This document shows, piece by piece, positions 1 through 34,133 of a stretch of 34,133 nt of DNA (positions are counted from its first letter, which is position 1; the number at the start of each line of letters is the position of its first letter). The DNA lies in the NCBI GenBank assembly GCA_024642665.1, contig JAHEAR010000003.1:30152-64284 (forward strand), given 5' to 3'. Position numbers and translations under genes: made by a program. Under the pieces are notes generated by a model that saw only the letters and a program-made list of their open reading frames with translations, had not been told where the DNA came from and searched no databases. Source of the stretch: Bacteroidota bacterium. GTDB lineage: Bacteria > Bacteroidota > Bacteroidia > Chitinophagales > Saprospiraceae.

Positions 1-62
1 ATGAAGGACTGCGCCTTCACTGTAAACAGAGATGAAGGACTGCGCCTTCACTGTAAACAGAG
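1..62. repeat. 31-bp direct tandem repeat, two copies at window edge
   Basis: Two identical head-to-tail 31-bp copies (1-31 and 32-62) can be read directly. Each contains a 6-bp inverted repeat, TGAAGG and CCTTCA, around the loop ACTGCG (2-19 and 33-50). The array starts at the first base of the window, so more copies may lie to the left. An ORF reads through it from base 1 but has no family resemblance and runs antisense into the flavin protein gene. Confidence 0.95.
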
Positions 63-112
63 ATGCATGAGCAAATTACTCACATCGACCAGGTTCTGTA
101 TTTTTTACCATC

Positions 113-150
113 CACTACTCACCACTCACCACTCACCACTCACTACTCAC
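113..150. repeat. Heptamer tandem repeat (CACTCAC) at the 3' end of the PPOX gene
   Basis: About five imperfect copies of the 7-mer CACTCAC. On the minus strand this reads GTGAGTG, and the TGA stop of the 147-695 gene is formed within the repeat-like sequence. A close relative of the array is found at 19522-19575, also downstream of a minus-strand gene. Confidence 0.85.
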
Positions 151-695
151 TTTCCTTTTGAAATGCCCGTCTCAAACCCATCCAGACTCACGGCATTCTT
201 CTCCTGCCAGTATTTTTCAATGTCTTCTTTGTTTTTATTTTCCGACCACGAAGTGAGAAGTGTTCTTTCTTCTTTGAAATCCATAAAGGGTACACCAAAC
301 CCACAGGAAGTTTGAACCAATTCGATATCCATGTCGATAATCTGACGTGCGCCAACCATCGGAGGGAAAAGAGATTCGTATTGTTTGAAAGCATCATCCT
401 GCACATGATAGATTTTTGCCTTTCCGTATAAACGAAGGATCAAAGGCTTCCCTTCAAAGGCGCAGAACATGATGGTCATTCGGTTATGTTCTAAGAGGTG
501 TGCAGCGGTTTCGTTTCCACTGCCGGTGAGATTGAGCCAGATGATTTTATTCGCATGAATGATGCGAAAGGAATCCATTCCTTTTGGGGAAATATTGATC
601 GTGCCCTCACATCGGGCGGTGCCTACAAAGAATACTTTCTGTTGGAGGATAAATTCCTGAAGGACTTCTGTGATTTCATTCATTCGCTTTCCCAT
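147..695 (-). CDS. Pyridoxamine 5'-phosphate oxidase-like flavin protein
   Basis: This 182-residue protein resembles the pyridoxamine 5'-phosphate oxidase-related split-barrel family, whose members bind FMN or F420 and act as small cytoplasmic reductases, oxidases or stress proteins. The N-terminal part (FFVGTA, then INISPKGMDSFRI) is the usual first strands of the split barrel. The stretch GSGNETAAHLLEHNRMTIMF is the typical conserved centre, and LRLYGKAKI follows. The length fits single-domain members. The start MGKRMNEI is taken because it agrees with relatives as I remember them; Met5 is an alternative. It is transcribed alone and ends in a heptamer repeat. The substrate and the exact cofactor cannot be told from sequence. 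Confidence 0.85.
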   Translation of the reverse strand: MGKRMNEITEVLQEFILQQKVFFVGTARCEGTINISPKGMDSFRIIHANKIIWLNLTGSGNETAAHLLEHNRMTIMFCAFEGKPLILRLYGKAKIYHVQDDAFKQYESLFPPMVGARQIIDMDIELVQTSCGFGVPFMDFKEERTLLTSWSENKNKEDIEKYWQEKNAVSLDGFETGISKGK

Positions 696-1001
696 GGCTG
701 CATTTGTTTTGTAAATTATGTATCAATCCTGCTGCGTTGATCTGTGATCCCGATTATCGGGAACGGGAGACTTTTCGCTATAGCTGTAGTTAATCCTTAC
801 ACTTATTTTTTATGGCGACTGCGAAAAGTTTAATTTATTTTGAAATAAAAGTATATCGCGCAGAGTCGCAGAGACGCAATTATTTTCCTTCCACTAACCA
901 ATAAAGGCATGTTGAATAAAAGGGTTAAAGGTTCACGCAAAGACGCAGAAAAAGTTATTTTTCGTAATTCGTAATTTTGCCCTTTGCCTTTCCGCCCTTT
1001 G
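696..1001. other. Intergenic region with decayed dispersed repeats
   Basis: No gene is seen here. It contains a palindrome-plus-tail element (748-775), a CGCAG-rich stretch around 855-873 and its relative near 933-950 (CGCAAAGACGCAG). It also holds a repeated ATTCGTAATT motif (about 959-975) and an imperfect TTTGCCC array (975-1000) that abuts the stop codon of the nucleotidyltransferase gene. Similar pieces recur at 19381-19525 and 22381-22560. Confidence 0.7.
748..775 (+). repeat. Palindrome plus ACGGGAGACTTTT element, copy A
   Basis: TCCCGAT (748-754) and ATCGGGA (756-762) form a perfect inverted repeat around one base. It is followed directly by ACGGGAGACTTTT (763-775). The same tail follows unrelated palindromes at 19438, 22431 and 22531. 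Confidence 0.75.
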
Positions 1002-1919
1002 TTAAGTCCACAAATCCTTTTTGTAAACCCCCGCATCAATGAGTTTGTCCAGTCGTTCACTTACAAACTCCTTGTCCTCCCGATACGTTACGCCAAACCA
1101 TTCCGCATCACAGGTCAGTACTTTCGTTTTTCGCTCGCCGGATTGAATCAGGGTATCGATCAGTTTTGGTATATAGTATTCAGACTTTAGTTCCTGACCT
1201 TCATTAGCCAAAAAGATCCCGAATTCATGTTCGAAGTAATTGAAATAGGACGGAAAGAATCCCCACATGTTCATAGACACCGGTGTATCCGGCAACAGTA
1301 TATGATTGATGCCATCTGCCCCCGGAAAAGAAATCAGGCCGGCAGCACTGCGACCAATTTTTGTGCATTCTTCAATGCCTATGAGATAGCCATCAGCGTC
1401 TTCCTGACATACACCGCGATTGACAGTGCCATGGTCTGAAAGTGTGTTGTTCAACTTATAACCGACCACCGCATATTGCTCTTGCTCCTTTTCTGTCGTA
1501 AGAAAGTTATAAAGGGTTTCATATGATTCAGGACCGTAATAATCGTCGGCATTGATGATCCCAAAAGGTCCGTCAATCACATCATGAGCTACCCACACCG
1601 CATGAGCCGTACCCCATGGGCGATCTCTATCAGATGCGGGAGTATAATTTAAGGGTACATTATTTAATTCCTGATAGACATAGTCCACTTCCATGCGGCC
1701 TTCCAGCTTTGGTCCAAAAGTTTCTTTGAATTTTTCAGCAAAGCTTTCCCGGATGATAAAGACAATATGATTGAATCCTGCGCGATGAGCATCATATAAG
1801 CTATAGTCAATAATAGTTTCCCCGTTCGGTCCAAACGCATCCATTTGCTTTAAGCCGCCATAGCGACTTCCCATACCTGCTGCCAACACGACAAGAGAAA
1901 TTTTCTTTTTTTCGGTCAT
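1002..1919 (-). CDS. Nucleotidyltransferase family protein (sugar-NTP transferase fold)
   Basis: This 305-residue cytoplasmic protein belongs to the NTP_transferase (GT-A-like Rossmann) superfamily. The N-terminal signature LAAGMGSRYGGLKQ (about residues 12-25) is the NTP-binding loop with its conserved Gly-x-Gly-x-Arg and Lys. NADDYYG (about residues 124-130) matches the metal-binding Asp region after the fourth strand. Such enzymes usually form NDP-sugars from sugar 1-phosphates; the sugar here is unknown. The upstream gene in the same direction, a multi-spanning TPR protein, ends 22 bases before this start, so the two are likely cotranscribed and may serve surface glycan metabolism (inference). 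Confidence 0.85.
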   Translation of the reverse strand: MTEKKKISLVVLAAGMGSRYGGLKQMDAFGPNGETIIDYSLYDAHRAGFNHIVFIIRESFAEKFKETFGPKLEGRMEVDYVYQELNNVPLNYTPASDRDRPWGTAHAVWVAHDVIDGPFGIINADDYYGPESYETLYNFLTTEKEQEQYAVVGYKLNNTLSDHGTVNRGVCQEDADGYLIGIEECTKIGRSAAGLISFPGADGINHILLPDTPVSMNMWGFFPSYFNYFEHEFGIFLANEGQELKSEYYIPKLIDTLIQSGERKTKVLTCDAEWFGVTYREDKEFVSERLDKLIDAGVYKKDLWT

Positions 1920-1941
1920 GATTATTTTCGTTCAATATATA

Positions 1942-3759
1942 TTATATCCCTATTAGATTTCCATAGGATGGATCAATGGATTCTCCCAACTCAATCGCTT
2001 TAAGCGCATATCTTTTTGCTTCCTCATTATTACTCATCATATAATAGCATCGCGATAGATTCAGATAATAAGAACCATTTTGAGGACTTAACCGGATCGC
2101 CTGATTGAAATCATCTTTCGCTTTATTGTACTGCTTTAGTTTGTTAAAATAGAGCACCCCGCGATTGTTCAGGTATTCTGGCTTATCAGGATATTTCTGA
2201 ATCAACGCAGTATAACTTGATTCCGCCGCACTAAAGTCCTTCGTTGCGTCCTGGGCTCTTGCGAGTAAAAAGAGACCCGCTTCCTTCTGTGGATATAACG
2301 AATAGAATTTCTGTGCGTCCTGCAGTGCTTTTGGTTCCTCCTTGTTTTCTAAATAAGCTCTGGAACGCCATTCCAGCGCATCGGCATAATTAGGATCAAC
2401 CGCCAATGCCTTGCTTAAGTGCTCAATCACTTCCGGCCAAAGCTTCTGGTCATAAAGATTCAAACCTTTATTGGTCCAGGCACGCGTGCTTTCCGGATAA
2501 TGTTCCAGTACATCTGCCCATAGCGTCTGACTGTCTTTCCAAACAGAAACGCGGTTCCATGTGAGAAAACTCAACACGAGCATCCACACTGCGACCAGAC
2601 CAAGTATTGGTTTTTTAAGTTTATTCCACTTACCATCCATTAATCCATAAAGTTCCATGCCCATCATAAAAAAGATACCGATATAAGGAACATACGCATA
2701 ACGCTCAGCGACCACTGCATTGCCAATGGAGATAAGTTGCAGCACCAGGATGAGATTGATGATATAAAAGCCAAAACCAAACAGGATATTTCTGTTTCTT
2801 ACTTTAAGGGCGAGATAGATGATGCCCGCAACCGATAGAGCAGTAGCAATAAAGTATATAGGGGTTATCTCACTGGGAAAAGGATGCAGGGAAGAAAGTG
2901 GGTAGGGGATAAGTACTTTTATCAAATACCAACTCAAACCAAAACCTGCAAATAATATTCGATCAGTAATGCTGTGCAAATCGACGGAAGCAACCGCTCG
3001 TTCTGATTGAATGGATAATGTTGCAAATGCAAAAACAACTGCCAGCACAAACAGCGGTATTTTTTCAATGACCCACTTCCATGACCAATCTCTTTTTAAA
3101 TAATAATCAATCGCAATGAGTGACAACGGCAATACAATAGCGGCAGGTTTGCAGAGTAAGGATATGCCACCCAGCACGGTGGCAATAGCCAGATGTTTTA
3201 TTTTCCCAAGACGTACATATTTGACATAGACGATCATGGAGGCTACATAAAATAAAGTATACAACAAATCCTTGCGTTCTGATATCCAGGCTACGGATTC
3301 TACATGCATCGGATGAATGCCAAATAATAGCGCAACAGCCAGGCTGACCCATTTATTTCCGGAGGAAAGCCACCAGATAAACCAGAAGACTAATCCGGTA
3401 TTAATCACATGGAGCAGTATGCTGGTCAAGTGATAAGACATCGGATTGAGCTCGGCCATCTGATAGTTAAGTGCCAGACTTAAAATAGTCAATGGATGAT
3501 AATTGGATACGACCGGCGTAGAAAAAATAGCCTTCAATCCTTCGCCGCTTAAATCTTTGAGTAAAGCATTATTGGTCACATACAGCACATCATCCCAATT
3601 CGTAAATCCATTGCCTAATGCAGGGATGAATAATATAAAGGTGATCGCCAGCACCGGCAGGACATAGATCCAGTTGGGTTTTGAAAGGTTCGATCCGGCT
3701 GCAGGCTTTCTGGTTTTACCTTTTCCCTTAGGGACCTGCTTTTTTTGTTTTTCTGCCAT
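1942..3759 (-). CDS. Multi-spanning membrane protein with C-terminal TPRs (TMTC-like, GT-C type)
   Basis: A 605-residue inner-membrane protein. A Lys-rich N-terminus (1-28) is followed by a first membrane span (about 30-48), the acidic loop motif NWDD (54-57), HPLT (88-91) and HPMHVESVAWISERKDLL (149-166). This arrangement is typical of GT-C glycosyltransferase-like proteins related to the eukaryotic TMTC family. Further hydrophobic spans run to about 400, then at least four tetratricopeptide repeats to the end. I chose the Met at 3759 instead of the longer ORF start at 3852. The shorter form begins with the usual basic tail, and a TAATTTTG promoter box (3774-3781) lies inside the longer form. 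It is followed by a nucleotidyltransferase gene, which fits a role in glycan transfer. Donor and acceptor are unknown. Confidence 0.8.
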   Translation of the reverse strand: MAEKQKKQVPKGKGKTRKPAAGSNLSKPNWIYVLPVLAITFILFIPALGNGFTNWDDVLYVTNNALLKDLSGEGLKAIFSTPVVSNYHPLTILSLALNYQMAELNPMSYHLTSILLHVINTGLVFWFIWWLSSGNKWVSLAVALLFGIHPMHVESVAWISERKDLLYTLFYVASMIVYVKYVRLGKIKHLAIATVLGGISLLCKPAAIVLPLSLIAIDYYLKRDWSWKWVIEKIPLFVLAVVFAFATLSIQSERAVASVDLHSITDRILFAGFGLSWYLIKVLIPYPLSSLHPFPSEITPIYFIATALSVAGIIYLALKVRNRNILFGFGFYIINLILVLQLISIGNAVVAERYAYVPYIGIFFMMGMELYGLMDGKWNKLKKPILGLVAVWMLVLSFLTWNRVSVWKDSQTLWADVLEHYPESTRAWTNKGLNLYDQKLWPEVIEHLSKALAVDPNYADALEWRSRAYLENKEEPKALQDAQKFYSLYPQKEAGLFLLARAQDATKDFSAAESSYTALIQKYPDKPEYLNNRGVLYFNKLKQYNKAKDDFNQAIRLSPQNGSYYLNLSRCYYMMSNNEEAKRYALKAIELGESIDPSYGNLIGI

Positions 3760-3773
3760 AATCTTAAGTTGCC

Positions 3774-3781
3774 CAAAATTA
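3774..3781 (-). promoter_or_regulatory. Candidate -7 promoter box TAATTTTG
   Basis: On the minus strand TAATTTTG matches the Bacteroidota TAnnTTTG box. Fourteen bases separate it from the chosen ATG at 3759, giving a very short leader. No clear TTTG -33 element was found at 19-21 bases upstream. Confidence 0.45.
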
Positions 3782-3946
3782 ATAGAAAATGCCGGCTTTA
3801 AAAGTTCTTGATTTTCAGGTGTTTCGAGAATGATTTTTAGCCCGTCAAACATGATAATCAGGGAGTCATTCCCTAAGCCTTAAAACTAATGTGCTCGATA
3901 TCAGAGGTTCCGGGTGATTAGGCTGGTTTCAACCTCAACCTTTTCT

Positions 3947-3954
3947 TACTTTTG
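3947..3954 (+). promoter_or_regulatory. Candidate -7 promoter box TACTTTTG for rpe
   Basis: TACTTTTG matches TAnnTTTG and lies 53 bases upstream of the rpe ATG. The -33 region is not convincing. Confidence 0.45.
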
Positions 3955-4007
3955 TCCTATTCTGCTATCCCTGCAAGTTTTGATGGCAGTCAACCGTTTA
4001 ACTATCC

Positions 4008-4697
4008 ATGAAGAGTTCTCCCCACCTGATTTCTCCCTCTATCCTCTCAGCCGACTTTGGAAATCTTAATGAAACAATCGACCTAATCAATACCAGTGAA
4101 GCAGACTGGTTTCACGTGGATGTGATGGATGGGATGTTTGTCCCGAATATTAGTTTTGGATTTCCGGTGATGGAAGCCCTCCAGCGACGCGCCACGAAAC
4201 CGCTGGATGTTCATTTGATGATTGAAGGTCCTGAACGCTATATCGAACGATTTAGAAAATTGGGCGCTCATGTGATCACTGTGCATTACGAAGCGTGCAA
4301 ACATCTGCATCGCGTGATTCACCAAATCAAGGAATCGGGAGCCTTAGCAGGTGTTGCCATTAATCCGCATACCCCGGTGTCTCTTTTGAAAGATATACTG
4401 GCAGATGTTGATTTGATTCTGGTGATGTCTGTGAATCCGGGTTATGGCGGACAAAAATTTATTTATCAAAGTATCCCAAAGATTGCAGAGCTAAAACAAA
4501 TGTTGATAGAGCGCAACCTTAATCCATATATCGAAGTTGATGGTGGTATCGGATTACATAATGCAGAACGCGTGCTTCAGGCAGGTGCCAATGTACTCGT
4601 ATCCGGAAGTGCCATGCTGTCTGCAGATAATCCTATGGAAGCAATGAAAAGCTTGAAAGCAATAGGCCAGGAAGCGTTTAAAAATATTCAGGCTTGA
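4008..4697 (+). CDS. rpe: Ribulose-phosphate 3-epimerase
   Basis: A 229-residue TIM-barrel enzyme of the pentose phosphate pathway that interconverts D-ribulose 5-phosphate and D-xylulose 5-phosphate in the cytoplasm. Family motifs are all present. SPSILSADFGNL (9-20) comes first. HVDVMDGMFVPNISFG (36-51) carries metal ligand His36 and catalytic Asp38. DVHLMI (67-72) carries His69, VNPGYGGQKF (142-151) is the phosphate loop, and EVDGGI (176-181) carries catalytic Asp178. Length matches the family. Its TGA overlaps the TTG start of a TonB-dependent receptor gene, so the two are probably read from one message. This is an unusual partner for rpe. Confidence 0.98.
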   Translation: MKSSPHLISPSILSADFGNLNETIDLINTSEADWFHVDVMDGMFVPNISFGFPVMEALQRRATKPLDVHLMIEGPERYIERFRKLGAHVITVHYEACKHLHRVIHQIKESGALAGVAINPHTPVSLLKDILADVDLILVMSVNPGYGGQKFIYQSIPKIAELKQMLIERNLNPYIEVDGGIGLHNAERVLQAGANVLVSGSAMLSADNPMEAMKSLKAIGQEAFKNIQA

Positions 4698-7219
4698 AGA
4701 TCTTTCGCTGCGGAGTAATACCAATGTTGCTGTTGGCGTGCTTATGGTGTTTCTCTGATGCACAGGCCCAGGACATGGCCACCATATATGGCGTCATCAC
4801 AGATGCCAGAAATAACCAACCGGTTGAGTTCGTCAGTGTTATCGATGCAAGCCGATCAACGGTTTCTAATTCCAGGGTCGATGGAAAATTTGATATCGAA
4901 GTACCTGCCGGCAAAAGCATTGTGCTCCAGTTTCGGCGCACAGGGTATGAGCACTTAGATCAGACGATCGGGCCATTTACTGCCGATCAGCGTTTTGAAC
5001 TTGATGTTGTTTTAACGCCTGTCAAATCCGATGTTGAAGTAGTGGTTACGGATAAACGTGTCGATGATGCGGGGATGATTCGAGAGAATGTGGAATCGAT
5101 TAAATTGATGCCAAGCACCACCGGCAACCTGGAATCGTTACTTCCCTACATTGCATTAGGAACTTCCAGTGGTACAGGTGGCGAACTAACCTCGCAGTAC
5201 AATGTGCGTGGAGGAAATTATGATGAGAATCTTGTGTATGTCAATGACTTTGAAATATACAGACCACTCCTTGTACGTAGTGGAAATCAGGAAGGACTTA
5301 GTCTTCCCAATCCTGATTTGATTCGAGATCTCAGTTTTTCTTCAGGGGGATTTGAAGCAAAGTATGGTGACAAGATGTCATCGGTGATGGATGTGCGATA
5401 TAAGTTGCCGGATAGTCTCAGAGGATCAGTATCGGTTAGTTTACTGGGAGCTTCAGGGCATCTTGAAGGCAGTGTTCCGGTGGGTAAGGATGGCTATCGC
5501 CGCTGGCGCTATTTGCTTGGTGCACGATACAAGACCTCTGCCTATTTGTTGGGTTCATTAGATGTAAAAGGAGAGTACACACCTTCATTTACCGATTATC
5601 AGATATACACTACCCTTGATTTGTCCAGAAGCTGGCAGTTGGGGTTGATGGCGAATATTAATAAAAGCAAATATGATTTTATTCCGGTGAGTGCAGAGAC
5701 AGCGACGGGCCTTATCACTTTTGCACTGCGTCTGACGACTGAATTTGAAGGAGCAGAAAGCGATTTGTTTTTAAATGGAATGACCGGTGTTGCCTTATCC
5801 TATGTTCCTGATCGGCAAAAAAATCCGTTGTTTTTAAAGTTCCTCGTTTCCGGATATAAAAGTCTCGAACAGGAAAATCTGGATATTATAGGCCAGTATC
5901 GCCTGAGCCAAATTGAAACGAGTTTAAATGATCCCGATGCCGGTGAAGAGCTGGCCCTTCTTGGATCAGGGACACAGCAGGTATATAGTCGAAATGTTCT
6001 TCAGGCTAGTATCATCAATACAGAAATAAAAGGAGGCATCGAACTTCAGAAAAGTCCGCAGGAATCCAATTTTCTGCAAGGTGGATTGAAATTTACCTAT
6101 CAGGATATTTCCGATAAGATTCATGAATGGGAGCGACTTGATTCTGCCGGTTTCTCATTGCCTTATGATCCCGAAGCACTTGATTTACTTTATGTGCTTA
6201 ATTCAAGACGTGATCTCACTTCGCTGGTTTATAGCGGATATCTGCAGAACACCTACACGAAGCAATACAGAAGTGGAAAAGAAATGCGTGTGACCGGTGG
6301 ACTCAGGGCAACTTATACCGATGTCAATAATGAGTTTTTGGTGAGTCCAAGAGTTCAGTTTACGTATTCCCCCATCGCGAGAAAAGCCTATAAGTTTGCC
6401 TTAGGATGGTATGCACAACCTCCTTTTTACAGAGAGCTACGAATGCCGGATGGAACAGTTAATACAGATGTGCAAGCACAGAAATCATTTCAGGTACTCG
6501 CTGGTTATAGCACCGATTTTGGTCCTGAGGGATCGAATGGGTCAAAGTTTAAATTGATTATTGAGGCCTACTATAAATCACTATGGGATTTAGTTTCCTA
6601 TGAGGTGGACAATGTGCGCATCCGTTACGCAGGGGAGAACAATGCTTCAGGATATCTTGCGGGAATTGATTTTAGGATTAATGGAGAACTGGTGCCGGGA
6701 GCAGAGTCATGGGTTAATATTTCATTCCTCAGAGCGCGCGAGGCCCTGGACGGTGTCCAGCATCTGGAGCGGGAAGTTGGGCAACTTGAAGGAACTCCTG
6801 TAGACGATGTGCCCAGACCAACGGATCAATTCATGAATCTGAATGTGTTTTTCCAGGATTACCTTCCGGATAATGAGAATTTCAGGGTTCACCTCAACCT
6901 GTCAGTAGGAACAGGTTTGCCATTCGGCATTAAGGATAATAATATTGTCTATCGCAATACCTATCGCTACAAACCCTATCATAGGGTAGACATTGGTTTC
7001 TCCTTTCGTCTATGGAGCAGTTTATGGGAACAAAGACGGCCCAAGAGCTTTTTCCGTTTTACCCGGGATAGCTGGATGAGTCTGGAAGTGTTCAATCTTT
7101 TGCAGGTTAGAAATGAAGCCAGCAGAACATGGGTTAAAACCGTTTTCCAGCAGCAATATGCAATCCCTAACTATCTGAGCTCCAGAAGGATAAATCTAAA
7201 GTTCCGATTCGAATTCTAA
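4694..7219 (+). CDS. TonB-dependent receptor with carboxypeptidase-regulatory-like N-domain
   Basis: An 841-residue outer-membrane protein. A signal peptide (about 1-25, ending AQA) is followed by a carboxypeptidase regulatory-like beta-sandwich (about 29-110) and a plug domain (about 120-235) containing QYNVRGGNYDENLVYVND. A long beta-barrel ends in an aromatic residue (FRFEF), as expected for a BAM-recognised outer-membrane barrel. Such receptors import ligands using TonB-ExbBD energy; the ligand is unknown and no SusD partner is present. The start is TTG at 4694, overlapping the rpe stop by four bases (TTGA). It supplies the Lys and Arg of the signal peptide n-region, which the next Met (residue 11) would lack. 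Confidence 0.9.
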   Translation: MKIFRCGVIPMLLLACLWCFSDAQAQDMATIYGVITDARNNQPVEFVSVIDASRSTVSNSRVDGKFDIEVPAGKSIVLQFRRTGYEHLDQTIGPFTADQRFELDVVLTPVKSDVEVVVTDKRVDDAGMIRENVESIKLMPSTTGNLESLLPYIALGTSSGTGGELTSQYNVRGGNYDENLVYVNDFEIYRPLLVRSGNQEGLSLPNPDLIRDLSFSSGGFEAKYGDKMSSVMDVRYKLPDSLRGSVSVSLLGASGHLEGSVPVGKDGYRRWRYLLGARYKTSAYLLGSLDVKGEYTPSFTDYQIYTTLDLSRSWQLGLMANINKSKYDFIPVSAETATGLITFALRLTTEFEGAESDLFLNGMTGVALSYVPDRQKNPLFLKFLVSGYKSLEQENLDIIGQYRLSQIETSLNDPDAGEELALLGSGTQQVYSRNVLQASIINTEIKGGIELQKSPQESNFLQGGLKFTYQDISDKIHEWERLDSAGFSLPYDPEALDLLYVLNSRRDLTSLVYSGYLQNTYTKQYRSGKEMRVTGGLRATYTDVNNEFLVSPRVQFTYSPIARKAYKFALGWYAQPPFYRELRMPDGTVNTDVQAQKSFQVLAGYSTDFGPEGSNGSKFKLIIEAYYKSLWDLVSYEVDNVRIRYAGENNASGYLAGIDFRINGELVPGAESWVNISFLRAREALDGVQHLEREVGQLEGTPVDDVPRPTDQFMNLNVFFQDYLPDNENFRVHLNLSVGTGLPFGIKDNNIVYRNTYRYKPYHRVDIGFSFRLWSSLWEQRRPKSFFRFTRDSWMSLEVFNLLQVRNEASRTWVKTVFQQQYAIPNYLSSRRINLKFRFEF

Positions 7220-7299
7220 AAATTGACCTCTTTTTTCCTGAAAAGCAGGCTTTCCGGAGGACTATCACTTCAAATAGCAGCCTCTGAAGGAGATATTTT

Positions 7300-7330
7300 T
7301 TTGGAAATCAGGAGTTTCCATGTATCTTTG
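7300..7330 (+). promoter_or_regulatory. Promoter of rpsP (TTTG-19-TATCTTTG)
   Basis: TTTG (7300-7303) and TATCTTTG (7323-7330) are separated by exactly 19 bases. This matches the Bacteroidota primary-sigma consensus TTTG-N19-21-TAnnTTTG. Transcription should begin near 7335, leaving a leader of roughly 70-75 bases before rpsP. It is the clearest promoter in the window. Confidence 0.85.
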
Positions 7331-7344
7331 GCGTCCGTTAAAAA

Positions 7345-7372
7345 CCGGCAGTTCACTTGTGAAGTTGGCCGG
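7345..7372 (+). promoter_or_regulatory. Leader hairpin of rpsP mRNA
   Basis: CCGGC (7345-7349) pairs with GCCGG (7368-7372). Inside it TTCAC (7352-7356) pairs with GTGAA (7359-7363), leaving a two-base apex and an asymmetric internal loop. It lies within the predicted 5' untranslated region, 36 bases before the ATG. It could be a binding site for S16 or another ribosomal protein, but that is inference. Confidence 0.5.
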
Positions 7373-7408
7373 CAAGGTATTTTAACCATTAAATTTTAAC
7401 TTAAACGT

Positions 7409-8047
7409 ATGTCAGTAAGAATCAGACTTCAGCGTCATGGACGCAAACAAACGCCTCTGTATCACATCGTTATCGCTGATGCAAGAGCTCCCAGAGATGG
7501 AAATTTTATTGAGCGAATTGGTACCTACAATCCTATGACCAAGCCGGCTACGATTGAAGTAGACCGAATGAAGGCGTATGAGTGGATCACCAATGGGGCT
7601 CAGCCAACAGACACTGTACGCGCTATTTTGCGTTTCAAAGGGGTGATGTATTACAAGCATCTCCAGCGTGGAGTTGCAAAAGGTGCCATGTCTGCGGAAG
7701 ATGCAGAATTGAAGTTCAGAGCATGGGTAGACGAGAAAGAAGCTAATATCCAGGCTCGTGCCAATGCTACAAAGGATGAGCGTAAAGCACGTGCTGCTGC
7801 TATTTCAGGAAAGACTAAACCTGTTCAGCAAAAGAAAGTAGATACACCGGTGGACGATGAATTGGTTAATGTGAATCTGGCGGAACAAGCTGCTGCTGAA
7901 ACTGCGGATGATGTAGAAACCCTAGTGGAAGCTGTTGCGGAAGTTCCAACAGAAGAAGCCCCGGCTGCAGAAGTTGTTGAAGAAGCTCCTGCCGCTGAAG
8001 AAGCTCCGGCAGAGGAAGAGAATAAAGACGCTACACCGGAAGGTTAG
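7409..8047 (+). CDS. rpsP: 30S ribosomal protein S16 with long acidic tail
   Basis: The first 80-90 residues are a canonical small-subunit protein S16 ([20 protein letters not shown], then [14 protein letters not shown]), which binds 16S rRNA early in 30S assembly. The protein is 212 residues, far longer than the roughly 80 of E. coli S16. A Lys/Ala-rich linker (about 110-155) leads to an Ala/Glu/Val-rich acidic tail (about 155-212). Long tails are usual in Bacteroidota S16, so this is not a fusion error. The common rimM-trmD-rplS neighbours are absent, and the gene has its own promoter, leader hairpin and downstream hairpin. This suggests a monocistronic unit. Confidence 0.97.
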
Positions 8048-8129
8048 TATTTCTCGAAGTAGCATAAATAAAAAAGGCTGAAACATATTCATCCTTTTAT
8101 TGAGTGCATTTTTGGTTTAAAAATTTATT

Positions 8130-8168
8130 GTACACCTGGTAAGGCCTATTGTGTCTTATCAGGTGTAC
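8130..8168. terminator. Long stem-loop downstream of rpsP
   Basis: A 14-bp stem (8130-8143 with 8155-8168; one G-U pair, otherwise perfect) encloses an 11-base loop. No U-tract follows on the plus strand, so it is not a textbook intrinsic terminator. It could be a 3'-end stabilising hairpin, a protein site or a terminator of another kind. Confidence 0.5.
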
Positions 8169-8200
8169 ATGTATTAAAGCAATATTAATGAAATCGCCTT

Positions 8201-9631
8201 ATGGAAAAACTTGAACAGAAATACCAAATGGAATTGGATACCCTTAAAGGGGTTATCCAAAGCTCAGATTTACTGGCCACCTATCTGGATGATGAGGAAG
8301 AAGCCAGTTATCAGGCGATACGCGATGCTTTTGAGCCTCAAATCGAAGAGATGTATGAAATGGTAGCCGAAAATCATCCGCTCCAGTTGACCACATTTGA
8401 ATCTGCCTTGTTACATCCTGATTTTGAAGGACTATACCTGGCAAAGATTTTAGGTTTTAGAGTATTGCGAGGAGAGATTGATGCAGATTATCATTATAAG
8501 CGACCACAGGATGCTTTTAAGGAAGTGCTGATTGCATTAGCAGATTCATCCAATTTTGAATGGATCAAAAATAAAATCGGTCAGAGCTGCCAGATTGGAT
8601 TGGCTTTGTCCAGCGAGATATGGGTGAGCAATCTTATCAACCAGATTGAAAACAAGCGCGTCAAAAGTTTTTATGAATCGATGGTGCTTGATAAACTCAG
8701 AGTGCTCGCAGCCCGTAAAACGGCCTATGATGGCTATTATCGTCAGTTTACACACTACAATTATCACTCCGCTGAATTTCCTAAAACCAGAGGTGAACTC
8801 AAAACACTTTTCTCATCACTGGAGACTTTTATTCAATACCGAATAAAGCATGGAAAAATCAATATGAGTTTGCTCCCGAACTTCAAAGAATTTCTCAATC
8901 GCGAGGAATTTAAGAAGGAAGAAGAGTATTTGAAAATGCTGATTCTCTTTAGCAGATATTTTCCACACGATGGACATGAAGACTGGATTAAGAAAACCTT
9001 CAATGATGCGCGTGCGAATATCCCAAATTTCAATGAAATATATTTCAAGTATTTGCTTGAGATAGAAGAGCAGGGATTGTCGCTGGACAAGCAATCTGAT
9101 CATAATATCGATATGCTCCTGGACACCGGTATGGAAGATGATTTGCTGAGATACTCCGCTTTGATTAATGTCATCCATAAGAAGGGTTACATTCATGAAG
9201 ATTCCATCGAAACGACCAGATCCTTTTATGAAAACCATGAAGGACTTTCAAATATCAACGAATCACTCAGACATACGATTTACGGTCACTTTGAGCAATT
9301 AGTAGATAACCTTCCGGTGGAGGATTATAAAGTACTGATCGGCTCCGATCATAAAAAATCTGAAGAAGAAGCTGCCGTGGACGATAGCGTAGCGCGCTTC
9401 ATGAAACTCTACATGGATATATTTGCCAATCAGGAATTCAATATCCGGCTTAGAGAGTTGCTGATGCGCTATATCAGAAAATGTCTGAAAAAGTTTACGG
9501 ATAAAAGAAGCGCACCTTACCAGGATGTGAAGCACTTTGTAATGGATAAATTTCCTGAGTGGGAATTTATGAAGCCAAAAGAAGTGATTGAAATGTTCAA
9601 GACGAAAAGAGTCAGAAAACCGGGCGCGTAG
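8201..9631 (+). CDS. Uncharacterised helical cytoplasmic protein
   Basis: I do not recognise this 476-residue protein. It has no signal peptide or membrane segment. It is rich in charged residues and looks almost entirely alpha-helical, with many Glu/Lys and aromatic (Tyr, Phe) positions. The N-terminal 60 residues are acidic (DDEEEASY) and the C-terminal 70 are basic (YIRKCLKKFTDKR and KTKRVRKPGA), which would suit a scaffold or nucleic-acid contact, but this is only a compositional hint. Base composition and codon use match its neighbours. It appears to stand alone between the rpsP hairpin and a terminator at 9664. It is probably a lineage-restricted conserved protein. Confidence 0.8.
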   Translation: MEKLEQKYQMELDTLKGVIQSSDLLATYLDDEEEASYQAIRDAFEPQIEEMYEMVAENHPLQLTTFESALLHPDFEGLYLAKILGFRVLRGEIDADYHYKRPQDAFKEVLIALADSSNFEWIKNKIGQSCQIGLALSSEIWVSNLINQIENKRVKSFYESMVLDKLRVLAARKTAYDGYYRQFTHYNYHSAEFPKTRGELKTLFSSLETFIQYRIKHGKINMSLLPNFKEFLNREEFKKEEEYLKMLILFSRYFPHDGHEDWIKKTFNDARANIPNFNEIYFKYLLEIEEQGLSLDKQSDHNIDMLLDTGMEDDLLRYSALINVIHKKGYIHEDSIETTRSFYENHEGLSNINESLRHTIYGHFEQLVDNLPVEDYKVLIGSDHKKSEEEAAVDDSVARFMKLYMDIFANQEFNIRLRELLMRYIRKCLKKFTDKRSAPYQDVKHFVMDKFPEWEFMKPKEVIEMFKTKRVRKPGA

Positions 9632-9663
9632 CTTTCGTAGAATTTAGTGGCGAGTTTGTCGGC

Positions 9664-9690
9664 TAGCTATTGATAGCTATTTATTTTTAC
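9664..9690 (+). terminator. Intrinsic terminator after the 8201-9631 gene
   Basis: TAGCTAT (9664-9670) and ATAGCTA (9673-9679) form a perfect 7-bp stem followed by TTTATTTTTAC. The stem is AT-rich, so termination may be weak. Confidence 0.5.
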
Positions 9691-9713
9691 TGTAATTTGT
9701 TGTTTATACAAAC

Positions 9714-9777
9714 GGAGGTAAGCCCCATGGGTATACCTATGTCAAATAACAGTTTTAACAATGAATGGCTTTTTTAA
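9714..9777 (+). promoter_or_regulatory. Shine-Dalgarno-like GGAGG plus 16-codon upstream ORF
   Basis: GGAGG (9714-9718) lies eight bases before an ATG at 9727 that opens a 16-codon frame (MGIPMSNNSFNNEWLF) ending at TAA 9775-9777. This frame overlaps the start of the EI24-like gene at 9761 in another frame. Strong Shine-Dalgarno sites are rare in Bacteroidota, so this may be a translational leader. It may also be chance. Confidence 0.3.
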
Positions 9778-10513
9778 TGCAATCAGACATTACAATTCCG
9801 CCTTTCACCTTATTGCGAGGTTAAAGCTTGGTGTTTATTTTCTTATTCCTGCGATCGTTAGTCTGATAGTTGGCATTGGTCTCCTTTTTTCTATTATTCA
9901 TCTTGGGGATAATTTTGGTGCCTGGATAGGTACTCATTATCCTTTTGAAACAGGAGCAATTTGGTTTGCCAAGGTAGCGCAGTGGGTTGGGTATATCTTG
10001 ATCAGTATTCTGGCAATTATATTATTCAGATATATCATCATGATGTTTCTTTCTCCCTTTTTAAGTCCGCTTTCTGCGAAGGTTGAAAAGCATTACATGC
10101 AAACAAATGATGCAGGGTGGTCATTGAATCAGCTTTCATCAGAGATTATTCGTTCGATCCGATTGAATATCCGAAATCTGATGAAAGAACTTTTGCTCAC
10201 CTTGTTACTCATCATATTGGGCTTTATCCCGGTGATCGGATGGTTTGCCGGGTTGCTGATCCTGCTCGTACAGGCCTATTTCTCCGGTTTCCAGAATATG
10301 GATTTTACGATGGAAAGGCATTTCAACATGCAGGAAAGTATTCGTTTTGTCAATGCCAATCGCGGGCTGGCTATAGGCAATGGCCTGATTTTTATAGGGA
10401 TGCTGATGATTCCCGTTTTGGGTGTCATTCTGGGTCCGCCGCTGGCCGTCATAGCCGCTACTGTGGGGGTGATGGAGACCATGGAGCATAACCCGGGGGA
10501 TGATTTGGTGTAA
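9761..10513 (+). CDS. EI24/CysZ-like integral membrane protein
   Basis: A 250-residue inner-membrane protein of the EI24 (etoposide-induced 2.4)/CysZ superfamily. Hydrophobic helices lie at about 20-50, 68-100, 138-172 and 205-236. The stretch FLSPFLSPLSAKVEKHY after the second helix and FIPVIGWFAGLL in the third are characteristic. In enterobacteria CysZ moves sulfate; Bacteroidota members are functionally undefined and no other sulfate assimilation gene is adjacent here, so transport of sulfate is not claimed. A 16-codon upstream frame with a GGAGG site overlaps its start. The gene starts 129 bases after the preceding one, beyond a terminator-like hairpin. Confidence 0.8.
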   Translation: MNGFFNAIRHYNSAFHLIARLKLGVYFLIPAIVSLIVGIGLLFSIIHLGDNFGAWIGTHYPFETGAIWFAKVAQWVGYILISILAIILFRYIIMMFLSPFLSPLSAKVEKHYMQTNDAGWSLNQLSSEIIRSIRLNIRNLMKELLLTLLLIILGFIPVIGWFAGLLILLVQAYFSGFQNMDFTMERHFNMQESIRFVNANRGLAIGNGLIFIGMLMIPVLGVILGPPLAVIAATVGVMETMEHNPGDDLV

Positions 10514-10649
10514 GTCCGATTGATCCCTTATCTTCTCAATTATTATTGATATCCTTCTGATTATATGAATTTTAGCATGATTGCCCTGCGAAAACATAAT
10601 TATCAGAGCACGATTAACAGGACACCCTTCGAATTGGTTAAATTGCACC

Positions 10650-11726
10650 GTGCTTTCAGAACGAATACCATATTACATTTTGGATCTTCTCCAATTGACC
10701 CCCGTTGTATCCGTGGAGGGACTTGGACGATTTGAAGCTATATTCCACTCAGCAAAAGTGGATTCGGCAAGATCAGTAATAGAACCACCGCATATCGAAG
10801 GTTCATTCAGCGCAAATCAGGAAGATGCCAATGATACCCTGGAAGCATTCATTCGCTATACTTCCGGAGATCAGGCAGGTGACCCCAAAAAAGCTATTGC
10901 GGAATTTGTTAAATCAGTTTTGAAGCAGACAAAAGATGGATCCCCTTTTTTGATCGATCGGTTTGGGACTTTTGTTGAAGCAGATCAGGGAGGTCTCAGA
11001 TTTACGCCTGACTGGGATGCTTTTAATATTTCTTTTAGCGGACTTGAATCCGTTGAGATTAAGCCTTCCAAAAAAGAAATTCCGGCATTTGTACCCCTCA
11101 CACCTCCGTCTCCTTATGTGCCTAAATACACTCCCTCGCAAGTAACTGAGGAAGTTCAGGATGATGACAATGATGAGGCCGCTGCAGCAAGTATTGCTGT
11201 GGTCAATCAAACGAAAGAAGCTTTCGAAAGAGATCTGGATAAAATGGATCCATCCAATTCCAGACTGTGGTGGGTAATGCTGACCACAGCAATTATTCTG
11301 ATTGCGATTTTATGTGTGTATCTCATATGGGATATCATGTCTAATCGAGAAAGATTAAATGAATTGAGACAAGCCCATGCGGATACCACTATGACGACTC
11401 CCTTGATTGCGGATTCTATTGTGCAGGCTGATGTCCCTTCCGATAGTTTGCCTGATACAGATGTTCCTGCTACCAATACAAATACTCCCGATGAAGGGAT
11501 CACGGCTGATGAACCACCATGTTATATTGTCGTTGGGGCGTTTGGCGACCCTGAGAATGTGACTAAGATGGTTGACCGACTTCAATCCATGAGTTATACG
11601 GTGGAAGAAATAAAAGGGCGCACACTCACGAAAGTGGCAATACGCACATCTTGTGATCAGCGTAAACTGCAGCAATTGTTGGATGAAGTGAGATCTTCTG
11701 TTAATCCTGAAGCCTGGATATACTAA
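10650..11726 (+). CDS. HU (CCDC81-like) and SPOR domain membrane protein
   Basis: A bitopic protein of 358 residues if started at GTG 10650. Residues 1-130 match the Bacteroidota pattern of a tandem HU-like (CCDC81-type) domain: RIPYYILDLLQLTPVVSVEG, GLGRFEAI, then FLIDRFGTFV. A single membrane span follows at about 206-227, then an acidic Ser/Thr/Asp/Pro-rich periplasmic linker, and a C-terminal SPOR domain (about 291-358; CYIVVGAFGDPENV). SPOR domains bind denuded septal peptidoglycan, so a cell-division or envelope role is likely. The open frame extends upstream to TTG 10581, but those residues do not resemble the family. Its TAA shares one base with the next ATG (TAATG), implying translational coupling to the FAD dehydrogenase gene. 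Confidence 0.85.
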   Translation: MLSERIPYYILDLLQLTPVVSVEGLGRFEAIFHSAKVDSARSVIEPPHIEGSFSANQEDANDTLEAFIRYTSGDQAGDPKKAIAEFVKSVLKQTKDGSPFLIDRFGTFVEADQGGLRFTPDWDAFNISFSGLESVEIKPSKKEIPAFVPLTPPSPYVPKYTPSQVTEEVQDDDNDEAAAASIAVVNQTKEAFERDLDKMDPSNSRLWWVMLTTAIILIAILCVYLIWDIMSNRERLNELRQAHADTTMTTPLIADSIVQADVPSDSLPDTDVPATNTNTPDEGITADEPPCYIVVGAFGDPENVTKMVDRLQSMSYTVEEIKGRTLTKVAIRTSCDQRKLQQLLDEVRSSVNPEAWIY

Positions 11727-13294
11727 TGCAGGAAATTGACATCAGGATTGCCCCTGAGGATTTCGAAGATATTAATTTGCTAAAGCGTGATTTAGCAAAA
11801 GCCGCCGGCCTGCACGCCGCTAAAATCAAACATTATAGAATCACAAAGCGATCGATTGATGGTCGCTTCAGACCGCCTATGTTAATGGTGCGTGCGTTGA
11901 TTACAGAAGGTGATGCATTACCGGATATTCCAAGAGAACTGGATGATCTCCCGGATGTGTCCAACGCACAGGAAGTCCATATCATTGGTGCCGGGCCTGC
12001 AGGATATTTTGCAGCGTTAGAATGTATTAAGCAGGGATTGCGACCTATCGTCATCGAACGAGGAAAGGATGTACAAACTCGTCGCAGAGATTTGAAAGCA
12101 ATTCAACAGGATGGCATTGTCAATCCACATTCTAATTATTGTTTTGGAGAAGGGGGAGCCGGAACATATTCGGATGGAAAATTATATACCAGATCAGGGA
12201 AACGAGGAAGTATAGATACCATATTGAGAATCCTGTCAGAGTGTGGCGCTCATCCTGATATTCTGATCGACGCCCATCCACATATCGGGTCTAACAAATT
12301 GCCCGGCATTATTGCCACGCTTCGATCGAAGATGGTAGATCATGGCGGTCAGGTTTTGTTTGATTCGTTTGTCAGTGATATCATGTTTGAAGGAACATCC
12401 CCACGACGTATTTCGGGTATTGAAATTAATGGGAAAGACCGTATTGCTGTGGAGCACGTCATACTTGCTACAGGACATAGCGCACGAGATATTTTTACAT
12501 TATTGAAAGAGAAAAATGTTTTCATCGAGCCAAAGCCTTTTGCGCTGGGCGTGCGAATCGAACATTCACAATCATTTGTCGATCTATGTCAGTATGGGGT
12601 TACACCACGAGGGCCATATCTGCCTGCGGCAAGTTATGCTTTGAATACAAAAACCGGCAACAGAGGGGTATTTTCTTTCTGTATGTGTCCCGGTGGATTG
12701 ATAGTTCCGGCAGCTACGGCACCCGGTGAGATTGTGGTGAATGGAATGTCTTTGTCTCGAAGAGATAGTCCGTATGCGAATTCAGGTGTTGTATCTTCCG
12801 TGGAGATAGAAGATATGGCATCTTATCAAAACCACGGACCGATGATGGGCGTTAAATTTCAACAGGAAGTAGAACAGCGGATGTTTGAAGCAGGAGATGG
12901 TTCGCAAGCCGCCCCTGCACAGCGTCTGACTGATTTTCTATTGAAGAAAAAATCAAGTGATTTGCCGCAAAGCAGTTATATACCGGGTTTGTTTTCAGCG
13001 CCTGTACATGAGCTTTTGCCATCCTGGATTTATGATCGGCTGGCATTTGGTATCAAGGGATTCGATCATAAAATGTATGGATATGTCGATCCTGAAGCTG
13101 TGGTAGTAGCGACGGAGAGTCGGACATCCAGTCCGGTGAGAATACCACGTGATCCGGAGACCAAGATGCATGTGCAGATTGAAGGGTTATTTCCATGTGG
13201 AGAAGGAGCAGGGTATGCCGGAGGTATTTTGTCTGCGGCCATGGACGGTCGTAATACAGCTATCGCTGTAAAGAATTTTATTAGCACCAAATAA
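11726..13294 (+). CDS. FAD-dependent dehydrogenase of the COG2509 type
   Basis: A 522-residue cytoplasmic flavoprotein. The N-terminal 80 residues form the small ferredoxin-like domain usual in this group (KHYRITKRSIDGR). Then comes the dinucleotide-binding motif GAGPAG (88-93) with a following acidic strand end (VIERG). CFGEGGAGTYSDGKLYTR is a strong signature of the COG2509 family, with ATGHSARDIF in the middle. The C-terminal motif FPCGEGAGYAGGILSAAMDG closes the FAD site. Substrate and role are unknown in this family. It is joined to the HU-SPOR gene by a one-base overlap and followed 16 bases later by a DoxX-like gene. Confidence 0.92.
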   Translation: MQEIDIRIAPEDFEDINLLKRDLAKAAGLHAAKIKHYRITKRSIDGRFRPPMLMVRALITEGDALPDIPRELDDLPDVSNAQEVHIIGAGPAGYFAALECIKQGLRPIVIERGKDVQTRRRDLKAIQQDGIVNPHSNYCFGEGGAGTYSDGKLYTRSGKRGSIDTILRILSECGAHPDILIDAHPHIGSNKLPGIIATLRSKMVDHGGQVLFDSFVSDIMFEGTSPRRISGIEINGKDRIAVEHVILATGHSARDIFTLLKEKNVFIEPKPFALGVRIEHSQSFVDLCQYGVTPRGPYLPAASYALNTKTGNRGVFSFCMCPGGLIVPAATAPGEIVVNGMSLSRRDSPYANSGVVSSVEIEDMASYQNHGPMMGVKFQQEVEQRMFEAGDGSQAAPAQRLTDFLLKKKSSDLPQSSYIPGLFSAPVHELLPSWIYDRLAFGIKGFDHKMYGYVDPEAVVVATESRTSSPVRIPRDPETKMHVQIEGLFPCGEGAGYAGGILSAAMDGRNTAIAVKNFISTK

Positions 13295-13310
13295 GTTTAA
13301 AAAGAAAACT

Positions 13311-13736
13311 ATGAATCATGTCTTTGATTTAATTGGACGCATACTGATTAGTGCCATCTTTATTTTCGAAGCCATTGATGGAATCATGTTTGCCGAAAAA
13401 ACAAAAATGACAATGACTGAGTATGGCATACATTGGCAGCAGGACTTACTCTTATACACTTCCATCGTTGCGTTGATTATTGGTGCTGTGATGCTGCTGA
13501 TCGGATACAGAATCCGGTTTGGGGTCTGGTTATTGTTGATCTATTGGATTCCGGTCACCTTTATCGTGTATTCTTTCTGGAATGATCCGGTAGCGACACA
13601 GCGATTGCATGCCATATTGTTTATGAAAAACATTGCCATCGCGGGTGGATTATTAATGATCGCTGCGCACGGAGGCGGGAAGTATAGTATTCAGCGCTTA
13701 TTTGTGGTCAGTAAGATTCCACACATTGATGATTGA
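13311..13736 (+). CDS. DoxX-like four-helix membrane protein
   Basis: A 141-residue inner-membrane protein with four hydrophobic helices (about 5-25, 45-65, 70-90 and 105-122). The opening LIGRILISAIFIFEAIDGI and the compact length fit the DoxX family. DoxX-like proteins have been linked to quinone-associated or redox membrane complexes, but no specific activity can be assigned. It follows the FAD dehydrogenase gene by 16 bases and is probably cotranscribed, which gives a plausible redox pairing (inference). It converges on the minus-strand 2TM gene, leaving 27 bases between stops. Confidence 0.75.
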   Translation: MNHVFDLIGRILISAIFIFEAIDGIMFAEKTKMTMTEYGIHWQQDLLLYTSIVALIIGAVMLLIGYRIRFGVWLLLIYWIPVTFIVYSFWNDPVATQRLHAILFMKNIAIAGGLLMIAAHGGGKYSIQRLFVVSKIPHIDD

Positions 13737-13763
13737 AAACTAGTTTAATGATAGCGCATGGTT

Positions 13764-14195
13764 TTATACCAGATCTTCATCTCTCCATGCTTTCTCCGGT
13801 TTTCGGTAATCTTTTAATTCTGCTGGTTCGCGTTCTTCCTGACGAAGCAATACATCGGTATAATCCTCAACAGGTTCATTCGCTGGTAATTGATCAGCAT
13901 ATCTTCTTCTGTCTCGTCTTCGCGATCTTCTCGGATACTCACCGCCAAATTGCTGCGCACTGATATATTGTAAGAATCGCATACCCATAAACAGACCGAT
14001 GAAAAAAATCGGAAATCTGGACCAGGTCATGCCACCGACAAGGAAAAAATTAATCGCTAACAGGGTGATGATTGTTCCTACCCAGCTTATGACATCACGA
14101 TAAAATCGTTTACGGATGATTTCTTTTCTTTCTGCCTCATCATGATATGCGTTTTGCAGATCATCCTCAGTTCGCTGGTATTGATGTCGACTCAT
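13764..14195 (-). CDS. 2TM domain membrane protein
   Basis: A 143-residue protein with a charged N-terminal helix (about 10-35, YHDEAERKEIIRKRFYRDV) followed by two closely spaced membrane helices (about 36-54 and 58-76), the layout of the Bacteroidota 2TM domain. The C-terminal half is soluble and low in complexity, with an Arg-rich run (PRRSRRRDRRR, about 88-98) and then an acidic tail. In better-known members the 2TM domain is fused to regulators; here it stands alone. It lies 158 bases downstream of a small membrane protein gene on the same strand. Confidence 0.75.
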   Translation of the reverse strand: MSRHQYQRTEDDLQNAYHDEAERKEIIRKRFYRDVISWVGTIITLLAINFFLVGGMTWSRFPIFFIGLFMGMRFLQYISAQQFGGEYPRRSRRRDRRRYADQLPANEPVEDYTDVLLRQEEREPAELKDYRKPEKAWRDEDLV

Positions 14196-14353
14196 TGTTT
14201 TGCATTTACCTGATGAGGAAATCCAAAAGCTAGGGAATCCTGATCATTTTACAAGTTTAACAAAAGTTTCTTTCGAATGATTTCTTTTCGCTGAATTTTC
14301 CGACCAATAGGCTGGATATAAACGATTAAATGCCTGCAAATAAAAATGGAGGA

Positions 14354-14713
14354 TCAGATTTTTTTAATGTAAGCACCAATTGCGCTACCTGTCCAACCGG
14401 AAAGTAAGCCGGTGATGATGCCCGTGAGCGTGGTGATGAGGAGCATGAGCATTACAGATAAACCTCCCAGCATCGCACCGATTTTGGAAATAATATCCGC
14501 TTCATCCGCACTATAAGAGAGGAGCGCCATGCCCAGAAAAATAAGTCCTAGCGTAAAAGCGCCAGATAGCATGGCTTGTTTTGCAGAAAGTTTTAAGAGA
14601 GCGGCCATTAAAATAATTATCAGGGAAGGTGCCCACCATGGACCATACCATGCAGATAGTAATGAGCCAATGATCATGATGATCAGGGTGATTATATTTT
14701 CAGGTCTCATCAT
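14354..14713 (-). CDS. Small hydrophobic membrane protein
   Basis: A protein of 120 residues, almost entirely hydrophobic, with about four membrane helices (LIIMIIGSLLSAWYG, SLIIILMAALLKL, LGLIFLGMALLSY, LSVMLMLLITTLTGIITGLL). I recognise no family. The start ATGATG at 14713 overlaps the penicillin acylase TGA by four bases (ATGA), so translation is probably coupled. The longer in-frame start at 14746 would overlap the acylase gene further and is less likely. A role next to the acylase is only suggested by this coupling. Confidence 0.65.
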   Translation of the reverse strand: MMRPENIITLIIMIIGSLLSAWYGPWWAPSLIIILMAALLKLSAKQAMLSGAFTLGLIFLGMALLSYSADEADIISKIGAMLGGLSVMLMLLITTLTGIITGLLSGWTGSAIGAYIKKI

Positions 14714-17106
14714 GGATGGATATTGATTTGCCTCGCAGGAGTCCACGCGTTCATATGGTTTCGAAGGGCGACCGGATAATATTTATTGTCAAAAAAATCA
14801 CTCACCATGTCCTTATAATGTTTGCTTGCCGGATTGCCGGATTGACCACCGGGATAATTGACCCAGGCTGTTGGTGGGCTCGTTAATTCAACGATCATTC
14901 GCCACGAAGGACCGTGTGATTGTTTCATTGAGTTGACGATTTGACTGCCTCCTGAAGTGTGCAGGGAGTCGACGCCAAACTGTGCGAATCTCGCTAAGTG
15001 AGGAATAGAAGAGGCTTTATATGATCCCCAGTTTTTCCCACTGTCTCCAATCAGATTCAGATACCCTTTCATCATTTCGGCAAATGCAGCACAAGCAATA
15101 TCCTGCAGGTTTTCCCGAACGTCAGATGTTAAAAGAATATCAAAATATTTGTTGTCCGGATCTTCTGTTGCGATCTCAACCAATCGCCATTCTTCAGGAA
15201 GCATCACGCCTTCATTCCGTAGTTCATCCCAGGTCAATTGCTCAAAAGCATCGTATAAAAGATCAAAATACACAGGGGATATGCTGTCCCGATGATACTC
15301 GTAATTCCAGTTGGATAATAATTTCGCAATCTGCCGTTCATGATGCGATAAGCAATCAGATGAATCTACTGCCCGGAGTATCACCGGTAATATTTCTGAA
15401 GCCAGCAAACTAAAATTGTTTTGCTGTAAATCCATCATGTCTTGTATGGTGATGGACGTAAGCGTATCCAGCACCTGGTTGATGATCCTGCCGCGATAGT
15501 CTTCGAAGATCCTTTTGCCAATCAAAGGATATGGATAGGTAGTATCTGCCGGCGCCTGATTGGCGGAACTTACAAAACCTCTTTTGGGATTTAAAATCTG
15601 TGGCGCATCTTCAACAGGAATCCATCCCTGCCAATTGGTTGTATGATCGATACCTGATTCTATTTCTTCCCCTTGCCCTTCCGGTCTAAGGGGTATACGG
15701 CCGGCGATGGACAAACTTATGTTTCCATCGGTGGAAGCAAAGGCCATGTTTTGTGCAGGGTAGACAAAGGTTTTAATCGATTCACTAAACTCCTCCTGAT
15801 TTTTTGCCTGATTTATCTGGAGAAATGTCAGGGCATCATTAGCACCGGATAATTCAAAGCCTACCCACTTCATCGCCAGATCGCGATATTCATTTAGATT
15901 GGATACCGGACCAAATTTGGTGTAACGGATGGTGTCGACCATGGCCTTATCCCCGCGAATGTCAATTTTCTCCGCTCGCAACATTGCTTTCACATAGGTT
16001 CCATCATAGAGGTACCGTTGTCTTGTACTATCCTCCCAATTGATTTTATACCAATCCAGCACATCCTGCCCTGAGTTGGTAAAGCCCCAGGCGATATGTT
16101 CATTGAAGCCTAAAAGAATAAAAGGGATTCCCGGAATGGAGACACCATGTACCGCCATGTCCGGGGTATGGATTTCCATTTCATACCAGATATTGGGTAA
16201 GGTTAATTTCAGATGTGGGTCGTTAGCGAGAATAGGGTAGCCGTTGGCTGTTTTTTCTCCGGCGACAGCCCAGTTGTTACTCCCGTTCAGGGGTTTCTTC
16301 CGGGAGTCTTCCTGCTCAATAGAGGAGGGTGTGCCTTGTCTGTTCTCAATTTTATCAGGTACGTCCACTGCTGAAAAATTCCATATTTTTTCAGATGGAA
16401 TGACTGGACTTTCTTTGGGATTGTGGTCCGGAAACAGGAATGCAAAATCTTCCGGTGATAAAACAGCTTTCGCCGTGGAGTAACTCATATCATCTTCTCG
16501 CAGACATAATGCAATGGCCATATTGGTCACTGCCAGCGCCGAATGTGTCAGAGACCATTCAACGGGCCCATGGGAAAGCACCTTGTATTCAAGCGGCCAG
16601 TCTTTATAGTCCAGGCTTTTGATATAGGCATTGACGCCCTCGGTGTAGGCCGTGAGTAGAAGTTTGCTTTCTGGATCTTTGGCCCAGGCTTCAGCCTTAT
16701 GGATAGCAGCATATTCGAAACCTTTTTCACGGGCTTGTTGATCCAAAAGTTGAGTCCGTTGACCTACCAGCTCGGATAATCTACCGGCCGCAGCTCGGGT
16801 AGAGATATCCATGGAAAACAAACGGTTGGCTGCATGCAGGTATCCCTGTGCATACAAGGCATCCTGAATGTTTGCGGCATAAATGTGCGGGATATCTCGT
16901 TCGTCAAAAAGTATATTGACATCTTTTTTTACATACCCGTTCAGATCATATGAAGTCTCGTGATCAGTGACATTTTGCCAAACACCCTGAAAGGGATTCA
17001 TAAAGCGACCTGGCGAAGGAAGAAACTTGCCATTGATTGGAATATCGGTGGCCAGGAAAGCCATCCAAAAGGAATAAGCAAGTGCAGGAATGAGAATCTT
17101 CTTCAT
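14710..17106 (-). CDS. Penicillin acylase family protein (Ntn hydrolase)
   Basis: A 798-residue secreted or periplasmic amidohydrolase of peptidase family S45. The chosen start MKKILIPALAY gives a signal sequence or anchor (about 1-20) and lies four bases after the yaaA stop. Residues 20-240 are the alpha-chain region. The spacer ends at NGSNNWAV, where Ser276 becomes the N-terminal catalytic nucleophile of the beta chain after self-cleavage at Gly-Ser. ANDPHL and the downstream beta-chain motifs follow. Family members hydrolyse beta-lactam side chains, N-acyl-homoserine lactones or other acyl amides, and the substrate cannot be read here. The gene sits in a tight yaaA-acylase-small membrane protein unit. 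Confidence 0.9.
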   Translation of the reverse strand: MKKILIPALAYSFWMAFLATDIPINGKFLPSPGRFMNPFQGVWQNVTDHETSYDLNGYVKKDVNILFDERDIPHIYAANIQDALYAQGYLHAANRLFSMDISTRAAAGRLSELVGQRTQLLDQQAREKGFEYAAIHKAEAWAKDPESKLLLTAYTEGVNAYIKSLDYKDWPLEYKVLSHGPVEWSLTHSALAVTNMAIALCLREDDMSYSTAKAVLSPEDFAFLFPDHNPKESPVIPSEKIWNFSAVDVPDKIENRQGTPSSIEQEDSRKKPLNGSNNWAVAGEKTANGYPILANDPHLKLTLPNIWYEMEIHTPDMAVHGVSIPGIPFILLGFNEHIAWGFTNSGQDVLDWYKINWEDSTRQRYLYDGTYVKAMLRAEKIDIRGDKAMVDTIRYTKFGPVSNLNEYRDLAMKWVGFELSGANDALTFLQINQAKNQEEFSESIKTFVYPAQNMAFASTDGNISLSIAGRIPLRPEGQGEEIESGIDHTTNWQGWIPVEDAPQILNPKRGFVSSANQAPADTTYPYPLIGKRIFEDYRGRIINQVLDTLTSITIQDMMDLQQNNFSLLASEILPVILRAVDSSDCLSHHERQIAKLLSNWNYEYHRDSISPVYFDLLYDAFEQLTWDELRNEGVMLPEEWRLVEIATEDPDNKYFDILLTSDVRENLQDIACAAFAEMMKGYLNLIGDSGKNWGSYKASSIPHLARFAQFGVDSLHTSGGSQIVNSMKQSHGPSWRMIVELTSPPTAWVNYPGGQSGNPASKHYKDMVSDFFDNKYYPVALRNHMNAWTPARQINIHP

Positions 17107-17110
17107 TGCA

Positions 17111-17872
17111 TTAGCGAACGAAAACCATTTTGGTTGTTTCTGATAGATCCTCTCTGTAGGCATACCCCTGCAGATTAAATCCTTTTAGTGCCGATGGTGT
17201 TTTAATGTTTTGATCGACTATATAGCGTGCCATCCACCCTCTGGAACGTTTGGCATTGTAGGATAAAAATTTAAGTGTTCCATCCCGATCTTCCAGAAAA
17301 TGAATGTCGAAAACAGGTGCAATGAGTTTAGATGTATCTATTGCAGAGATGTATTCTTTGGAAGCGAGATTGATGATGGCTTTTGATTTTGTTTCTGCAA
17401 GATCTTCATTGAGCAGATTTGTTATCTGATCTCCCCAAAACGTGTAAAGATCTTTTGATCTTCCCACTTTCAAGGCAGAGCCCATTTCAAGTCGATACGG
17501 CTGAATCAGATCCAAGGGTTTGAGCAAACCGTATAGACCGGATAAAATCCGTACATGCTTATCCGCTCGCTCCGCTTGGGATTGCGTAAGTGTTCCGGCT
17601 TCAAATCCCAGATAAACTTCTCCGCGAAAGGTATAAATAGCCACCGAAGCATCTTCCGGCGTATGTGGCCATGAAAATGTTCGATATCGATTATAATTCA
17701 GGGAGGCTAGTTTTTCATTGATATGCATGAGGTCCTGCAATTCACTTTTCTTAAGTTTGGTCAGGGCCTTGATGAGTGTTTCACTTTGCTCCGGAAGTCT
17801 CGGCAGGGAAAACCGATGAGCTGTCAGGGGAATATTATGCAGATTTTTGGATGGGGAAAGAAGTGCGATCAT
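17111..17872 (-). CDS. yaaA: Peroxide stress protein YaaA (DUF328)
   Basis: A 253-residue cytoplasmic protein of the YaaA/DUF328 family, which in E. coli lowers intracellular free iron and limits Fenton damage during peroxide stress and binds DNA. Signature stretches are MIALLSPSKN at the N-terminus, ILSGLYGLLKPLDLIQPYRL in the centre and AKRSRGWMARYI (about 207-218) near the C-terminus. The length matches the family. The preceding DUF1573 gene is separated by a strong terminator, so yaaA probably begins its own operon, followed by the penicillin acylase gene after four bases. Confidence 0.93.
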   Translation of the reverse strand: MIALLSPSKNLHNIPLTAHRFSLPRLPEQSETLIKALTKLKKSELQDLMHINEKLASLNYNRYRTFSWPHTPEDASVAIYTFRGEVYLGFEAGTLTQSQAERADKHVRILSGLYGLLKPLDLIQPYRLEMGSALKVGRSKDLYTFWGDQITNLLNEDLAETKSKAIINLASKEYISAIDTSKLIAPVFDIHFLEDRDGTLKFLSYNAKRSRGWMARYIVDQNIKTPSALKGFNLQGYAYREDLSETTKMVFVR

Positions 17873-17914
17873 CTTTCAGAAAATGGATTTAATTAGAAAG
17901 CTATAGCGAAGAAA

Positions 17915-17947
17915 CTAAAAAGCCCGGATAGTGTCGCTATCCGGGCT
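17915..17947 (-). terminator. Intrinsic terminator of the DUF1573 gene
   Basis: A perfect 11-bp stem, AGCCCGGATAG (17921-17931) with CTATCCGGGCT (17937-17947), has a five-base loop. On the minus strand it is followed by a short T-run (CTTTTTAG). It lies between the DUF1573 stop and the yaaA start. Confidence 0.85.
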
Positions 17948-17976
17948 GAATAAAGGTTTTGTCTAAGTGTAATTTC

Positions 17977-18441
17977 TTAGTTAGGCTTTGTGAAGATTGT
18001 TTCCTTTGCCGGAACACCACCTTCTTCTTCAACTTTGTTGATTGTGCCTACTACGCGAATAACGTGCTTTCCTGCTGCGTCATTTGAAGAAACAGTAACT
18101 GTTTTGTTGATTGCACCCACTCGCTTTGTATCGTAACGGATCTCAATCTGAGATGTTTCACCCGGCATGATAGGCTCTTTTGGCCAGTTAGGCACTGTGC
18201 AACCACAGCTACCTTTAGCACCTGAAATAATCAGAGGCTCTGTTCCTGTGTTTGTGAAATTGGCAAGGCGCAATGGCTCACTACCTTGATCAATTGTACC
18301 ATAATCTACAACGTCAGATTCGAGTGACATGATGGCACCTGAAGCAGGAGTTGCAGGTTCTTGCGGTTCAACTGTAGCTTGTGCTGACAGTTGGAAAGAA
18401 GCCATTAAAGCAATGGCAAGCATGCTAAGTAAATGTTTCAT
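17977..18441 (-). CDS. Secreted DUF1573 protein
   Basis: A 154-residue protein with a signal peptide (1-20, ending SAQA) and one DUF1573 immunoglobulin-like domain (about 38-135). The family marker GSCGCTVP (about 78-85) with its two cysteines is followed by PGETSQIEIRYDTKRVG and a final strand region. DUF1573 proteins are abundant in Bacteroidota and are exported, but their function is unknown; the Cys pair may form a disulfide or bind metal. It is monocistronic, with a strong terminator downstream. Confidence 0.9.
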   Translation of the reverse strand: MKHLLSMLAIALMASFQLSAQATVEPQEPATPASGAIMSLESDVVDYGTIDQGSEPLRLANFTNTGTEPLIISGAKGSCGCTVPNWPKEPIMPGETSQIEIRYDTKRVGAINKTVTVSSNDAAGKHVIRVVGTINKVEEEGGVPAKETIFTKPN

Positions 18442-18630
18442 ATAAGATCAGTATTTGAAATGTTAGATTGAATTAAAGTATCAATGTCAAAAGTAAGGAC
18501 ATTCTATATACGGCAACACAACAAGATGCTAATAGCCTGTTAATCATTCGTTAATCGAAATAACATAATGGTTTTTAGTAAGATAGCACTGAAGCTATAG
18601 TAGGTTAAAGGGTCAGGAGGTTAGGGGGTT

Positions 18631-18698
18631 ATTTAGTGAATTAGTGATGTGGTGAATTAGTGATTTGGTGATTTAGTGATTTAGTGATGTGGTGAATT
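18631..18698. repeat. Octamer tandem repeat (GTGATTTA)
   Basis: About eight imperfect 8-base copies of GTGATTTA and variants (GTGATTTG, GTGAATTA, GTGATGTG). Confidence 0.9.
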
Positions 18699-18848
18699 GT
18701 TCTTTGCTCTTTGCCCTTTGCCCTTCGCCCTTTGCCCTTTGCCCTTCGCCCTTTGCTCTTTGCCCTGCGTTCTTCGCTCTTTGCCCTTTGCCCTTTGCTA
18801 TTCGCCCTGCGTTCTTCGCCCTTTGCCCTTCGCTCTCTGCCCTGCGCC
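18699..18848. repeat. Heptamer tandem repeat (TTTGCCC/TTCGCCC)
   Basis: About 20 imperfect 7-base copies. Six consecutive CCC runs at exact 7-base spacing occur at 18714-18751. The minus strand therefore carries GGG runs separated by four bases, which meets the simple G-quadruplex pattern. The array ends at the stop codon of the 18849-19274 gene. Confidence 0.92.
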
Positions 18849-19274
18849 TCACCTCGATTCAACGAATCGCTTAAAATTGACCATAATCATCTCCGATTGC
18901 TTTTTTAAACTGCTTTTATTAAACAATGAAATGATTTTCATGAGACCTTTAAAGTGATATGTTGTCTCACAATGCCAGCGAGTTGTCTGCGCACTTGTTT
19001 CTTCAAAGGAATTATACACATGGCTGTTAAGTCCTTTTAACTCAAAATGGATATCATAGTGTTCAGGCAAATCGTTTCGTAAAATCGATTCTGTCAGGAT
19101 TATTTTACGTCTGCCTAAGGCTAATTGATGTGTATATTTCGGATGTGGGTAGTTCTCGATCTGCTTGCTGTTCATCAGACCCGGTTGCCATTGTGATAAC
19201 AAACCTCTGTTCGCATATAATTTAACAACCTCTTTAATCGGTTTTTGAATGGTGATACTTAGTTTGTATTTCAT
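18849..19274 (-). CDS. SRPBCC (START/Bet v 1-like) family protein
   Basis: A 141-residue cytoplasmic protein with the usual layout of single-domain SRPBCC folds. There is an N-terminal strand (YKLSITIQKPIKEVVKLYAN), a Trp near residue 29 (LLSQWQPGL), central antiparallel strands and a long C-terminal helix (IISLFNKSSLKKQSEMIMVNFKRFVE). Such proteins bind hydrophobic ligands or act as cyclase/hydratase-like enzymes; nothing specific can be assigned. It is monocistronic and bordered on both sides by tandem repeats. Confidence 0.75.
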   Translation of the reverse strand: MKYKLSITIQKPIKEVVKLYANRGLLSQWQPGLMNSKQIENYPHPKYTHQLALGRRKIILTESILRNDLPEHYDIHFELKGLNSHVYNSFEETSAQTTRWHCETTYHFKGLMKIISLFNKSSLKKQSEMIMVNFKRFVESR

Positions 19275-19300
19275 AAAGAAGTGTCTGTAGGCAGATGATC

Positions 19301-19377
19301 AGGTTATTGGGGTTAAGAGGTTATAAGGGTTAAGAGGTTAGAAAGGTTAAAAAGGTTAGGAGGTTATAAGGGTTATA
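19301..19377. repeat. GGTTA-based tandem repeat
   Basis: Eight or nine imperfect 8- to 9-base copies beginning GGTTA (GGTTAAGA, GGTTATAA, GGTTAGAAA). A related short stretch lies at 18603-18630. Confidence 0.85.
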
Positions 19378-19437
19378 GTCTTGCGTTTACGAGTCCTAAT
19401 ATATTTTTCTACGAGGTCTTCTTTGTTTTTCTGCGAT

Positions 19438-19467
19438 CCCGACCGATCGGGTGCGGTAAACTTTTTT
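19438..19467 (+). repeat. Palindrome plus GCGGTAAACTTTTTT element, copy B
   Basis: CCCGA (19438-19442) and TCGGG (19447-19451) form an inverted repeat; CCGATCGG (19443-19450) is an alternative perfect palindrome. The tail GCGGTAAACTTTTTT (19453-19467) is a variant of the GCGGGAGACTTTTTT tail of the other copies. The upstream flank CTGCG is shared with copies C and D. Confidence 0.7.
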
Positions 19468-19521
19468 CGCACGCAAAGGCTAAGAAAAAACGCATGCAGA
19501 GGTCGCAGTGAAATTTATTTT

Positions 19522-19575
19522 CTACTCACCACTCACCACTCACCACTCAACCACTCACCACTCAACCACTCACCC
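19522..19575. repeat. Heptamer tandem repeat (CACTCAC), second array
   Basis: About seven copies of CACTCAC, some with one extra A (CACTCAAC). The same unit as 113-150, again just 3' of a minus-strand gene (urocanate hydratase stop at 19589). Confidence 0.9.
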
Positions 19576-19588
19576 TTCTTCTCCGCCC

Positions 19589-21616
19589 TTAAAAATACTT
19601 CCCAAGCTCCTCCTCATCGACAATATTCGGCATTGTAATCGCCAGTTTGCTCTCCCGATCCATCGCCACCTGCGCTGTCGTCATCGCATGCGGATTTCTG
19701 GCCCAGGCTCTTCGCGCAATCCCATTATTGACATCCCAGTGAAGCATCGATTGTAAGGCCTTATCGCTGACTTCACTGCCATCCAACACCAGTCCAAAAC
19801 CACCGTTCATAGCTTCACCCCAACCGGTACCACCACCATTATGGATACTCACCCATGTAGCCCCTCGCATAGCATCGCCAATGACATTGTGAATCGCCAT
19901 GTCCGCAGTAAATTTCGAACCATCATAAATATTTGAAGTCTCGCGCCATGGACTATCAGTGCCACTCACATCATGGTGATCTCTTCCAAGTACTACAGGA
20001 GCACTGAGGTAGCCATCTTTGATCGCAGCATTAAATCTTCGGGCAATTTCAATTCGACCCTGCGCATCAGCATACAGGATACGTGACATACTGCCCACGA
20101 CCGGAATGTCTGTTCCTGCATTTTCAATCCAGTGCAGATTGTCCGTCAGCTGACTCTTGATTTCTTCAGCACTTGATTTTAGAAGATCCTTTATCGTCTC
20201 GGCAGCAAGCTGATCTGTTTTTTCCAGATCCTCATTTTTTCCGGAAGTACATACCCATCTGAACGGACCAAAACCATAATCAAAACACATCGGCCCCATG
20301 ATGTCTTCCACATAAGACGGATATCGGAAACCGGAGGGTTGTGTGTCATCCATTACCTCAGCACCTGCTTTGGCGGCTTCAAATAAAAACGCATTGCCAT
20401 AATCCCAGAAGTACATGCCTCTGTCCGACATGGTGTTGATGGCATTGACATGGCGATGAAGTGTTTGATCTAAAGCGGCATCAAAGGCTTTCTTGTCTTT
20501 TGCTAAAAGTGCCTTTGCCTCTTCCCAGGTATACCCTACCGGACAGTAACCAAGATTATCCATATTGTGACAAGAGGTTTGATCCGATCCAAGTTCAATG
20601 TGAATATTCTTTTCTACAATGCTTTCCCACAAATCCACAATGTTTCCCTGATACACAAAGCATCGTGCTTCTCCCATTTCTTTTGAAATCATAAACGCAG
20701 ACAGCAGTTCATCGAGATCTGTGAAGATATCTTCCTGTCTGATGTAATGGTCTGCCAATCGTTGATGAATCGCATCCGGATCCACCTCCGCAATGATACC
20801 TGTGGCACCGGTAATGATCATTGCTTTTGATTGTGCCCCCGACATACCTCCAAGTCCTGACGTGATAAAAGAAACACCTTTTAATTTTTCATCCCCAAGC
20901 CCTTTTAATCGGCCCGCATTTAATAAAGTGATGGTCGTCCCATGCACAATGCCCTGAGGTCCGATGTACATAAACGAACCGGCAGTCATCTGCCCATACT
21001 GCGTGACGCCAAGGGCATTGTATTTGTTCCAATCTTCTTTCGAACTATAATTTGGAATCATCATGCCATTGGTAACAACTACTCTTGGTGCATTTGGATT
21101 GGAAGGAAACAAACCCAAAGGATGACCGGAATACAATACTAATGTCTGCTCCTCCGTCATCTCACTCAAATACTGCATTGTCAGCAGATACTGCGCCCAA
21201 TTTTGAAACACAGCACCATTCCCACCATACGTGATCAGCTCATGCGGGTATTTGGCCACCAGGGGATCCAAATTATTTTGAATCATCAGCATGATGGCCG
21301 CAGCCTGTTTGCACTTCGCCGGGTAAGCCTCAATGGGTCTTGAATGCATTGGATAGGCTGGCCTGAGGCGATACATATATATCCTGCCATAGGTCATTAA
21401 TTCTTCTGCAAATTCAGGAGCCAGTATGGCATGCCATTTTTTTTGAAAATAGCGAAGAGCATTGGCCAGCGCCAACCTTCTTTCTTCTGTGCTTAAGCTT
21501 TCAATACTTCGCTGCGGTGCATGCTGCATTTCCGGGTCACATCCCGGATTTTCAGGGAGTATTTCAGGTATACCTCCTTGAATTTCAGAGGCAAAGGTAA
21601 TCGTATCATGATTCAT
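19589..21616 (-). CDS. hutU: Urocanate hydratase
   Basis: Urocanase converts urocanate to 4-imidazolone-5-propionate in histidine degradation, using a tightly bound NAD+ as electrophile. The protein is 675 residues from the chosen start MNHDTITFA, which is longer than the roughly 555 of Pseudomonas or Bacillus but in the range I expect for the Bacteroidota form. Conserved segments include TYGGNGAVFQNWAQYLLTM, a GLGGMSGAQ nucleotide-binding loop, DQTSCHNMDNLGYCPVGYTW with the active-site region Cys, and SIHNGGGTGWGEAMNGGFG. The start at 21616 is preferred over the ORF limit at 21709 because a TACCTTTG promoter box lies between them. No other hut gene is in the window. Confidence 0.96.
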   Translation of the reverse strand: MNHDTITFASEIQGGIPEILPENPGCDPEMQHAPQRSIESLSTEERRLALANALRYFQKKWHAILAPEFAEELMTYGRIYMYRLRPAYPMHSRPIEAYPAKCKQAAAIMLMIQNNLDPLVAKYPHELITYGGNGAVFQNWAQYLLTMQYLSEMTEEQTLVLYSGHPLGLFPSNPNAPRVVVTNGMMIPNYSSKEDWNKYNALGVTQYGQMTAGSFMYIGPQGIVHGTTITLLNAGRLKGLGDEKLKGVSFITSGLGGMSGAQSKAMIITGATGIIAEVDPDAIHQRLADHYIRQEDIFTDLDELLSAFMISKEMGEARCFVYQGNIVDLWESIVEKNIHIELGSDQTSCHNMDNLGYCPVGYTWEEAKALLAKDKKAFDAALDQTLHRHVNAINTMSDRGMYFWDYGNAFLFEAAKAGAEVMDDTQPSGFRYPSYVEDIMGPMCFDYGFGPFRWVCTSGKNEDLEKTDQLAAETIKDLLKSSAEEIKSQLTDNLHWIENAGTDIPVVGSMSRILYADAQGRIEIARRFNAAIKDGYLSAPVVLGRDHHDVSGTDSPWRETSNIYDGSKFTADMAIHNVIGDAMRGATWVSIHNGGGTGWGEAMNGGFGLVLDGSEVSDKALQSMLHWDVNNGIARRAWARNPHAMTTAQVAMDRESKLAITMPNIVDEEELGKYF

Positions 21617-21620
21617 CGCG

Positions 21621-21628
21621 CAAAGGTA
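21621..21628 (-). promoter_or_regulatory. Candidate -7 promoter box TACCTTTG for hutU
   Basis: On the minus strand TACCTTTG matches TAnnTTTG and ends only four bases before the hutU ATG. If used, the transcript would be leaderless or begin at the ATG. No good -33 TTTG was found. Confidence 0.4.
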
Positions 21629-21744
21629 AGAAATGAAGATAGCATAGACGTCAATCGATGAAAAGGCATGTATTCTTATTTTTGCATCTTTGTTAACAGG
21701 CATCTGCAATAGCCTTATTTCTGAATTATAGAAAAAAACAGATC

Positions 21745-22347
21745 ATGATGATTAAAAAATTTATTTTCCTGTTATCCTTTGTCAGTGCAACTTATGCGCT
21801 AAATGCCACGACCCATACCATTCAGGTTTGGAATGGCTATTTCCAGTTTTTGCCCAACGCCATGACGATACAATTAGGGGATACGATTCAGTGGCTTCCT
21901 CTTGATCAGCCTACAATGGTGCATACGATCACTTCGGAAAGTATACCGGATGGAGCAGAACCTTTTGATCAAATCTGGCAGGCACCGACAGATACCTTTT
22001 TTCAATATGTTCCTCAGGTAGCCGGTTTATATAAATATGTTTGCACCCCACATATATCTATAGAAATGGTAGCACAGTTTATGGTGACCGATAGCCCATC
22101 TGCTGTGGGGGATGCTAATGATCAATATCAACCTAATATGATCTATCCGAACCCTGCTGTGAACTTGATTCATTTAAAGAACGTATTGGATGATGTTGAT
22201 TATAAAATTGTAGACATCAATGGAAAGTTAATTGGCATCGGAGTCACTGTTAGTGGAGAAATAGATATCACTGGTCTTACCTCCGGGTTGTACTTCGTTG
22301 AGATTATCGGCGACAGACGCGAGATCTTAAAATTTGTCAAGCAATAG
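21745..22347 (+). CDS. Secreted cupredoxin with type IX sorting domain
   Basis: A 200-residue exported protein. A signal peptide (about 1-22) is followed by a plastocyanin-like domain (about 24-115) with a complete type 1 copper set: His60 (VHTI), Cys100, His103 and Met108 (CTPHISIEM). A type IX secretion C-terminal sorting domain follows (about 130-200), starting NMIYPNPAVN and ending ILKFVKQ. It should therefore be an extracellular or surface-attached blue copper protein, perhaps for electron transfer or copper handling. It is divergent from hutU and monocistronic. The C-terminal FVKQ is shared with the M4 metallopeptidase at 27564. Confidence 0.88.
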   Translation: MMIKKFIFLLSFVSATYALNATTHTIQVWNGYFQFLPNAMTIQLGDTIQWLPLDQPTMVHTITSESIPDGAEPFDQIWQAPTDTFFQYVPQVAGLYKYVCTPHISIEMVAQFMVTDSPSAVGDANDQYQPNMIYPNPAVNLIHLKNVLDDVDYKIVDINGKLIGIGVTVSGEIDITGLTSGLYFVEIIGDRREILKFVKQ

Positions 22348-22430
22348 AGGAATTTTAATGGACGATTTCACAAAAGAATCAGTTTTTTCTGCTCTTTGAT
22401 TTCATTCGTAATTCTTTCTGCGTAAATCTG

Positions 22431-22465
22431 CGCTTCCGATGGATCGGAAGCGGGAGACTTTTTTT
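22431..22465 (+). repeat. Palindrome plus GGAGACTTTTTTT element, copy C
   Basis: A perfect 10-bp stem, CGCTTCCGAT (22431-22440) with ATCGGAAGCG (22443-22452), has a GG apex and is followed by GGAGACTTTTTTT. This is the strongest palindrome of the four elements. Confidence 0.8.
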
Positions 22466-22530
22466 AGACTTACAGACCTTAGTCCTTAGACATGATATGA
22501 TTTTTCTGTGTGAATCTGCTATTTTTTCTG

Positions 22531-22553
22531 CGCTATCAGCGGGAGACTTTTTT
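22531..22553 (+). repeat. Palindrome plus GGAGACTTTTTT element, copy D
   Basis: CGCT (22531-22534) pairs with AGCG (22538-22541) around ATC, followed by GGAGACTTTTTT. As in copy C, TTTCTGCG precedes or enters the stem. Confidence 0.7.
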
Positions 22554-22719
22554 GAAATCCCCCATTTGTAAATAATTTCAGGCTGCTTTTATCTCACGCA
22601 AAGTGGAATCCATACCTAGTGAGCGTCTTAAGTCTCAGGTCTCACCTTTTCCTGCCCCAAAAGGCTGCATTTACCTAAAACAGGTTATTGATTGGATCGT
22701 CAGTTCCCCGATCAAAACC

Positions 22720-22727
22720 TATCTTTG
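22720..22727 (+). promoter_or_regulatory. Candidate -7 promoter box TATCTTTG for the SDR gene
   Basis: TATCTTTG, identical to the rpsP box, ends six bases before the ATG at 22734. Initiation here would give a leaderless or nearly leaderless mRNA. No -33 TTTG at the right distance. Confidence 0.45.
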
Positions 22728-22733
22728 CCCCCT

Positions 22734-23741
22734 ATGGAAAATAAACGTGTGTTAGTCACAGGAGCCGCTGGATTTGTGGGTCGCTTTCTGCAATCAGAAG
22801 GAAAGCACAGAGGTAATGATGTCTATGGCAGCTATCGAAATGATGCAGAGAAGGCATTATTGGAAGATGGCACCAAAAGCTTCTTTTTAGAATTTTCGGA
22901 GAGAGAAACATTAAGTCAGCGATTAAAAGATTTTGCGGCAGAAACCGGAGGTTTTGAATATGTCATCCATTGCGCCGGAGTCACCAGGCCGGAACGCATC
23001 GAAGAGTTTTATGAAGGGAATGTGGAGTTCACCGATTTCTTTGTGCATGAACTACTGAGGACACAACCCAATTTCAAAAAGTTTATTTTCATCAGCAGTC
23101 TTCAGGCGATGGGCCCGGGTGACCCTAAGACGATGCAGCCCATCAATGAAAATTCGCCGGTCAAACCATTCACACCCTATGGGATCAGCAAATGGGAAGC
23201 AGAGAAAAGAATAACAGCAATACCGAATCTCGATTGGATTATTTTCAGACCCACTTCCATCTATGGTCCAAGAGATACAAAGTTTGTTCACACGATCGTC
23301 AATATCGTACAGAAAGGTTTTGCGGTACGGCTCGGGGCGAAAGATCAATTGGTCAGTTTTGTCAATGTCAAAGATATCTCGAGAGCACTGTGGGATGCCA
23401 TCGACAGAGATGTACACCGTGAGATCTATGTGGTCTCCGATGGAAATGACTACAGTCCTTCTTTAGTCAATGAGTACCTCGCAAAACATCTGGGCCTGAA
23501 ACCCATCAAAATTAAAGTCCCTCGTGGCTTGCTTTTAGGAATTTCCTATATCAGATTGTTTATTCATCGCCTGATGAAAAAGCCGTTGCACGTAAGCCCA
23601 TACAAAATCAAAGAAATCACGGCCAGAAACTGGCGCGTCGATAATTCCAAAATGGTACGCGAACTTGATTTCAAACCACAATTTACATTTGAGGAAGGAT
23701 TGAAGAATGCGCTGATGGAGGATGGGTTTATTAAGAGTTGA
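22734..23741 (+). CDS. NAD-dependent epimerase/dehydratase family protein (extended SDR)
   Basis: A 335-residue cytoplasmic Rossmann-fold oxidoreductase. The nucleotide-binding motif GAAGFVG (10-16) is followed by HCAGVTRPE (79-87), the active-site strand IFISSLQAMG with Ser121/Ser122, and the catalytic pair YGISK (Tyr149, Lys153). RPTSIYGPRD (about 171-180) is the usual substrate-domain turn of extended SDRs. The start MENKRVLVTG is chosen because the longer frame from 22692 precedes the promoter box. Reactions in this family include sugar-nucleotide epimerisation and ketone reduction. It converges on an alpha-oxoamine synthase gene across a bidirectional terminator, so a role as the 3-keto reductase of that pathway is possible (inference). 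Confidence 0.88.
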   Translation: MENKRVLVTGAAGFVGRFLQSEGKHRGNDVYGSYRNDAEKALLEDGTKSFFLEFSERETLSQRLKDFAAETGGFEYVIHCAGVTRPERIEEFYEGNVEFTDFFVHELLRTQPNFKKFIFISSLQAMGPGDPKTMQPINENSPVKPFTPYGISKWEAEKRITAIPNLDWIIFRPTSIYGPRDTKFVHTIVNIVQKGFAVRLGAKDQLVSFVNVKDISRALWDAIDRDVHREIYVVSDGNDYSPSLVNEYLAKHLGLKPIKIKVPRGLLLGISYIRLFIHRLMKKPLHVSPYKIKEITARNWRVDNSKMVRELDFKPQFTFEEGLKNALMEDGFIKS

Positions 23742-23760
23742 GCATTGAAAAGGATAAAAC

Positions 23761-23794
23761 AAAAAAGCCCATGAAATCTCATGGGCTTTTTTTT
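23761..23794. terminator. Bidirectional intrinsic terminator
   Basis: A 14-bp perfect inverted repeat, AAAAAAGCCCATGA (23761-23774) with its complement at 23779-23792, encloses a four-base loop. An A-run lies on one side and a T-run on the other. It serves the converging SDR and alpha-oxoamine synthase genes on both strands. Confidence 0.93.
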
Positions 23795-23845
23795 ATTCAA
23801 ACCGATTGAAATCAACCGGAAATTAATCGCATTATTTTTTCTTGC

Positions 23846-25093
23846 TTATTGCATCACAGGATTTACTACTTCGTCTTTATAACTTCCTGTTTTCAACTTT
23901 TCAGCAACTGCTGAGAAAGCATCAAGCGTTTGCTTGACATCAGCATCCGTATGGGAAGCTGTAGGAATCATACGCAATAAGATCATTCCTTTTGGAATAA
24001 CAGGATAAATGATCATCGAGGTAAATATGCCGTAATTCTCACGCATATCCATCACCAATTGAGTCGCCTCAAATGGCGTGCCTCGAAGGTAAACCGGCGT
24101 AACAACAGTGTTCGTATCACCGATATCAAAACCACGTTCTTTGAGTCCATTTTGCAACGTAGTAGCGATATGCCACAGATGTGTTTGGTACTCCGGATGG
24201 TTGATCATCAATTCAAGACGCTTCAGGTTACCTTCAACGATCGGCATCGGTAAACTTTTTGCATGGATCTGAGAGCGCATGGCATACTGCAGATATTGGA
24301 TGATATCAGCATCACCGGCTAAAAATCCACCTGTACAGGCAAATGCTTTAGCAAAAGTGGAAAAGTAAATATCAATTGCATCCTGACAACCTTGCTCTAC
24401 GCCGGCTCCACGACCACCTTCCCCAAGTGTACCGTATCCATGGGCATCATCCACAAAGAATCTGAAGTTATACTTGCTCTTTAAGGCAGCGATTTCTTTC
24501 AGAATACCCTGATCACCACGCATCCCAAAGACACCTTCCGTCACGACGAGGATACCACCACCTTTTTCATCTGTCCATTTCTTGGCACGCAGAAGATTCT
24601 GCTCAAAACTCTCAATGTCATTGTGCTTGTATGAAAAACGCTCACCGATATGGAGGCGTGTTCCATCAATAATGCATCCGTGGCTTTCTGCATCATAAAC
24701 AACAGCATCTCTTCGGGTCAGCAACGCATCAATGGCACTGACAACTCCTGGGTAACCATAGTTTACAACTGCTGCCGCCTGCTTGTGCACATGGGCAGCA
24801 AGTTTTCTTTCCAGTTCCTTATGCAAAGAAGTCTCACCGGTCATCAATCGGGCTCCCATCGGATAGGCGAGTCCCCATTTGGCGGCAGCTTCTGCATCCG
24901 TTTTTCTGACCTCCGGATGATTGGCTAATCCAAGATAGTTGTTGATACTCCACACGACTACTTCCTTGCCATTAAACATCATGCGTGAATCTATCTCTCC
25001 TGATAATTCAGGAAACATATAGTATCCTTCGCCTAAATGGGCATACTGACCAAGCGGGCCACGCTGATGTCTTATTCTCTCAAATATTTCCAT
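23846..25093 (-). CDS. Alpha-oxoamine synthase, probable cysteate/serine acyl-CoA condensing enzyme
   Basis: A 415-residue PLP enzyme of the alpha-oxoamine synthase family (AONS, KBL, serine palmitoyltransferase), which condenses an amino acid with an acyl thioester with loss of CO2. Seen: WSINNYLGLANHPEV (48-62), His138 stacking over PLP (ESHG), DDAHGYGTLG with Asp216 and His218, and the PLP lysine Lys249 in FSTFAKAFACTGGF. It has the N-terminal block GPLGQYAHLGEGYYMFPEL seen in a Bacteroidota-specific branch. The start MEIFERIRHQ overlaps the upstream cysteine synthase-like gene by 14 bases; Met at 25120 is an alternative. The tight pairing with a beta-replacement PLP enzyme suggests cysteate as substrate, giving a sulfonolipid base (inference). 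Serine palmitoyltransferase or glycine C-acetyltransferase are alternatives. Confidence 0.85.
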   Translation of the reverse strand: MEIFERIRHQRGPLGQYAHLGEGYYMFPELSGEIDSRMMFNGKEVVVWSINNYLGLANHPEVRKTDAEAAAKWGLAYPMGARLMTGETSLHKELERKLAAHVHKQAAAVVNYGYPGVVSAIDALLTRRDAVVYDAESHGCIIDGTRLHIGERFSYKHNDIESFEQNLLRAKKWTDEKGGGILVVTEGVFGMRGDQGILKEIAALKSKYNFRFFVDDAHGYGTLGEGGRGAGVEQGCQDAIDIYFSTFAKAFACTGGFLAGDADIIQYLQYAMRSQIHAKSLPMPIVEGNLKRLELMINHPEYQTHLWHIATTLQNGLKERGFDIGDTNTVVTPVYLRGTPFEATQLVMDMRENYGIFTSMIIYPVIPKGMILLRMIPTASHTDADVKQTLDAFSAVAEKLKTGSYKDEVVNPVMQ

Positions 25094-26174
25094 AGTTTTT
25101 GATGTATTTATTAAAGACACGTTCTAATCTGCGCTGGATCTGATAGCTCGGCGCGTAATCCGCAATCTTGCGAATAAAGCCTTGCTTTTGCATCCAGCCA
25201 TTACTATAAATTTTACTTAAATATTTACTTCCATGGTCTGCAAATAACAGTACCACGATATCATTCGATTTAAATTCTCTGCGCATCCGCATCAATGCCT
25301 CCACACAAGCGCCACTACTATACCCAATGAAAATGCCTTCACTTTTCGTGAGTTGTCTTGCTCTGAACGCACTGCTTCGGTCATCCACTTTGATAAAGCG
25401 GTCGATTGTATCAAAATCAACATTGGATGGGATTATATTTTTTCCAACACCTTCCAATTGATAGGAGTGGATTTGACTTTTATCCAGAATTCCGGTCTGA
25501 TGAAATTTAGTGAGCACAGAACCTTCCGCATCCACCGCAATCACCTTGACATCCGGATTTTGTTCCTTCAGATATTTTCCCGCACCGGAGATTGTACCTC
25601 CCGTTCCACAAGTAGCCATGTAATGTGTAATTCTACCTGCGGTTTGTTTCCAGATTTCAGGTCCGGTGCTTTTATAATGCGCTTCGACATTCGCCGGATT
25701 GTAATACTGATTGACATAGAAGGAGTTTTCTATTTCTTTCGACAGTCTTTCAGCGACACTGTAGTAGGATTGCGGATCATCCGAAGGGACATGATTAGGG
25801 CAGACGATTACTTCTGCGCCTAATGCCTTCAATTGGGCTATTTTTTCTTCTGCACTTTTGTCTGTCGTGGTGAGGATACAGCGATACCCTTTGACGATAC
25901 AAGCCATCGCGACAGAGTATCCGGTATTTCCTGAAGTGGATTCAATGATGGTTCCTCCCGGTTTGATTTTACCATCCCGTTCCGCTGCTTCAATGACACC
26001 AAACCCAATTCGGTCTTTTGCACTTAATCCGGGGTTGAAGGATTCCAGTTTTCCGAGGACAAGACATCCGGTCAATTTCGACAAACCATGCAATTTGACC
26101 AAAGGCGTATTGCCTACGGTCTGCATGATATTATCGTGCCATTGAGGCTCCATTTGCTCAGATTCCTGCGTCAT
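25080..26174 (-). CDS. Cysteine synthase/CBS-like PLP enzyme, candidate cysteate synthase
   Basis: A 364-residue fold-type II PLP enzyme of the cysteine synthase/cystathionine beta-synthase family. Seen: VGNTPLVKL (20-28), PLP Lys53 in NPGLSAKDRIG, the substrate loop TSGNTG (80-85), phosphate-binding GTGGT (190-194) and GYSSGA (284-289). ADHGSKYLSKIYSNGW resembles the end of the CBS catalytic domain. There are no regulatory CBS domains; instead the protein has a basic C-terminal tail (about 331-364). Canonical cysteine synthases have GGSVKDR where this has GLSAKDR. The gene overlaps the downstream alpha-oxoamine synthase. An enzyme of this kind could make cysteate from O-phosphoserine and sulfite (inference); cysteine or cystathionine synthesis remains possible. 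Confidence 0.87.
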   Translation of the reverse strand: MTQESEQMEPQWHDNIMQTVGNTPLVKLHGLSKLTGCLVLGKLESFNPGLSAKDRIGFGVIEAAERDGKIKPGGTIIESTSGNTGYSVAMACIVKGYRCILTTTDKSAEEKIAQLKALGAEVIVCPNHVPSDDPQSYYSVAERLSKEIENSFYVNQYYNPANVEAHYKSTGPEIWKQTAGRITHYMATCGTGGTISGAGKYLKEQNPDVKVIAVDAEGSVLTKFHQTGILDKSQIHSYQLEGVGKNIIPSNVDFDTIDRFIKVDDRSSAFRARQLTKSEGIFIGYSSGACVEALMRMRREFKSNDIVVLLFADHGSKYLSKIYSNGWMQKQGFIRKIADYAPSYQIQRRLERVFNKYIKNYGNI

Positions 26175-26220
26175 AATCGATTGCTTTCTGTTACTAAATA
26201 GGTATCCAGATCACGAGCTA

Positions 26221-26228
26221 CAAAGATA
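26221..26228 (-). promoter_or_regulatory. Candidate -7 promoter box TATCTTTG for the PLP enzyme operon
   Basis: On the minus strand TATCTTTG, identical to the rpsP box, lies 46 bases before the ATG at 26174. The predicted leader is about 40 bases. No TTTG at the -33 distance. Confidence 0.5.
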
Positions 26229-26458
26229 CAAACGGATTTGGCTTATTAATAGAACCATCCCGAGAGAATTGGTAGATGCATATGTTTTGCCTAATTAACT
26301 TATAATCAACTAGTTCGGGTTGGTAAAACAGATAAAATGAGGCGTTTATCTCTAATTATCCCTGAATGCGTTGGCCAAATAGCGAAAGCGATGTCAAAAT
26401 CCTTGTTTTGGAAACTTTAGCGCGATGTAAAAAGCATCAATCGCAAGGCTCAAATAAA

Positions 26459-26486
26459 AAAAGCCGATGGGTTAGCATCGGCTTTT
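26459..26486 (-). terminator. Intrinsic terminator of the Cys-rich protein gene
   Basis: AAAAGCCGATG (26459-26469) and CATCGGCTTTT (26476-26486) form an 11-bp perfect stem with a six-base loop. On the minus strand a run of T follows. It lies 24 bases after the stop of the 26511-27002 gene. Confidence 0.9.
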
Positions 26487-26510
26487 CTATTTTTTCGATT
26501 GTGTTATAAA

Positions 26511-27002
26511 TTATCCTTTTGTAGGCTTGGCGGTGGTGGTTGATTTAGCTCCTGAAACGGAAGTAGAAGCACTTTTACCTGAGCAACAGCCTGCAGACTT
26601 ACTGCTGGTGCTTTTGCCTGCGCAGCATCCTGCGGCTTTCTGACCACTGCTGCATCCTTTGCCTGCTTCCATTTTCATAGGGGAGGCATTGACAAATGTA
26701 TTGGTTTCAGCATCATAGGTTACATCAACATAAGATACTTCACCTTTTGCTGTAGTTTCCTTTTTAGCATAGCTTACTTTCCCACTGACCGGGCAAGTTA
26801 TGGTTTCAATGGATTCATCCATAGAAGCCAATTTAGCAGCAGCTTCCACTGTGCTTACACCGGCGGTAGAAGTACTTTTGCCATCACATGACTTGCTTGA
26901 AGCTTGCTTCGCTGTGCAAGCCTTGCTGCAACCTGAATTTTGTGCCTGCGCGCCAACTACCATCAGCGAGAAGAACAACGTGGAAAAAAGGAATCTTTTC
27001 AT
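26511..27002 (-). CDS. Secreted Cys-rich protein of unknown function
   Basis: A 163-residue exported protein with a signal peptide (1-20, ending AQA). It has nine cysteines: 25, 29, 39, 70, 117, 126, 127, 139 and 140. The double-Cys motif AGCC-x-GKS occurs twice (124-130 and 137-143), separated by Ser/Lys-rich sequence. The middle (about 66-110) looks like a small folded unit starting TCPVSGKVSYAKKE with several beta strands. I recognise no family. The Cys pattern suggests metal (copper or zinc) binding or disulfide cross-linking in the envelope, but this is inference. It has its own promoter and terminator. Confidence 0.75.
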   Translation of the reverse strand: MKRFLFSTLFFSLMVVGAQAQNSGCSKACTAKQASSKSCDGKSTSTAGVSTVEAAAKLASMDESIETITCPVSGKVSYAKKETTAKGEVSYVDVTYDAETNTFVNASPMKMEAGKGCSSGQKAAGCCAGKSTSSKSAGCCSGKSASTSVSGAKSTTTAKPTKG

Positions 27003-27038
27003 TGTTTATAATTTTTTTAGTTATAATTTCGATATACC

Positions 27039-27046
27039 CAAAGATA
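27039..27046 (-). promoter_or_regulatory. Candidate -7 promoter box TATCTTTG for the Cys-rich gene
   Basis: On the minus strand TATCTTTG lies 36 bases before the ATG at 27002, followed by an AT-rich leader. No TTTG at -33. Confidence 0.5.
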
Positions 27047-27126
27047 ATGCCTTATTAACTCAGAATGTTGTTTGAGGGGAAATTTACTAAGAAACTTAAC
27101 AATATTTTAACCACAATGTCACCTAC

Positions 27127-27567
27127 ATGGGCTCAAAATATGCTGTTTACGTATTAATCTTGAGTCTTGGGACATTTATTTCCTGTGGTACCACAACGGA
27201 ATTTCCGTCAAAATATAGAGGTGAACAGCTCCATTTTGGCCAGGGAGGTGGATTTTCAGGCCTCGTCAACTATTATGTGTTGTTGGATGATGGTCGTTTG
27301 TACCAAAAGGCATTGTATGATTCTACATTCAATTATACAGACAAATGGAATAAGACTTTTGTTCGGCAAATGTTTTCCAATTATCAAATGCTGGATATTG
27401 AAAATGTAGATTATTTTGAACCGGGAGATTTATATTATTTTCTTCAACATAAAGAAGGGAATCAACCTTTGCATAGTATTACCTGGGGTCGTCCGGGCGT
27501 CAAGCCACAAGAGAATATAGTGACGTTTTATAACCTGCTTTACAAATCAACCAAAACTACCTTATGA
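27127..27567 (+). CDS. Small lipoprotein coupled to the M4 metallopeptidase gene
   Basis: A 146-residue predicted lipoprotein: a hydrophobic signal (5-17), then a lipobox FISC with lipidated Cys20 followed by GTTT. The mature part (about 25-146) is rich in Tyr, Phe and Trp, with beta-type stretches (VNYYVLLDDGRLYQKALYD, LHSITWGRPG). I recognise no family. Its stop overlaps the ATG of the M4 metallopeptidase gene by four bases (ATGA), so the two proteins are probably made together. A role as inhibitor, chaperone or anchor of the protease is conceivable but not shown. Confidence 0.75.
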   Translation: MGSKYAVYVLILSLGTFISCGTTTEFPSKYRGEQLHFGQGGGFSGLVNYYVLLDDGRLYQKALYDSTFNYTDKWNKTFVRQMFSNYQMLDIENVDYFEPGDLYYFLQHKEGNQPLHSITWGRPGVKPQENIVTFYNLLYKSTKTTL

Positions 27568-30500
27568 GGACACTATTCGGCACACTTATCGTTTTCATTT
27601 TTGTCGGAGCGCTGTCAGGACAGACTCCTTTGAAAGTAATTCATGATCAACCATTTGTTGATCCAAAACCAATTGTGGTGGCTCACCAACCAGGTAGTCG
27701 TCAGGGGACACAACGGCAACTAAATCATTGGTCAGCCGAATCAATTCCATACAAAGGATCACACAATACTTTAGTGGCTTCTTATGCTATTGAAAATTCA
27801 GGAAGCTTTTGGATAGCATTCAGGCAAAATGATTTGTTGAATGCAAGAGCCACATTAAAAGAGGTCCTTGGTAATGTGTTTCAGATCCGCGAGACAAGTG
27901 AAACTCAGCCGATAGACTGGATCGTGAGAAACCGTCATGAGGATCAGATGGGGACTGAACACATCAGAGTGCAGCAATCATTAGCCGGTATTCCAATTAA
28001 GGGTCAGGATTTAGTGCTGCATAAGGATCATGAAAATCTGACTAGTGTAAATGGTTTTGCATGGACAGGACAAGTCCCTGCCAATATGCCAGAAGCAATG
28101 CCTTCAGAAGCTGCTTTCCAAAAGGTCAAATCATATCTTTTAGAACAAGAGGTTAGTTTTCAGGAAGCCAAATCACAGATTATTGGTTTTCCTGAAACCG
28201 AAGATCACGCTGATTTGATTTGGTATCCTCTGAACGGGACACTGACACTGGCCTATGTCGTTGACATGCATCCCAATAGGATGGATCATTGGACAGTATA
28301 TGTGGATGCCGGGACACTGGATATTTTACAAGCACAGTCAGAACTATGCTCGCTTGCCCCTTTGCAACTTTATGATCAACCACTTTTGAATAAACCGGAA
28401 CCGGTGGAAGTCAATTTAAAAAACCTGCTTCCTTTGATGCCGGCATTAGTGCTTGACGGCCCTACCATGGTCAATGATCAGGATTTGAACGGACAAACCA
28501 GACTAGTCAATGCCTATGCGATCGGATCCACCTTTTTTATGATTGATGCCAGTCGGGCCATGTTTCAAGGTAGTCAATCCGTACTGCCTGACGAACCGGT
28601 TGGCACCATCTGGACTTTGGATGCTTTAAATTCCTCTCCGCAGCAATCAAATTTTCAAGTGGTACATACGGCGAATACAAATAATGACTGGAAAAATCTT
28701 GAAGTGTCTGCGCATTATAATGGAGGAGAAGCCTATGAATATTTTCGTCAGACCTTCAATAGAAATTCGATCAATGGCAGTGGTGGGAATATCCTTTCTA
28801 TCATCAACGTCACTGATGAAAATGATAATGACATGGACAATGCTTTCTGGAATGGGGCAGCCATGTTTTATGGAAATGGGGATGTTGCATTCAATGCTCC
28901 TTTGGCGAAAGCTTTGGATGTCGCCGGTCATGAAATGTCACATGGCGTTATACAAAATACAGCCAACCTGGAATATGTCGGGCAGTCCGGTGCACTCAAT
29001 GAATCGTATGCAGATATTTTTGGCGTGATGATCGATCGGGATGATTGGCAAATAGCAGAAAGCGTCGCCAATCCGGGTGTATTCCCTTCCGGAGCCATTC
29101 GCGATATGTCAAATCCCAACAATGGAGCGACGGGGCCCGGTAAGCCCGGTTGGCAACCAAAGCATATGAATGAATTTCAGAATTTACCAAATACCGTTCA
29201 GGGCGATAATGGGGGAGTGCATGTGAATAGCGGGATTCCTAACAAAGCATTTTTCCTTTTGGCTACCGAGATTGGAAAAAATAAGGCGGAGAAAATTTAT
29301 TACAAAGCGTTGACGGATTATCTTGTCAAGTCCTCTCAGTTTGTGGATATGCGAAATGCTGCAGAACGTGCGGCAAAGGATATTCATGGCAATGAATCAG
29401 CGGAGGTTATCGCCGTAAGAAATGCATTTGCAGGAGTCGGAATTGGTGCCGGACAAGGAGGCGATTACGAAGAAGATATTGAGGTCAATGGCGGCGATGA
29501 TTTTGTATTTGCCACGGATGAAAATGAATCTGATTTGTATTGGATTCCACCAGGCAATCCTGGCCAGTTTATCAAAATGGAGGTACCTGCGCCCATCAGT
29601 AAGCCTAGTTTTACAGATGATGGCAGTGCATGTGTATACGTGGATAATGAAAACAATATGATAGTGATCAATTTTGATTGGTCTCAGGGTTTATCCTACC
29701 AGACATTTTATTTAGAAAATAATCCACAAGGAATATGGCGTAACGTCGTTGTCTCTAAGGATGGGACTAAAATTGCATATACAACAGCTAATTTGCGTAA
29801 TCAAATATTAATTTTTGATTTTGATAGCGGTACCGGTGACTTTTTTGAATTATTCAATCCAACCACCTCAACAGGTGGCGTTGGCACTGGAGATGTGCTT
29901 TATCCTGATGCCATGGAATGGGATTATTCAGGCGAATTTGTGATGTATGATGCGCTCAACAGAATAGAAAGCCAGTTTGGCGGAGGCATTGAATATTGGG
30001 ATATTTCGTTTTTACATGCGTGGGATAATGGTGGAAATACTATAGGATCAGGCCAGGTAGGAAAATTGTTTTCAGCGCTTCCGGAAAATATTAGTGTTGG
30101 AAATGCATCTTTCGCTAAAAACTCACCATACATTATAGTGTTTGATCACCTCGAAGAGTATTATGATATTTTTGGTCAGCAACAAACAGAATACAAAATT
30201 AAGGCGGCCAATATTCAAAAAGGGGAGATTAATGATATCTATACGAATACAACGGTAGGGTATCCTGATTATTCCAGGCTGGATGATAAAATATTATTTA
30301 CCTATAATAATAATGGTTCCCTGTTATTGGCGACTATTGATGTTCAGCCGACTAATAAGATTGTACCGATAGCAGGCACAGATGTGATACTCATCAATGG
30401 GGCACAGAAAGGCGTTTGGATAGCATCAGGCAACAGAATATTCACGTCAACCGAAGAGTTGAATCCGAGGATAAATGCACTATTGGTTAAGCCAAATCCG

Positions 30501-30707
30501 GTAACAGATATTTTGTCACTGACCGGGGAAAACTTAGAAGGTGCTTTGGATATTGAGATAGTGGATATGACCGGTACCAGCCTGCTAAAAGAAAAGATTG
30601 ACTGGAAGGATCAGATTCAAGTGGAAAAGCTTATTCCTGGAATTTATACATTACGGGTAAAACAAAGTAATGGAAGAATTCATTACGCTAAGTTTGTAAA
30701 GCAATAA
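27564..30707 (+). CDS. M4-family metallopeptidase with beta-propeller-like insert and type IX sorting domain
   Basis: A 1047-residue secreted protease. Signal peptide (1-20), then an FTP/PepSY-type propeptide (about 50-255), then a thermolysin-like catalytic domain (about 315-630). Zinc site: HEMSH (His456, Glu457, His460) with third ligand Glu480 in GALNESYADIFG. His553 in GGVHVNSGIPN is the transition-state His. After it comes a region of about 300 residues (about 645-960) with repeated four-stranded patterns and SKDGTKIAYTT-type motifs, resembling TolB/WD40-like propellers. The protein ends in a type IX sorting domain (about 970-1047; VKPNPVTDILSL, final FVKQ). It is likely an extracellular or surface protease. 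The gene is preceded by a coupled lipoprotein gene and followed after six bases by a glycosyltransferase gene. Confidence 0.93.
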   Translation: MRTLFGTLIVFIFVGALSGQTPLKVIHDQPFVDPKPIVVAHQPGSRQGTQRQLNHWSAESIPYKGSHNTLVASYAIENSGSFWIAFRQNDLLNARATLKEVLGNVFQIRETSETQPIDWIVRNRHEDQMGTEHIRVQQSLAGIPIKGQDLVLHKDHENLTSVNGFAWTGQVPANMPEAMPSEAAFQKVKSYLLEQEVSFQEAKSQIIGFPETEDHADLIWYPLNGTLTLAYVVDMHPNRMDHWTVYVDAGTLDILQAQSELCSLAPLQLYDQPLLNKPEPVEVNLKNLLPLMPALVLDGPTMVNDQDLNGQTRLVNAYAIGSTFFMIDASRAMFQGSQSVLPDEPVGTIWTLDALNSSPQQSNFQVVHTANTNNDWKNLEVSAHYNGGEAYEYFRQTFNRNSINGSGGNILSIINVTDENDNDMDNAFWNGAAMFYGNGDVAFNAPLAKALDVAGHEMSHGVIQNTANLEYVGQSGALNESYADIFGVMIDRDDWQIAESVANPGVFPSGAIRDMSNPNNGATGPGKPGWQPKHMNEFQNLPNTVQGDNGGVHVNSGIPNKAFFLLATEIGKNKAEKIYYKALTDYLVKSSQFVDMRNAAERAAKDIHGNESAEVIAVRNAFAGVGIGAGQGGDYEEDIEVNGGDDFVFATDENESDLYWIPPGNPGQFIKMEVPAPISKPSFTDDGSACVYVDNENNMIVINFDWSQGLSYQTFYLENNPQGIWRNVVVSKDGTKIAYTTANLRNQILIFDFDSGTGDFFELFNPTTSTGGVGTGDVLYPDAMEWDYSGEFVMYDALNRIESQFGGGIEYWDISFLHAWDNGGNTIGSGQVGKLFSALPENISVGNASFAKNSPYIIVFDHLEEYYDIFGQQQTEYKIKAANIQKGEINDIYTNTTVGYPDYSRLDDKILFTYNNNGSLLLATIDVQPTNKIVPIAGTDVILINGAQKGVWIASGNRIFTSTEELNPRINALLVKPNPVTDILSLTGENLEGALDIEIVDMTGTSLLKEKIDWKDQIQVEKLIPGIYTLRVKQSNGRIHYAKFVKQ

Positions 30708-30713
30708 CTCGAT

Positions 30714-31703
30714 TTGCCTGAAAAGATTCTCATTATCCGTTTTAGTTCCATTGGAGATATCGTTTTGACGACTCCGGTGATTCGGGCTATCCGCGAACAG
30801 ACCGGAGCGGAGGTGCATTTCCTGACGAAAGCGCAATTTGCTCCAATTGTTAGAAGCAATAAGCATGTCGGGAAAGTATTTACGCTTTCAGATGATTTTA
30901 GTCAGACCGTAGCAGCCCTTAAAGCAGAGCAATACGATCACATAGTCGATCTGCACAACAATATCAGAACAAAGCGATTAAAACTCGCGCTTGGTATATT
31001 ATCAGCCTCATTCCATAAACTTAATTTTGAAAAATGGTTGCTGGTACGTTTTGGAATCAATCGATTGCCGAATATTCATATTGTTGATCGCTATCTCGAT
31101 GCTGCAAAATCTTTAGGCGCAGTAAAGGATTCGAAAGGACTTGATTTTTTTATTCCTACAGATAAAGAAGTTGAAGTTCAAATAGTATTGGGCGTTAATC
31201 CAAATGAATATATCGCGATCGTCATAGGCGCAGCACACAATACTAAGTGTCTCACGGCGGAACAGATTGCAAAACTATGTGATGAACTAAATCATCCTGT
31301 TGTACTGATGGGCGGGCCGGGAGAGTTGACTAAGGCTGAAGAAATTCAGCAAATGAGTGCTTCCAAACAAATCAAAAATGCTTGTTCGGAATTTGATATA
31401 CTTCAATCGGCTTCTATCCTTCAGCAGTCTGCCGTTCTGATTTCTCATGACACAGGTTTGATGCATATTGCTGCGGCATTGAAAAAACCACAGGTGGTGA
31501 TTTGGGGCAATACGATTCCACAGTTTGGGATGTATCCTTATTATGGTGCCGAAAAAATCCGTTGGGAGAGCTTTGAACAAACGAATTTGAAATGCAGGCC
31601 CTGTAGCAAGATTGGTTTTGCAGAATGTCCCAAAGGGCACTTCAAATGTATCCTTCAACACAACGTCAAAGAGATTGCTGCTGCTGCTTTGTCGCTTATG
31701 TAG
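30714..31703 (+). CDS. Glycosyltransferase family 9 (ADP-heptose:LPS heptosyltransferase-like)
   Basis: A 329-residue GT-B fold enzyme. The N-terminal motif ILIIRFSSIGDIVLTTPVIR (5-24) and the C-terminal nucleotide-sugar motif SHDTGLMHIAAALKKP (244-259) with Asp246 define family GT9, which adds heptose to lipopolysaccharide inner core. Four cysteines near the end (294, 297, 305, 312; CRPCSKIGFAECPKGHFKC) are common in Bacteroidota homologues. The start is TTG at 30714, seven bases after the M4 stop codon; no ATG gives a complete first strand. Acceptor and sugar are not certain. Cotranscription with a secreted protease is unexplained. Confidence 0.92.
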   Translation: MPEKILIIRFSSIGDIVLTTPVIRAIREQTGAEVHFLTKAQFAPIVRSNKHVGKVFTLSDDFSQTVAALKAEQYDHIVDLHNNIRTKRLKLALGILSASFHKLNFEKWLLVRFGINRLPNIHIVDRYLDAAKSLGAVKDSKGLDFFIPTDKEVEVQIVLGVNPNEYIAIVIGAAHNTKCLTAEQIAKLCDELNHPVVLMGGPGELTKAEEIQQMSASKQIKNACSEFDILQSASILQQSAVLISHDTGLMHIAAALKKPQVVIWGNTIPQFGMYPYYGAEKIRWESFEQTNLKCRPCSKIGFAECPKGHFKCILQHNVKEIAAAALSLM

Positions 31704-31730
31704 ATTTGTCAGTGGAACATGTGTTTAGTC

Positions 31731-31754
31731 AAGAGCCCTGAAGGCCTCTTTGGT
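31731..31754 (+). terminator. Weak terminator-like hairpin after the GT9 gene
   Basis: AAGAGCC (31731-31737) can pair with GG-CTCTT (31743-31750, with a bulged C), followed by TTGGTTT. Short and imperfect. Confidence 0.3.
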
Positions 31755-31955
31755 TTATCACTAGTCGCCAAAGACGCTTGTTGTTTAGGGGGTTTAGCAA
31801 AACAATGGACAAGGATTTTTTTCGTGATTTGCTTTTTTCTGTGTTATCTCGTTAAACAGGAGAAGGAGACTATTCTTCGAACCCGATTTATAACTAATCA
31901 ATTCATGCTCCCGAAAGCCAAAGCAGAGGTGAATCTCAATATTGCGCCTGTCTCC

Positions 31956-32289
31956 TCAATCACCAAAACCTTTTCAATTGCCTGGGACAGAAAAAAACTA
32001 AACCCTCTAAACAACAAGCGCGTGCGGCGCTTAGTGCTCAACTTTCTCAACACTGAGCCATCCTACTCAATCTCTAAAACCTTTTCAATTGCCTGGGACA
32101 GAAAAAAACTAAACCCTCTAAACAACAAGCGCGTGCGGCGCTTAGTGCTCAACTTTCTCAACACTGAGCCATCCTTCTCAATCTCTAAAACCTTTTCAAT
32201 TGCCTGGGACATAAAAAAAACTAAACCCTCTAAACAACAAGCGCCTGCGGCGCTTAGTGCTAAACATTCTCAACACAGTGACCATAGCA
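31956..32289. repeat. 111-bp tandem repeat, three copies
   Basis: Copies at 31956-32066, 32067-32177 and 32178-32289. The first two are almost identical. The third is more diverged and has one extra A in its A-run, making it 112 bases. Each contains an inverted repeat AAGCGC/GCGCTT around a five-base loop (32016-32032, 32127-32143, 32239-32255); the loop is GTGCG in copies 1 and 2 and CTGCG in copy 3. Confidence 0.95.
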
Positions 32290-32392
32290 CAATCACCCCT
32301 GTACTACCTCCTACGTCGGACTACAGGGTCTGCCGCAGCACAACCACCTTATGCGGTGTGCACGGCAAGCGCTGCGCTCCGATCCTCACTTT

Positions 32393-34123
32393 TCACTTAA
32401 CCTTCCCGCCGACCATCGTCATCAATACTTTCGTCACCGGAATACTATCCTCCTGACAGGTCAGTAAATTGTTGGAAAGCATAACTAAATCTGCCCATTT
32501 ACCGGGCTCAAGACTGCCTTTGATATCGTCTTCAAAACCAGCATAAGCATTTCCTAATGTGTAGGAGTATATCGCCTCTTCTCTGGTCATAGCTTGTTCA
32601 TTAAAAAATACCATCCCATTGTCCAGTCGTTTTCTTGTGACAGAAGCATAGAAGTTTTGAAAGGGATCTATTCGTTCGACAGGTACATCGGTTCCATTAG
32701 CGATGATTACGCCCATGTCCAGTAAGCTTCTCCATGCATAAGCGCCAACTCTCGCTCGTTCCTCTCCAAGTCGTCTGACTACAAAAGGTGCATCAGAGGT
32801 GCAATGGATGCCTTGCATGGAAGCGATGACACCCATTTCTTTAAATCGTGGCATATCATCCGGATTTAAATGTTGTGCATGTTCTATGCGCCAACGTCGT
32901 TCATAACCATCCGTAAGTTGCGATAGCACGCCTTCAAAAATATCCAATACAACACGATTGGCCCGGTCACCAATTGCATGCACACATAATTGCATTCCCT
33001 GTGCTGCGGCCATGTCAGCAATACCTTTTATATCATAGATGGAAGTGGTGTTTTGTCCTGACTTGCCAGGCAGATCATTGTAAGGTGCAAGCAACCAGGC
33101 ACCGTATGAACCAAGTGCTCCATCCACTTCTGACTTTATCGCTCGGCAGGTAAACATGTCCGTACCGGAACGAATGATAGGAAATCCATCCAATCCTTTT
33201 TCTTTCAATTCCTCATAGGGATGTCTGAGCATTACCCACAAGCGCACATCCAAACTGTCATGGACGGCCAGATTATTGTATCGTTCGATTTCCTCATAAG
33301 ATGATCCGGCATCCTCGAAAGTTGTAATGCCATATTTCAGGCAATGTTTCTGGGCTTCGGCAATCGCATGGTACCATTCATCAAGCTTATCCTGTTCCGG
33401 CAGGGTGGATCTGTAATTTTGATAGGCTTCATTGATAGGTGCCATCGCGCGTTCTTCAAAAACCCCAATAGCATTTCCAGCATTATCTCGTACAATATGC
33501 CCACCGGGTGGATCCGGCGTTTCATTGGTGATATCGGCGGCCCGCATGGCCGCTTTATTGCCAAATAAAGCATGACCACTGGCATGGCTTAACAGCACGG
33601 GATTGTCAGGAGATATTTTGCTTAATGCATCATGAAAAGGGTATCCATTGACAGCGTTCAGAAGGGGAGTGGTCCATTTTTCCTGATGCCATCCACGGCC
33701 GATAATCCATTCCCCCGGCTTTGCTTTCTGCACTTTAGAAGCGACGCTATCCACAATTTCCTGCCAGCTTTTTGTATCCAGTAGATCTAATTGTATAAGG
33801 TTATAGCCCATGCTGCTGAAATGCCCATGGCCTTCAATAAAACCCGGCATAATAAACGCTCCGTCACAGTCCTTTTTATCCATCGCATGTTCGCCCCATT
33901 CAGTAAGAATTGCTTCTGAATCGCCTATGATGATGATTTTACCTTCTCGAATGACAATGGCGCCATTTTCGATCATTGGTTCGGATACCGGGTAAATGGC
34001 AGCATTATAAAGCACTAAGTCAGCAGCCTGTTCCGAGGTTGAAGTATTTGAATGACAGCCGAATAGCAGATAACTAATCGCAATTAGAAGTAATAGAAAG
34101 GGAAAAGTTCTTTTATTTTGCAT
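32393..34123 (-). CDS. Lipoprotein amidohydrolase (YtcJ-like, amidohydrolase family 3)
   Basis: A 576-residue metal-dependent hydrolase of the amidohydrolase superfamily. A signal sequence with lipobox LFGC (Cys23) predicts attachment to the envelope. The small beta-sandwich part (about 35-92) leads into the TIM-barrel metal site. His99 and His101 lie in FIEGHGH, Lys330 in CRAIKSEVDG, His382 in CVHAIGD, His415 in RIEHAQH and Asp479 in NGTDVPVE. Members of this YtcJ-like group are mostly uncharacterised and act on amide or imide bonds; the substrate is unknown. The ATG is 10 bases from the right end of the window, so the promoter is outside. The 3' end faces a long repeat region. Confidence 0.9.
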   Translation of the reverse strand: MQNKRTFPFLLLLIAISYLLFGCHSNTSTSEQAADLVLYNAAIYPVSEPMIENGAIVIREGKIIIIGDSEAILTEWGEHAMDKKDCDGAFIMPGFIEGHGHFSSMGYNLIQLDLLDTKSWQEIVDSVASKVQKAKPGEWIIGRGWHQEKWTTPLLNAVNGYPFHDALSKISPDNPVLLSHASGHALFGNKAAMRAADITNETPDPPGGHIVRDNAGNAIGVFEERAMAPINEAYQNYRSTLPEQDKLDEWYHAIAEAQKHCLKYGITTFEDAGSSYEEIERYNNLAVHDSLDVRLWVMLRHPYEELKEKGLDGFPIIRSGTDMFTCRAIKSEVDGALGSYGAWLLAPYNDLPGKSGQNTTSIYDIKGIADMAAAQGMQLCVHAIGDRANRVVLDIFEGVLSQLTDGYERRWRIEHAQHLNPDDMPRFKEMGVIASMQGIHCTSDAPFVVRRLGEERARVGAYAWRSLLDMGVIIANGTDVPVERIDPFQNFYASVTRKRLDNGMVFFNEQAMTREEAIYSYTLGNAYAGFEDDIKGSLEPGKWADLVMLSNNLLTCQEDSIPVTKVLMTMVGGKVK

Positions 34124-34133
34124 CTTTACTTTT

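Follow-up and report, generated by a model that had tools for sequence, protein, structure and literature searches.

Sulfonolipids are sulphur analogues of sphingolipids. The enzymes of their synthesis and the order of the reactions have been published for Capnocytophaga and Chryseobacterium gleum, and the acyltransferase has also been described from Flavobacterium and Alistipes (PMC10191378, PMC11211663, PMC9304779, PMC12045153). In Capnocytophaga, CapA is reported to use phosphoserine and CapB acyl-ACP (PMC10191378). The acyltransferase SulA also takes acyl-ACP as its acyl donor, does not use serine or phosphoserine, and requires Lys281, which serine palmitoyltransferase (SPT) replaces by Ala (PMC9304779). 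The lipids themselves are reported to influence gliding, inflammation in mice and choanoflagellate development (PMC11211663).

Here we describe a gene pair in a 34,133-nucleotide stretch of a Saprospiraceae genome (the window) that encodes the same two enzyme types as CapA and CapB. It differs from that system in that the window synthase scores below the NCBIfam CapA cut-off (478 vs 600 bits), and in that its two genes overlap by 14 bases, whereas ten Flavobacteriales pairs (L064, L074, L076, L080, L083, L084, L087, L090, L112 and L125) have spacings of -1 to +157. The window acyltransferase resembles SulA of Alistipes finegoldii (PDB 7u7h) in overall identity (58%) and in ten active-site residues, Lys281 among them. 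However, the cysteate synthase of Alistipes is reported to be of the archaeal type and not a CapA homologue (PMC10191378), whereas the window carries a CapA-type gene that overlaps the acyltransferase. The closest solved structure to the window acyltransferase, PDB 28eh/28fa, falls among Flavobacteriaceae-named rows in our tree, whereas the window falls among Saprospiraceae- and Lewinellaceae-named rows. Judging from sequence, we consider it highly probable (roughly 0.92) that the pair makes cysteate and joins it to a fatty acid, opening the sulfonolipid (capnine-type) route. The pathway is thus known, and what is new is the candidate pair in a Saprospiraceae genus. The available text of the four papers cited above holds no discussion that we found of adjacency between the synthase and acyltransferase genes, and a limited search of the available sulfonolipid literature mentioning the Saprospiraceae returned no report of sulfonolipids in this family.

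Layout of the gene pair

Table 1. Features at and around the candidate cysteate synthase and acyltransferase genes (window coordinates).
Feature	Position	Strand	Description
CapA-type cysteate synthase candidate	25080..26174	-	364 aa, ATG start; fold-type II PLP enzyme, PLP Lys53; without CBS domains; EGVGKN loop (Lys245)
Cysteate fatty-acyl transferase candidate (CapB/SulA/CFAT type)	23846..25093	-	415 aa; PLP Lys249; diagnostic Lys279 (= SulA Lys281)
14-base overlap ATGGAAATATTTGA	25080..25093	-	acyltransferase start over synthase stop; kept in L030/L059 and L060
Terminator-like hairpin, 14 pairs	23761..23792	-	3' of the pair, between the acyltransferase and the convergent SDR gene
Promoter-like element TATCTTTG	26221..26228	-	47 bases before the synthase ATG; read from the sequence
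Convergent SDR, Epimerase family (extended)	22737-23738	+	assigned by Pfam
Small, apparently secreted protein	26511-27002	-	upstream of the pair; Cys/Ser-rich, signal-like start, no Pfam match

The initial annotation described a fold-type II enzyme overlapping an alpha-oxoamine synthase by 14 bases, and this overlap is exact when the acyltransferase is read from the ATG at 25093 (Table 1). An alternative GTG start at 25120 would give an open reading frame at 23846-25120 of 424 aa and an overlap of 41 bases; with the ATG start, alignment to the two closest solved chains begins at residue 2. Both PLP lysines named in that annotation were recovered, Lys53 of the synthase within NPGLSAKDR and Lys249 of the acyltransferase within FSTFAKAF. 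The sequence and Pfam likewise agree with its statement that the synthase has no CBS domains, as Pfam finds PALP alone in this protein (residues 17-311) and Aminotran_1_2 alone in the acyltransferase. The annotation had also singled out GLSAKDR in place of GGSVKDR. This motif is present, but Leu for the second Gly is not diagnostic by itself, because CBS-type rows from the phylum read GHSIKDR or GNSVKDR.

We infer that the two genes are co-transcribed. The upstream element TATCTTTG fits TAnnTTTG, which we take to be the Bacteroidota -7 element. The downstream hairpin belongs to a set of terminator-like sites that is statistically weak as a whole, with 6 sites in the scan compared to 4.4 +/- 1.7 in shuffles.

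Family placement of the two enzymes

The acyltransferase finds its best solved chain in PDB 28eh, deposited as 'Cysteate-C-fatty acyltransferase' (580 bits and 62% identity with 405 residues aligned), followed by SulA at 530 bits, while SPT (3a2b) reaches 217 bits at 33% identity and KBL (1fc4) 180 bits. It falls below the cut-offs of both the KBL model TIGR01822 (231 bits, cut-off 493) and the SPT (CFB type) model NF047600 (271 bits, cut-off 640). A tree of each protein had been proposed in the initial annotation as a check, and in our quick tree of 127 rows the second protein sits with CFAT and away from KBL and SPT: the window, 28eh, SulA and 117 CFAT-type rows are separated from 7 SPT/KBL-type rows with an SH-aLRT of 100, in a tree for which the tool warned of long branches meeting at the outgroup. 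All ten SulA active-site residues that we examined are kept in the window, namely Asn53, Gly115, Tyr116, His140, Asp217, His220, Thr248, Lys251, Lys281 and Arg376 in SulA numbering. Lys281, which is Lys279 in the window, is also Lys in each of the 118 other CFAT rows; seven of the remaining 8 rows have Ala, Asn or Thr in this column, and the eighth (L186) lies on the CFAT side. The alpha-oxoamine synthase residues, the Lys at position 281 and the grouping with characterised members together mark the protein as a candidate CFAT. Within this family, the window lineage departs from the consensus at a few conserved columns; for instance, Pro115 (SulA 117), next to the PLP site, occupies a column that is Gln in 113 of 116 rows.

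These comparisons bear directly on a possible sphingolipid start, in which the second enzyme would be an SPT and the first would supply an unrelated amino acid. By score SPT ranks next, and the window has GGF after the PLP lysine as SPT does, a feature common to 14 of the 118 other CFAT rows (GAF occurs in 103). The presence of Lys279 instead of the SPT Ala, the much higher scores to the CFAT and SulA chains, and the position in the tree nevertheless make this reading very improbable.

Assigning the synthase is more demanding given that profile scores hardly separate it from CBS. Its 478 bits on the CapA model NF053679 are nearly equalled by the 471 bits of the genome's own CBS (G000:C30:66042-67016), and it scores 380 bits on the CBS model TIGR01137. 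Pairwise, it is 53% identical to the genome's own CBS (384 bits) and 54% identical to PDB 9k2p (382 bits). We therefore did not accept the NCBIfam score by itself as evidence of CapA identity, and the case rests instead on the tree, a loop residue and genetic linkage. In a maximum-likelihood tree of 97 rows, the window, PDB 9k2p, 36 CFAT-adjacent rows and 4 fused rows form one side (bootstrap/SH-aLRT 99/100), and the opposite side of the branch holds 18 CBS-type rows, one of which is the CBS of this genome. The CBS-type rows were assigned by length, and Pfam found a CBS domain in all six of the 18 that were checked, the genome's own included. Forcing the window, L059 and L060 to the CBS side costs 85.6 log units and is rejected by the AU test (p-AU 0.0013, a value that takes no account of this group having been chosen after the quick tree was seen). 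The tree check proposed for the first protein thus places it outside the CBS/CysK side as well. For the synthase trees, the tool flagged long branches that meet among the outgroup rows, and the nearest rows beyond L059 and L060 lie at a path length of about 1.4. The quick tree left out L005, L009, L010, L029 and L030 (the window or same-genus copies), identical duplicates, L169 (whose alignment starts ahead of the start codon), L103 (partial) and L049 (a fragment). PDB 9k2p falls on the CapA side, yet its depositors do not name it a cysteate synthase.

The clade that holds the window synthase includes genes that exceed the NF053679 cut-off, such as L167 and L175, which come from G067 and G126, and further CFAT-adjacent genes also miss this cut-off (G133 with 548, G051 with 546 and G075 with 508 bits). 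Since its score lies below 600 bits, we file the window protein with the wider CapA clade and not with the NCBI equivalog as cut. Its fold-type II PLP domain without CBS domains and its separation from CBS/CysK in the tree are those of a CapA-type enzyme, and it has neither the tree placement, nor the EGxGED loop, nor the C-terminal CBS domain of a CBS. One residue of this loop distinguishes the two sides. Position 245 is Lys in the window (EGVGKN) and in all 39 of the other CapA-side rows that lie outside the window lineage. CBS rows carry Glu here in 18 of 20 cases, and the two PDB CBS chains carry Tyr. From its basic character, Lys245 may help to bind sulfite or phosphate. EGxGK versus EGxGE is accordingly a one-residue marker that divides CapA-side from CBS enzymes in the rows examined, and it separates two enzymes of this genome that are nearly tied on NCBIfam score.

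Linkage, fusion and distribution in relatives

To place the pair in its wider genetic context, relatives of the acyltransferase were confirmed in genome contigs (336 in all), and linkage was read in the best 80 of these, a sample that is consequently biased towards the window's kin. In 30 of the 80 loci the acyltransferase gene is preceded, in the same orientation, by a synthase gene. The spacing is -14 to +301 bases in 24 of them and 1.1-1.3 kb in 2, and in the remaining 4 the genes are fused into a single frame. Among the other 50 loci, five (L062, L069, L073, L094 and L106) leave too little upstream contig, roughly 1 kb at most, for a verdict on the synthase gene. An all-against-all comparison of open reading frames from 89 loci, including some duplicates, likewise gave a separate synthase gene as the commonest partner of the acyltransferase (30 loci). 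We also considered a common third neighbour and set this idea aside, as the next clusters among the top 28 listed span 5 to 12 loci and mostly stay within a single genus or family, with a few shared between two.

Among the loci examined for spacing, an overlap of 14 bases is restricted to the window, its own genus (G001 and L059, at 91% and 94% identity) and L060 (74%). Its conservation in these loci indicates that the overlap is not a chance frame. By nearest named record, L059 is a 'Bacteroidia bacterium' MAG (94% identity in the acyltransferase) and L060 a 'Lewinellaceae bacterium' MAG (74%); G001 and L059 are probably one organism.

The fusions are the freshest part of the finding. In L070, L071 and L091 both enzymes are encoded in one uninterrupted frame, and L103, although its 5' end is cut, is fused across the junction. 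Pfam finds both PALP and Aminotran_1_2 in the single L071 protein. When this protein was compared to 248 genomes of the window's family, 157 matched, and among the matches listed those unbroken across the junction occur in at least four genomes under one genus code (G010, G326, G401 and G450). With G401 and G450 counted together with L070 and L103, this gives six fusion assemblies, of which L070, L071, L091 and G326 are complete and L103 and G010 are cut by contig ends. The corresponding entries are L070, L071, L091, L103, L148/L219 (G010) and L248 (G326), with a length of about 785 aa where complete. The carriers are Saprospiraceae MAGs and further genomes of the same family. In an alignment, four of the fused proteins share 75-90% identity with L071; their enzyme parts are conserved, and the linker, about 40 residues long, varies but keeps the frame. 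Fused rows form a single clade both in the synthase quick tree (L070, L071, L091 and G010, support 100) and in the acyltransferase tree (L070, L071, L091 and L103, support 98), so that one fusion event suffices for these. Oddly long frames in G075, G309, G311, G339, G353, G387 and G440 were considered as further fusions, and each proved to be two separate genes. A limited search of the available sulfonolipid and cysteate literature returned no description of a cysteate synthase fused to an acyltransferase, and the primary papers may say more.

Across the phylum, we sampled 198 genomes with a minimum completeness of 95. CFAT was found at E<=1e-120 in 74 of these, and CapA above its cut-off in 19, all of which are among the 74; a CapA-side enzyme could be assigned by adjacency or tree in five further CFAT genomes (G000, G007, G051, G075 and G133), bringing the assignable total to 24 of 74. 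The other 50 CFAT genomes, judged mostly by open-frame length and some by tree, gave CBS-type hits only or none at E<=1e-110, and thus no recognisable CapA-side enzyme. As the sampled genomes are related, these counts are not independent events. The cut-off of the archaeal-type cysteate synthase model TIGR03844 was exceeded in 2 of the 198 genomes, neither of which has CFAT at E<=1e-120 (G220:C2:421492-422670 with 410 bits and G123:C11:218424-219593 with 405 bits).

Cysteate has other uses in general, and the first enzyme could conceivably feed a soluble sulfonate pool from which the acyltransferase draws only part. The overlap, the single-frame fusions and the finding that CapA above its cut-off never occurs without CFAT in the 198 genomes all argue against such a pool, which we regard as highly unlikely.

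Proposed pathway and its genomic setting

In the reading that we favour, a capnine-type route, the two genes would make up a small operon covering the first two committed steps of sulfonolipid synthesis. The upstream enzyme would replace the leaving group of an activated serine with sulfite to yield L-cysteate, and the downstream enzyme would condense cysteate with a fatty acyl thioester, with loss of CO2, to give 3-ketocapnine; the lipid itself is the predicted end point. Sulfite would come from CysD/CysN and CysH. The genes for CysD, CysN (a stretch of 258 residues) and CysH were found in the genome, away from the pair, indicating that sulfite can be made. The archaeal-type cysteate synthase TIGR03844 was not found in this genome, where the best hit reaches 34 bits (cut-off 325). 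The initial annotation had proposed that the first enzyme makes the amino acid that the second condenses, and this coupling of cysteate to 3-ketocapnine gains support from the recurring adjacency, the fusions and the Lys at position 281. The coupling, offered there as a conjecture, corresponds to reactions that had already been published (PMC9304779, PMC10191378, PMC11211663).

The same survey of the genome bears on whether the pair has a housekeeping role. The genome's CBS is located elsewhere and carries a CBS domain (Pfam), its KBL lies on another contig (C19) and scores 627 bits on TIGR01822 (cut-off 493), and beyond this KBL and the acyltransferase itself no further acyltransferase match was found at E<=1e-30. 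A cysteine or cystathionine synthase paired with a KBL of threonine/glycine metabolism or a BioF is therefore the least probable reading of all, even though both proteins belong to the same superfamilies as those enzymes and the synthase is nearly equal to the genome's own CBS on NF053679 and pairwise as close to CBS as to 9k2p, since the trees exclude both proteins from the CBS/CysK and KBL groups and the genome has a separate CBS and KBL.

The later steps of the capnine-type route, reduction and N-acylation, would be carried out by genes elsewhere. In Chryseobacterium gleum and Alistipes finegoldii, the verified reductases are reported not to be clustered with cfat (PMC11211663). No capnine-specific reductase appeared among the matches listed for 10 of the genome's 11 PF00106 hits (E<=1e-20, L208 left out; for one protein, the best 25 of 90 rows). 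The convergent SDR was set aside as a 3-ketocapnine reductase, as it is of the Epimerase family, runs in the opposite direction and lies beyond the terminator-like hairpin. Among the 80 loci it occurs only in L059 and L060, and also in G001 of the same genus; its identity in L060 is 43%, against 74% for the acyltransferase. Two other neighbouring frames are recorded here for completeness. Relatives of the small, apparently secreted protein lie near the pair at varying distances in L059, L060, L068, L150 and L151, and the open reading frame at 31719-32453 (+), which has a nearly three-fold internal repeat (SISKTFSIAWDRKKLNPLNNKRVRRLVLNFLNTEPS) and no Pfam match, is possibly not a real protein.

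It is tempting to speculate that cysteate passes straight from synthase to acyltransferase in these Saprospiraceae, through translational coupling and a complex where the genes overlap and within a fused, bifunctional '3-ketocapnine synthase' (about 785 aa) in a related genus, though we hold this tentatively and consider the odds to be somewhat against it. The fused proteins would allow the two-step reaction to be tested from one gene. Taken with the gene pair, the finding extends a genetically traceable sulfonolipid route to the Saprospiraceae.
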